A stretch of 64,000 nt of DNA, taken from assembly GCA_021292105.1 (NCBI GenBank), contig CM037871.1, forward strand, positions 40,727,337 to 40,791,336. The letters are read 5' to 3'. Position numbers and translations under genes: made by a program. The notes below the pieces were generated by a model, which saw only the letters and a program-made list of their open reading frames with translations, did no database searches and was not told where the DNA came from. This document shows positions 1-64,000 of this stretch, one piece after another. Numbering within the stretch: the stretch's first letter is position 1; the number at the start of each line of letters is the position of its first letter. The DNA comes from Anadara kagoshimensis. Taxonomy: Eukaryota > Mollusca > Bivalvia > Arcoida > Arcidae.

Positions 1-229
1 TGCAGGGTCTTTTCTAGAGTCCGACTGTAGTTTGTACAAATCATGGCGATTGGATATCCAAGATGGCTGCCGTTACTAAAAAAGAAAAACCTTAAAAAAT
101 CTTCTTCTTAAGAACCAGTCATAGGGAACAAAACCTGATTTGAAATTTAGCTTCTTGTTGGTCTTAAATTCTAATTATGTACATTTCATGGAATTCCGAC
201 AAAAAATAGGTAACACGTTTTTCCGTTTA

Positions 230-1640
230 ATTTTACAAATATCGTAAAATATTTTCAAATTGTTTAAACCCATTTGATCAGATAATGACATGGGGTTTTC
301 AGTTTTGACATATTCTTGTGATTACCTTCATTTATATGATATATAAATTAAGGTCGTGGGTACAAAGGTCTAGGTCACACATGCAAAAGAATACTGAAAT
401 GGTTCATTATCGTGCAAACTATTAACATTTTCTATAGGCATGTGTATTAGAATGCTGTAGATTTTAAAACAACTACTGTTATGATGTATTGAAAATGTCA
501 TTGGTTAACAGGTCAAGGTCACGGATGCAAAAAAATATAGAAATGGTTATAACTTGACTATTTGATCAGATAGTGACATGGGGTTTTCAGTTTTGAAATA
601 TTCTTGTAATTACCTTCAAAATGGGACCAAGGTCAATTGTGAAGGTCATGGCCTAATTTTTTACCTATCTGATTTTAATTTATTATCTGGAAAATTATAA
701 ACTTTTTTGTATAGGCATGTTTATTAGAATATTGTTGGCATTGATGTAACGATCAAACGACCATTTTAATATATAGATTAAGGTCGTGGGTTCAAAGGTC
801 AAGGTCACAGATGTGAAAGAATACTGAAATGGTTAATTATCTTGAAAACTATTAACTTTTTGTATAAGTATGTATATTAGAATGTTGTAGGTATTGATAC
901 ATCGATCATTTTCATGTCTAGAAAAAGGTCATGGGTCAAAAGATCAAGGTCACAGTAGCAAAACAATACCAAAATGGTTAATTATTTGGAAAACTATAAA
1001 CTTTATGTATAAGCATGTATATTAGAATATTGTTAGTATTGATGCAAATCATTTTGGTGTAAAGATATAGGTCATGGGTTCAAAGGTCAAGGTTACAGAT
1101 GCAAAACAATACTGAAATGGTTCATTATTTTGAAAAATATTAACTTTTTGTATAGGCATGTATATTAGAATGTTGTAGATATTGATGCAACGTTCATTTT
1201 GATGTATAGAAAAAGGTCATGGGTCAAAAGTCAAGGTCACAGCAGCAAAGCAATACCAAAATGGTTAATTATCTGGAAAATTATAAAGTTTTTGTATAGG
1301 CATGTATATTTGAATATTGTTGGTATTGATGCAACGATCAGTTTGATAGGTAAAGGCCATGGGTTCAGAGTTCAAGGTCACACAAGTAAAAGAATACTGA
1401 AATGGTTCATTATCTTGCAAACTATTAACATTTTGTATAGGCATGTATATTAGAATGCTGTAGATATTAAAACAACTACTATTATGATGTATTGAAAATG
1501 TCATTGCTTAACAGGTCAAGGTCACGGATGCAAAAAAAAAATAGAAATGGTTATAACTTGACTATTTGATCAGGTAGTGACATGGGGTTTTCAGTTTTGA
1601 AATTACCTTCAAAATGGGATCAAGGTCAATTGTGAAGGAT
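230..1640. repeat. Tandem array, ~145-150 bp degenerate unit with higher-order structure
   Basis: About eight diverged units are visible. Each has the landmarks AAAGGTCAAGGTCACAGATG, then 'gaaatggtt', then 'ttttgtataggcatgtatat', then a 'ttgatgcaacgatcattttg' block. A longer module (TTGATCAGATAGTGACATGG followed by a ggttttcagttttgaaa block) appears near 270-330, 555-600 and 1565-1610, so the array is built from two unit types. Most units hold TCAAGGTCA, preceded in several by AGG. The short ORFs across it are by-products of the repeat. I see no gene here. Confidence 0.85.
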
Positions 1641-2550
1641 ATGACTAATTTTTTACCGTTCCTGAAAAATATTGTTGACCCAATTTTTACGCAGTGTAAA
1701 TTCAGATGTATGTTTCAACCAAATCATTGAAAATGTTTTTCTCTGAATTGATCAATTTTAACCAAATGCAGCATGAAAAGTCCTTAAGTGACAGTAATCC
1801 AAAAGTTGTGTCTGGCATATCAGCCAAAATCTAAGGTGGCTCCTGTTTCTATAAATTGCAAAAACACAAAAGACCAATGCAGATTTATTTTCCAACCACT
1901 TTTGTTCCATTTGCAACGCAAAAAGAGCCATTTCACAAGATTTGCATGTTATTTATCAAAAAATGTTAATACCCTGCCAGTCGAGCATCACAGTCCCTAT
2001 TGGGCCTCTTGTTGTTATTCGATTGATATTTTTCTTTATTTCCCTGCAAAGCAATATCACGTGATGGATTTTAATAGGGTTTGAATTTTAATTGTCAAAT
2101 GTCCAATTGGAAGACAATGGCGGTGTATACTTATCATTCTTTAAATTAATTTCTAAGTAAAAAACGTGCCCATCTGTTTCTAGTTACTTCTTTATTTTTA
2201 CTTCAGTTTATTTATCATATTCGTCTGATTCTTTTGTATTATTAAAGAATATAAGACAATATTGCTACTCTAGTGACAGCCTCGTTGTTTCATGTTCTAT
2301 GTATATGTAATTTCCTTAATAATTATAAAGCTTTGTAAAGTCCTTTCACATTCCATTAATTAAAAGTACATACAAAAAGGAGATGTAAGAATTTAATGGT
2401 AAAATATGGTAACCTTTGATAAAATTTTAATTACATCCGTAGTGTTTTGACCCTTTATTTCGTTTAACATTATCCAATAATAGCAACGAGGAAGTGCTGT
2501 GCGTTTCGAATGCTGTATTCATAAAAAACACGATTTCACAATGCTTCATC
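1641..2550. other. No recognisable feature
   Basis: AT-rich sequence. The 98-codon open frame at 1788-2084 has no recognisable domain, compositional bias or splice context, and I do not consider it a gene. Confidence 0.6.
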
Positions 2551-2885
2551 AAAAACAAACATACTAATTCATGTCCAAATCACAATCTGAAAGTAAAAAC
2601 TTTAAACACATGAAGTTCAACCAAGGAAGTAAGGATTGATGCTCCGGAAAGGTAAGCACTTGGTTCCCTAGCTTCAACCGCCATTTATGTAATCAAACTT
2701 AAGAATGAAAGGCACATTGGAACTATGGGGCGTCAAAATCTATAGGCACAGATACATCATACTTATCAACAATATTGTGATAATGAGTATTCAAAAATCA
2801 ATACAAAGACACTAATTCATGTCCAATTCACAGCCGTAAAAATGGAAATTTAAAAGGTGAACGTCTACTAAAGAAGTGAGGCCTC
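2551..2885 (-). mobile_element. Retroelement R, two truncated diverged copies
   Basis: On the plus strand this begins with the reverse complement of R's fixed 3' end (ACATACTAATTCATGTCC) and continues through the 'accaaggaagt', 'gctccggaaaggtaagcac' and 'gtcaaaatctatagg' landmarks to about 2785. A second, shorter piece with the same 3' end starts near 2808 and ends near 2885. Both are strongly diverged, with no coding capacity left. Confidence 0.7.
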
Positions 2886-2890
2886 GAATG

Positions 2891-3281
2891 GGGAGGCCGC
2901 GGTGGCCTAATGGATAAGACGTCAGTCTTCAAATCAAGGGTCTCTCACCAATGTGAGTTCGACTACCGCTCAAACCACCAAACCACACGTGGAAAAGTTA
3001 TTTTTCCTTGCCGTTGGCCTTTACTTGTTCACCTGGTATCAGTATGATGGACCGGGGGAGTAGTACGCTTGTCTGTGGCATACTGACTTAGTGAGCTAGC
3101 ACCTTAAAGTCGCCCTGAGTGCGCGCTAGTGCAAGGCAGACCATACAACACACTTGCGATTCACATGTATACACCAAATTGTTCACAGATTAATGCATAG
3201 ATATTAATAAAATAGTTCTCGTCGCGAATTACTGAAAACTTGCTGATGCGACGTTAAGAAAGATTCAACCAACCAACCTTG
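2891..3281 (+). mobile_element. tRNA-derived SINE, family S1
   Basis: The head resembles a tRNA promoter: an A-box-like TGGCCTAATGGATAAGACG near 2903-2921 and a B-box-like GAGTTCGACTACC near 2956. It does not fold as a true tRNA. The body contains 'tcacctggtatcagtatgat' and the 3' part contains 'cgcgaattactgaaaacttg', 'gatgcgacgttaagaaag' and ends in AACCAACCAACC. The body and tail recur, reversed and 5'-truncated, at 45357-45620, which shows it is a dispersed family. The Pol III origin is inferred from the boxes. Confidence 0.75.
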
Positions 3282-3299
3282 ATCGGGTGTTCCGAAAGG

Positions 3300-6200
3300 A
3301 TAAACAATATCCATTTTAAAAAATAAAATTTCAAACACAGATTGATTTAGCACATGAAGTTTAATAATGAAATATTTTGAGCTGACTGCAGTGCAGTTAT
3401 AACAAACATATAACAAATAAATAAATTCATTAATTTAAAACGCACTTCAAAGGTGCTTTTGTGGAAAAGTTAAATATTCTTGCAGCATTAATGTCAAACA
3501 CAACACTGGAGATACAAATGTTGTTCCTTATTCCTTTATAACAATATACAAAACACTTGTGGAGTATCGGTGATACACTTCAAGATTTTAAGAAACTTTC
3601 GTTTTGAAAGTGATTCTAAACAAATTTAATAACGATTTAAAGAAAATTACATGTACAAGCTAGAGCAAAATAAAATTAACATGATAAATAAAAGCAATGA
3701 TTGAAACTATTAAACAATATTCTAATTTAAATCATTCTACTAAAGTCATGAATCTCTTTTATGAAATAAATGATATTAAAATTGTGACAATAAAGGTACT
3801 TTTGACATTATTACAGTTGACCTACACTCTTGACATTTTCTTTGTATCAGAAGTACTCCTGTTTCACGTAATCTTAAAGTTACTAATTGAAATAAAATTG
3901 TCTGCTTAATATGGAATTCTATAACCAGAGAACTAAATTGAATATAACAGTAAAACAAAGTACAATATGTTCAATGAAGTCTCCAAATCAAATATACTTC
4001 AGATTTGTTGTAGTTTCAATTTTCATTACTAAAATTTAAAATGAAATATTTGTATGAAACCTTTATTATCAAACAAACTTCATAAAAATACTTAAAGTTT
4101 GTTGTGCGTTCTGATTGGATCGTCGAAATTCGACGTCATAATTTGTGCATCATTTTAAAAATTCAAAAAGTTTAAAATTTTAAATTATCCCATTACTTTG
4201 TTTTCATTTTCTAATGACTTTTTATAATTTCAGAAAAAAATGAAACTGTACGAAGCAGATATAAAAACTGTTTGCTGAAAATAGTCTTCATTACAATTTG
4301 GTTTATTTCATACTACATTTAACCTTGCATCCACGACTATAAATCATTGGAACAGTGAGAGAAAATGACCAACTGTGCTGTGCAATAAATCATTAAAAAG
4401 ATGTTTAACAGTACATTTACTTTGTTTAAGTTATAATTTATAGACGTATTGACAAAGTCCTTTAGGTCACAATCAATAAAAAAAAATCAAGCTTAGTTAC
4501 CTGCAATAAAGACACAGTGACTAAATCTAATTATTAATTCGAATGAAAAGGAAAGAAAACGAGCCCAGCGGCAGCAAAATAATATTAAAAGATCGCAGGG
4601 GGATAATGGAGTAAAAAGAAATTTAAAAAGGTTTGAAAGACTGAGAAAAATAACTAGACCAACGTAAGTATTACTGCTTATATAAAAATACAATTAGATA
4701 TTTACAGAAAAAAGTAAACATACAGCACAAAAAACATACATCTTGTAGTTCCTAATATAGAAACTGACAAAAAACTAAAAACAAATGAAAAATGCAAACA
4801 GAACATTTTGTTTGAAAGCAACATGCTGAAATAAATCAGGAAGGTAGTTCTTCGACAAAAGCTGTAACTGATAAACTGGCTTTACCAAACATCCAGTGAG
4901 AACACTATGTAAAACACCAATAACCAGGAGAAAAATAATTTGTTACATACATGCTATCCAGAAATAAGCTTATGTAATATATACATAAATGCTTAGTGGG
5001 AAGTCAGTAAATTGGCTATCAAATTAAAAAGGACAATTTTACAGTAACAAGAGAACGAAAGAAAAAGAAACTTAAGATATAAGATATCTGGGAAAAGATG
5101 ACAACAACAGATAGATGTCAACCAATGATGGTAAAAGGGAGATAGATAATATTTTACACAAAGCAGACATCTTGCAAAATTACACTGTCGACCTTTGTAA
5201 TGTCGAATCCCACCAACATCCTTCTTACAAAATACATAAGTAGAACCATGTGCTTATGCCAAAGGCAACAAGATATGACACAAAAGCAATAAAGACAGCA
5301 GATGCAAATGTCTGTATCTACTATCCCTGAAGAATAAATTAGAAATATTCACCCACACATATATACAATGACCCAGTAACACTGATAATAGACGAAAGCA
5401 GTGATAAAAAGAAAATTGACAAATGAAAAATGAAAGCAAATTTCGAAGGCAAAAATGACGCGGTGATATTTGGTATCTGTGGTGTCTTTAGCATGAATTA
5501 CATGTACATTTAGTGTCGTGAAAATTTGTCGAAAAAAAGGTGACGAGTTTTTGGTTGTTATTTGTTAAAATTCCGAAAAATAAACATTGCGAGTTTCTGA
5601 CATTTTCTATAGGTTTAAAACCAACATCTAAAATCATATTTACTTTTTTACTTGTTAAAAAACGTGATGTCATAGGGTTGATGACAATATATATATGTAA
5701 AATAATGTTTGTGTTTTAGCGACCAAGTGGTATCAAAAGAAATCTTTTGTATTTTACTTGTATACAATGTATGTACGTTACATTGTATATTCCCTATATT
5801 GTTATTAAATATTAGGTTACTTTTGTTTAATAATGAAAAAATGTTAATAACAATATTTTATTTTTGTTTCTCTAGAATTTGCTAAATTTTAGACCATATG
5901 ATAACTTTGTAATGAGTTATCAACGATTAACATACCGAACTCATGATAAAACTTGTTTTTGCATTTGCTCTAAAATCAGAGGGAGAGCTCCGTTGTGTGG
6001 GGTTATGTAGTGTGGGGTTATGTTGTGTGGAGTTATACGTGTACTTTAGAGAAACTTTTGGCGAATTGTAATGCATTTTTACTCGCGAATTAAAGAATGT
6101 GTTTTAAACAATAAAATAGCTCAGCTATAGTTTTATCAACTAAATCAAATAGAACCATACTAGTTTATGTCAAATTACAATTCCAAAGCATATTGAAACT

Positions 6201-7350
6201 TGAAAAATAGTAAGTACATTTGAAAACGTTAACTTTTGACTAAGGAAATGAGACCGCGTGCTCTGGAGCAGACTGGAACAAACAAATTTTGGAAGAATAA
6301 ATGAATACTTCTGAAAACAATTTTACAAGACAAACCCAACTGTTGCAACAAGCTACAGAACGGCGACATAGAAAACATTTAGATGATGAGATCTTAGTTT
6401 AAGAGTTAATTTTTTTTCAACTTACATAATGCAAGTATATCATTATATGCATGGTAACAGAAAATCACTTAATAACACAAAATAGCAATCGAACGAAATA
6501 AGGAAACCTTCTATTTAGGATCACATTGGATTAATTTACGACATGCAATTTACTGAGTGCTCAGAAAAATTGAGCAAAAACATGTGTAACGTTAAACAAT
6601 AAGTACTCGGTAATAGTCATGGTAACCACAAATACAAAACAACAAAATTAAAAAATAAATACATAACAAAAATTAAAAAATTTAAAAAATTAAAAAAATC
6701 TCTGTTAAATCATTCAATAATAAAATTTTATGTAATTTTTCAGTTCTGATAAACAATCAAGTATTTGTTATATATGGCATGGATAAGTATGTTTGTTTTT
6801 GATTATGTATGCTTCAGAAAGTAATGTCTACCTCGACCCAAAATGTTTTGATTGAAACGTGAGTGGAAATTCATCAAACTAAAGCACATTGGTTTCATAA
6901 CTACTAACTGATACTAATGGGGGGTTTATTAATACTTTTAATTTGAATTACTTGAACCACTGAGTTCACTGATTGAGCTTCGAACATTTTATCACTGATT
7001 AAACTAACATAAATTCGAGAGAAAAAACGATCCCTGAAATAGGATGTTTGGCCTGTACACTTTAAACCATATACCTGAAGAGTAGCCAATATCTACCTGA
7101 ACCAAAGATGTTGTTTTTATTGAAAGGGCCATATGTAAATAAAATATGTTTTACAACTATGCCATTTTTATGGAGATAGGTTTCATTCACACTAGTATTT
7201 GATTTTCACCTTTATCATACTAACCAAAGTTTGAACTTTCAATCACATTTAACGATTACACTAATAAACACGTACTTTCGAAAAATTGGTCCTTGTTATA
7301 GGTGAAAATGCGGTATTGTATGTATGCACTAGTGTAAACTTATTTAATTT
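3300..7350. other. No recognisable feature; AT-rich
   Basis: Four kilobases of AT-rich DNA with only short random open frames. A small direct repeat of a TGTGGGGTTATG motif lies at about 5995-6035. No exon with a matching splice context or recognisable protein family was seen on either strand. Confidence 0.55.
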
Positions 7351-7358
7351 CGCGTGTG

Positions 7359-7364
7359 TTTATT
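7359..7364 (-). promoter_or_regulatory. Possible polyadenylation signal of the GPCR gene
   Basis: AATAAA on the minus strand about 360 bp past the GPCR stop codon. This hexamer is frequent by chance in such AT-rich DNA, so it is only a candidate 3' end. Confidence 0.25.
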
Positions 7365-7725
7365 TTCGCGGTATAGGAAATTTATACATATCCGCGTGGT
7401 TTAATGTTCGCGTTTATGAAATATGCACCATATAACATAATGTTCATTATATAATTCTCGCTCTGTATTAATTTTCGCGCGAAACAAACGACTGCGAAAT
7501 AAGCGGAAATTAGTACACCACGAAGATAAATACGTTTACAGTATAAAACATTTGATATTGTGTTCACCACTATGAATAGCGGTTCAAGGCTGAAGAAAAA
7601 AACAACCACCCAAAAACAAAACAATTGAGACAAAGCATAAACATAAGTTTCCAAAGCATGGCGTAAAATCTCCATTCTTGTATCTTTAACTTTGATTACC
7701 ATTCACAAATGTGATATAAACAGTT

Positions 7726-7850
7726 TTAATAAAAGTCTTGTTCAATCGCCGTATTTGAGGTTACTGTGTATAATCCCATTTTGGATAGCTGCCGCTTAAA
7801 CCATCCCCGCCATTTCCTTGCTTCTCTTCGGAAAGCTGTGGTAAACATCC
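7726..7850 (-). CDS. GPCR last exon: helix 8, C-tail and stop
   Basis: The acceptor is CACTTTTTTCTTAG. The first two bases complete GGG (Gly), giving YG then MFTTAFRREARKWRGWFKRQ, a basic amphipathic helix 8. The short tail ends NTAIEQDFY and TAA at 7728-7726. No Cys for palmitoylation is visible. Ser/Thr residues in the tail could be phosphorylation targets. The tail is about 40 residues, short for the family, though a downstream alternative exon cannot be excluded. Confidence 0.88.
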
Positions 7851-9114
7851 CTAAGAAAAAAGTGAAATATATCTTTAAATAACTTTCGCCAAGATCGCTG
7901 TCGATAATTTAACACAAGACAAATGTAACTTGTTAATGGTTCTCAAGGGCACATATGTGTCAGAGTAATTGATTGATCTGTTATGTTGAATAAGGATCAT
8001 TCATCAGGTTGCCCAAGAAACCGTCTATAATAACAGTACATTTAGGATTCCCTAGTGCAATCACGTATCTCCGGCAACACGAATTAGGCAACGTTAAGCA
8101 CATCCCAAAGATATCGATAAAGAACGCAAAAACTAATTAAGAAAGCTGTCTTCTTTTCCCTCCTCTTTTGTGTATTCACTTAAATAATTTCCTAGTGCAA
8201 TCAAGTATTTCTGACAACACGAATTAGGAATGGTTTAAGTACAGCCTTGAGGTATTTTATTAAGACTTTACTAAGAAAGGTTGAACAGTTTTTACGTATT
8301 GGTTTTAGAAAAAATCCCTAAACTGGTACTGACAGTTTTTGATAACTTTACAGCTGAGGTTGTCATGGCATTAAAAACGACAAGTCTTATATACTATTGA
8401 CATAGTTTTTACAGCACAAAAATACATGGGTGAAAAAATTGTTACGCAGTAAAGAGTTGCATTGCTAAATTTTCAATATATAGAAAGGTTTGCTGGTTGG
8501 TCGTGAAGTCTGAAGGCATGTTAACGGATCACCGCAATCTCCTCTAACCGCCTGCGATCGATCCCCGTTCGGGTTAATACTAGAGATAAGAATTATTGTT
8601 TTTTCACCACCCAGACATGACCACCTCGATGTTCGACTGGGGAGCTCAATGTCATTACACAACTCAAAAATATTATTGTTTGAATGAGGTTTTATGTTGT
8701 AGACAAAAATATTTCTTTTGTGATATCTAAAAGTGAAGTTGCAGAAATTCTATCTTAGCAGAGCATTCAGGGCGATGCTGCGGATGGTAACAAGCTGAGA
8801 AAGTCACAGACCATAAGTCATAATATGACTGTTTGTCTGAATATAACGTCAGCATTTGCTCCCATGACTGCTATTCTCAGGCTTATCGTGGCGAGGGGTA
8901 TCTGTTTTAAGACGTTATCTGAAGAACCTCGTAACCTCTAGTTCTAGATGTCGAGTACTTATGTGAAGTTTTAATTCTTGGTTGGGTACCCCGCCTCCTA
9001 CCACATCCAAAACATGAAACTAAATATTAGTTAATCGTCATGACTCGTCAATAGTTTTCAAAACTATTTTATTCCAGTATTTCGTATAGAAAATAATACA
9101 TGTATGTTATTTAC
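7851..9114. other. GPCR intron; no further gene seen
   Basis: Last intron of the receptor. Around 8495-8655 there is GC-richer sequence (GCGATCGATCCCCGTTCGGG) that looks like part of a dispersed repeat but lacks a second copy here. A direct repeat built on CCTAGTGCAATCA with ACACGAATTAGG lies at about 8050-8090 and 8190-8230. Confidence 0.4.
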
Positions 9115-9203
9115 CGTAAACTATTGGATCTATACAGGCATTAGAAACAGCAAATATAAAAAGTCCTCGTTGAACTTTTGGGTCGATCTCCATCGCTGAA
9201 GCT
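9115..9203 (-). CDS. GPCR exon: ECL3 and TM7
   Basis: The acceptor is TTTATATTTACAG. The first base completes an AGA (Arg) codon, followed by ASAMEIDPKVQRGLF and then IFAVSNACIDPIVYG, a clear TM7 with DPxxY. The donor TACG|GTAAAT leaves phase 1. Asp at the NPxxY position, together with the preceding SNAC, supports a GnRH-type receptor rather than a generic amine or peptide GPCR. A competing acceptor two bases further in would break the phase with the 64-bp exon. Confidence 0.9.
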
Positions 9204-9594
9204 CTGTAAATATAAACGGCAACACATTTCGTTTAATTAAACAATCTAACATGTCATAACAACATTTATTGAGGTGTTAACGTGGATTGATTTTTGTGTA
9301 TATTATTGATACAACGTCTTCAGCTTTATGAACTATCCAAACATTTCATAGTGATGTTTTAAACTTTGCCACAGAATTAGCTATTCTAAAATGTTCTCAT
9401 CAGTGTCAACATTTTGGTCTGAGATTTTCTTTAACGGATTCGATATTTAAATTTTGATAAAATTGTATATGGACCAAAATAAACATGTTGTTATGAGACG
9501 TTCAATTCGGCAGTGACCTAATGACAGTGATCTCATTATATTTCAAATTTGTGCTTTATATTACGTCCTTATGTTGCAGTGTGTTCTTGATAGA

Positions 9595-9740
9595 AATTGT
9601 AAGGGATGCTTTCCCTTCTGGAGCACCCGGCCATACTTCCGTAGTGGAAGTTCTCGTGACTAACCTAACTTGTCAGTTTCAAAGTTTTTACTTTGCTTCT
9701 GGATTGTGATTCGGACATGGATTGGTATATTTTTTATTAT
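9595..9740 (+). mobile_element. Retroelement R, 5'-truncated 3' end
   Basis: About 140 bp of R in sense orientation inside a GPCR intron, opposite to the gene. Landmarks are 'ccttctggagcacccggcc', 'taacttgtcagtttcaaag', 'ggattgtgattcggacatgg' and 'attggtat' at the 3' end. No coding part remains. Confidence 0.8.
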
Positions 9741-10073
9741 ATCATTGGTCTGCTTTAGTAGACTAAACGCATTGTTATGTTTATGTATTTATGTACCAAA
9801 TATTATAAAATATATAGGTTTGTTTAACGGAGTCGGGATCCTCCCACAGTACTATAACCACGTTCATAATTTATGACCCGTCCAAAGTTTAATTATCAAT
9901 GGTTCTAATACTACATGTTTTATGTGTTAGTCTTTTGTTGTCTCTTTTGTTTGTTTCTTTGTGTCGTTTCATTGACTTTATCACAAATATTCATAAAAAG
10001 TATTTTGTATTTGTTGTTTGTAATATGTTTGCTAGTGGTGTGTATGTAAAATCTACTGTTCTATATTTCCCAC

Positions 10074-10137
10074 CTGTCGATCCACCACCATGCAGCCATA
10101 AAAAAGTATGGAGTCCAGCATAAAATGAACACTGTCA
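10074..10137 (-). CDS. GPCR exon: TM6 and ECL3 (64 bp)
   Basis: A very short exon after a TATTTTATATTACAG acceptor. It completes a GTG codon and reads TVFILCWTPYFFMAAWWWID, carrying the TM6 hallmark CWxPY, then ends AG in phase 2 before GTGGGA. The donor is weaker than the others, but phase 2 is exactly what the next exon needs. Three consecutive Trp residues at the top of TM6 are noteworthy. The exon is shorter than the usual gene-finder minimum and is easily missed. Confidence 0.88.
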
Positions 10138-10569
10138 CTGTAATATAAAATATAGTAATTTATTTATTTCTTGATAAAATCAGACTTATTTTTTCAATTT
10201 GTATAAGTCCGTTTTTGGACCTCTGGTTGTAAAGTTTTGATTAGGCCCAATAAAAGTACTTCAACCAAATCACTGGGCATATTTTTTGCAAGGCTGACCA
10301 GTCCCCGAACATAGATGAGTGATCTTCATAAAATGCTTAAAACAAACCAATGGACATCAAAATTGTCAAGATGACTAGTGACCGTACATAGTCGGTTGTA
10401 TTAAACAAGTGGTCATTATATATCCTTATTTTGTCCTATTTAATGACCCAATTCCCTTCGGGTTTTTTTCCTGATGTTTGTTTCTAATTACATTGTCTAC
10501 AGTAAGAACATGTTTCTAGCTAAGAAACATTTAAAGTGTATGTCAATTTCAAAAGTTGTATATTATACC

Positions 10570-11063
10570 AGACATGCATATCATATGTCAACTTTCCTTT
10601 TCTATGTAGCAATATACGTGCTTCTCTTGCTTATGGTGTATTAGTTTCCCAAATAATATGCTATGATAAACTTTGTTCCCACTTAGGGGAATTTGTTCAA
10701 CGAAGCAAATAAATTGTTGACCCAGGGATATTGCAAGTCCAGGCTTATCATGGCCCTCAAAAAAATTTATGGCCGTCGTCACAGTATTATTGTTAGTTTG
10801 ATGTCTCTGTGTCCAGTATTGCACTGGATATATATATCTGACGTCTCATAGTTCCATGTTCCTTTCCCACAATTATTATTACACACGTGGCGCGTGTAGC
10901 TAGCTAAACAGGAGGTGCTTACCCTTCCAGAGCATCCGGCCTCACTTCCCTGGAGGAAGTTCACGTGTCTAACCTGACTTGTCAGTTCCAAAGTTTTTAC
11001 TTTGCTTCTGGATTGTGATTCGGACATGGATTAATATGTTTGTTTTTCACTAATCATTTAATT
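10570..11063 (+). mobile_element. Retroelement R, longer copy with decayed ORF end
   Basis: A sense copy in the largest GPCR intron. The left part, read on +, shows FPFLCSN-like then SLAYGVLVSQI and LGEFVQRSK, the decayed end of the ORF seen more clearly at 38718-39229. Frameshifts and stops follow. The 3' UTR has the shared 'taacctgacttgtcagttcc' block and ends at 'cggacatggattaatatgtt'. The copy is dead. It defines R as C-terminal coding plus about 250 bp of 3' UTR. Confidence 0.8.
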
Positions 11064-11727
11064 TAATGATTTTTATTATTTATAAAAAAAAACCCACAAT
11101 CCCGGAAATATCAAGACAATCTGTAGAAATAATACATACTAGATTGAAATGAAATTTCCTAGAGAAAGCTAATCAAAACCCAGAAGTAACTCTGGAGTAT
11201 TATCATATTAAGGTGATTCGATATGCTTCTGAATGAAACCTTCATTACCTCGAAAGAAATGTGACAAAAAATCGTCCGATTTTTAATAAACACAAGTTAT
11301 TAAATCTGTTTTTTCCTAGAGCAATGTCAAGGGAGGCTTATTTGTGTTCCTTTTCAAATATGAAAATGATTCCTTTCATTTTATGAAATATATGCCTCCT
11401 GGCACATATAAAGCGGTAGTATTAAACATTTCAAAACAATAAGGTTTACAGGTTATTGACTTGTGAACACTATGATATAATAAACTGGAGGCAAGACAAA
11501 AAAACTGTTTCAAACGATGGTATAATTGTGTATCAGGTATAAATGTAGGATTACTCGCCATTTTATAAAACAAAATCGATCATACAATGTCCTTTCTGGT
11601 ATTGAAACTTGACTTTTTGGCACTCAAGGTATAAACTTTGTGAAAGAAATCCGTAGTTTTGGAAACTCGACTTAAAATTGTTTTGTTTGTCTTTATCAAC
11701 CTTATGGTATATACTTTCAAACAAAAA

Positions 11728-11786
11728 TCACACGCACACACACACACACACACGTATATAATATACATACATATATATATATATAA
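11728..11786. repeat. Microsatellite (CA)n followed by (TA)-rich run
   Basis: A run of CA dinucleotides passes directly into CATACATATATATATATA within a GPCR intron. Confidence 0.9.
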
Positions 11787-12721
11787 AATTCTAGCCGCCA
11801 GGTGTTATTTTCTGCAAACAACGTCCGTTTATGTATGGGTCTCGTAATGTATTTTTTGTGTGGTTAAATTCACAAGGAAATGTATAATAACTTGTTAAGT
11901 TGTGTTTGGCTAAGTCATGAATTGTCGACGTCAAGACGCAATCTTTTTAGATTCGGCGGTGTTTGTACATACTTAAACAAAAATATTTGAAAACAATGCA
12001 ATATTTCCAATTCTTTGTATTTTCTTAACCGGAAAAGTAAATGCAAATATTAACTGTAAAATAACACCAATAACTAGACTTGTAGTGAAATAGGCTTTAG
12101 CGAGGTGGCATATTTATGGATGACCAATATAACAAGGCTTTACTGTACTTCAAAATCAGTTTCCTCCTTTTAAGTTGATACGTTTTAAACAAGTAATAAC
12201 ATAAAGACACAAGACAAAAATTTAAAGGCAAGTTTCTACATACAATATTGTATCAATCCCTGCTGTATTGGCTCTTGCAATGTCGCTTCGTGTTAATTGT
12301 TAAACATGCATAATAGATAACGATTGATTAATTGAATCAATAATATGTCTTTTTCATAAAGACCAACCAAAGGTGAAGTGACAGAAATTTTTACCTTTGC
12401 GGTTGTTCAAGCAATGTGCAAAGTGGTTTTTTATTTGGCGTGACATCCCTACTGTGACAGAATTGTTAAGGTCTCTTCCAAAGACTCTTATTTCTAAATG
12501 CCAAAGTTTTAACATACAATTAACAGTCAATACCTTATTTCAAGTTGTCTAACCCGGCCCGGATTCAAAACCCTACTTCCTCGATATTCAATATACAACT
12601 TGGGCTTCAGGAGTGAAAATGGACTCAACGACTTATGTCGAAATGAACATATTATGACTGATTTAACTGTATGACAACAAGAAATAAAATGATAAAATTG
12701 ATACACTTAGGCACCTTAGTA

Positions 12722-13830
12722 ATTATTGCTAAGGCATTAGTACTGATTCGTCTAGTAGAATTGCTCTGCATAAACAAATAATTCTACCTCTCAAGATATG
12801 TTGATATTTATATTATATATTGTTTATAATTATTGTTAGGGCATTGTTACTGATTCACCTTATAAAATTGCTCTTTATAAACAAACATTGAAACCTTTAA
12901 GAGACGATGTATATGGAAAACAAGTGACAAGTGACAAGGCCTGTAGACCTATTGAAATGTTGACTTTTTTGTTTTTCTACGTCATTAGTTCTTAAGGGAG
13001 TATTTTGATGTACATGCGAATACAGATACTGTAGCCATATTGCAGAAAATTATACTTAAAAGTAACACCACCCGTCAATTTTATCAAGGACACATTACTT
13101 GATTGGCCTTGGACAATGTTTCTGTGGTAATCATGTAATTTACCTCTCAAGATATGTTGATATTTATATTATATATTGTTTATAATTATTGCTAATGCAT
13201 TGTTACTGATTCACCTAATAAAATTGCTCTTTATAAACAAACATTGAAACCTTTTAAGGTAGATTTGTATAAAAATAGTGACAAGTCCTGGAAACGTCGA
13301 ATTCTCGGTTTTTCTACTGAAGATCTGATAGGTCATTAGTTCATAACGAAGTTTTTACCGTACATGCGTATACAGATAATGCAACCATATTGCAGGAAAT
13401 GATACTTAAACACCAACCGTCAATTTTTCAAGGACACATTAATTGATTGACCTTGTTCAATGTTTCTGTGGTAATCATGTAATTCTACCTCTCAAGATAT
13501 GTTCATATTTATATTATATATTGTTTATAATTATTGCTAGGCATTGTTACTGATTCACCTAGTAAAATTGCTCTTTATAAACAAACATTGAAACCTTTTA
13601 GAGTCGATTTATATGGAAGACAAGTGTACAACATCCAATTGAAATGTTGACTTCTAAGTTTTTCTACTGCAGACTTGATAGGTCATTAGTTCATAACGGA
13701 GTATTTTATTGTACATGCGTATACAAATAATGCAGCCATATTGCAGGAAATGATACTTAAACACCAACCGTCAATTTTTCAAGGACACTCTACTTGATTG
13801 GCCTTGGACAACGTTTCTGTTTAGATAGGC
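12722..13830. repeat. Tandem ~350 bp repeat, three copies
   Basis: The blocks 'ctctcaagatatgttgatat', 'ttactgattcacctaataaa', 'gctctttataaacaaacatt' and 'caccaaccgtcaatttttca' recur in the same order. The 'gatatgtt' landmark falls at 12795, 13151 and 13496, periods of 356 and 345 bp. A partial unit precedes. The array sits in the GPCR intron between the TM6 and ICL3 exons. Confidence 0.88.
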
Positions 13831-13912
13831 ATAGGATTCTTATCATCTCTCAAGCAGTGTTGATCTATATACATGTTTATTATATAGCAATATATGCATC
13901 GCATAGAAATTA

Positions 13913-13998
13913 AACGATAAATCCCGAGGTGTTAGCGTGCAATAAATTTCGATCTCGCAAGCTCGTGCAAATGTCGAGTCAACTCGGGACAATATTTC
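13913..13998. repeat. Short copy of dispersed repeat D
   Basis: It shares AATCCCGAGGTGTTAGCGTG at the left and GTCGAGTCAACTCGGGACAA at the right with 18366-18727, but the interior is only about 20-30 bp against about 290 bp there. It looks like an internal-deletion derivative. Confidence 0.7.
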
Positions 13999-14113
13999 TC
14001 AAATACAGCTCTTTTGTTACTATAAATCTCGGCCACACAGTGTTAAACTTTCAATACGTCTGTACTGTATTATCAAACCGAGCTTGGATTAGAACTTCAA
14101 TTTTTGCAATGTA

Positions 14114-14297
14114 CAGTCCAACCTGCCCTGCCTTAAAGACCACCTCTATACAAGGACCACCTGCTTATAAAGGCCAGTAGAATTTTATCCAAATTGTTCT
14201 TTATTTATATTATTTGAACCTGTATATAAAGGCCACCTGTCCATAAAGGTCATTTTTACTGGTTCCCTTTGGTGACCTTTACAGACAGGTTTGACTG
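14114..14297. mobile_element. MITE family A, 184 bp
   Basis: Termini are CAGTCCAACCTGCC on the left and the inverted GACAGGTTTGACTG on the right, flanked by TA on both sides (14112-14113, 14298-14299). Sub-terminal 'aaaggccacctg' blocks also repeat in inverted form. The TA target duplication and TIR style suggest mobilisation by a Tc1/mariner-superfamily transposase (inference). No coding capacity. Confidence 0.88.
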
Positions 14298-14341
14298 TAT
14301 TTTAAAACAAGTGTTTGGGTAATGAGTGAACAAAGTCTTAC

Positions 14342-14485
14342 CAATAACTAATGTCATTTTAAGAGTTCGTATTCTTGCTTTTCCAATTTTTCCTGCCCTT
14401 GTACAAGAACCTCCTAGACCTCTAGTTACATGTAATGGATATGTGTGACATCTGTATTTATATTGTCCAATCTCCAGGCAATCTT
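14342..14485 (-). CDS. GPCR exon: ICL3 and start of TM6
   Basis: The chosen acceptor follows TTTCTTTTTATTGCTACAG and gives phase 1 entry. The exon reads DCLEIGQYKYRC, then a Cys-containing loop, then GKIGKARIRTLKMTLVI, the basic ICL3-TM6 junction typical of the family. It leaves in phase 1 at ATTG|GTAAGA. An alternative acceptor 60 bases further in (CTAG before GAGGTTCTTG) keeps the same phase but lacks a pyrimidine tract; the family's variable ICL3 length does not decide between them. MITE A starts about 44 bp past the donor. Confidence 0.85.
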
Positions 14486-15084
14486 CTGTAGCAATAAAAA
14501 GAAATCGCAAATTGAGTGAAATCTATACATAAATCAAATGTATTGTTAATTAACAATAATGGTTTATAGCGAAAACGAATCCGTAAAACAATAAACGTGA
14601 GATGTATTCTAAGGATCCATTTTGTATTCAGATCCAAAGTTAATCAAACTTATTTGTATAGAAAATGCAGAACAAGTGGTATGTACTATAAATAATGCGA
14701 AACCTAAAACATAAAAATTATTAGCCTGATTTGAACATAGACTCATATGTTTGGGTTTTTTAAAATATCAAGTGGTAAAAAGGGTCCATTAGATTGGTGA
14801 TATTTTAACAACATCGAATTTTGCGCTTTGAAGCATATTTTGGCACCGAACCCCGTTTAAGCATAACACAGCAAGCCTAAAGACACATTAACAAAATAGA
14901 GTTTAAATGTTCTGCAGTAAAAATGATTATTGTTGATTCAGTGTTAGGTATTTCCCTGTTACAGGGCGGTGAAGGTAATAAGCGCAGTACGTGAGTTCTT
15001 GAATCACAGTATCTAGTGCCCATACAAAATCAGTAGTCTCATTGTGCATTTATCTCTTACGCATGTTTTGATTGTGTAGCTCAA

Positions 15085-15250
15085 AACACAAACATACAGG
15101 TCCATATTCAAATCACAACCCTAAAAGCAACTTTTAAAATTGGCAACTTAAATTTAACACGTGAAGTACTACCAGGGGTGTGAGACTAGGTGCTCCAGGG
15201 GATAGGTACCTCCTGTCTAGTACGCCACACCCATCATGTATGCAATCAAT
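15085..15250 (-). mobile_element. Retroelement R, truncated copy
   Basis: Antisense on +. It starts at the reverse complement of the fixed 3' end near 15088 and runs to a 5' truncation where the next R copy begins. More diverged than its neighbour. Confidence 0.75.
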
Positions 15251-15690
15251 CAAAAACAAACATACTAATCCAAATCCGAATCAAAATCCAAAAGCAAAAG
15301 TAAAAACTTTGGAACTAGAAAGTTAGGTTAGACACATGAACGTCCACCAGGGAAATGAGACTGGATGCTCGGGAAGGGTAAGCACCTCCTGTTTAGCTAG
15401 CTACACCTGCCGCGTGTGTAATCAAAATTGTGTGAAAGCAACATGGAACTATGGGACGTCAAATATATCCAGGGCAATCCTGGACACAGAAATCAAACTT
15501 ATCAACAATACTGTGATGACGGTCATAAAACTTTTTGAGGGCCTTGATAAGCCTAGACTTGCATTATCAACAATTTATTTGCAAGCAGCCTACTTCGTTG
15601 TACAAATCAACCTATTGACAAAAATACTGTACATGTGTTTCAGCTATAATTTGTTTTATTACCATACCATGATAAAGTAAAGGCAGAATT
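15251..15690 (-). mobile_element. Retroelement R, copy retaining part of ORF end
   Basis: It starts at AACAAACATACTAATCC and extends through the 3' UTR into the coding part near 15600. The plus-strand 114-codon open frame (from 15336) is the reverse complement of the element and is also open in other copies, so it is unlikely to be a gene by itself. Adjacent insertion of two R 3' ends suggests use of the same target region twice. Confidence 0.82.
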
Positions 15691-16945
15691 AATTTTGATA
15701 GCGTGTAATTCGCTTAGAAACTGGTTTTATATTAAATCTACTACAGCGTTAAGGAGAAGAATGATGCTTTAGGTATTTGATCCATCATCGAGACATGTGA
15801 TGAATACTTGTATAGAATTAATTCATAAGGAAATGGAACAGCTTGTGTCTGACAATAGTGGAAAAATGATGTACGGTTTTCTCAGACCTAATTCTGGGCT
15901 TAAATGATTTTCCATAACTAGCTTATCAAGTAGAATAATCTCAAAGATATATGAGGAAACTGATAATGCTTTTGAAACATTATAAGACACATGCGTTTCT
16001 AAAATTTTTTAATACCTGCTTATAGGTCCTTTGAATAGATATTCCCAAATTGATTAATTTGTTTCTTTGAAATGATATGACAATTTTTATAGGTAGGAAA
16101 TTGATTTTAGAATGAGTCTGCCTCTTTAAAATTATTCTAATTTCACTTTATATAAAATTCCGTTTATATTGTACTTTATACATTATATGTAAAATTGAAT
16201 TTTACAAAAGGGGAAAATCTTAAAAACTTGTCTTTGATTTCAAATGTAATGTACTAATATTAAAGTGTGTATATGATCGGATTTTTACAATGTTACACAG
16301 TGATCGCAAAAACCAACCCCGTTTTCGCAGATATATATTAAATATGCGTCTTTGAATCTCTTGAATAGATATCCAGAAGAAATGACGATAAAAGCAAACT
16401 GTTTTAGCTTTATTTTTTAAAGTACCCCCGGGGGTAAATGTCATATGTCATTCAACTCTATACACGTTAAAGGATTCCGAAATTGAAACCATTTATCTAC
16501 GTTAGTCGAATCGAATTGAATTTCCAAAATTAGTTATTTTCTATTTTTTCTAATTTTGTTAATTTGAATCGAAGGTAAACAATACACTGAGCCTTATTAA
16601 ATTGCTTCTGACCTCAATATTTTGTTCCGGCAAAATTATTGATTTTTTTTGGATATACAAAGTTGAAGTAAATATTTTATTCAAACTTTTAAAATCGCTG
16701 AAAACAACATGTAGGTTATCTTGCATGGGGACTGTTGCAGAATGAAGCAATCGTTTGTCACTCTTTTTATGTTGTTTATTTGAGGTGCACGAAAACCATA
16801 TTCAATCAAACAAAAGTCCAAGTCTTAATCTTTTTTTTTTTTTTTTAGTTTTTGGTTCTTGATAAGAAAACGTTCTTTCTTCTATATTTCAAGTCTCAAT
16901 ATTAAAACACTATTGATGTGCTTAAAATCTTGTTTTGCGAAACTA

Positions 16946-17165
16946 CTGAGTGTGGTTGCCGAATAATCTAAAGCGTCAGCACTCCTCACCACCAAGGTTC
17001 GAATCCTAATATAGAAAAAAAAATTAAGTTTCCCTCGCCGATGATCCGTTGTTTTCTCTGGGCTATTCAGTCTCCTTTAGCGTCCCTGGTCTGATCATGA
17101 CCGCCTGAAAACATGCGAAAAGATCTTGCCTGATTTGTTAAACACTTTTACTCCAATTCCCACTC
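16946..17165 (+). mobile_element. tRNA-derived SINE-like element, family S3
   Basis: GTGGTTGCCGAATAATCTAA resembles the A-box of a Leu/Ser-type tRNA and GGTTCGAATCC near 17002 is a perfect B-box. A tRNA-unrelated body with 'ctctgggctattcagtctcc' follows. It lies in a GPCR intron about 45 bp from the ECL2/TM5 exon. Only this copy is present in the window, so its limits are approximate. Confidence 0.6.
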
Positions 17166-17210
17166 CAAAATTCAAAATGTATGGATATACTCCGTATTAA
17201 TAATACTTAC

Positions 17211-17415
17211 GTTTTGCCTGTCGTGCATTTTTGGAAATACTGTACAATATTAATGAATATGACGTTGTAATGATGACTAATGGTAAAGCATAAACGGTGA
17301 TAACGTTGAACAAATTGTATGCTAACTCATGTTTAGGCGTAGGAAAGAAATTAAAAGTCACACATTGTGTATACCAAGTATATTTTGGATGTCGTTCCAC
17401 ATGGAATATCACGCT
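17211..17415 (-). CDS. GPCR exon: TM4 end, ECL2, TM5, start of ICL3
   Basis: The acceptor is a good polypyrimidine tract ending in TTTCTTTTTCAG; the exon opens in phase 0 with SVIFHVERHP and closes in phase 1 at AAAAC|GTAAGT. The 68 codons include ECL2 with the conserved Cys (YTQCVTFNFF), then HELAYNLFNVITVYALPL, the start of TM5, and SILYSISKNARQAK-like basic residues entering ICL3 (actual reading LILYSISKNARQAK). The following intron base set completes the split codon as CAA (Gln). A 94-bp retroelement fragment sits about 48 bp upstream of the acceptor and in-frame open sequence runs into it, so a naive ORF is longer than the exon. Confidence 0.9.
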
Positions 17416-17462
17416 CTGAAAAAGAAACAAAAATTGAATTAGGCATTGCATGATATCAGTCA

Positions 17463-17556
17463 TAATCCTAGTTTCCCGATAGAAATTCACGTGTTTAACA
17501 TTACTTGTCAGTTTCAATGTTTTTACTTTGCTTTTGGATTGTGATTTGTACATGGA
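17463..17556 (+). mobile_element. Retroelement R fragment next to a GPCR splice acceptor
   Basis: Contains R landmarks 'attcacgtgtttaacattac', 'ttgtcagtttcaatgttttt' and 'ttggattgtgatttgtacat'. It ends 48 bp from the exon acceptor at 17415 and is antisense to the gene. Confidence 0.75.
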
Positions 17557-17617
17557 ATTATAATTTATTACAACTAGCAAAAAAGAACCTGACCATTTTT
17601 ATACTTTTCAATTATTA

Positions 17618-18092
17618 CTGTAGAAACCACTGTGACTGTGACAGTGAAATACTCTTTATATCCATAGAAAATCAAATAAATTTGAATAAAGATTGGTATT
17701 TTTCACTTACTTGTACCTAGTCGTAACAGGAAATCTGTATGCGCATCCGCAATTAGCCCAAAATATATCTGCACAGGGTAAAACGTTGGTGCTATGGGGA
17801 TTTAACATGTTGAAAAACCAGGCAAATGACGGATTCTGTTGCTCATATGACGTAAAACGTCACCAAGGACATAACTACCGGTGTAAACATCGTCATTTTC
17901 GCATGTGTAAAATCCCCATACCGCCAACATTTTCCTATCTACAGACATACTTTATGATAATCGTGGATGCGCATACAGATTTCCTATTACGACTAGGTAC
18001 AAGTAAGTAAAAAATATCGATCTCTATTCAAATTTATTTGATTTTCTATGGATAAGAGTATTTAACTGTCACATCCACAGTGGTTCCTACAG
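17618..18092. mobile_element. Foldback MITE family C, 475 bp
   Basis: Flanking TA at 17616-17617 and 18093-18094. Termini CTGTAGAAACCACTGTG and CACAGTGGTTCCTACAG are inverted, and the inversion continues inwards through 'gaaaatcaaataaatttgaa', 'ttgtacctagtcgtaacagg' and a 'gctatggggattt' arm almost to the centre, so each arm is over 200 bp. The open frame 17693-18010 is a by-product. An AT-target, non-coding foldback consistent with Tc1/mariner-type mobilisation (inference). Confidence 0.88.
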
Positions 18093-18365
18093 TAGCTATG
18101 TAAGAGAGATAACTCCTGTAGGCGGAAGTCTGCTGTCTTTGTTAAACTATGAAGACGGAAACGTATGGTGTTGAAAAGAGACATGGCAATAATGTCCAAA
18201 TTTCCGCAGGAAAAGCTTTGTTTTATAAACATAAGGAGACCAATTATGATTTTTCATCAACAGTCCAATCTGTATGTCGCATACAGCCTACGATTGGGTA
18301 TCGAATTTTCTGAAAAGGTTCCTGTCTTGACAATATTTTATATTATTATTTAGCAAAGAAAAGAA

Positions 18366-18727
18366 AAGATAAATCCCGAGGTGTTAGCGTGCAATAAATA
18401 TCGATATTTGCACGCTAACTTTGTTCCAGTCCGAGGTTTCCCGAATCAATTTTTCATATTGCACGCTTTGTCACATGACGCTGTCGCTTATGACGTCATA
18501 TGATTGTTGTTGACGCCATCGCTGTGTTGTCATATTGCACTCGTTCTAGAATAAGTGTATTATTTATGTACATGTACGACAAAATGGTATTTTAGATGAA
18601 ATACTTGACGGAAGTAAACGAGATTTGTTTTTCTATATAATAAAAGGGTTATTGAACTGATATTGTGAAATATTGTCCCTCATGGACTTGAAATGTCGAG
18701 TCAACTCGGGACAATATTCCACAATAT
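18366..18727. repeat. Dispersed repeat D with internal hairpins
   Basis: It starts AAATCCCGAGGTGTTAGCG. A near-perfect hairpin lies at 18383-18419 (GTTAGCGTGCAA against TTGCACGCTAAC), and a second at about 18658-18727 (GATATTGTGAAATATTG against ACAATATTCCACAATATC). A shortened copy is at 13913-13998. Sequence related to the palindrome at 19348 (GTGACCTAATAT) follows at 18773. Confidence 0.7.
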
Positions 18728-19347
18728 CCTACCTCTCACTAGTTTCTGGGAATTTTATTCGATAATATCGGTCACGTGGTGACCTAATATAATCCATAGG
18801 GCAAGTCTGTTCCATAATAATCTACTCAGTATGATAGTTACTTCCCCAGACGAACGTCAATGGCGGCCGCTTGGTAGTAAACAAGTCATATTTTTCACAA
18901 ATATTTACGGCAAAAACGTACACTAGTAAAGATGTGATGATACTGAAACAAAATATTTGATTACCAAGGATGAATGTGCAAATGATTTCTTTGACGGAAG
19001 TTGCTAGTAAGTCAAATTGATTATTATGTTCAGTATTTTGTGTGACAGAATGCCCAACGACGGTATTTCCAACACAGTCATCAGCCATATGTCGTTGTGT
19101 GGATACGTTCATATTGGTTTTGTAAATGAGTTATTGATGTTACTGGTTTGATAAAATCATTACACAGTGTTTTAGTGACCTAATGTTGTATATAAAAGGG
19201 TTAATTTTGTTTGTCAAAACGGAAAGTATGGGTTACTACAACATCCACTAGTTTCTCATGAAGAATTAATCTCCTGTGTCTGTCTCCGTGTATGGTTGTG
19301 TACAGGCACCCAACGTTATTCTTTGGGGTGATCGGTAGGATATAATC
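18728..19347. other. Unique/repeat-derived DNA between D and palindrome
   Basis: Holds two more direct copies of a GTGACCTAAT block (18780, 19170). The minus-strand open frame 18822-19112 (96 codons) has a hydrophobic stretch but no recognisable family and no splice context; I do not call it. Confidence 0.4.
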
Positions 19348-19487
19348 GTTACACAGTGTGTTGGTGACCTAATATGGTTTATACAGGGTCAGTAAATTCC
19401 ATATCTGGGCTCGGGCTTCGCCCTTGCCCGATATGGAACTTACTGACCCTGTATAAACCATATTAGGTCACCAACACACTGTGTAAC
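19348..19487. repeat. Near-perfect 140-bp palindrome
   Basis: The left arm GTTACACAGTGTGTTGGTGA continues through ATATGGTTTATACAGGGTCA, and the right arm is its reverse complement with only about one mismatch. The centre is the GC-rich GGCTCGGGCTTCGCCCTTGC, itself a hairpin with a CTTCG loop. High arm identity implies recent formation or ongoing correction. Confidence 0.93.
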
Positions 19488-21145
19488 TAATAATATCAGT
19501 TTAATAACCCTATGATGCAGTTATGTTCAAAAACAGTTAATATCCTGTAAAGTCTTTATGGGAAAATACCGTTTTGTCTTAAGTAAAGAGATGTCTAGTC
19601 GTTTACAGTGAATAGCACTTTGTGATCTCTGAAACAGTGCATGGTTGCTGACTAGATCTCCAATCAAACCGAAGATGATAAAATATAGCCACACGTTCTG
19701 CAAAGACTGCAAGTTTTGTAAATTGAAGATCCTTGGGCAATGATAGGGAATTTTATTTTTGAACATAAAAATACAGTTCAACATTCTACATTCGTGAGAA
19801 AACAAAGATTTGATAGCGTCAATATTACATAATCTGGCACATGTTGGTTTCTTCAATTAATTTCTCTATATGTAACGATTTCTGTGAGCATTCAGCTTCA
19901 ATTTAAGAAAATCCCACTGGGTATTCTTCCAAATTATTCATATATGCAGCAGAATTTTATTTATTTTTTTGTAAATTAAAATGTAACAAGAAAATACACA
20001 AGAAACCAGCACTTGATATTCCATTCAATTATCCTTACATACACGAACAAAGATATCTTATATTTTTAACAAGACAATCATACTTGGAATTTCATCAAAT
20101 TATTCGTATAGACAGGAATGGAATCTTTTTAATATTTTCAAAAAGCAATTCATTACTAGACAATAAAAGAAGAGTTTCATTTTAAAAGTACTGACTGACA
20201 CAATATACGAAACTGCGCAGTTCTAAGTTTACTGTAATTTACAAAATGAATACAATATTGAGATTTGAAATGGGCATGATGTCGTCGTATTTATCAACAA
20301 CATCTTAAATAAAAAATACATGTATTTAAGTTTTGATGACTCGCATTTTTCAAAAATTGAATTAATTAAAATACTTAAAAAAAAGAACAAAAGTATATTT
20401 CAAAACCAATTATAGAACGAGAGTATAGCTTTGTTTAACTTATATCTAAACTAAACTCCTCTTTGCTGAACTCAGGCTGTTTATTGAATTCGTGCCTTTA
20501 CACTACATCATTTCGAAATAAATAATGATGTTATGATGTAAAACTTGAATATATATTTGAATAAATAAACGTTTTATTAACATTGGTCCGATATGTGCTT
20601 GCCTGGGCCCAGTGGTTCAAAGCCCCTTAGTTTAACTAGTTGGTTTGCGAAAATTAGTACCTGGTGCATTGGACAATATGCATTTGATTACTATTGTTAA
20701 GAAACGATTTACTTAACTTTACTGTCGTAATGAATATCTTAATTTTTATTTCCACGAGTCATTTGTTAAGCTTACGGAGTTTTGACCAATTGGGCACAGT
20801 TTTTGTTTTTTGCCTGTGTCTATCATAAATATTATTGTTTTTTCTTGTTAACATCGGTTGTTGCAAGGTATGTGTTTAATCCAGCGTAAGACAACACACT
20901 GATAATGACATAATGACATTAGGGACAGTGACATAAATATGATAGAATCAAACACGCGTTCTTTAAGCCCTAGTCTAATACTTTACCTAATTGAACCGTA
21001 ATAGCTACTTAGAATACATTCCTCACAATCTCCTCAACGACGTCGACATAAGATTAAATTGAATCACATTATACTTACTTTTGTTCATTATCAGAAATTT
21101 TCAGAAGAGAATAATTATTTTAAAAGGAGTTACCCAAGGCGAATG
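19488..21145. other. No recognisable feature
   Basis: AT-rich; the minus frame at 19527-19856 shows no known domain. No repeats with partners elsewhere in the window were seen. Confidence 0.5.
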
Positions 21146-21147
21146 TA

Positions 21148-21362
21148 CAGTACAGATCTGTTAAAAGTTTAACACTTAGCTAAATTATAGATGTTGCTGT
21201 TCGCTACCGAGTAGCCGAGATATGGATAGCTAATGATCGAACGGCTGTCGAGAAATATGTATTAGCTGCTGAGATGTACGTGGCTAACCAGAGGCCGGGA
21301 TGAGCTGCCGATTCTGCTATTATTCGTTAGGTAAGTGTTAAACTTTCGACAGGTCTGTACTG
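21148..21362. mobile_element. MITE family B, 215 bp
   Basis: Left terminus CAGTACAGATCTGTTAAAAG with 'tttaacacttagctaa' inside; the right terminus is the inverted form (TTAGGTAAGTGTTAAAC then GACAGGTCTGTACTG). Non-coding interior. Confidence 0.85.
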
Positions 21363-21550
21363 AAGTTTTGATCGATTAAAGACGTATCCACAAGAATGTT
21401 ATTTTAGTAGATGTTGGTATAACGTTAAGAAAGCCGATTAATTGTGCTTATATAAGTAGGATGAGATTAATGTCGTATCGAGCACTTTTAGAAAGCTTTT
21501 TTTGTTTCTATAATCTTGTATTTTAATTAACTTACTGGAAATCCGTACTA

Positions 21551-22543
21551 CAGTACAGAACCTGTCGAAAGTTTAACACTAAGCTAACGAATTAAGGCCG
21601 AGTAGGCAGCTGATCTCACTCTGTTTACCATACCTCTACAAGTTTTCGGCTGATCTCGCTGATCTCAGGACTCGACTTCTGTTTACCATACCTCTACAAG
21701 TTTTCGGCAGCTTATCTCGACTTCTGTTTACCATACCTCTACAAGTTTTCGGCAGCTGATCTCGACTTCTGTTTACCATACCTCTACAAGTTTTCGGCAG
21801 CTGATCTCGACTTCTGTTTACCATACCTCTACAAGTTTTCAGCAGCTGATCTCGACTTCTGTTTACCATACCTCTACAAGTTTTCAGCAGCAGATCTCGA
21901 CTTCTGTTTCACATACCTCTACAAGTTTTCAGCAGCAGATCTCGACTTCTGTTTACCATACCTCTACAAGTTTTCAGCAGCAGATCTCGACTTCTGTTCA
22001 CATACCTCTACAAGTTTTCAGCAGCAGATCTCGACTTCTGTTTACCATACCTCTACAAGTTTTCAGCAGCAGATCTCGACTTCTGTTTACCATACCTCTA
22101 CAAGTTTTCAGCAGCTGATCTCGACTTCTGTTTACCATACCTCTACAAGTTTTCGGCAGCTGATCTCGACTTCTGTTTACCATACCTCTACAAGTTTTCG
22201 ACAGCTGATCTCGACTTTTGTTTACCATACCTCTACAAGTTTTCGACAGCTGATCTCGACTTCTGTTTACCATACCTCTACAAGTTTTCGGCAGCTGATC
22301 TCGACTTCTGTTTACCATACCTCTACAAGTTTTCAGCAGCTGATCTCGACTTCTGTTTACCATACCTCTACAAGTTTTCGACAGCTGATCTCGACTTATG
22401 TTTACCATACTTCTACAAGTTTTCAGCAGCTGCTATCATCTTTCTTTCGAAGGTTTATTCTACCACTAGCTATGGCAACTCGGCAACCGAGCTTCGACTC
22501 TTTTCCGTTAGATCAGTGTTAAACTTTAGACAGGCCAGTACCG
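21551..22543. mobile_element. MITE family B expanded by an internal satellite
   Basis: Termini CAGTACAGAACCTGTCGAAA and the inverted GTTAAACTTTAGACAGGCC... ending CCG, with TA flanks (21549-21550, 22544-22545). Other B copies are about 210 bp; this one is 993 bp because the 45-bp array fills the interior. The seed of the array resembles the 'ctctttaccaata' and 'cgacagct' parts of the B interior at 30904-31020. Confidence 0.85.
21606..22430 (-). repeat. 45-bp tandem array, ~18 copies
   Basis: The unit includes 'ctgtttaccatacctctaca' and 'agttttcggcagctgatctc'. Because 45 is a multiple of three the minus strand reads as a 15-residue repeat (MVNRSRDQLPKTCRG), giving open frames 21636-21869 and 21998-22408 separated by two units with indels (near 21908 and 21998). 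The frame break, no Kozak or splice context and location inside a MITE argue that it is not coding. Confidence 0.95.
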
Positions 22544-22967
22544 TATATGCTTTAGATATATTCAGAACAAAGAAAGTACAACAGTATTGATTGAAAAAAA
22601 CAACAGCAACAAATAACAATAACACCAATAAACGTTGCACGATGCATGAGCATGCCCAGCGCAACACGTGCTATCTTGTTGTAACTACAGACCGCTGAAA
22701 TAGAATAGACACGAATACATTTAATGAATTAGGATCCCCCGCCAGCAGGTTTTTTTGTGATTTCCACTTATGGTCAAAACCCTTTTCGTCGAAAGACAGG
22801 TGATAATTTTATCTAGGGGTTTGATTTACTTAACATGTGTAAGCTTTTTTTTATATTGAAATAATTTAGTTTCTACCTCATAGCTGTGTCAAAATTGCAA
22901 AGAAAGAAGCCCGTTTGATGTTTCATACTGTGAATTCGTTTCCTTTTGCGGTGTCAATTTTTCGTTG

Positions 22968-23540
22968 TTCTGAGAAAACAATCGTTGCGTGGAATAGAAA
23001 ATCGTGGTTTGTGGTTACTGTTTAGAGTAGGTTCTGAGAAAAATATCATTGCGTGGAATAATAAATCGTGGTTTGTGGTTACTGTTTAGAGTAGGTTCTG
23101 AGAAAAATATCATTGCGTGGAATAGTAAATCGTGGTTTGTGGTTACTGTTTAGAGTAGGTTCTGAGAAAAATATTATTGCGTGGTATAGTAAATCGTGGT
23201 TTGTGGTAACTGTTTAGAGTAGGTTCTGAGAAAAATATCATTGCGTGGAATAGTAAATCGTGGTTTGTGGTTACTGTTTAGAGTAGGTTCTGAGAAAAAT
23301 ATTGCGTGGAATAGTAAATCGTGGTTTGTGGTTACTGTTTAGAGTAGGTTCTGAGAAAAATATCATTGCGTGGAATAGTAAATCGTGGTTTGTGGTTACT
23401 GTTTAGAGTAGGTTCTGAGAAAAATATCATTGCGTGGAATAGTAAATCGTGGTTCGTGGTTACTGTTTAGAGTAGGTTCTGAGAAAAATATCATTGCGTG
23501 GAATAGAAAATCGTGGTTTGTGGTTACTGTTTAGAGTAGG
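22968..23540. repeat. 64-bp tandem array, ~9 copies
   Basis: Unit landmarks are TTCTGAGAAAAATATCATTG, CGTGGAATAGTAAATCGTGG and TTACTGTTTAGAGTAGG. Copies are nearly identical; the first is diverged and one near 23297 lacks a few bases (ATCATTG reduced). No open frame is conserved. Confidence 0.95.
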
Positions 23541-23700
23541 TTTGTAATATATAATATGTCGTTGACATGTAAATTATTGGGTTATTTCCCATGAAAATAA
23601 CAAAAGTGAATCAACAAGTAAAAATTAATGACATCATTAATCAAAGAACTTTATTGTTTGCGTGGTTCGTGAACTTTAAAATTAGTCCAACAAACGCCTA

Positions 23701-23909
23701 CAGATCTGTCGTAAGTTTAACACTCAGCTAACGAACAGGAGTTAAGATTGGCTGTCGTGTTGCCTAGATATGAATAGCTTGTGGCCGAACAGCTGCCGTC
23801 GAGAGATAGACATCAGTTTTCGATATTATAGCTAACAATGGTCGATATGGACTGCGGATTCGGGGCTAATTCGTTAGCTAAGTGATATTTTTTCGACAGG
23901 TCTATACTG
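23701..23909. mobile_element. MITE family B, ~209 bp
   Basis: CAGATCTGTCGTAAGTTTAA at the left and the inverted TTTTTTCGACAGGTCTATAC at the right, flanked by TA. The interior has 'agctaacgaacagg' and 'aattcgttagctaagtg', sub-terminal inverted blocks shared with other B copies. Confidence 0.83.
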
Positions 23910-23911
23910 TA

Positions 23912-24677
23912 CATAAAGAATTCTCTAAGAACCAATAATTAATAGAGAAAGTTGTCGTTAATAAATATGGTGTTACAGTAATATTCTATAATTGACCACA
24001 AGTGCCTGTTAAGGGAAATTACCAAACATTTGGTTCACACACACACCCTACATATACATGTACTTTTTCTATAGGTATATTTGGATGAGATGTACTATTT
24101 CATAATCATCTTTATTGATGTATTGTCAGTTTCATATAAAATATGTTGTTCCCTTAATTCTGATTAATTGTTGCGGTGTTTCGATGGTACCAATGTTTTA
24201 TAATGATGTATAACCAGGGATTATTGTATGTAAATGCTGTTCATTGCCTACTCAAAGTATTAATGGACGCGATACATCACTTAATCTCCGAAGTCACACA
24301 AAAATAACATACTAAACACTAGCATTTTGTTACAAACATCGCCATAAAACCATATGTCAGTCCTTGAGAATGGGATTATGTTCTGATATAATATAATTAT
24401 AATGGGGTTTCTCGCAAATTTGACAGAATAACTTCACGATATTTTTCCATATCACTCCCCGCGGCCATGTGAGCACGTGAAGGTTATCTTGGTACAAAAG
24501 GGACTGCATTTTTGTACTTTTTTTTACCTTACATTAAATGTATATTGGAGTAAAATAATAGACCGTTTAGAACTGCGAGACTTGTTTCAGATCGAGATAA
24601 GGTAATTCTAATCTTGCGGAGACCTGTTTTAAGATAAAAAATATCTGACCAATCGACCGAAAATTCTTTATGTCACT
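23912..24677. other. No recognisable gene
   Basis: AT-rich. A 23-codon minus-strand frame starting ATGGCCGCGGGGAG near 24472 has a good start context but no donor or family; it is not called. Confidence 0.4.
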
Positions 24678-24720
24678 CAATTGTGATTCGGACATGGATT
24701 AGTATGTTTGTTTTTGATTA
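24678..24720 (+). mobile_element. Retroelement R, extreme 3' fragment
   Basis: Only the terminal ~40 bp of R (TTGTGATTCGGACATGGATT then AGTATGTTTGTTTTTGATT). Similar minimal tails lie near 48610, 48672, 49209, 49915 and 52099. Confidence 0.8.
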
Positions 24721-24974
24721 GTCAATGATCAGTCAATCAATCACAATTAATATGTACTTTTTAATGGTTTGTTTTCAGTAAACCATAACTGTATAGTAAA
24801 ATAACGAGTAATTCTACCACAATCAAAGGCAGGCAGGCATACAGACAGGCAGGCATAAGGGCTAAGGTGATCATGAGTAGCCTCCTTAAACAACACTTGG
24901 CTTTAAGCAGTTTGGATCCTTCTATTTAGGGAAATTCTAGACCACCACACAATTATAAAACGACTGTGTAACAC

Positions 24975-25070
24975 CACCCGGCCTCACTTCCCTGGTGGAA
25001 GTTCGCGTGTTTAACCTAGCTAGTCAGTTTAAATTATTACTTAGCTTTGTGATTGTGATTTGGATATGGA
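24975..25070 (+). mobile_element. Retroelement R 3' UTR leading into minisatellite
   Basis: 'cccggcctcacttccctgg' and 'gtttaacctagctagtcag' match R's 3' UTR in sense. The R end then continues without a break into the 50-bp array. Confidence 0.8.
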
Positions 25071-26445
25071 TTGGGTATGTTCGTTTTCACCTTGCTTTAT
25101 CATTGTGATTTAGATATGGATCGGGTATGTTCGTTTTCACCTTGCTTTATCATTGTGATTTAGATATAGATCGGGTATGTTCGTTTTTACTTTGCTTTGT
25201 GATTGTGATTTGGATATTGATCGGGTATGTTCGTTTTTACTTTGCTTTGTGATTGTGATTTGGATATGGATCGGGTATGTTCGTTTTTGCTTTGCTTTGT
25301 GATTGTGATTTAGATATGGGTCGGGTACGTTCGTTTTTACTTTGCTTTGTGATTGTGATTTTGATATGAATCGGGTATGTTCGTTTTCACCTTTCTTTGT
25401 GGTTGTGATTTGGATATGGATCGGGTATGTTCGTTGTCACCTTGCTTTGTGATTGTGATTTGGATATGGATCGGGTATGTTCGTTTTTGCTTTGCTTTGT
25501 GATTGTGATTTAGATATGGGTCGGGTACGTTCGTTTTTACTTTGCTTTGTGATTGTGATTTTGATATGGATCGGGTATGTTTGTTTTTACTTTACTTTGT
25601 GATTGTGATTTGGATATGGATTGGGTATGTTCGTTTTTACTTTGCTTTGTGATTGTGATTTAGATATGGATCGGGTATGTTCGTTTTCACCCTGCTTTGT
25701 GATTGTGATTTGGATATGGATTGGGTATGTTCGTTTTCACCTTGCTTTGTGATTGTGATTTAGATATGGATCGGGTTTGTTCGTTTTTACTTTGCTTTGT
25801 GATTGTGATTTGGATATGAATCGGGTATGTTCGTTTTTACTTTGCTTTGTGATTGTGATTTGGATATAGATTGGATATGTTCGTTTTTACTTTGCTTTGT
25901 GATTGTGATTTGGATATGAATCGGGTATGTTCGTTTTTACTTTGCTTTGTAATTGTGATTTGGATATGGATCGGGTATGTTCGTTTTTGCTTTTTTGTGA
26001 TTGTGATTTAGATATGGGTCGGGTACGTTCGTTTTTACTTTGCTTTGTGATTGTGATATGGATATGGATCGGTATGTTCGTTTTTACTTTGCTTTGTCAT
26101 TGTGATTTAGATATGGATCGGGTTTGTTCGTTTTTACTTTGCTTTGTGATTGTGATTTGGATATGGATCGGGTTTGTTCGTTTTTACTTTGCTTTGTGAT
26201 TGTGATTTGGATATGGATCGGGTATGTTCGTTTTTTTACTTTGCTTTGTGATTGTGATTTGGATATGGATCGGGTATGTTCGTTTTTGCTTTGCTTTGTG
26301 ATTGTGATTTGGATATGGATCGAGTATGTTCGTTTTTGCTTTGCTTTGTGATTGTGATTTAGATATGGGTCGGGTACGTTCGTTTTCACCTTGCTTTGTT
26401 ATTACGATTTGGATATGGTTCGGGTATGTTCGTTTTTGATTGATA
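25030..26445 (+). repeat. 50-bp minisatellite derived from R's 3' end, ~28 copies
   Basis: The unit is TTTTTACTTTGCTTTGTGAT, TGTGATTTGGATATGGAT and CGGGTATGTTCG, about 50 bp. It aligns base by base with the last 50 bp of R ('ttactttgcttctggattgt', 'gattcggacatggattagta', 'tgtttg'). Point variants such as GGGTACG, TTCACCTTG and ATATAGATT recur in several non-adjacent units, indicating multi-unit duplication. Because 50 is not a multiple of three, all frames of a strand share the same ~50-residue periodic reading, producing spurious open frames at 25927-26389. Confidence 0.95.
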
Positions 26446-26449
26446 TACC

Positions 26450-27115
26450 TATAATTGCAACTTGAATTCAGTCATACACAGCCCTCCATAAATTATCATA
26501 CATGTTTAAAACTGGTCCTATCATAACAGACTCAAAATCTTCACAAACTTGTTGAAAACATCACTATGCTAAAGCTTAATGTTGTTCAGCTAAAATTGTT
26601 TATTATCATGAAAAATGTAATTTTCCCAAATGTTTATTTTTTCCCCAAAAATTTCAGAAAATTCCAAGAAAATTGGTTTTCAAGAAGTACAACTTTATTA
26701 CTTACATTTAGATCATAAAGTTAAGATATCACTTTCATATGCAGGAAAAACTTCAATATTTCAATAGTATGAACAAAATTAGATATGATGATTACAATGT
26801 AAATCTTTGACAGATATACATCCTTAAAGCTATTTTTCAGGGCAGTGTATTATCCATTTCACAAGGCGCAATAAAAACAGATAAGACTAAACAATACTGT
26901 AGCCTACAATGTACTTAAACAATATTTCAAATGATAAAAATCTACATTAAGTATCTGGCTGTAAAGAGTGTAAATTGTAATACATTTAAATGAACTGGAA
27001 AAAAAACATTCCTAGCAAGACTGACGCAATTAGGAACACGACAAAAGACAATCAAATGTCAGAAACGCCAATACAGGTCAGAGCAAACTTGAAACGAGGA
27101 ACCGTCAAATAAATT
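26450..27115. other. No recognisable feature
   Basis: AT-rich unique-looking sequence; nothing supported. Confidence 0.5.
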
Positions 27116-27118
27116 GCA

Positions 27119-27197
27119 CGTGTTTAAAACATACACGCGATTTTTCACTTAAGAACTGAGACCAGTTACTAGGAAGGGTAACTGCCTCCTGTCAAGC

Positions 27198-27242
<45 letters not shown>

Positions 27243-27260
27243 CAAAAATTAGGAATCGGA
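27119..27260 (-). mobile_element. Diverged retroelement R piece interrupted by (CA)n
   Basis: 'gcacgtgtttaaaacat', 'actgagaccagttactagga' and 'agggtaactgcctcctgtca' match the R 3' UTR antisense. Where other copies have 'agctagctacacccgccacg' this one has a pure CA tract (27200-27239). Confidence 0.55.
27200..27239. repeat. (CA)20 microsatellite
   Basis: Uninterrupted alternating CA from 27200, within the R piece described above. Confidence 0.97.
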
Positions 27261-28245
27261 TGAACATAGAAGGATTTTACAATGTACTTTGCAACAACCA
27301 GAGAAAATGGGGACACATCAGAACAAACCTAGTAAAAATTAAACATAACACAATGTGAAATGATACACGTTTATTGGTCCAGTGGTCATTAAATTCCCGA
27401 CATTTGATGCCTAGGTGGTGACCCAATGGTCATTAAAATCACGACCTTTGATGTCTCGGATAACTCCATTACCCCAAGTAATCCGATTACTGAATAAAAT
27501 GTCAGAGATTTCTTCGACCTTTAAATCGCCGTATATAAAAAGCCACTTACTGACTTTTTGGATGCGTTTTTTTCAACAGCTTGCTCCTAAATCACAATGA
27601 CTTAATTAAAACGAGAAAATACAGTCATTAATAGTCATATATTCCGGAAAAGGCACTTCATTTCTTGTTTATAACTTAACACAGTTTCAAGATGTTCACC
27701 ATTTTTATACAATTTATTGGAACCGCGAAATAACAACAAAGAAACACTAAACTTTATAACTATGTGTGTGCGTCATTTTCAACAATAAAATATATTTTGT
27801 TATTCCTGCATAAATGGGTTTGAAAATAACAAATTATAGAGATTTAAAATTGGGCGTACAAAACAAGGAAAACAGTAGCGATTTTATTTAGATTGGCAAA
27901 GTAAACCAGATATTTGCAATTACTATTTTATTTCTCAGTCCTGTTTCAAACACGTAAAATTATTTTAATTTTTTTGGTAAATTTAGGATATTCAGTTCTT
28001 GTTGCATACTCTGAACTGCTATTACGTTCATGTTGTTTTCATTGTGACTGTCTAACTATCTCCAAGTTAATTTGTGTCCATATGACGTACACATTTCCAA
28101 AGGTTTTGAATAAAGGTGAATGGATATGTTTCTCACGCTTTAAACCCATCCTATCATGTCACAGTAAGTTATCCGCTATACATTTACATAAAAAGTCAAA
28201 ATGTTTGACAGTCACGTGATAAGATTGACATCATATTATCTAATA
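27261..28245. other. No recognisable gene
   Basis: AT-rich; the plus frame 27914-28219 shows no known domain. A CATTAAAATCACGACCTTTGATG-type direct repeat (short blocks 'gtggtcattaaattcccgac' and 'aatggtcattaaaatcacga') lies at 27379-27450. Confidence 0.45.
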
Positions 28246-28249
28246 ACAT

Positions 28250-28545
28250 AAAGCGTGGGATGTCTTGAGTTCGAACCCAGACCGGGTCTGACCCAAGACT
28301 AGAAAGTGGGTAGTGACTGTTCTTTCGCCAAGCACTCGGCATTACGAAATGAAAGTCACGATTTTTCGGATGGGAATTTAAAATAAGCGACGTCCCATGT
28401 CACGGTAGGCTTGGCACGATAAAGAACCCTGTTGTATAACGCTATCAGCGCATCGCACAGGCAACATTTCTGCACCTTTGCGTATAGCTGGCGATGTCTT
28501 GAAATACTCTTGACTCGGACGTTAAACACCATTGGTCAACTCAAC
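28250..28545 (+). mobile_element. tRNA-derived SINE, family S2, 5'-truncated
   Basis: B-box-like GAGTTCGAACCCAGACC near 28269, then blocks shared with the copy at 41985-42232: GTGGGTAGTGACTGTTCTTT, TTTTTCGGATGGGAA and 'cccatgtcacggtaggcttg'. The A-box half is missing. 3' part: 'cgatgtcttgaaatactctt' and 'gacgttaaacacc'. Confidence 0.78.
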
Positions 28546-28683
28546 TCTAATAACATAAAAAACTTAAGCACTTTTGGAAGACAATTGCCACCACATTTTA
28601 ACACCAAATAGTCCTGAACCAAGTGGACATTTACACAGCTGAAAAAAGTAAGACAATTCAGCATTTCTTTTATGTTACATAAT

Positions 28684-28840
28684 ACTGGTACCATCATTAA
28701 GGACATTGTCTTTAGTAAAACAATTGTAATACATTTTGTATTTTTATGTAATTTTAATACTGGTACCATCATTACGAGTTTTGTCTTTGTCACAACAATT
28801 ATATCTTGTTGTATTATTATGTAATGCTGGTACAACCCTT
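28684..28840. repeat. Degenerate ~70-75 bp tandem repeat
   Basis: ACTGGTACCATCATTA recurs at 28684 and 28759, and GCTGGTACAACCCTTA at 28826, each followed by a 'ttttgt' and 'acaacaattgtaa'-like stretch. Confidence 0.7.
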
Positions 28841-29354
28841 AAGCATTTTGACACACATAGTTTTTGTAATATTGATCACACGTGATATTAATTACGTATC
28901 GATTTTTTTATCCTCAGAATCTGCCGTTATGTCTATCAATCAAGGTTTTAATGAATAAAATTATCCTCGGCCGACTTCGATGATCAATCACAGTCCTTAA
29001 ATATGAACTACTTAACGTTAATTAATTTGAATATAAATGTCGCTTCCGTCTGATTGATAACAGAGACCTTGGTGTGTATTTTTTTTAACTAAAAGGATTC
29101 AGGATCTCCGATAAAAAAATCTTGAAGCCGTCAAGACTCGGAATGAATTTGATGCGGCATAAACTTTTGACGGGGTAATAAAACCAAATGCGTATGATAG
29201 ACATGCCGGAATGTCGGAAGCGGGGTAATACAATGCACCAGATACAAAATCACCGTGTCACTCGCCGATCAGCTTAGAATTTCACTGCGACAGATTCTGG
29301 CACAAAACATGATTTTTCAAAATGTTGAATTCTCCGTATCGGAAACGTATTTTC

Positions 29355-29480
29355 CTTCGTTAAAATATGACCCATGGTATTCGCGGATAGCATTTTCCCG
29401 TTAAGAACTAGGCTCAACTCCGTTAAAGTATGACCCATGGTATTCGCGGATAGCGTTTTCCCGTTAACAACTACTGTAGG
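29355..29480. repeat. 63-bp tandem duplication
   Basis: GTTAAAATATGACCCATGG at 29359 and GTTAAAGTATGACCCATGG at 29422, both followed by TATTCGCGGATAGC and TTTTCCCGTTAA. The period of 63 is a multiple of three, so the minus frame 29274-29534 reads two repeats containing LSANTMGH; no family is recognised. Confidence 0.85.
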
Positions 29481-29534
29481 CTCAAGCAAGAGAAAAAACA
29501 AACAAATATTCAAATTTATTCGGTAAAGTGACAA

Positions 29535-30900
29535 AAGTCAAAACGGGTATAATTATCTTTCTGGTTTAGCAACACCAATCTTTTTTGAATCACTGTTAAC
29601 ACTATCGGTAATCAATTCTACATATTGATTAAATAGTTCAGAAAAAAACAATTTTAGTCGTAAATGAAATTACTTCACAAAATAAACAAGGGTTAACGAT
29701 ATGAATTGCATCTTCAAATGTTTCAAAAGAAACAAATGAGTGTGTTCATGCGTGCATTACAAGTCGTTAATTAAATAAAATATGGGTCTATTGCAGTTAT
29801 TATGCTGAAAATTACTAAGCATTTGAAAGACTTCTGTGATTTGAAACTAACAAAACTCAATTCCCACATTATGTCGTATGAATTACCATGGCAATTTTTA
29901 TGCTTAAACGCATATTGTCAAAGCATGGATTGATTAGGAACCAGGTTAAGGGTGTTTACTAATTCCCGTGAAGTGCGATATGTATTAAACTATTGAATTA
30001 AAATTCAATAATTTGAAACGTCTATACGGGATATGCATCTAATCACAAGGCATGCCGCCGGCCTTTATATTAATGATTTCCAATATTTGGTGAGATGCAC
30101 TTTTAAGCCAAAAACCAACATAAAAACGGGACTGTTATGAGGAAGACTTGTCTAAAGCAATCTGTTTGAAACTATTCATTGAATCCAATTAAATTGGTAT
30201 TTATTTCTCATATCCCATGGATTAAAACCAATTATTTTTGCATTTGAGCTTTAAGTGTTCTTATTACATAACCATTCCTGTAATGCCGAAATTTAATTAA
30301 TGTTCTACCAGATTTACACATTTTATGATCGCTTTCAAATGGTCTTTCACTACCTTGATATCATGTTAACTATCGTCGTCAGTGTTTTTTATCAAGAAAC
30401 ATTAGTATACAATGTTCACATACTAACGTGATGTACTTTGCTTGCGTAGACATGTCTCTTTCAGCTGTATCTTTTTGAGACAAATGTTATTGCATTGGGG
30501 ATCCAAATTTGATTGCCAAATAGAAAATACAATGAATAAATATACATGTAATTCAATGTATGTTAAACATTTGAATTTGGTATTCAAGGCAACAAATCTA
30601 CTGTGTCTACAAATATGACATGTTTCGTCAATTTATCGCAGTTTCATGGCTTCTTGTGAATTTTTATAAAATAATGTATTCATAAGTAGTACATGACAGC
30701 AGGACAAAGTAGTAAGAAAGTTTCTTTAGTCTTTAGGTTCCAAGACAATATTAACATAATTAAGCAATATATATGTATGGAATAAGAATACACGTAACAC
30801 GGATGTTCTGAGAATCGAGATTATACACATAGACGAAATGGCATGAAGGAAAAACTGGTTAAATGTTGACACGACAAAAAAAAAAAACACGATTCTAGAG
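29535..30900. other. No recognisable feature
   Basis: AT-rich DNA without supported exons or repeats that recur elsewhere here, except that 30720-30840 resembles 31950-32100 ('agacaatattaacataatta', 'ttatacacatagacgaaa'). Confidence 0.45.
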
Positions 30901-30903
30901 TAA

Positions 30904-31020
30904 AGTACAGACTTGTTCAAAGTTTAACTCTAAACTAACGAATAAGCAGTTCTCTTCGGCTCCTCTTTACCAATATATATCGACAGCTTTGTGACGCCTG
31001 TTGTTTGTCCCTCGGCAACT
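30904..31020. mobile_element. MITE family B, half copy
   Basis: AGTACAGACTTGTTCAAAG, 'taaactaacgaataagcagt' and 'ctctttaccaatatatatcg' match the left half of the next element, which starts immediately after it at 31022. Confidence 0.75.
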
Positions 31021-31021
31021 A

Positions 31022-31492
31022 CAGTACAGACCTGTCCAAAGTTTAGCACTTAACTAACGAATCAGAAGTTTTCCTTTACTCTTCGTTACCAATACAGTCC
31101 AACCTGCCTTAAAGGCCACCTCTATATAAGGGCCACCTGCTTATAAAGACCAGTAGAATTATATCCCAATTGTTCTGTCATATACCATTTTTTGAATTTA
31201 ATCATAAAATACATGTTTGTACATTCAAAAAATGGTATATGATAATACTGACAGTATTTTTTTTATTAAATTAAAAAAAATGGTATATGACAGTATTTAA
31301 ACCTGTATATAAAGGCCACTTTTACTTATTCCCTTGGGTAGCCTTTATAGACAGGTTTGTCTGTATAGCGACAGTTTTGTGACAGCTGTTATATAGCTCT
31401 CGGCGGCAGCTATTAATATTTGGGTTACTCCACAGCTGAGCTTTGTCTCCCGTTCTTTATCTCAATGTTAAACTTTGAACAGGTCTGTACTG
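31022..31492. mobile_element. MITE family B carrying a nested MITE A
   Basis: Left terminus CAGTACAGACCTGTCCAAAG, right terminus inverted (AACTTTGAACAGGTCTGTAC, TG), TA flanks. Removing 31095-31363 and one TA leaves about 200 bp, the normal B length, and rejoins 'ttaccaata' to 'gcgacagttttgtgac', matching the uninterrupted half copy just upstream. Confidence 0.88.
31095..31363. mobile_element. MITE family A nested in family B
   Basis: CAGTCCAACCTGCC and inverted GACAGGTTTGTCTG termini with TA duplications (31093-31094, 31364-31365). It is about 85 bp longer than the copy at 14114 because of an internal hairpin at 31183-31250 (TCATATACCATTTTTTGAA against TTCAAAAAATGGTATATGA) and a partial repeat of that arm. 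Confidence 0.9.
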
Positions 31493-31544
31493 TATCTGTT
31501 ACGGTACCGTATTCAAAATTACTTTCACCCGATTACCAAATAAA

Positions 31545-31740
31545 CTGGACATACTGTAGAAATCAATATCCACGGGCCATTTATTGATGTTGCATATTAT
31601 ACCAGTCTTAAGCTTACAACACTAGACGGCCGTTTCGGAATACATTTCCTCATCACTAATGCTTGGACCAAAATTGTGAAACCAAAATGTTTATCAAGAT
31701 GTTGAAAAGATGTACAGAAAAGAAAACATAATTCAATCAG
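31545..31740 (-). repeat. Hammerhead-bearing dispersed repeat H, minus-strand copy
   Basis: Read on the minus strand this matches 47880-48115: 'catcttttcaacatcttga', 'acaattttggtccaagca', the ribozyme region, then 'taagactggtataatatg'. Diverged by scattered substitutions. Confidence 0.8.
31618..31663 (-). ncRNA. Decayed hammerhead ribozyme (C3 mutated)
   Basis: The layout matches the intact motif at 48027: stem I AGCATTA/TAGTGTT (with G-U pairs), stem II GGAAATGTATTCC, GAAA, minimal stem III ACGGCCGT and the GTC cleavage triplet. The core reads GTGATGA instead of CTGATGA. From known hammerhead structure, losing C3 breaks the essential C3-G8 pair, so this copy should be inactive. Confidence 0.75.
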
Positions 31741-31824
31741 TACAATATATTCCCCAATAAAAGGTGAAAACGTGTTAAAAGAAGTATGAAATATGGGTCA
31801 CATCTTTGGACAAAATATGTTAGG

Positions 31825-31950
31825 AGCACCCGGCCTCACGCCCATGCATGATGGAAGTTCGCGTGACTAACCAAACTTGTCAGTTCCAAAGCTTCTGGAT
31901 TGTGATTCGGACATGGATTAGTATGTTTGTTTTTGATAAGGACATATATG
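31825..31950 (+). mobile_element. Retroelement R, truncated 3' end
   Basis: 'gagcacccggcctcacgccc', 'gtgactaaccaaacttgtca', 'ggattgtgattcggacatgg' and the 3' end at about 31940 (GTTTGTTTTTGATAAGG). Confidence 0.82.
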
Positions 31951-32404
31951 AAGGATATTGTTTGCGGTTCCAAGACAGTATTAAAATAATTAAGCAATAT
32001 AAATGCACGGACTAAGAATACGCGTAAAAATGATGATTCGATAATTAAGATTATACACATCGACGAAACAAAAAACATCTCGTAAAAAGAGGACATGAAA
32101 AAAAAACCTCATGAATACCTGTTTTGGTACCATATTACAAAGACTTTCATCCATTGACCGAATTCTGTAAAGAAAACCGGACATACGGTATCAATATCCG
32201 TCGATCTTTTAATGACATCAAACAAATAAAAACAAAATACAATCAATACATAACAACGATATATTTTGTGGATTCACAAATAATAGGTGACACACTGTTA
32301 GAACTCTGTTTTCATATGGGACCACATAAAGTAGTTTTACCAATAAAAGATGAAAAACTGTTAAAACTAGAACTGTCTCTTGAGAGCCAAATACCCTCCG
32401 CCCC

Positions 32405-32620
32405 AAACATTTAATGTTAACCCAAGACCTTGACCTTTCAAATATGATATTGGTTCAAGGTTATGACACATCTTTGGACCATGAAGATTATCCATGTGAA
32501 GTTTTATGACAATATTTCAAAGAAGCTTTGAAATATGGCCCGGACACGATTTTACACAGACGGACAGACATGGTGATTGTTATATACCCCCTCAAACTAG
32601 TTTGCGGGGGGATATAGTAA
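32405..32620 (+). repeat. Dispersed repeat F with terminal GC-rich hairpin
   Basis: 'aagaccttgacctttcaaat', 'cattgg'-type tracts, CGGACGGACA-like 'agacggacagacatggtgat' and an end hairpin TATACCCCCTCAAACTAG paired with TTTGCGGGGGGATATAG. A related element is at 56325-56546. Confidence 0.6.
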
Positions 32621-35185
32621 GTGTGCCATATTGAATGCCATACAGACTACGATAAAATTCACAGTCTTTGAGATAATAAAGCACGCTACATTATTAATGT
32701 CAATGTATTTGTTATTCGAACAAAATTGTATAAAATGGCAATTTATTTTAATTCACTAAATATTGTTTTAATGTCATGAAAATTTGAATAGAACAGTTGT
32801 ATTGATATGCCATATGTTCTAAAGAATTTTAAATTCAGAAAAAACGTAAAAACACTGATCCCATACGTAATCAACACTTAATTAATTTCCCCGGTAGCAT
32901 TTATTATACGTCATTATGTCCCAAAAGGTTATGTACCGTCATTCTCAATAACATGTCACCGGAAAAGTCCAAAACGTTTGACAAAATGATGATAGATCAT
33001 TGTTTTTATCTCATTACATAGCCGATACTTCGTTTCCTATTTTGAATGAAAAATAGTCTCAGGATCATTAGAGCTTTTAATGGACTGAAAAACATGTCCT
33101 CCCAAACTAAGTCTAATTTTAAGTCCTCATTATAGACAATTACGTTGTAACATCAATAAAGATATATCCTTTTTCTGTGGTTCTTTTGTAGCGTTGTAGC
33201 CACAACGACCAGAACAGTTTTAATCGTTGTTTAATATGCTATATTTTGAAATTTGGAACTAATTATAGACAATTACGTTGTAACATCATCTCTTTTCTAT
33301 GGTACTTTTGAAGCCACATCGACCAGAATATGTTATCAATCATTGTTTAATATACTATATTTCATGTCGAAGAAACAGTTCGCTCCTCATTAATATTCAT
33401 ATCCTTTTATGGTCACGTGATCGCATAGCTTTGTTCCCGGGAAGATATGAAAACCAGAGGTGTAAAACACCTCTATCGCCAAATAAGTTAGTTTGACAGT
33501 CTAGCCCCTTCTTTGACCCCCCTATAAAATTGATAACCGGTGTTTTTATGAATTTTGCTATCAAGTTGATTTTATTCCGAAAGTTTAAATATTGGTTTCA
33601 GCGTTTTCCCCTAAAGTTTCAAAATTCTTCACTTTTTCGATTTTTGTTATTTTTTATATTAGAAGGAACCCTTAAATTAAAAGCTACGGTGAAAAGGTTG
33701 GCATGTGACGGATAAAATTTACCAGGTCTCCATGATCAAAGCGATAGGGATCATGTGGTTATGGTTTGAGAAATAGAGTAAAATTTAGCAGAATTTGCAA
33801 TTTTGTCAAAACTGAATATCTGTTACATAGCTATATATAAATGACGTCGCTTCGTAAATTGAAAGTTAAAACGAACCTTGAAAATTTAAAAATATTTTTA
33901 TAAAAACAAGACTGGTTTTTGTACCGGTGTATGGTTAATAATATAGCAGAGATTTGTTCCGCCACTTGGTGCAAGTTCTGTATGGCGCCAAATTTAAATT
34001 ATATACTATAACGAGTCATTAAGAAAAATTGTTAATCTACATCAAATATGGCGGATATGCAAATTGGATAAGTGAACTCTTTTAGATTTGGAATTAAGAG
34101 TTGTTTGGCAAATTTTCTGTGTTTCTTGTTTTTAAGTTTAAAGTGTCCGTCAAAAGTTGGCGGAACAAATATGTGATTATTTTTTCTTGTTTGGCTTTTT
34201 CATTGGTATTCGCTCCTTGTTGCGTTGGTTATAATCAAGTGCCTGTTTTTCAGCTGCAAGTTTCCAGTATTCCGTGTATGATTTGGAAGCAACACCATGG
34301 ATGAAAAACAGTTAAGGGGCAAGGGTTACATATGCATGAATTTTCCTCTATTTTATGATTTCTATATATCTTTAGATACACAATGGTGTGCAAGTATTAC
34401 TTTATAAGAATCCGCTGCCTTACGGTCATGGTGTAGAATAGTTCAAAACTTTCAAGAAGAAATATCCATAAGAAGAAGTTTTATGCATTTGTGTATTACA
34501 AATTACAAATCATGTCCAATAAAGAATATATACATCAACACGTTTGTCGGAATTTAATACTATTTTCAAAATAAGAAAACTTTCTAAGAAGTAATGGCTT
34601 AGAATTCAGAATTTAATACTTTTTTCACAAAAAAGAAAATATTTGCAAAGAAGTAATGGTTCAGAAACGTTACATCTGTAATAAGTTCGTTTTTTTAACT
34701 AGACTTATTTTCCGGTAGTTAGAACAAGCTTATTTTACAAAATATCTTCATGTTCTTACAGTGAAATTTTATTTTCTATTTGAGCAATATAATCAGCGAC
34801 GTCAATGCTAAACGTACCTCAAACCATTGGTAGGCAATTTTACAAAAATTAATTTAGTCGGGTATTGATGTTCTTCTTCTTCTGAGTTCATACCTAGTGG
34901 CTATAAGAAAACATAAATGGCATGTATATTCATCTGTAAATCATATATTTTTTGCTTTGATGAATTAATGTGTCTTTTTTATGATATCTTATACCACTGT
35001 TTTAAGGCGATAAATAAGTGATCCGTGGAAAGCCTTAAAATCGATTACGATGAATTATTAAGCTAGAAGTTCAATGTTATCCATTCACCATTTCTGTAGT
35101 GATGCATCTGATAAGTTGAAAAGAGAAACTAATTATATAGATATTTCCTATTATACTTGCAGACTGACGTAAGTAAACACTTTCT
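32621..35185. other. No recognisable gene; one ~130-bp tandem duplication
   Basis: TATAGACAATTACGTTGTAA occurs at about 33133 and 33265, each followed by a 'cgaccagaa' block and 'ttgtttaatat', a diverged tandem duplication (33130-33365). Open frames at 33530 and 34101 show no known domain. Confidence 0.55.
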
Positions 35186-35194
35186 CAATTTTGT

Positions 35195-35345
35195 TTTCAC
35201 ACGTAGCGTGTGTAACTAGCTAGAAGCGGTGCTTACCCTTCCGGAGCTCGCGGTGTTGGAAGGTCACGTGATTAACTTAATTTGCCAGTTTTTAACGTTC
35301 ATACGTTGTTTTTGGTATTTAATTTCGAAAATGGACCGGTCTGTG
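35195..35345 (+). mobile_element. Retroelement R, diverged 3' fragment
   Basis: 'cacacgtagcgtgtgtaact', 'gcttacccttccggagc' and 'gtcacgtgattaacttaatt' match R's 3' UTR; the 3' terminal block is altered. Confidence 0.65.
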
Positions 35346-36055
35346 ACAGTGTCTATGTTTTGTTTCCATAAAAAACATATACAAAAAGAGATAGACCAAT
35401 TTGGATGATAACGACCGCATAACTTGTGTATCTCGCACTTTTCTAGTGGCACAAATAATTAAAAGCAATAAAGTTAAGAATGAAGTGAAGTAGAAAGATA
35501 GGAAGACAAAATGTATCCATTATTGGAAATCAAATAACTAACATGAATTACAAAGGATTTAAATTAATCCTTTCCTGGGTGACATTTATACCAATCTATA
35601 TTATCGAATAAAATGTATAATAAAAATTCCCGCCATTAAGTTTTTATCAGGGATTATATTGATGTTACTGTATGACGATAAGTGTCATGATTAAACTTCT
35701 CATTAATGTAGATCATCAAAGCCAATCCGTGAAATGTCAAGGGAACTATATAAAACCTAGTCTAATTATGTCTAACAATATACGTCTCTTGACTCACGCT
35801 TTTGTGAATTTTGTTTTTCCAAACATTATACACTCTATGTGATATTCACACTTATGTCATTCAATTAAGAGAGAGATGACAACATCATTAAGTGACTTTA
35901 CAGTCTAGTCTTGGGGTCTCTTGGTGCAATAAAAGCTCTTAATAACACTTGTTTACATTCTTGTTTATTTTATCACGAAAACTTTGATTTAATAAACAGA
36001 TTCGAGAATACAAATGTAATAAGTTTAAAGTGACACGACATGTTTTCATAGTCCC

Positions 36056-36230
36056 ATCGCAAACGAACATCAATCCATGTCCAAATAAAAACACAAAGCA
36101 AAGAAAAAACTTTGAAACTTACAAATTAAGTTAAGCACGAGAACTTCCACCAACAGAGTGAGACCGCATGCTTCTCGAGGGTTATCGTCCCTAGCAATCT
36201 TCATCAATCACGTATTTAATTATAAGAATG
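36056..36230 (-). mobile_element. Retroelement R, truncated copy
   Basis: 'aatccatgtccaaataaaaa', 'ccaacagagtgagaccgcat' and 'gggttatcgtccc' are antisense R 3' UTR landmarks, moderately diverged. Confidence 0.7.
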
Positions 36231-36762
36231 ATAGTTCGAAAATACAATTGAAGAAGCTAGATGACAGTTTTCATAATCCCATGGCATTATATAATTTTAG
36301 TACCAGGATGAAAATGCTACAATAGTTTTTGTACTAAAACGAAATCCCTTTACTCTTCCTTCCCCAATTCTACTGCAAAGCCGAGAATTTCACAAATGAC
36401 TTCAATGAGGAAATTGTTTAAAAGTTTTGATGTTCTATTAGTGTTTTCATGATGTTTATTTATTATTTTCTTAGTCAGACAAAATCAACCTTCATTGGAT
36501 ATATCTTTACTACATACAGAATGAGTGAATATATTGGATGTCTACTTCTTAAACCACACCGGAATATCATTTAAAATATATGGACTGGCATTATAGTGGT
36601 TAACAGGTGATAGAACTGCTTGGTAATTGGGTGCTTAATTACTTTTAATGTGACACACTATATCGCATGTTGAAATTTATCCAACTCTTTTTAACACCAA
36701 CAGTTAACTAATGGAAAGGCATCGTTGAAATGCATTTTGATCAGATTTAAATCCTGTAAAGA

Positions 36763-36895
36763 CGTTAAGATAATGTTAATTGCTTTCTGTCTTGGCAGAG
36801 GTTCATTATACGGCGCCTAAGAAAGCGTTAAGATAAATATAATGTTAATTGCTTTCTGTCTTGGTAAAGGTTCATTATACGACAATGTTCAGAAA
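36763..36895. repeat. ~75-bp tandem duplication
   Basis: GATAATGTTAATTGCTTTCT followed by GTCTTGGCAGAGGTTCATTA recurs as TATAATGTTAATTGCTTTCT and GTCTTGGTAAAGGTTCATTA. Confidence 0.88.
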
Positions 36896-37302
36896 ATATT
36901 TAAGATTTTAAATTTTATTTTATTTCATTCTTAATATTACCATTTTAAACGTAAGTGCTAACTAGGTGAACATTGTGATTTTTGCGGCACGTTCTGCTCA
37001 GAACTTGTCATGTTCCTTTATTAGTAACAGTGCACATGTGCTGTGTTTTTCAAAATGACAGTTGTACATGCTGTATATCTTTCAACGTCCTAAACAGTAC
37101 ATTTTATATATTAAGATATACTGTATGCATGCTGTAGTTGTCGTTGGCTGTTTGATGAAATCAGATTTGTCTCAAAATCGTCAAAAGTGTGTGTTTTGAA
37201 GACCACAGTGTGTAAAATAACTCATATTATTAAGGTGTATTGGTATATCAACATTTTTCAAACCTATCAAAAACTTTTTTCATTCGATGTTGAGGCCGTT
37301 CA

Positions 37303-37735
37303 AAGTCATCAAAAACCAAACATACTAATCCATGTCCGAATCACAATCAAGAAGCAAAGTAAAAACTTTGGAACTGACAAGTTAGGTTAGACACGTGAAC
37401 TTCCACCAGGGAAGTGAGACTGAGTACTCCGGGAGGGTAAGCACCTCCTGTTTAGCTAGCTACGCCCGCCACATGTGTAATCAAAATTGTGTGAAAGGAA
37501 CATGGAACTATAGGGCGCCAAATATATCCAGGGCAGTCCTGGGCACAGATACATCAAACTTATCAACAATACTGTTATGACTGCCATAAAACTTTTTGAG
37601 GGCCTTGATAAGCCTAGGCTTGCAATATCCCTGGGTAATATTGTATTTGCAAGCAGCCTGCTTCGTTGTACAAAGTCTCTGTAGTGGGAACAAGCTCTAC
37701 CATAGCGTATTGATCGGAAATAAATACACAATAGA
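37303..37735 (-). mobile_element. Retroelement R, copy with ORF C-terminus
   Basis: Starts at AACCAAACATACTAATCC on + and ends near 37735. On the minus strand 37456-37731 reads IRYGRACSHYRDFVQRSRL near its N-end, then a frame with SRPSKSFMA. The 3' UTR is well preserved, so this is one of the younger copies. Plus-strand open frame 37395-37580 is antisense. Confidence 0.85.
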
Positions 37736-38061
37736 TTTAGACTAAAATTCTACGTAATTGATAGAGACTTTCTCATCTGTAGTGAATGTTTATATTTATA
37801 TTTATATGTAAGGATCACTGACAAAAATATTATGATTAAATAAATTTGCACAGAAATTTTGTGATTTTTGTACAAACTATATTATTTAATAATAATAACA
37901 TAGCTCTAAATCGTCGCCTTTTTTGATGGCATATATGACCAAAACGATATTGCATCGACTGTCTTTATAGACATTGAACCTAGGGCAATGACAGTTTAAG
38001 AGAGCGAAAGTCGACTACGAGGTACATTACAATGTATACAGGTTACCTGTATTAAGAATAA

Positions 38062-38190
38062 AAAACAAGCATGCCAATCCATGTCCAAATCACAATCCCA
38101 AAGTAAAACCTTTGAAACTGGCAATTTAAGTTCAACGTGTAAACTTCACGAGGGAAGTGAGACCGGGTGCTCCGTAAGGGTAAGCACAAA
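38062..38190 (-). mobile_element. Retroelement R, truncated copy
   Basis: 'aaaaacaagcatgccaatcc', 'atgtccaaatcacaatccca' and 'gtgctccgtaagggtaagca' mark the antisense 3' UTR; 5'-truncated near 38190. Confidence 0.78.
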
Positions 38191-38717
38191 ACTGATTGTG
38201 ATAGTAAGTGTTATATTACCAAATAGTTACGGTTATTATATGCTTCAATGTATTGCTATATTTTTTTTTATCAAAAAACAGGCATTTTGGAAGGGAAAAC
38301 CATTAAATTGTACAAAGGCTTAAATTGTTCTGTATTGTGTGATAGTATGCAGTTTAATACTGAATGTTTTGTCCATTATAATAATCACTGTTGACATTCC
38401 ACAACACAATCAAAAGATAAGATGCCCGGTTCCTTCAATCTGCATGACATTCTTCATTCATCTTACACAATTAAAAAAACCTTAACCATAAAAATTTGTC
38501 TTTTAATTTATCTCTAATGTCTAAACTCTGAATCAAGCCAGTCTGATCGATGTAAAATAATCGGTTATCATTTCTTTGAGGGGTTAGATGGTAGACGAAT
38601 CCCGATTGTTTGACTTGACAGAGGATCTTTGAATGCCAGACGACAATAATATCTGATTGCCATTTGTGGCAGTCGATTTCCAAATATATGAAGAGTGAAT
38701 TGAAAATGACTTATAAT

Positions 38718-39229
38718 CAATAACAAACATACTAATCCATGTCCGAATCACAATCTAGAAGCAAAGTAAAAACTTTGGTACTGACAAGTTAGGTTAGACA
38801 CGTGAATTTCCACCAGGGAAGTGAGGCCGGGTGCTCCGGAAGGGTAAGCACCTCCTGTTTAGCTAGCTACACCCGCCACGTGTTAAATCAAAATTGTGTG
38901 AAAGGAACATGGAACTATGAGACGTCAAATATATCCAGGGCAATGCTGGACATAGAAACATCAAACTTATCAACAATAGTGTGATGACGGCCATAAAACT
39001 TTTTGAGGGCCTTGATAAGCCTAGGCTTGCAATATCCCTGAGTCAACAATTTATTTGCAAGTAGCCTACTTCGTTGTACAAAGTCCCCGTGGTGGGAACA
39101 AGCTCTACCATAGCGTATTAATTGGGAAGCAAATACACCATAAGCAGGAGAAGCAGGTATATTGCTACATAAAAAAGGAAAGTTGACAATAGAAAAAATG
39201 AAATCATCACGTTTGTCATAAAGTTTCAA
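38718..39229 (-). mobile_element. Retroelement R, best-preserved copy; ORF C-terminus
   Basis: The longest clean copy. The minus-strand frame 39229-38915 reads, in order, IVNFPFLCSNIPASPAYGVF, ASQLIRYGRACSHHGDFVQ, RSRLLANKLLTQGYCKPRL and IKALKKFYGRHHTIVDKF before a stop. I recall this SNIP/PAYGV/SQLIRYARAC/KFYGRH order from the C-terminal region of invertebrate reverse-transcriptase ORFs; the clade is not assigned. After the stop comes ~250 bp of 3' UTR to the fixed end at 38718. The 5' truncation, fixed 3' end and no terminal repeats fit target-primed non-LTR-type insertion. Confidence 0.85.
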
Positions 39230-41080
39230 ATGTAGCCTTTCGTGTAAGTCATAATTCAGGTATAAGTCTAAATATGAAGCAGAACTTGAGGAATCGTGTA
39301 CAATTTATTCTTATGCACTTTTTAATCATCTCTTTTATTTTAGCTTCTTGTCTTTGAAAATAGATACAATTTTGTTTTTATGGTCGGTTTCTGACAGTAG
39401 TGATGCTTCTTCAAATGTCAGTGTAGTAAGAAATTTCAGTGATATATGCAATATATGCAAGTTATTTAATGCATTATCTTTTGAAAATAAATGTCTCGAC
39501 AAAAGTAGCGATGTTTCTTCAAATATAAGTTTAGTAAGAAATATTTTTGATCAATGAGATTTTGCAATTTTGAGATATTTATTTGCTTTGTTTTCTTTAG
39601 AAAATAAGTGTCTCTAGACATGCCCTATGGGTCAATTGGTCTTTTTATGATATAAAAGATAAACATTTTTTTGAAATCTTCAGACGGAGGATTGTTTAAA
39701 TTGCTCACTGTCTTAGGCAATGACATTTGAATGGATTTAATGAACTGAAGATTATAGGAGAGTTTGGGAGCTTGTTGCTATACTGAATCAAAAACAAACA
39801 ATTGTACTTTTTTCTACAAATTGTCGTGGCTGTAAAAACAACCTTATTCGAAGCTTTATTTTTGCGGTTTAACAGCAATAATGAGTTTTCCTCATATTTC
39901 TCTGTCGGGAAAAATCGACAGCGAAATAAGCGAAAATTAGGAGACCACGAAAAAAGTTTAATATCTGTATATTTAAAAGAATTGAGGATGAGTCATAACT
40001 GCTCATTAAATATTGTAAAAAGTTGTTCGGAAACTACAACTCATGTCTGTTGGACAAATCGGAGTTCTATTTTAGACAACAATCGTCTACAACTTATCAT
40101 TTAATGAAAATACTAAAGAATAGTAATAGGTAGTATTCATACATTTGTAAAACAAATGTTTCATTAAGTCATCGTGTTACATGTAAAATAATTCTTTTCT
40201 TTATTTTGAAGCAACCAAGAACACGAAACAGTGTGAAATCATTTGGTCGATTTTCGAGTCGTGATGTGATGCTTCTAAGTAAGAAATATCTATGATCAAT
40301 GAGATATGCAATTTTGAGATATTTATTTGCTTTGTTTCCTTTTCAATAAAAGTGTCTGTAGACATGCCCTATGGGTCAATTTGTCTTTTTATCATATAAA
40401 GTATAAACATATTTATGTAATATACAGACGGGAGTGTGTTTAAATTGCTCACTGTCTAAGGCAATAACATTTGAATGGATTGAATGAACTTAAGATAGTG
40501 GGAGAGTTTGGGAGCTTGTAATACATTGAATCAAAAACAAATATACTAATCAATAAAATTGTCCTTTTTTCTACAAATGGTCGTGGCTGTAAAAACAACC
40601 TTATTCAAAGCTTTATTTTTGCGGTTTAACAGCAATAATCAGTTTTTTTCATATTTCTCTGTCGGAAAAAGTCGATAGCGAAATAAGCGAAAATAAGGAG
40701 ACCACGAAAAGAGTAAATAACTGTATATTTAGGAGAATTGAGGATAAGTTGTATCATTTATTATTGCAATAAGTTGTTCGTAAACTGCAACTCATGTCTG
40801 TTGAACAAATTTGTGGTCTGTTTTAGACAACATTTATTATTAAATGATTCAAATTTCGTTTGTTTCAAGCATTTTGATTGGTCAGATCTTTTGTGTTATT
40901 TTTCCATGACATAATTGGCTCCTCTCCAACTTTCATTGCTGGAACTACTTTTCTGACCTACATCCCAATGTTTACATTGTTGACACATTACACATAAGTT
41001 GTAAAAGTATCACATACACTTATTTGTTGTTTTTTTTTAAATTAAAACTTTGTTGTTTTTTTTTTAAATTATAACTTGAT

Positions 41081-41240
41081 TTATAAGAAATGAAGTTAAA
41101 TTTTCGTTTTGTTATGGAAGTATGAAAGAATTGGACATTGCACACGTAACATAATTCGCTACGCGAATTATTCAGTGTGCAAAATGTCCAATTCTTTCAT
41201 ACTTCCATAACAAAAAGAAAATTTAACTTCATTTCTATAA
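41081..41240. repeat. Near-perfect ~160-bp palindrome
   Basis: Left arm TAAGAAATGAAGTTAAATTT runs through GTTATGGAAGTATGAAAGAA and TTGGACATTGCACAC; the right arm is its reverse complement with very few differences. Centre: AATTCGCTACGCGAATTATT. It sits in a ~400-bp insertion in the middle unit of the tandem triplication. Confidence 0.93.
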
Positions 41241-41984
41241 TAAAAAAATACTAAAGAACAGTATTTGGTTTTATTCATACATGTGTAAAACAAACAAATA
41301 CTTCATTAAGTCATCGTGTTACATGTAAAATAATTTTATACTTACTTTGAAGCAACCAAGAACACGAAACAGTATGAAATCATTTAGTTTTTATGGTCGA
41401 TTTCTGACAGCCATGATGCTTCTTAGTAAGAAATATCTATGATCAATGAGATATGCAATTTTGAGATATTTATTTGCTTTGTTTCCTTTTGAAAATAAGT
41501 GTCTCTAGACATGCCCTATGGGTAAATTTGTGTTTTCATCATTTAAAAGATAAACATATTTATGCAATCTACAGACGGGATGTGCTTAAATTGCTCACTG
41601 TCTAAGGCAATGTCATTTGAATGAATTGAATGAACTTAAGATAATGGAGTTTTTTGTTTTTTAGCTTATTGCCATACTGAATCAAAAACAAATATACTTA
41701 TCCATAAAATGGTACTTTTTGCGTAGTTACAAATTGTCGTGGCTGTAAAAACTAATCCGTAGGTTTATTTTTGAGGTTTACCTGCTGCAATAATGAGCTT
41801 ATTTAATACAGGTACAAAAAGTCAACAGTGAAATAAGCAAAAATTATTAAACCACACAAAAATCAATTACTGTATATTTAAGAGAATTGAGGACGATTTA
41901 AGTTGAGTAATGATGCGTTACGTCCCAGTCAAGAATATTTCATTTATATCGAGAAGTCGTAATGTATAGTCGAAATTTTGCCCG

Positions 41985-42232
41985 TGCGTTGCGCTGATGG
42001 CATTATACAGCAGGGTTCATAACCGTACCAAACCTACCGTGACACGGGACCTCGTTTTTTTAAGTTCCCATCCGAAAGAACTAACTTTCATTTCGCAATG
42101 CCGCGTGCTAAGGTTTGGCTAAAGAACAGTGACTACCCACTTTCAAGTCTTGCGTCAGACCTAGTCGTGGTTCGAACCCAATACCATCCATTTGAGGATC
42201 GAACACTCTACCAGCTGAGCTACAACAGTGTT
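41985..42232 (-). mobile_element. tRNA-derived SINE, family S2
   Basis: On the minus strand it begins with a tRNA-like head: TAGCTCAGCTGGTAGAG (A-box) near 42220 and GGGTTCGAACCACG (B-box) near 42175, about 35-40 bases apart as in real tRNAs. It then leaves tRNA structure for a body shared with 28250-28545 (GTGGGTAGTCACTGTTCTTT, TTTCGGATGGGAAC, CACGGTAGGTTTGG). A chromosomal tRNA gene is unlikely because the body continues as a repeat and the 3' acceptor half is lost. Confidence 0.85.
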
Positions 42233-42489
42233 CAGAATTGAAGACAAGTTGTAATAGCTCATTGTGAAAAGTTGTATGTAAGCTACTACTCAGGATACTA
42301 CTGTTGTTAAGTCTGTTGGACATGTTCTACTTTAGACAGCAATCGTCCACATATTTAGCATTTAAAAAACAAAAAAGTATTCATACATGGGTAAAACAAC
42401 AGACATGCTTTAATACTTTAATAAGTCATCGTGTTACATGTAGAAGAAGCATTTGGTTACTTTGAAACAACTAATATAACCAAAGAAAC

Positions 42490-43105
42490 AAAACTGTATC
42501 CATCCGGTAAACAAGACATAAAGTATTACATAATAATAACGCTCAAAATCAATGTAACTTCTTTGTCTATATCTTTTATAATACATCAATGGCACAAGCA
42601 AGCTGTGCTTTACGTAATCACTTTATCGATGTAAAAAGGGTTTCTAATATGAAATGAGTTTTGGTTGTAATTTAAAACAATATAACTCTCATTTATGTTA
42701 TATAAAACGTTGTCGATAGATTGACAGTCTTTATGGTTAGACCAGACGTAGAAACAATCTCCCTACCAATTAGGACACTGGTTACACAGACATATCTGTC
42801 TGTACAATGTCAGAAAATGTTTTCATCCGACGTTTACTTGTTTATGTAGAGTTCTACCGTTTTATTCACAATCAATACTAAATACTTCAAGTATATTATT
42901 ATAGAGGAATGAATTGGTTTCATACATTGGTTCGTAATTAGTGTTTACATGGGTAGGTACTTGCCTAATGTTCGACTTTATCTTAATTATTCCTAAATTA
43001 GCTGTAAAATTGTAAAGTGTCAAACTACGTTACAATCTAATTGACTGGTTGCAGACGACAACGAAGAATTCTTATATCTAAAATGTCGTTATTGGGTTTG
43101 TTGCA
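42490..43105. other. No recognisable feature
   Basis: AT-rich sequence with no supported exon or repeat. Confidence 0.45.
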
Positions 43106-43107
43106 GT

Positions 43108-43375
43108 TAAAAACAAATATACAAGTCCATGTTCTCATTATAATCAAGAACGAATGTTAAAACTTTAAAACTGACGTGTCACCTGAAAGTGAGACCAGGT
43201 GCTCCGGAAGGGTAATAAAACATGTTGAGCATGCTACACAGGCACTGTTAGTAATCAAATGGAGTAAAAGGAACATGACACTATCGGACGTCAAATATAT
43301 CCAGGGCAATCCTGAACACAGCGACATCATACTTATCAACAGTATTGTAATGACGGTCGGTCACAAAGTATTTTG
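43108..43375 (-). mobile_element. Retroelement R, truncated copy
   Basis: 'tatacaagtccatgttctca', 'gagaccaggtgctccggaag', 'tcaaatatatccagggcaat' and 'tcaacagtattgtaatgacg' identify antisense R; 5'-truncated near 43375. Confidence 0.8.
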
Positions 43376-43499
43376 TTAACTAAAGGTAGTTTAGATATTC
43401 GACTTCTAAAAACCACATTCTTATTACAAAACCATAAGTATTTTCTGAAAATTTCATTACAGTAACAGTATATTAAAAGAGACAACCGAAAACCTTGGC

Positions 43500-43755
43500 G
43501 ATTTAGAAAAAAAATGTTCGAAAAATAATCGCTAACCGATTTCCGTTTACAGTTCTGTTTCGTAAAGACAACGTCACAAAAAACCTATCATCAAGTTCTG
43601 TTGTCTTTTTCGTCTGTCTGCCTTGGCCTATCTCGCTCCATATCAGCAGAGCTGAAACAAACTCGAGATAGTGTTAAAAGAAACTCCAAACCTTGCTGCA
43701 ACTTGACGAGTTGACATGCCTACCTGCAGCATCCAAACAGCCATATTACATTGCT
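43500..43755 (-). pseudogene. Tc1-like transposase N-terminal fragment, decayed
   Basis: Minus strand reads AVWMLQVGMSTRQVAARFGV, SFNTISSLFQL, a stop, then an R-P-R-like stretch. This is the helix-turn-helix of Tc1/IS630-type transposases (family knowledge: x-MLxxGMSxRxVARRFGVSxSTISRL). After a frameshift, VTLSLRNRTVNGNRL resembles the next conserved segment. The catalytic DDE/D domain is absent. Not functional. Confidence 0.8.
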
Positions 43756-44399
43756 ACTCTATATGAATGTTTGAAAATGATCAAGTATTCCACCTTCTGA
43801 ATTTATTTCAGTATTGTTATAATGCACGTGGTAAATCATTAATGTGTGTAGCCAGGCGTAATACTGTTGAACCCTTCTGTGTTAGCTTTAAGTTTGAAAT
43901 CGGTAAATATTTTAATAAATTGCAGAATAACGTCAAATGTGCCGTCACATAAACGTCTATATAATAAAGTTCATTTTAAATTAAAAGACATGCCACAATC
44001 AAGTTTTTTTTTGTCTACACATTAATTTGTTAACGGATTTTACGAAATATTTTCAATTAAAATTTTTACGCAATTTATCGGGTACTGCAATACTTTTATG
44101 AGTAGTTTATATCACGGTGTAAATCATGTTTTACTGATGTCTAAGCCTATGTTGTTAACTGTGCTAAGGTTTATATTCGCTCCACATTCAACTTGTGTTC
44201 AACGTACCTGATATCTATTATTACTTACGACAATCTATTGCGTGCTCTAAAAGATGTATGAGAGATGTAGACATTGACAGATAATGTAACTGAGTATTGA
44301 TAAGTCAAATATACACGTAGACATTATGTCCAAAATCTAGTCAAAGTAATGTCTATTTTTACGCATCATCCCGGATATATTTCACGTTCCATTGTGATT

Positions 44400-44545
44400 T
44401 ATTTCAATTCTAATCTAACACGTGACGGAGGTAGCTAGTTAGCTAGACAGGAGACGTTTACGCTTCCAGAGCAACCGGCCTACATGTACAAATTAATTTG
44501 GCAGCTTTAAAGTTATGCTTTGGGATTATGATTTGGAATTAATCT
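44400..44545 (+). mobile_element. Retroelement R, diverged 3' fragment
   Basis: 'acacgtgacggaggtagcta', 'gcttccagagcaaccggcc' and 'ttgggattatgatttggaat' are R landmarks in sense with a deletion in the middle. Confidence 0.65.
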
Positions 44546-44549
44546 TCCG

Positions 44550-45355
44550 GAGTACCCGGCATAATTTTGCTGGTGGATGTTTTTGTATTTAATTTAATTG
44601 CCAGATTCTATTGATTGTTAATTTGATTTTGGCATGATAATTTAACATAAAACCGATATGTTTGTGCTTATAAAGCATTCATTCTAGCTAAAACTTAGTA
44701 TTTTTCAGTCTGTTTTTTCTGCATATCATAACCCATTTTAAGTCAAATCTCTCGGCACTATTTACGTCATTATATATGAAAATGCCATTTGTTAGGACTA
44801 ACCTGGGGAATCAAGTTCGTTTAAAGCCACATCTGTAGACTATTTACGTCGTTAACTCAGACAATGCCATAGGTTTGAAAAGACCTATGGAGACATTTTC
44901 ATTTAATGTACATTTAATAATAGTATTAAAGAATTTGCAAATTTATTACATTTATTCTCCGGTGCTGTAGAATCTGTCGACAATATGTCGAAAAAAAATC
45001 AGAAATCGTATTTAAGACCAAACCTATTTATGTTACTAATTTTTTGCCAAAATTCATGTTATACAGAAGCATACTTTAAAATGTGTTTCTTTAAAATATT
45101 TAAATGTAATAATTTAACACCATCAAAACTAACATAATTCAAATCCTTTCTCTTAACTGGAGGTTACTCTTTTTTCATTTAAAAGAACTAAAATAACTTC
45201 AAATAGTATTCAAAAATGTATAAATACAAGGACTGGTAAAGTAAATTGATGGATAGTCCTTGAGTGTTACAATCTACTGGTAATATAATAACTTGTTAGA
45301 ACTGAATATTCTACTTGAGTATGAACAATAAAAATGACAATTATCGCCATGTTAA
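44550..45355. other. No recognisable feature
   Basis: AT-rich; a local repeat of 'tatttacgtc' and 'aatgccat' at 44760-44870 only. Confidence 0.45.
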
Positions 45356-45356
45356 T

Positions 45357-45620
45357 GTTAGGTTGGTTGATTGGTTGAATGTTGTTTTACGTCGCATCAG
45401 CAATTGTTCAGCTATTCGCGACGAGAACTATTTTATTTATGTCTATGGATTAATCTATGAACAAGTTCGTGTATGCATGTGAAGTGCGAGTGTGTTAGGG
45501 TGAATTTAACGTGCTGGCTCAAAGAGTCAGTACGCCGCAGACAAGCGTACCACTTCCCCAGTCACATGATACTGATACCAGGTGAACCAAAGGCCGTTAA
45601 TGGCAGGGAAACAACATGAA
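45357..45620 (-). mobile_element. SINE family S1, 5'-truncated
   Basis: On + it starts with GGTTGGTTGATTGGTTGAAT and 'ttacgtcgcatcagcaa', then 'ctattcgcgacgagaacta', 'gtatgcatgtgaagtgcgag', 'agtacgccgcagacaagcgt' and 'gatactgataccaggtgaac', the reverse complement of 3020-3281. The tRNA-like head is missing. Confidence 0.82.
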
Positions 45621-46767
45621 TAAGTGTCATTAGCGGTATTTATTTATTGGTATTTTTGTGGCACAATTTAATGTTAATATATATATCAAAAACATTGGTT
45701 CTCCATATTTTTCTGACGTTTAAGTTGAATCGGAAATCAGCTGTCACTTTTTATAAGATTTGGAACAAAGCCACATGTTATGTACCTACTTTTTATGTGT
45801 CTATAAGGTCAAACATAACATTACTGACTATTCAATTCAACATACAGACTCAAATCATTGATGAAATATTTTGTAAAATTTCTCAGGTATAATTATCCTA
45901 ATAACCACCAAGAACATAAGACCTTATATTATTTATGTTCTATTTAGGATACAATAAGGTATTAATATGGATATATTATTTCACACATTCTTCATAAGGG
46001 AGAACAGGTTCCCGAAAATATTCCTTCAGGACAACAATCTGTAAAGTTCAATTTCCTTAACTGTTTGTATTTGCATCTCCAGGGGATGATTATCCAGCAT
46101 CATAAATGTAAAGACGTATTATCAGTTTCATCAAACATAACCATTTATACATCGTTCTGGAAATGAACCTTTTCAACAAATCATTGTGTCTGTGACGACA
46201 CTGCATTTTCATGAATTAATAACACGCAATATCTTTATTTTTGAAGACTATGAGACTATGTAGTTATAAACACCAATTAGGTCAATAATTAATACGTTGT
46301 TTCTTTTACCTTTTCTAGACATCAATACGTATACTGACGTTAATATGGCTTTAAATAATAGATCACTTTGGAAACAGATTGGTGTATTTTGATTACTCAT
46401 TGACAGGGGTAATTAAGTTTTTAAACACAAAAATCTACTTGAATTCTTTCATTGGGCAATCTTGGTGATATTCTGAAAACGCAAGACTTCAGAAATGTAT
46501 TAAAAAAAGAGTTTTAAGTGATATGTTGTTTCGATACTTTGATTACAGAAGTTATTATTCAATTTTCATATTGATTTTAGTGCTATAGCCAATCATTTTG
46601 TTTCAAATACAAAGTATAGAATACAAATTAAAATTAACAGACCCATCGGATTGTCCATTTCACTAGAGCTAGTGTCATACTACTTTTCAGCCTGTCTGTT
46701 TTTTATTGAATGGAAATAGTCAAAAGCCTTAAAAGAAAAGTATATTGTTTTTATTCATTTTACTTAC
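45621..46767. other. No recognisable feature
   Basis: AT-rich; the frame at 45647-45892 shows no known domain. Confidence 0.45.
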
Positions 46768-46812
46768 AATACTGTCCAACTTGCAAGGAATAAGATCATT
46801 AGTATTTCCCAT
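46768..46812 (-). CDS. Possible first coding exon (15 codons), unassigned
   Basis: Minus strand ATG at 46812 opens MGNTNDLIPCKLDSI and reaches a strong donor, ATT|GTAAGTAAA, in phase 0. No in-window exon that it would splice to could be found, and the peptide is not recognised. The receptor's first mapped exon (17415) starts in phase 0, so this could be its N-terminal exon only if TM1-TM4 exons lie between, which I did not find. Such combinations occur by chance. Confidence 0.2.
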
Positions 46813-47675
46813 GGAATCCACGAGGATGTCAATCGGTGATTTTAAGTTGTTTTATAGACTTTATAAGCTATAGGTCTGATCCATCAATCAGATTTTATAA
46901 GAACAATGACTTTTTTACATTCTTAAATAAGACATCTTAATACACAACATTAAAGATTGCAAAAAAATAAAAAAATAAAAAAGTAATCCAATATTTTTTC
47001 TATGTGAAGACCATTTTCAAAAAACAAAAACATATTAGTTTCTAGGTTACGTTGGCTGTTACAGAATATAATTCAGTTATAAATTTCTATTGTCTGTTAT
47101 ATAACAGTTTTATTGCTCTTAAGGATAAAGGATAAAGAAATAAATTAGATTGGTCAGTTTTGATTTCAGAATAATACAGAACATGATAAAAATGTAAATA
47201 TTAATGGCGAGTCTATCAATAAATTTGCGGCCTTGTTTATTGACCCCAACATGTTTATCCACATCAACAATTTAACTAATAGCCAATACTTTTTGCTTTG
47301 ACAAGTTACAAACCTTGTTTTATTATTTTGCAAAATCCTTTATAGTTTTCCAACAGTTTTACAAATATTTCTTCATAATTTGAACTTTTGTCGACCTTAA
47401 CTGCAGTATTTGCATTATAACTGATAACAGTAAAGTATAAAATATGGCAGTAAATATGACAAACTATTGACGTTGTTATCCATATACAACAAAATTTACT
47501 GTCTATCCATATACACCAAAATGTACAGTCAATTTGATGAATACGCCTATTAATTTACTATATTTTGTCACAAAATAGTGCCGATGTACCTAGTTGTTCC
47601 ACATACATATTTTATTTTGTTATTCTATTCATTGCTTTTTTATTTCCTATTTTCTTCTTTTAACACAACACATAT
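46813..47675. other. No recognisable feature
   Basis: AT-rich unique-looking sequence. Confidence 0.45.
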
Positions 47676-47679
47676 AATT

Positions 47680-47765
47680 TTAAATTTCTCAAAAACTAAG
47701 GTATACTCCCTCATGCAAAGTATTTCTAGTGCTGTAAAATTAAAACTGGTATAATATGTAATTTA
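47680..47765 (+). repeat. Repeat H, internally deleted at the ribozyme site
   Basis: It shares 'ctccctcatgcaaagtattt' with 47910 and 'agtgctgtaaaattaaaact' plus 'ggtataatatgtaa' with 48067, but lacks the ~140 bp between, including most of the hammerhead. The junction TTTC|TAGTGCTG coincides with the predicted cleavage point (2-nt microhomology TC). Confidence 0.75.
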
Positions 47766-47879
47766 AATCCCTGAGCCGATAACTCTGCTGATGTCTGGTG
47801 CCCCGAGGATATCACCAACTTAGTAGGCAATAATTTTGTATTATTGTCAGAAATATTCTATAATTGTCTAAATTTCCTG

Positions 47880-48115
47880 CAAGTTAAAAGTTTAAATTTC
47901 TCAAAATCTAAGGTATACTCCCTCATGCAAAGTATTTCCTTAGCTTAATTTGGTAAAATATATTTTGGTCCCTTGAGTAGCTTTTCAACATCTTCAAAAT
48001 AATTTTGTTTTCATAATTTTGGTCCAAGCACTACTGATGAGGAATTGTATTCTGAAACGGCCGTCTAGTGCTGTAAAATTAAAACTGGTATAATATGTAA
48101 TAATGACATTTATTT
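47880..48115 (+). repeat. Repeat H, full-looking copy with hammerhead
   Basis: About 235 bp: 'ctaaggtatactccctcatg', 'gcttttcaacatcttcaaaa', the ribozyme region, then 'taaaattaaaactggtataa'. Related copies: 47680-47765, 50150-50335 (+) and 31545-31740 (-). No ORF. Known hosts of such minimal-stem-III hammerheads are Penelope-like elements and retrozymes; which of these H belongs to is not shown here. Confidence 0.8.
48027..48072 (+). ncRNA. Hammerhead ribozyme, type I with minimal stem III
   Basis: All core parts are present in order. Stem I: AGCACTA (48027-48033) pairs perfectly with TAGTGCT (48066-48072). Core: CTGATGA (48034-48040). Stem II: GGAAT-TGT-ATTCT (48041-48053), four Watson-Crick pairs plus a G-U. 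GAAA at 48054-48057. Stem III is the minimal self-complementary ACGGCCGT (48057-48064). Cleavage site GTC, C at 48065. Such short stem III motifs are known to work best as dimers. Activity is inference; the fold is directly visible. Confidence 0.85.
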
Positions 48116-50780
48116 TTGAAAAATTTTAAGAATCTTTCAATAACAGCTGTATGTCTCTGGGCACTATTTACTTTATTATTGTAAGGTTTTTCTTTTGTGC
48201 ATGATTTCATTTTAAGCAGTGTATCTTGACGCCATTAATTTCATTATGCCCGAGCTCTATATGCACTTGGTGAGTCCTTAGGAGACAATACAAATCTCAC
48301 ATATCTGAACATTATAAATGTAATTAAAGACAATTTATGTTTTGAAAAATGTCTTTACGACACTTACTACTATAATATATATCTTTCATATAGCTTTAAG
48401 GTGACGTATAAATGTGATGATACTGGCACCAACCCACGTTTTTGCTTGAAAGAATCAACAATCATTTGCGTTTTATCTTCTGTTTATCTCAAAAAAAAAT
48501 ATGCATTTGTAAATCGCTATTTGCAATATGTCAATTGACATTTTGAGTAGTACTTTCCAGGTGTGTCATCTACTTTGTCAAGTTAAAAGTTTAAACTTTC
48601 TTCTGGATTGTGATTTGGACATGGATTAGTATGTTGTTTTCTTTTAATTTCACTATGTTTAATTTTTTCATTTGGACATGGATTAGTGTGTTTGCTTTTG
48701 ATTTCTTTATGTCAGATTTTTTCATTTCTTTTTCAGCCATTAATTTTCTTCAATACAGCAGGTGATGACATGTATTTGAAGATTATTTCAATAACAGTTG
48801 TGTTTCTCTGTGTTCTATGTATTTTATTTTGTCATGTTAGATCTTTTCGATATTTCATTGAAAGTCTCATTTCTTGACACCTTTAACATTCTTATGTCTG
48901 AAAGTGGCATGCCCTTGAAGAGTGCCAAGGAGTCTATATTTTGACGACAATAATACCATTATTCCAGAGTTTTTCATGTTACTTGGGGAATATTTAATTA
49001 ATAAAATTAATTACGCATATCTTGACGTCATTAAGAATGACGTCGTTCATTCAAGTACCAAAATCCACATACGATTTACCGGAACTCTTTTTTCGAAGAA
49101 AAAATTAGAATTTTGTAAATTGCTGTTTGTAATATGTAAATTGATATTTCGTGGAGTACTTTCTAGGTGTGTTACCTTCTTCGTCAGTTTAAAAGTATTA
49201 ATTTTTCTTCTGGATTGTGATTTTGACATGGATTAGTATGTTTGTTTTTGATTTTATTAAGTTATATTTTTCATTTCGTTTTTAGTTGTTAATTTCTTTC
49301 AGTACAGCAGGTAATGACATATATTCGAAGATTCTCTCAGTTATAGCTGTGTGTCTCTGGGCACTATGTACTTTATTATGTTAGGTTAGATCTTTGAGTC
49401 ATAATTTCATTTAAAGTCTCATTTCGTGACGTTATAAAAATTCGTATGTTAATTAAAAATGGCATGTACTTAAAGAGTGCCAAGGAGACAATATCTTGAC
49501 GACAATAATAGTATATTCCAGAGCTTTTCATTTCCCTTGAAGAATATAAAACAAAATTAATTACACATATCTTGATGTCACAAATGTAATTTGAGACAAT
49601 TTATTTTTTGAAAAATATCTTTACGGTAATTTCATTGTATTTTAAATCTTTCAGTGCTTTAAGCGGAAGCTTGACTGTGATGATTCTGGCTATTTACACC
49701 ATTCTTCTCAATAAAAATCAATATTACCCGTGTGTAATCTTCCGCAAATGTAACTTACGAAATATACACAAAGTGCCATAAATCACAAATTAGCGAAATT
49801 GCAGTTATAAAACCGGTTTTGTGGATTCTTTTCGTGGATAGCAAATCGTAATGTTTGTAAGGGTAATGTTTGTTACTTGAACATTTTACACTAGAAAAAT
49901 ATTTTGTTAATGACTAAGTCATGGATTTGTATGTTTGTTTTTGAATTAAATATTATATTACTGCAGAACTAAAACACTGAATCATAAAATACAATTTACA
50001 CTATCAAAGAGAGAAATGAGAAAATAATGCAATAATAATAAATCGACCATAGCTGCTTATTGATATGTGGCTTGGTTTGGATTCTTCTTTTACATAAGGT
50101 AAATCACAAGTAATGTTATAACCGTTATAACCTTACTTGTGTTTACTGATTTTTTTTTTTCAATTTACTCCCCCATGCAAAGTATTTCTTTAGCTATATT
50201 TGGTTTAATATCTTTTGGTCCTCGGATACTTTTTCGATCCCTTGAAGAAAGTTTAGTTTCACAGTTTTTGTTGAATTGTATTCTTAAACAACCGTCTAGA
50301 GCCGTAAAATAAACACTAGTATGATATGTATGATTTGTTTCACATTTGTTTCGCTATTCCAGCTTTTAGAGTACTATTTTATTGTATTTTCTATTTCCTT
50401 TTTAGTCATTATTTTCCTTTTTATACAGCAGGTAACGACAGGACGTATGTTTGGATATTCTTTGAATTACAGCTTCGTGTCTCTGGGTAATATGTACGTT
50501 TTTGTGTAAGGTAATGTTTCATTTAAAGTCATATATTCCAAGGAGACAACATCTTGACGCCATTAACATCTTTATTATATAGCTCTTCATCCATTTAGAG
50601 ATTCCCTAGGAGGCAATAAAATTAAACACACATATCTTAACGTCACTAATGTAATTAGAGACAATTTATTTTTTGAGAAATATCTTTACGACACTTATTT
50701 TGGTATCATATATATTTCACCGATTAAAGTTAAAGCTTGACTGTGGTGAGGTTGGGGTTTATCCATATTTGGTGTATTCT
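48116..50780. repeat. Degenerate large tandem repeat, about four units
   Basis: Blocks 'tttcaataacagctgtatgt', 'ctctgggcactat' recur at about 48135, 48785, 49338 and 50465, each preceded in the later three by a 'acagcaggt(a/g)atgaca' block (48757, 49302, 50427). 'atatctttacgacacttat' follows at 48350, 49614 and 50680. Minimal R tails (tggattgtgat...ggacatggattagta) are embedded at 48605-48640, 48672-48700, 49205-49250. Open frames in this stretch are not conserved among units. Confidence 0.75.
50150..50335 (+). repeat. Repeat H, decayed copy
   Basis: 'ctcccccatgcaaagtattt', 'cttttggtcctcggatac' and 'ttgaattgtattcttaaaca', 'accgtctagagccgtaaaat' align with 47905-48080. The CTGATGA core and stem I 5' strand are gone and GAAA is altered, so the ribozyme is dead. 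Confidence 0.7.
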
Positions 50781-51118
50781 AAAAATTTAAGAATCAATAT
50801 TTACCAGCATTTTCATATATTTAGGCAAGTACCTTAATCCACATACGGATAAATCAATCATGAGATGGCGAAATTTCAAAGCATCTACTTATAAACAATA
50901 TGTTACTTTTTCCGCAAAATAAAATATCGTAATTTGTGAATGGGTTGTAAGATGGATAAATACTTGGATATGAATTATTTTGTTTTTTTCTGATTATAAT
51001 TGTCTTATAAGTCACATGCAATGACTTCAAAATAAAATACTGAATCATAAAATAGACTTAATATAATTGAACAGGAAATGAAATGGTGTACATTGTGCCT
51101 TACTGTTATTTAGTACAA

Positions 51119-51990
51119 GCTTTGATTTTGTTTCTGATATATAACGAAAATCACAAGTAATGCTTTACTTATTCCATTGATATTTTGAATATTACAAACG
51201 TGTTGACAATGGAAAAATCCTTAAAACTTTAAAATAATGAAAAAATTGTACAAAATTTTAATTCGTCGTTCTCCGGACGAAAGAATTCATAATATAACGA
51301 GTTCAATTAGGAAAATTCGTTAAATCACGAAGCGCTTTATAGATGATTTGCCCCAACCTGCTTTAAGAGTTCATACCTTGATGAACGATTAAAAAAAAAC
51401 ACCAATTCTTATATATATAATCACACAAGTGTTTTTTGCAAATATGATTATTAAAAAATACCAGATTGAACAGAAAACCTCGAATCAAAAATACAAATTG
51501 GAAATTTTTGTACATAATTCCGTTTCATACACCATGGCGGAACTATTTACACTTAGATTTTGTTACTGATATATAACGGAAATCACAAGTAATGCTTTAC
51601 TTATTCCATTGATATTTTGAATATTACAAACGTGTTGACAATGGAAAATCCTTAAAACTTTAAAATATTAAAAATAATTGTACAAAATTTTAATTCGTCG
51701 TTCTCCGGACGAAAGAATTCATAATATAACGAGTTCAATTAGGAAAATTCGTTAAATCACGAAGCGCTTTATAGATGATTTGCTCCAACCTGCTTTAAGA
51801 GTTCATACCTTGATGAACGATTAAAAAAGAAACACCAATCCTTATATATATAATTACACAAGTGTTTTTTGCGAAAGATGATTATTAAAAAATACCAGAT
51901 TGAACAGAAAACCTCGAATTAGAAATACAAATTGGAAATTTTTGTACATAATTCCGTTTCATACACCATGGCGGAACTATTTACACTTCA
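51119..51990. repeat. 433-bp tandem duplication, two near-identical copies
   Basis: The landmark CTGATATATAACG falls at 51134 and 51567. Following blocks ('gtaatgctttacttattcca', 'tttaattcgtcgttctccgg', 'cgttaaatcacgaagcgctt', 'cataattccgtttcatacac', 'catggcggaactatttacac') match with only scattered substitutions and one-base indels. Recent duplication; non-coding. Confidence 0.95.
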
Positions 51991-52084
51991 ACAGTTCATA
52001 AAAATAGCGTCATTCGCAGGAAAGAGGTTCACAAAGAGTGATACCTAGATGGTAAATATTATAAGAAAGTTTATACAAAGGCGT

Positions 52085-52135
52085 TTAAGGAAATGTTCGG
52101 ACATGGATTAGTATGTTTGTTTTTGATTAATTCAA
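52085..52135 (+). mobile_element. Retroelement R, extreme 3' fragment
   Basis: GTTCGGACATGGATTAGTAT followed by GTTTGTTTTTGATTAAT: only the last ~35 bp of R. Confidence 0.75.
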
Positions 52136-52664
52136 GTAACAGTGATTGAACCTCGGGAGTTAATTCACATGGAGATGTATAGAGGTCACTGATTTAACTA
52201 TTCGACATTTGAGATAAACCGGTAACAATTGCAGATGTATTGCATAGTAAATTGTTAACCGTCGAACACGTCATATACATTTTACAATGAATACAAAAAA
52301 CTCATATACGTATCCAACGTAGTAAAATTTATTTTTCCTACCCGATGCAATAAGTAAGTTTGCAGACCAGAAGACGAGCTTCACCAATAAACTTTATTTC
52401 GTCATAATATCATGTAGATAGTCGAAATCGAGGTTTTTAGAATAAGATATGTCTTCATCGGTATGTTTGTTTTTGTTTTATTTTCTTACTTCATTCGTTT
52501 GTTGTTTATGGTTCTAGATTACATTGGCTTAGCCGAGCTAATGTTTTCAATTTTTTTTATTTATGCTTAAAACTATACCTGCATATGATCGAACATTGAT
52601 GAATTATGATCGTGTTCAAAACACAAAAACAAAAACATAGAGAATGCTTTAAAAATTTAGTTAA

Positions 52665-52745
52665 AAAACTTAAATTGCTACAGGAAGTGAAACTGGATGC
52701 TCCGGAAAGTCTAAATCCTCCTGTCTAACTAGTCACATCACCTCA
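52665..52745 (-). mobile_element. Retroelement R, internal fragment
   Basis: 'gaagtgaaactggatgctcc', 'ggaaagtctaaatcctcctg' and 'tctaactagtcaca' are antisense R 3' UTR; both ends are lost. Confidence 0.6.
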
Positions 52746-53430
52746 ATGGAAATTATAATTCATTATCTTTAGTATTTCTGGTTTCATCAAATATTACTAA
52801 ATGCCATTACATACATGGCCCATAGATAATGTACGTCTTAAAATACAGACTACCTCTTTCACTAAATAAAAAGCTGTATGTAGACTACAGTTTCCGTGAA
52901 TATGGATTACATTATACAACGATTAATTATAACAAATCAGCAAATATCCCGTGGCATTATGACACTAAAATAACTTGCATTTTAATAGGTCATCTTTATG
53001 AAAACAAGAAAATAGAAGATTATTTATTTTGATATTATTATATTAGCACATGCTATAATATTGAGCAAGGATATTAATTCAGATTTAAGTTTGCTGTAAA
53101 ATGCACAATAAAATGCCTAACCGTGATATAAAATACCAGATATTAACAAATTATTACTAAACTAGTTTAAATTTGCAGCACTAAAATAAATTTCACCATC
53201 AGAAAGCCAAGAACAAAGATTGTGGAAATACTAATATTTCAAAGATGTTTAAATAATAAAAAAAACATAGAACAAAAATGTATTTTAGGAAATGAAAAAA
53301 GAAACTAAGCACTGGACAAAAAATGAAAAAATTCTTAATGTGATGATATCATATATAAGACTGAATTGGTCCAATATGTTTGCAAATGTAATCTGTAGAG
53401 CTTTTAGTAAACAATTTATATTTTTAGTCG
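52746..53430. other. No recognisable feature
   Basis: AT-rich; nothing supported. Confidence 0.45.
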
Positions 53431-53437
53431 TATAACA

Positions 53438-53830
53438 TAAATGTCATATAGAAACGCATTATCGAAAGCCCGTACTGCCTTTGCAAATATGCCAATATGG
53501 AAGTCAAAAGTGTACGGCAAGAACACAAAATTAAGCCTGTGCAACAGTTATGTGAAGTCAATGTTGATGTATGGGTCAGAGTGTTGAGTGACTTGCAGAA
53601 GTTAAAAATGCCTGAGGAGAATACAAGGCATTTTTGGCCACAAAAGATTCGAAATGAAGATATGTTAAATAAATGCAAATGCCAGTCCATTGCAATGGAA
53701 TTGAAAAGAAGACGATTCGGATGGCTAGGACATGTACTGAGGATGACACAGGGATACAGGCTAGGACAAGCCCAGCATATAGCACACGGCAGAGGGAAAT
53801 GAAAGGAACTAGTTATGGCCTTATGTCCCA
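53438..53830 (+). pseudogene. LINE reverse-transcriptase C-terminal fragment, broken
   Basis: Reading + : RNALSKARTAFANMPIWKSK, then KLSLCNSYVKSMLMYGSEC, an in-frame TGA where Trp is expected (YGSECW), a frameshift, then DLQKLKMPEENTRHFWPQKI, RNEDMLNKCKCQSIAMELKR and RRFGWLGHVLRM. This is the familiar thumb/C-terminal end of RTE/Jockey-type non-LTR retrotransposon ORF2 (family knowledge). Polymerase and endonuclease domains are absent. Dead 5'-truncated insertion. Confidence 0.88.
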
Positions 53831-54057
53831 GCAGGAATGAAATGGGTAGGTGAGGTGAGAAACGAACAGTGAAATCAGGAGATGTTAATAGACAAAGATG
53901 TGCAAAATATTACAATTCATTTACGATGAGTAAGATGGGAAGTTTGTTATAAGTTGGCTATAATTTTTTTCTTGAATATGTATGCGCACTTTTTCTAATT
54001 CTTGTTTATCATAAACATAAACGACTTTTGCATACTTTGCTGTTTTGATTCTCAAAG

Positions 54058-54120
54058 TTGTTAGTTATTTTTACTTTGCTTTTGGGTTGTGATTTGGACA
54101 TGGGTAAGAGTGTGTGTTTG
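54058..54120 (+). mobile_element. Retroelement R, 3' fragment
   Basis: TTTTTACTTTGCTTTTGGGT, TGTGATTTGGACATGGG: last ~55 bp of R in sense. Confidence 0.7.
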
Positions 54121-54134
54121 TTTTTTTTATTGTA

Positions 54135-54345
54135 AGGAAAGTCCGTAGTAATCAGAAACTATGGAGCGTTAAATTTATCTATAGAATTTTTTTAAAATAA
54201 AATAGATATACTTTTAACGATATTGTAAAAACGTTCATACAACTTTGTAGAGACTTTTTAAACTTGCAATATCCTCGCGTCAAAAATTATTTGTCAGTAA
54301 CTTGGTTCGTTTGATAAAGTTCCCGTAGTGGGAGCACGCTCTATA
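54135..54345 (-). mobile_element. Retroelement R, diverged ORF-end fragment
   Basis: Antisense 'gaaactatggagcgttaaat', 'ttaaacttgcaatatcc', 'gttcccgtagtgggagcacg' and 'ctctataggactgtaat' match the part of R that spans its ORF end (compare 38900-39120). Strongly decayed; head-to-head with the preceding sense fragment. Confidence 0.65.
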
Positions 54346-55019
54346 GGACTGTAATAAATGTGAATAACGGGTCTGATATGTTTTGTCTTTTGTGATTTCA
54401 ACACGAATCATGCAAAAATATCTGTTGTATCAATTCTTGATTGAATTTATTGCTTTATGTTATTAATGTGATATTTACATTTCATTTTACTGACAAAGAC
54501 AGACTTTCTATTAATAAATACAGAAATATTATCGTATAAAACTTTAGTAACTGCATTTCTAATCATTCCATCATTTCCATTGCATAAAAAGCTACGAAAA
54601 TTCTGTACCAGGTATAAGCCAATGCAACCAAAAATAAAACACCAAGTTACAATACAGAGAAATGAAAAACTCATATTTCGACTAAAATTTCTCATTAAAG
54701 GTAATCTCTAATCGCTTGGTTAGAGTTATAAACGTTTTCGTGTTTGTACAAAAATATACACCTGATCAAAATATGTAAAATGTCCTGAATACCACAGTCG
54801 ATGTATAGAATGTGTATATAGTACTTATACTGATACATATGAGTGTACTATCAGTAAGGGAATCTATCCAACAGTGTTGACGTTTTACTCAGCATTAGCG
54901 GTGCCTATCTTTTTAGCAATATTAATGGACATCAAATTAAACTTCATTCGGAAAATAAACGCATTTAACTTTATTGACACTTTTTACTGTTTTATCGTTT
55001 TTCATTTTTTTGCCTCAAT
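54346..55019. other. No recognisable gene
   Basis: The minus frame 54447-54695 has a hydrophobic stretch (LCIVTWCFIFGCIGLYLV) but no family match or splice context; not called. Confidence 0.4.
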
Positions 55020-55021
55020 TA

Positions 55022-55199
55022 CAGTCCAACATGCTTTAAAGACCACCTCTATAAAATAGCCACCTGTTTATAAAGGACAGTATAATTGTATCTCAGTTGT
55101 TCTTTATTCATATTTTTGAACCTGTATATCAAAGTCACCTGCCCGTAAAGGCCACATTCACGGGTTTTCTTTGCTTGCTTTTATAGACAGGTTTGACTG
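55022..55199. mobile_element. MITE family A, 178 bp
   Basis: CAGTCCAACATGC and inverted GACAGGTTTGACTG termini with TA on both sides (55020-55021, 55200-55201). Internal blocks 'accacctctataaaatagcc' and 'gttctttattcatatttttg' match the copy at 14114. Confidence 0.88.
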
Positions 55200-55204
55200 T
55201 ATCT

Positions 55205-56320
55205 GTAACATATATTGATACTGATGCGATTTTGTAACAATGATATTACTACTCGATCCATTGGTATTATTCCGCAAACATAATTGTTTGAATTATTGTC
55301 ACTTTAAGACCCCTTGATGCTTTTTACCAATGCATTATGAGAAATAACTGTTTGAATTACGTTTCCTAAGTTCATGCAGTGTATTTTTCGTTTATTCTCA
55401 TGTTTCAAGGCAGATGAAGTAATTAATAAATATAAAAATAAAATACAAAGTTATAAGTCAACCAGGTGATTAATATCCATATCATTGGTGCAAAAGTCAT
55501 TTATAAAGCCCCAATTTACTTTTCATTGTCCTTATGTGATCTATCTATTTAAGTAGTCGCGTAAACTATTATATGTTGTTGTAAACTAGTCGAATGTACA
55601 TCTCCAATCAATCAATTTATTAATTACCTGCATGGCGCAAACAATATCCATTTTCTTGCCTTTGTTTTCAATAACCTGAACGGTAAATAGCCTCTCCCAT
55701 ATGTTTGTTCAGTTGCATAAATCGTTTCTGACGCCATCTACAACGGCTCCTGTGCATCTTTTTACTTTTGATTTTGAAAACAAAATTTAGTTCGTAAAGT
55801 ATTAAGTTTTCCAATAATTTCTTGTCATAAATGAATTTATTTGCAAATTATACAAAGATGTACATAACGTCCACTTAGCTTATATTTCAATGAACCGAAC
55901 GAAAATCAGATTCAGCTACTCAAACATCCTTGGGAAACGATTAAATTATAGAATGCCTTTTAGGAACATTAATATCATTATTATATTAGATAATTTTGTA
56001 GGGTTTACTTCTAAGGCGGCTTCGACACAGATGGACACTAGCTAAAATAACCATCAGCTAATCAAAAATATGAAGAAGAAATTAAATTATTTTATCATTT
56101 CTTTCTATTTTGTATAAACATGTTTATCATTGAACATTTTATATGTTATTCATTGATCATTTTATCGTAATATAAATAATGATTAAGTGAGAAAACCATT
56201 AGATATAATTACTGTAGAGGTGTTACGTGACATGTTTACAAAGTATACTCTATTATGTATTTTAAAATTTTTGGAATAAAGATTGTAAATATAAACTAGA
56301 AAAAATGTGAGCCAGAAGCT
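55205..56320. other. No recognisable feature
   Basis: AT-rich. Near 55620-55760 the minus strand has a short open stretch (MDIVCAMQ) before GTAATT; see rejected items. Confidence 0.4.
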
Positions 56321-56324
56321 CACA

Positions 56325-56546
56325 AAAAATACCCCCCGCTCCCAAAAATCCATAGGATCAAATTTTTGAATAGGAGGTGCACATATATTATATTACAAAG
56401 ATTGTGTGAAAGTTTCATGAAAATCCATTGAAGGGTTTAGGAGGAGTTGCGGATAAGAGATAGGTACCCTAAGGTGTAACGGAAGGACGGACGGACACCC
56501 CTATCACTATATACCTCCCACTTTTTAAGCGGGGAGGGGGGTATAA
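56325..56546. mobile_element. Repeat F, MITE-like with GC-rich TIRs
   Basis: Left AATACCCCCCGCTCCC and right GCGGGGAGGGGGGTATA are inverted. Interior: 'gtgaaagtttcatgaaaatc' and GGACGGACGGACACCCC. Related to 32405-32620 in the terminal hairpin and the GGACGGACA motif. Non-coding. Confidence 0.65.
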
Positions 56547-56960
56547 AAATATAACATTATGAAAAACAATTACCAGTCCAAATAACACATGAACGATTTT
56601 GCCCTCTTGCAATTGAATTAGTCATTGTTATTCATACTTGCATCGATCACAAAAAAGAGTACATTTCTTAAGAATTCCACTTGTTTAAAGTATGTATGTA
56701 TGTACATGTATGTATAACGCATTTAGATACAGATACGTGTTTTGATGGCAATGAAAACTCAAGACTGCTTTTATTAACGTATTTGGTAATAAAGTAGTCT
56801 TCGAGTTTATCAAAGTTTATCATAAAATAACAGATACGACGAAATTAAGATTAATAAGGCTTCTAGACGAGTTGTTAGCACGACAAACAAGTATAATCTG
56901 AGAAGATGTACTTCAAAGTCTTTTGTATCGATTTCTTATTAATGAAATATGTATAACGAG
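56547..56960. other. No recognisable feature
   Basis: AT-rich; includes a small TGTATGTA microsatellite near 56693-56715. Confidence 0.5.
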
Positions 56961-56962
56961 AA

Positions 56963-57908
56963 AATACAGAATGTATGTTGTAGACAGTTCAGTGATTTAG
57001 TCCCATATTCCTGTTATTCTCAATACAGAATGTAAGTTGTAGACAGTTCAGTGATTTAGTCCCATGTTCCTGTTATCCTCAATACAGAATGTATGTTGTA
57101 GACAGTTCAGTGATTTAGTCCCATGTTCCTGTTATCCTCAATACAGAATGTATGTTGTAGACAGTTCAGTGATTTAGTCCCATGTTCCTGTTATCCTCAA
57201 TACAGAAAGTATGTTGTAGACAGTTCAGTGATTTAGTCCCATGTTCCTGTTATCCTAAATACAGAATGTATGTTGTAGACAGTTCAGTGATTTAGTCCCA
57301 TGTTCCTGTTATCCTCAATACAGAATGTATGTTGTAGACAGTTCAGTGATTTAGTCCCATGTTCCTGTTATCCTCAATACAGAATGTATGTTGTAGACAG
57401 TTCAGTGATTTAGTCCCATGTTCCTGTTATCCTCAATACAGAATGTATGTTGTAGACAGTTCAGTGATTTAGTCCCATGTTCCTGTTATCCTCAATACAG
57501 AATGTATGTTGTAGACAGTTCAGTGATTTAGTCCCATGTTCCTGTTATCCTCCATTCAGAATGTATGTTGTAGACAGTTCAGTGATTTAGTCCCATGTTC
57601 CTGTTATCCTCAATACAGAATGTATGTTGTAGACAGTTCAGTGATTTAGTCCCATGTTCCTGTTATCCTAAATACAGAATGTATGTTGTAGACAGTTCAG
57701 TGATTTAGTCCCATGTTCCTGTTATCCTTAATACAGAATGTATGTTGTAGACAGTTCAGTGATTTAGTCCCATGTTCCTGTTACCCTCAATACAGAATGT
57801 ATGTTGTAGACAGTTCAGTGATTTAGTCCCATGTTCCTGTTATCCTTAATACAGAATGTATGTTGTAGACAGTTCAGTGATTTAATCCCATGTTCCTGTT
57901 ATCCTCAA
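56963..57908. repeat. 59-bp satellite array, 16 copies
   Basis: Unit: AATACAGAATGTATGTTGTA, GACAGTTCAGTGATTTAGTC, CCATGTTCCTGTTATCCTC. 946 bp / 59 is 16 units. Very homogeneous, with a few variants (TAAATAC, TTAATAC, CCATTCAG, TACCCTC) at the unit boundary. It ends directly against an R fragment at 57909. Confidence 0.97.
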
Positions 57909-58090
57909 TTTTGATTTCACACATGGTGAGTGTAACTAGTTAGATAAAAAAGGCTTTCATTTCCGAAGTATCCGGCCTTACTCTCTTGGTTGAAGTGCCC
58001 GTGTTTAACCTAGATAAGTCAGTTTTCTATTTTTCTTTGGGATGGGATTTATTTGAGCAGATACGTGTGTTTGCCAAAATGAACCTGTAA
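57909..58090 (+). mobile_element. Retroelement R, diverged 3' fragment
   Basis: 'ttgatttcacacatggtgag', 'tttccgaagtatccggcctt', 'gaagtgcccgtgtttaacct' and 'tgtgtttgccaaaatg' align to R's 3' UTR in sense with many substitutions. Confidence 0.65.
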
Positions 58091-59555
58091 ATACCCTAAT
58101 TATTATTTGTAATATCATTTGGTCCAGTAACTTTAAATTAATTCCGAATGGCATGCAATGCGGATTAACTCGATCCTTAAGTACAACACAGTTCAAGCCC
58201 ATATTTCGAATGAATAAATCAGCTGTATAGAATCTGCTTTTTGTGATCATAGATCATCATTATAAAAATCTAATTATTGTAAAACAAGATCAGCAGATCC
58301 CCCATGACATTTTCGACAATGGATTATGTAGTACTTTAATTGGTATCGTATTTAAAACCATAAATATCAATTACCCCAATATACTGTATCAGTAGGCCAC
58401 TATTTCCCAATAGATTTAAATGAGAATAGTAATTATAGAAAAAAGATTTTTTTTACCAAAAACATGTAAGTATCCAAGGACACAATAAACGGATTATGTA
58501 TTTGATAGATAAGTTAATTATTAAAATATAAGTTCCATTTAAAAAATAAATACAAATAAAAATTTAAAAGAAAGATAAATATGCAAATATAAATCGTTCA
58601 TGTGTCAATGTAAAGGAAGATCTTTGGTTGATAGAGATTGAATGTTATGTACAACATGGACGAACGAAGTCCTTACTTTAAATAGATTAAACGGGCAAAT
58701 ATTCGTTACAGATATCCTTATTGACCGATTACGTTCGGACTATATATATCTATACCCATTAAACATTTTGTTTTTCGGGAAAAAAACTAATATGCATATG
58801 TTATTAATTGATTTAATTGAATTAATTTAAATCTATTCTGGAATAAATTGGTTAAAGAGAATTATATATAATTCGAACAATCGTGATTATATGCATGCGT
58901 ATTTAAACTTCGTCGTGTGTCTCATGGCTATTCGGAATCGGAATGCAAATAAGTGTCACTTAAGCGATACGAGCCCTCTTGTTGGAATTTAAATGTAGAA
59001 ACGTTTTAAGAAACAGATAATTGAAGTATTAAAGTCATCTACGTTTTTATTTATACAAAATACGTAAACAAGTAGAATGGTTTAGAATCTTTTTGAATGA
59101 CATCTCTGGAGACGATTCAATATTGTGTCGTAATTTGTTAATATGTTTTGTCTTTATTTCATTCACTATTCATTGATATTCCTCAATATTGGAATTTTAT
59201 TCAATCTCAGAATGCCGCGTCATGTCAATCTACAGAGAACTAAATTATACAGCTTTCTTGTGAATTGAGTCTGGCTCTCAGTTTCTTTTATGACACAATT
59301 TCCAGTGATTATTGGGTAATAACAAATATAACAAAGGAAATAACGCTGTAAATCTGTTTTTATGTTATATGTCTCGAAATACGTCTTACCTGAATACATT
59401 TGTTCTTTGTTAAAACCAAATTGTTTGTACCAAACTTAATAAAGAAAGTCATTACTAATCTGATCTACATAAAATTAACCAAGGGATATAGTTAAATTAA
59501 CTCTAGTATAGGCTATAGTCTACAACTTTATTCGGACTTATTTGTTCAATCAATC
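58091..59555. other. No recognisable feature
   Basis: AT-rich. A donor-like CAG|GTAAGAC occurs on the minus strand near 59388 without a convincing exon. Confidence 0.4.
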
Positions 59556-59585
59556 AGAAACAAACATACTAATCCATGTCCATGC

Positions 59586-59616
<31 letters not shown>

Positions 59617-59622
59617 TGTGTG
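59556..59622 (-). mobile_element. Minimal R 3' end fused to (CG)n(TG)n tract
   Basis: CAAACATACTAATCCATGTC is the antisense end of R. It passes straight into an uninterrupted alternating run: (GC/CG) from 59584 to 59600, then (TG) to 59622. About 41 bp of strict purine-pyrimidine alternation. Confidence 0.85.
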
Positions 59623-59751
59623 ACAAGGTATATTATTATGTTATGTGAATCGTGATACGAAAACCAAGACAATTTATATATATCCTCAAAACAATTATCA
59701 GGTTGATAAAGAATGCAAAGGAATTGATGTATGAAAATATTTCACCTTATT

Positions 59752-59907
59752 TAAGGAATAACTGTGATATTATTTTTTGTATTGGTGTACACAAGAAAAA
59801 ACGATTTGCACACTGGATAATGCGCGTAGCGCATTATTCAAAAGTGTGCAAATCGTTTTTTCTTTTATACACCAATAAAAAAAATAATATCACAGTTATT
59901 CCTTATA
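59752..59907. repeat. Near-perfect ~155-bp palindrome
   Basis: Left arm TAAGGAATAACTGTGATATT through TATTGGTGTACAC and AAAAACGATTTGCACACT; right arm is the reverse complement with few mismatches. Centre GGATAATGCGCGTAGCGCAT. The 105-codon frame 59652-59969 reads through the hairpin and is not a gene. Confidence 0.93.
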
Positions 59908-59969
59908 ATTTAATTGGACATTCTTTAATTATTCAAGAAATTTTAAAAAATCTGAAACATTTAAATTAA

Positions 59970-60695
59970 GTTTAATAATATCTACATCGATAGTCATCAT
60001 AAGGCGGATGAATATGACCCGATTGTTTTTTTATAATCGTGATCATCCCATTCATAGTGATGGATGTAAACAATGAAGAAGTTCCGGTTAAATCCGCCAA
60101 AACGGGGCAAGTGGGCGGAGCTAATCTAAATTTTTTTATTGAGGTATAAAGAAAAAAAATGGTCACGTGGTCTCCATTGTTTTGTATTGTGTTCCGTTGT
60201 ATAAACAAATTTTAATTAAATTATTTATGATTAATTTGTTGAAAAATTCCATTCTGATGACACAAAGAGTGTTATTTAATTCCAATAAACGTGTCATTTA
60301 ATGCATATCAAGTAAAACCTATGATATAAAATATTCATTAAATACACTTTACAGCAATTCAGATGTAATCATCATATAGCATACTAACTGCATCGTATTT
60401 CAACTAAAAATGTTCAAAAAAATCTTAGACCAGCATATAAAACATCATTTAAATATATCATTGTCATATTATCCACGATTGTCCATTATTTATATAAACA
60501 CCAGAACCGTGAGCCTCGAGATTTACAAATTCAAAAGTGTTATTTATTCAATAATACTAGAAAACCTACTCGAAATACATTGTAGTTTATGAAAAAATAC
60601 TTTTTCTTCTTTATTCCCTAACCATTATTTAAGAGATTTTCCTATACAATGTATATTTATCAACATACATTATTGTTATATATCAACTTAAACAA
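59970..60695. other. No recognisable feature
   Basis: AT-rich; no supported exon. Confidence 0.45.
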
Positions 60696-60699
60696 ATCA

Positions 60700-60775
60700 A
60701 AGCAAACATGCCAGACCATGGTCAAATCACAGCTCCAAATCAAACTAAAACTTCTAAAATAGACTAGGCACATTT
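60700..60775 (-). mobile_element. Retroelement R, diverged 3' fragment
   Basis: 'caaacatgccagaccatggt', 'aaatcacagctccaaatcaa' and 'agactaggcac' align with the antisense R 3' end. Confidence 0.6.
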
Positions 60776-62214
60776 TCAGAAAAGACGTCGTTTTAAAGAG
60801 GAAGAGGCATTTTTTAGTAAAAGCAAACCATATATCATTCTAACCTAATTTGGGTGTGCTGAGTACGAAAATGGCGGATACCAAGCTGAAAAATTGCTCT
60901 AAGTAGGTCAAAATTTAAATACAAAATGGCCGCCAAAATCAAAATGCATTTTTGCATTAAAGTTGATATGGAAGTTGTTTTGGTAGCACCAAACAGCTAT
61001 AAATCAAAGATTGTAATATTTCAAGGCTAACTTGGATGTTAATGAACAGAAAATTTAAACAAAATACCTACGGGCCTTATTCCTCACCTGAAAACATTTA
61101 AAAGATACTGAAATTTTATGGGCAACAACACCTTCGTTGATTATCATACACAAAATTTGCTACGAAGTAAGATCTTGGCATGTTAATTATTTTTGCAACT
61201 TGGTGTTGTTATTCATTTATAATACTCTTTAAAAAAAATATGGTCAAAAACACAAATTCGCCAAAAATTATACTCCAGGGGTAACAACTCCTCTATAGAT
61301 CATCGTATTCTTACAAACATTGCTACTTAGTTTGTCATGTTCATTATTTTCTAATGTATTGTTTTATATAACACTAATAGTTTTCTAGTAAATAGCCACA
61401 AAACCAGCACAATTTGCAAAAACATTAAGTATTTTTCAGGGGCAATAACTCTGTAAAAAGGGGTTTAATATTTATGAAATCAAAATATCTGTACCGGTCA
61501 GCCTTCGTCTCAGGTTGCCTAGCGACAGAGGTCATTATGAAAAATGTATATATTTGACTCATGAACAAAGTACACATGTTAGATTTAAGCCAGTTTTAAA
61601 AGTTTTCGCTTTTTTGGGGATTGTAATTTGAACATAGGGCTGTATGTTTCTGTTTAAATTAATGAAATAAGTATGCCACATAACATGCTCAAACACTGAT
61701 ATATGTAGTCTAGATTGAATGAAATAGCTTACAAAATTAAAACCTGTGTTTGCACCAAATGCTTAAGAATTTTTCTTTTTTTTGAAGTGGAAGAGCAAAG
61801 TAAATGTAACTACACTAGCTTTCATAACCTATTTTAGGGGTGCTAAGTCATCACCGAGCAACTCTAAGCTGACTATTTGCTAAAAAGGTGAATTTGCACT
61901 ACAAAATGTTGATGTGAAGTTTGATATTCAACTATAGCAAAAGTAATACTATATTTGGTTTTATTTAAACTGGTAAGAAGTAAGAGGGCTGAAAGATATA
62001 CCGTGATCCTTCTGTTAAAGGAGATTAGCGCGGATGTCCCTTTTCAACCCTTCTATCCCCTGACTATTTTAATCCGTGTATCCGAAGACGAGTGTAATTT
62101 TGTAAGTTAATATCAACAAGGTATTACTCTAAAATAAATAGGACTAGTGGCTTGGTAAATGTAAAAATGATGAAAGAGCAGGATCCAATATTTGCAAAAA
62201 AACGGTTAGGCACC
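60776..62214. other. No recognisable gene
   Basis: AT-rich. A weak R tail in sense lies at 61590-61660 ('ttttggggattgtaatttga'). Phrases such as 'aatggcggataccaagc' and 'tccaggggtaacaactcctc' look like old dispersed repeats without a second full copy here. Confidence 0.4.
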
Positions 62215-63297
62215 TAAGGCTATCCTACTGATATAACAGCAACACTAGGGAAATATGCCCCTTCATAGGCAAGAGTAAAAAGGTGGGTGGCGGATTATGA
62301 ACAGGACAAGCAGAAAATTAATGATGGCCCCAGTCATAGAAGGCATGCCACTGCTGCAACCCCAGAAATGGTCAATAGAGCTTTGTTTCATTCCATTCAT
62401 GGAAGCCGAAATCACCATTGGTTGCTCATGTTTGAGAAATCCCTTTCTTTAAAAAAAATTGTTTTTGCAAATCTGTAAAAACAAAATTACTCTAAACATT
62501 TTCACAAATTTTGAAAGTTTGGCCACTAATCATTTTAAAATTGTGGAAACGTAGGTAAAAATCATGGTATTGTTATGATTGACAGGTTAGTTACAGAAAA
62601 TATAAGGGCAGTGAGTGGGCATTTCACAGAGAAGAGTACGTTCTATTCTGACATCCTGCAATAAGAAAGCTAAGTGTCTGTTGGGCTTCTGGTAATTAAT
62701 CGGAAGCACAAAAGATGCACTTTGTCGCGTGTTAATCTAAACATTTTAGTGGTAGATCCTGCTAGCTCCCATAAGAACTTTGTTTCTATGGAGGCAAAGC
62801 GGGATTTAATTTCATCCCTGATCCCAAATAACAGTCTAAACAATGGAATCATCTGTTCATCTCTGCCAAAGAAGGCAGAGAAAGACCGTTCCATCACCAC
62901 AGTTAACTGATGGTATTCTGATGGTACATATAGATTATTTCTGAAAGGGATAAAAAATTAATGGCACATAATTTGTATTACTTTTGAGGCTGTTACGGAA
63001 AAATATTCAACTCAAGTGTTGTGGAAAACTCAGTATTGGCGTCTTGTTCCACTGACAGAATTCTACTATTGCCTAGACTGCAATTAACGACTGTTGCTTT
63101 AAATTTTAAATTGAGTGGTCAATATTTTGCTTAAGCTTGCACATCAGTCTTGCTATTTACATTACCCAGTTTTATAGTTAGATGATGATGTTATATATTC
63201 ATTTGAGGACTTTCTGCGTTTTCAAGAAAATGAATTATTTAAAAGTTGCATTGAGCTCCCAAAACTGTATAGAGACCGGTACTATGTTGTAAAATAA
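62215..63297 (+). pseudogene. mariner-family transposase pseudogene
   Basis: Segments of a Mos1/SETMAR-like transposase appear in order across several frames. N-terminal HTH2: TDITATLGKYAPS, stop, ARVKRWVADYEQDKQ then TAATPEMVNRA (to 62388). A ~170-bp AT-rich insertion follows. Then MIDRLVTENIRAVSG (~62575), NRKHKRCTLSRVNLNIL and VVDPASSHKNFVSMEAKRD (~62700-62815), where family members have the first catalytic D (MDETW); here it is lost. PNNSLNNGIICSSLPKKAEK matches the linker. Later QLKCCGKLSIGVLFH, FEDFLRFQENELFKSC-like C-terminus to 63297. Many stops and frameshifts; dead. TIRs were not identified. Confidence 0.85.
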
Positions 63298-64000
63298 TGC
63301 AATATTACCGTCAAAATTCAAACCACTACATATGAGATTCACAACGTATCAATCGATATATGTTTTAAGTAATGGTTGTGATTCTACCTATTAAAGCAAT
63401 ATCATTCTTAAAAGTTTGATGCATGATGGCACGCATAGTAATTTGGTATTTTGACATTGACAACCAGTACTACATACTATTTTGCAAGGACATGTGGCAA
63501 ACTCTGTATAAGAGAGTGTTTTGGAATATGCTCTTTTTGCATTTCAAACACAAGTTTCGATTTTAACTGTTCACACCATGAGCAGTATGGTATTGGTAAT
63601 GAACTCAATTTATTAGTCATGTAGATTTATCAGTACACTATGCAAAAGGTACACATAATTAACAAACACTTAACTATAGCCACCACTTTATTTTTAGAAA
63701 TTGTTTTAGATTTGGTTTAAACATTTATACTTCAGTTTAGCCCTTTTCATTTTAATGTAACAACCTCAAGACTGCAAGTTATGATGGTATGTTACAAAAT
63801 ACCATCTTTTGCTAAAACATGCAACTTAAATAACACTAAGAAATTATATGCCAATAAATTTAAACAGTCGCCATTTTGTTTTCGGCATTATGGGTTCAAA
63901 AGCTCAACATTTTACTTGGTATTTGTCATTTTTGAAATACAGCAAACTCGAAGTATGTCAAATAAAGCATGTTGCCAACTTTTACTAAAATTTGAAACCC
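63298..64000. other. No recognisable feature
   Basis: AT-rich sequence to the window end; may include the right flank of the mariner insertion. Confidence 0.45.

Follow-up and report, generated by a model that had tools for sequence, protein, structure and literature searches.

An intact type I hammerhead motif in a dispersed repeat of the bivalve Anadara kagoshimensis, probably a decayed retrozyme

A type I hammerhead ribozyme motif lies at 48027-48072 on the forward strand of the 64,000-nucleotide stretch of Anadara kagoshimensis DNA analysed here (the window), in one of five dispersed copies (A to E) of a repeat that we call H. In our view H probably belongs to the metazoan non-LTR retrozymes, as an old family of them, and copies A and B are probably a decayed partial tandem dimer with a unit of 339 bp. 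As such, the H locus is one decayed example of an already described class of elements.

In copy B, stem I (48027-48033 and 48066-48072, AGCACTA/TAGTGCT) consists of seven Watson-Crick pairs, by direct reading as well as by a mechanical scan. Its 5' strand is followed by the CTGATGA core (48034-48040), by stem II (48041-48053, GGAAT-TGT-ATTCT) with five pairs including one G-U pair at its base, by GAAA (48054-48057), and by the rest of stem III and the GTC cleavage triplet, which extend to 48065. Stem III is made of two pairs, A-U and C-G, closing a GGCC loop. Judging by the position of GTC in the Rfam alignment, self-cleavage would be expected between C48065 and T48066, that is, after C48065. 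The preliminary description had given both stretches of core, all three stems and the triplet correctly, coordinates included, for this copy. The whole agrees with the definition of the type I core (CUGANGA ... GAAA ... NUH, three helices, helix I open), and copy B also has the two-pair stem III with a tetraloop that is a feature of retrozymes and is similar to that of invertebrate hammerheads (PMC7229834).

The covariance-model search that had been proposed for this motif gave a match, though one that misses the curated threshold: all 45 positions of the Rfam model RF00163 (Hammerhead_1) were aligned, with 24.6 bits and an E value of 1.8e-4 when 86 nt were searched, against a gathering score of 34 bits. 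No Rfam family was matched at its gathering score over the whole window, and no Rfam hammerhead appeared at E values up to 10 when 1301 bases were searched. What is missed is a threshold for automatic annotation and not a feature of the core. Several snoRNA models also touch the motif (SNORD82, snoR160, snoR77Y and snoR38, 13-16.4 bits), but we rejected such an identity, as these scores are far under the thresholds and rest on the UGAUGA and CUGA of the hammerhead core. A strict descriptor (CTGATGA, stem II of at least 4 pairs, stem III of at least 1 and stem I of at least 6), whose thresholds were chosen after the site was known, found one site on the two strands of the window, whereas 1000 first-order Markov windows gave none. 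With a looser descriptor (at least 4, 3 and 1 pairs for stems I, II and III) the copy B site was again the only one on either strand, compared with a mean of 0.09 per random window (n=100). The hammerhead at 48027-48072 is beyond chance occurrence.

The repeat had been called dispersed, rightly so, as self-comparison and a scan with a model built for H (R1) both point to five copies within the window. Copy B (47885-48101, forward strand) is about 217 bp long, carries the hammerhead toward its 3' end and is the only copy in which the hammerhead is intact; the same cannot be said of the other four. Copy A (47673-47762, forward strand) has no ribozyme. Copy C (31590-31733, reverse strand) carries a hammerhead at 31663-31618 that retains stem I with two G-U pairs and an unchanged stem III, and in which C3 of the core is changed to G at 31656. 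This change is reported to abolish hammerhead cleavage (PMC11167929, from a test of its own and earlier work cited there), and by analogy the copy C hammerhead is expected to be dead. In copy D (50166-50330, forward strand) deletion has removed stem I's 5' strand together with most of CTGATGA. Copy E (53148-53296, reverse strand) is heavily decayed (62-64% to B), its alignment showing a gap of 13 nt that takes in GAAA, a portion of stem II and the greater part of stem III; the pairing of its stem I is no longer good. Scores of R1 over the five copies were 122.1, 110.2, 88.2, 71.5 and 35.3 bits; those of B, C, D and E partly reflect the use of these four copies in building R1, and the sole independent one is that of copy A (35.3 bits, E value 2.9e-5). 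A sixth match, at 7262-7326 (19.4 bits, E value 0.18), was rejected, its sequence having no hammerhead core. Five H patterns found no match in viral contigs, as expected for an animal repeat, and a literature search for the exact core string listed one unrelated mosquito paper.

A lack of compensatory changes among the copies had been named among the things that would refute the proposal, and none came to light: double changes were found at 0 of 14 pairs, in four copies, which are too few for many to be expected. The covariation score of B, C, D and E was reached by 325 of 500 shuffles. Paired cells amount to 84.1% of 44 in these four copies, compared with 32.6-45.7% in six slid controls, the counted structure being drawn from B, which favours the paired fraction. 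Since there are no two-sided pair changes and most shuffles reach the covariation score, selection on the hammerhead structure is not demonstrated. In predicted folds the hammerhead lies 5.5 kcal/mol above the minimum, at -5.2 versus -10.7 kcal/mol for 46 nt and at -6.3 versus -11.8 kcal/mol for 66 nt, because the CUG of the core can pair with the CGG of stem III; the same CUG-CGG pairing is predicted in a circle of 339 nt. The hammerhead fold has no energy excess over shuffled sequences. One could take these results, together with the sub-threshold Rfam score, as signs that the motif was assembled by chance in an ordinary dispersed repeat, or is a fossil there without recent function. This seems very improbable to us, given the 1000 random windows without a single site and the recognisable parts of the motif that C, D and E retain.

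Cleavage by copy B may still be possible, at a rate that is probably slow for the monomer. Published data indicate that most invertebrate hammerhead motifs work as monomers (PMC7229834, PMC7761336); those of mussels are described as cleaving slowly, at about 0.1 per min, and in certain mussel circles, noted as exceptions, the ribozyme is prevented from folding freely (PMC7229834). Two copies of the B motif could pair through ACGGCCGU, with a predicted duplex energy of -15.5 kcal/mol, so that a dimer held together by the palindromic GGCC loop of stem III might cut better than the monomer, in line with the preliminary description. A natural dimer with two hammerheads is absent at the locus of A and B, as A is without the motif.

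The copies share a 3' end that lies at a set distance from the cleavage site. From +1 to +34 counted from this site, all ten pairs of the five copies are alike (64-100%), while at +37 to +70 and at +71 to +104 no pair exceeds the highest of 100 shuffles. The last base shared in local alignments is +36 for B with A, +35 for C, +34 for D and about +36 for E, and the 3' piece of copy B (48066-48101, forward strand) extends 36 nt past the cleavage site to this common end. Under the tandem reading four of these ends are independent (those of B, C, D and E), A running on into the unit. The 5' ends are variable, similarity starting, in B coordinates, at 47885 for A, 47916 for D, 47945 for E and 47956 for C. 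As B, C and D are contiguous across the cleavage site (E has a gap just upstream of it), the RNA that was copied would have been either uncut or rejoined. To judge from these ends, copying would have started some 35 nt beyond the cut, and their pattern fits target-primed copying with a start inside the RNA. No published 3'-end signature of retrozymes turned up in the literature covered, which was outside supplements and most subscription papers.

In LINEs and SINEs, a shared 3' end combined with variable 5' truncation is the usual pattern. H could accordingly be a SINE-like or LINE-tail repeat with a hammerhead near its 3' end, made from a linear RNA with neither circle nor unit, and A and B would then be separate insertions or the outcome of a DNA duplication. 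The ends of the copies fit such an origin, and so does the stretch of 122 bp between A and B (47763-47884, forward strand), which has no convincing second copy within the window. What makes it improbable is the relationship of A to B, which are identical at 87 of 90 comparable bases (51/54 in the 5' part and 36/36 in the 3' part) and are far more alike than B and any of C, D and E. The location of the two copies in the surrounding DNA, discussed below, places A, the spacer and B in one insertion interval.

The 3' parts of A and B are spaced 339 bp apart between cleavage-site positions, and retrozymes would account for this spacing by a unit repeated in tandem. The putative 339-bp unit (47727-48065, forward strand) would begin at A's cleavage-site position and end at the cut in B, with the spacer as its presumed body; as the spacer is found once, the unit rests on one place. 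A possible relative of the spacer at 62975-62929 (47 bp, 74%, E value 1.2e-4) was set aside, no H sequence being seen around the match. Tandem dimers had been suggested as something to look for, and in the window this was borne out in part, by a partial tandem with 339-bp spacing; there is no full-length dimer with two hammerheads.

About 20 bp past copy B begins an array of diverged units, here called K (48123-51167, forward strand), recognised by self-comparison. It has four or more units, starting at 48123, 48774, 49323 and 50450 and 61-74% alike, and copies B and D both sit inserted in it. The left flank of copy A (47609-47656, forward strand) appears to be part of an older K unit, with 77% identity to 49251-49298 over 48 bp (E value 9.8e-6), in a match that is T-rich and of modest score. 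The matching stretch of K stands directly upstream in the other units, three of which are uninterrupted there, and the left and right flanks, once joined, align along K units except for gaps at the join. Because A, the spacer and B lie between parts of K that are uninterrupted in three other units, they look like one insertion of about 430 bp in an older array. Target-site duplications did not stand out from shuffled flanks at any of the four insertions considered (fractions of 0.28, 0.35, 0.60 and 0.83), the best candidates being of 9-15 bp (10/12 for A-B and 9/10 for D). In retrozymes such duplications, when present, are longer than 4 bp.

Copy A records a second peculiarity. Its two parts meet where ...GTATTTC adjoins TAGTGCTG..., whereas in B a stretch of 127 bp that includes the ribozyme separates them. 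The junction coincides with the cleavage-site position, with a microhomology or ambiguity of 2 nt. By a rough count (3 of about 160 right-hand breakpoints) some 2% of random deletions would produce this coincidence, which was noticed post hoc and in one copy. Template jumping is known for reverse transcriptases of the kind considered here. The junction may have any of three origins, namely a deletion through microhomology, reverse transcription running off a 5'-OH end made by the ribozyme and then jumping, and ligation of a ribozyme-made 5' end to a broken RNA.

Metazoan retrozymes are described as short tandem repeats of 150-450 bp with type I motifs and low GC (PMC7229834), and their circles as highly self-paired. 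The surroundings of H are non-coding and poor in GC (0.29 in the two 2-kb bins around the locus, 29-37% across the 2-kb bins of the window). The 339-bp spacing falls within the range given for retrozymes, which are at least dimeric, with the reservation that copy A is without a hammerhead. The 339-nt circle is predicted to pair with itself no more strongly than shuffled sequences (z +0.63), for a copy that is decayed and a unit whose boundary is itself deduced, and is in this respect unlike the published circles.

Among the known retrozymes, those of the mussel Mytilus galloprovincialis, as described in PMC7229834, resemble H most directly in that their hammerhead, also of type I, has a short stem III and is without an inner stem I bulge for the usual loop contacts. 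Their hammerheads are reported to be without most of the usual loop-contact nucleotides, and the elements are, like H, low in GC, non-coding and dispersed, with decayed variants. Their repeats are about 350-390 bp long, a tandem spacing close to the 339 bp of H. Unlike them, H is a broken partial dimer, and the likeness is one of description. The same holds for the Sm-alpha repeat of Schistosoma and the satellite 2 of newts (repeats of about 330 bp, PMC7229834), which are also type I hammerheads in repetitive DNA and are likened to H by description only.

Penelope-like elements are the other group to be considered. As in H, partial tandems and variable 5' ends are found in them (PMC11167929, PMC3846280), the 3' end is set inside the RNA, and the hammerhead is near the 3' part of the repeat. 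In rotifers, Penelope elements show 5' truncation, partial tandems and captured spacers (PMC3846280). The enzyme of an anole Penelope-like element starts copying inside the RNA, and in the anole genome its insertions stop at these start sites and occur as tandems or partial tandems (PMC11167929). The copies of H could be solo pseudo-LTRs of an autonomous Penelope-like element, with A and B as two pseudo-LTRs around a captured stretch of 122 bp. The hammerhead near the 3' end of the 217-bp repeat would match the location of Penelope hammerheads (PMC11167929), and the ATG of the core is 29 nt before the cut, compared with 26 in the anole element. From this ATG to the common 3' end there are 65 nt, or about 22 codons, the number reported for a rotifer pseudo-LTR with its tail (PMC3846280), which may be a coincidence. 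In both B and C a stop codon ends the frame in question at 18 codons, short of the common 3' end. Penelope hammerheads are usually without helix III (PMC6155905, PMC7761336), unlike that of H, and H has no long open frame.

No reverse transcriptase or endonuclease domain was found by Pfam in 57 of the 67 listed open reading frames of the window of at least 75 aa, and no Penelope proteins were seen in these 57; the other ten are minisatellite frames and one frame that runs off the end. Taken together, stem III and the 18-codon frame argue against an autonomous Penelope element, which we regard as an unlikely source of H. On the same sequence features, stem III favours the retrozyme branch over the Penelope branch. 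The repeat had been proposed to be, or to derive from, a self-cleaving retroelement of either kind; the copies, common 3' end, variable 5' ends and 339-bp tandem agree with the general claim, and the Penelope branch is disfavoured. H possibly has a distant Penelope ancestry. The frame at 48037-48090 (18 codons in both B and C) opens near the start of the anole Penelope ORF, probably by coincidence and possibly as a relic.

The distances in the anole element differ from those in H. There, copying starts at 111-118 into the ORF and the cut is at 26, leaving about 85-92 nt between them, compared with some 35 in H (PMC11167929). A Penelope tail of 30-40 bp described in PMC11167929 was tried as a counterpart of the 34-36 nt of H and rejected, for it spans two start sites and is not counted from the cut; in H only one 3' end is seen, where the published tail is bounded by two start sites.

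On the retrozyme reading, a host ligase would close the retrozyme RNAs into circles, and a reverse transcriptase from an autonomous element, most likely Penelope-like (or LINE-like), would supply the copying. In the proposal of Cervera and de la Pena, circular retrozyme RNA serves Penelope-like or LINE elements as the template for tandem cDNA (PMC7229834). Copying would start inside the RNA, some 35 nt to the 3' side of the cut, and proceed toward the 5' side, sometimes passing the joined cleavage site and going round the circle; the resulting partial tandems would share a 3' end and differ at the 5' end. The A-B locus would then derive from a 339-nt circle copied from a start at about +35 for one full turn and part of a second.

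It is possible, if doubtful, that the ends of B, C, D and E at 34-36 nt and the break of A at the cut are records of retrozyme entry into the genome, the fixed 3' end being that of four copies and the junction at the cut that of one. Were this so, a fixed start in circular RNA would be genomic evidence for the proposed and unproven partnership between Penelope-like elements and retrozymes, and the A junction would be a genomic trace of self-cleavage in vivo, by run-off and jump or by ligation. For the mobilisation of metazoan retrozymes, Penelope-like elements are only a proposal (PMC7229834). A 3' end at a fixed distance from the cut offers a simple signature, one that lends itself to counting across many copies in an animal genome, and junctions falling on the cut would show the ribozyme acting in vivo.

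The window holds other repeats besides H and K. At 12779-13820 a 351-bp unit occurs three times in tandem, the copies being 83% alike; the length of this unit resembles that of a retrozyme, and the descriptor scan detected no hammerhead in it. A dispersed family containing TTTGGACATGGATTAG is represented at 48558-48711 and, among other places, at 2552-2615, 9656-9741, 10962-11081, 15241-15354, 17488-17569, 37308-37413 and 38673-38820, as well as by an array of 28 copies of a 50-bp unit at 25037-26437, and may be a non-autonomous element whose internal satellite can expand. Twenty nucleotides of this family (CAAGTTAAAAGTTTAAA...) are found again at 47880-47899, where they overlap the beginning of copy B. 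Very homogeneous minisatellites are present at 21671-22432 (45 bp x 17, 96%, with several frames open on both strands), at 22967-23542 (64 bp x 9, 95%) and at 56963-57909 (59 bp x 16, 97%).

Far from H, the only Pfam domain among the 57 open reading frames scanned is in an exon-like frame at 17197-17598 on the reverse strand, which has a weak match to 7tm_1 (PF00001, rhodopsin-family receptors; E value 8.5e-5, below the curated Pfam score). By eye, we take this frame to resemble a peptide-hormone receptor.
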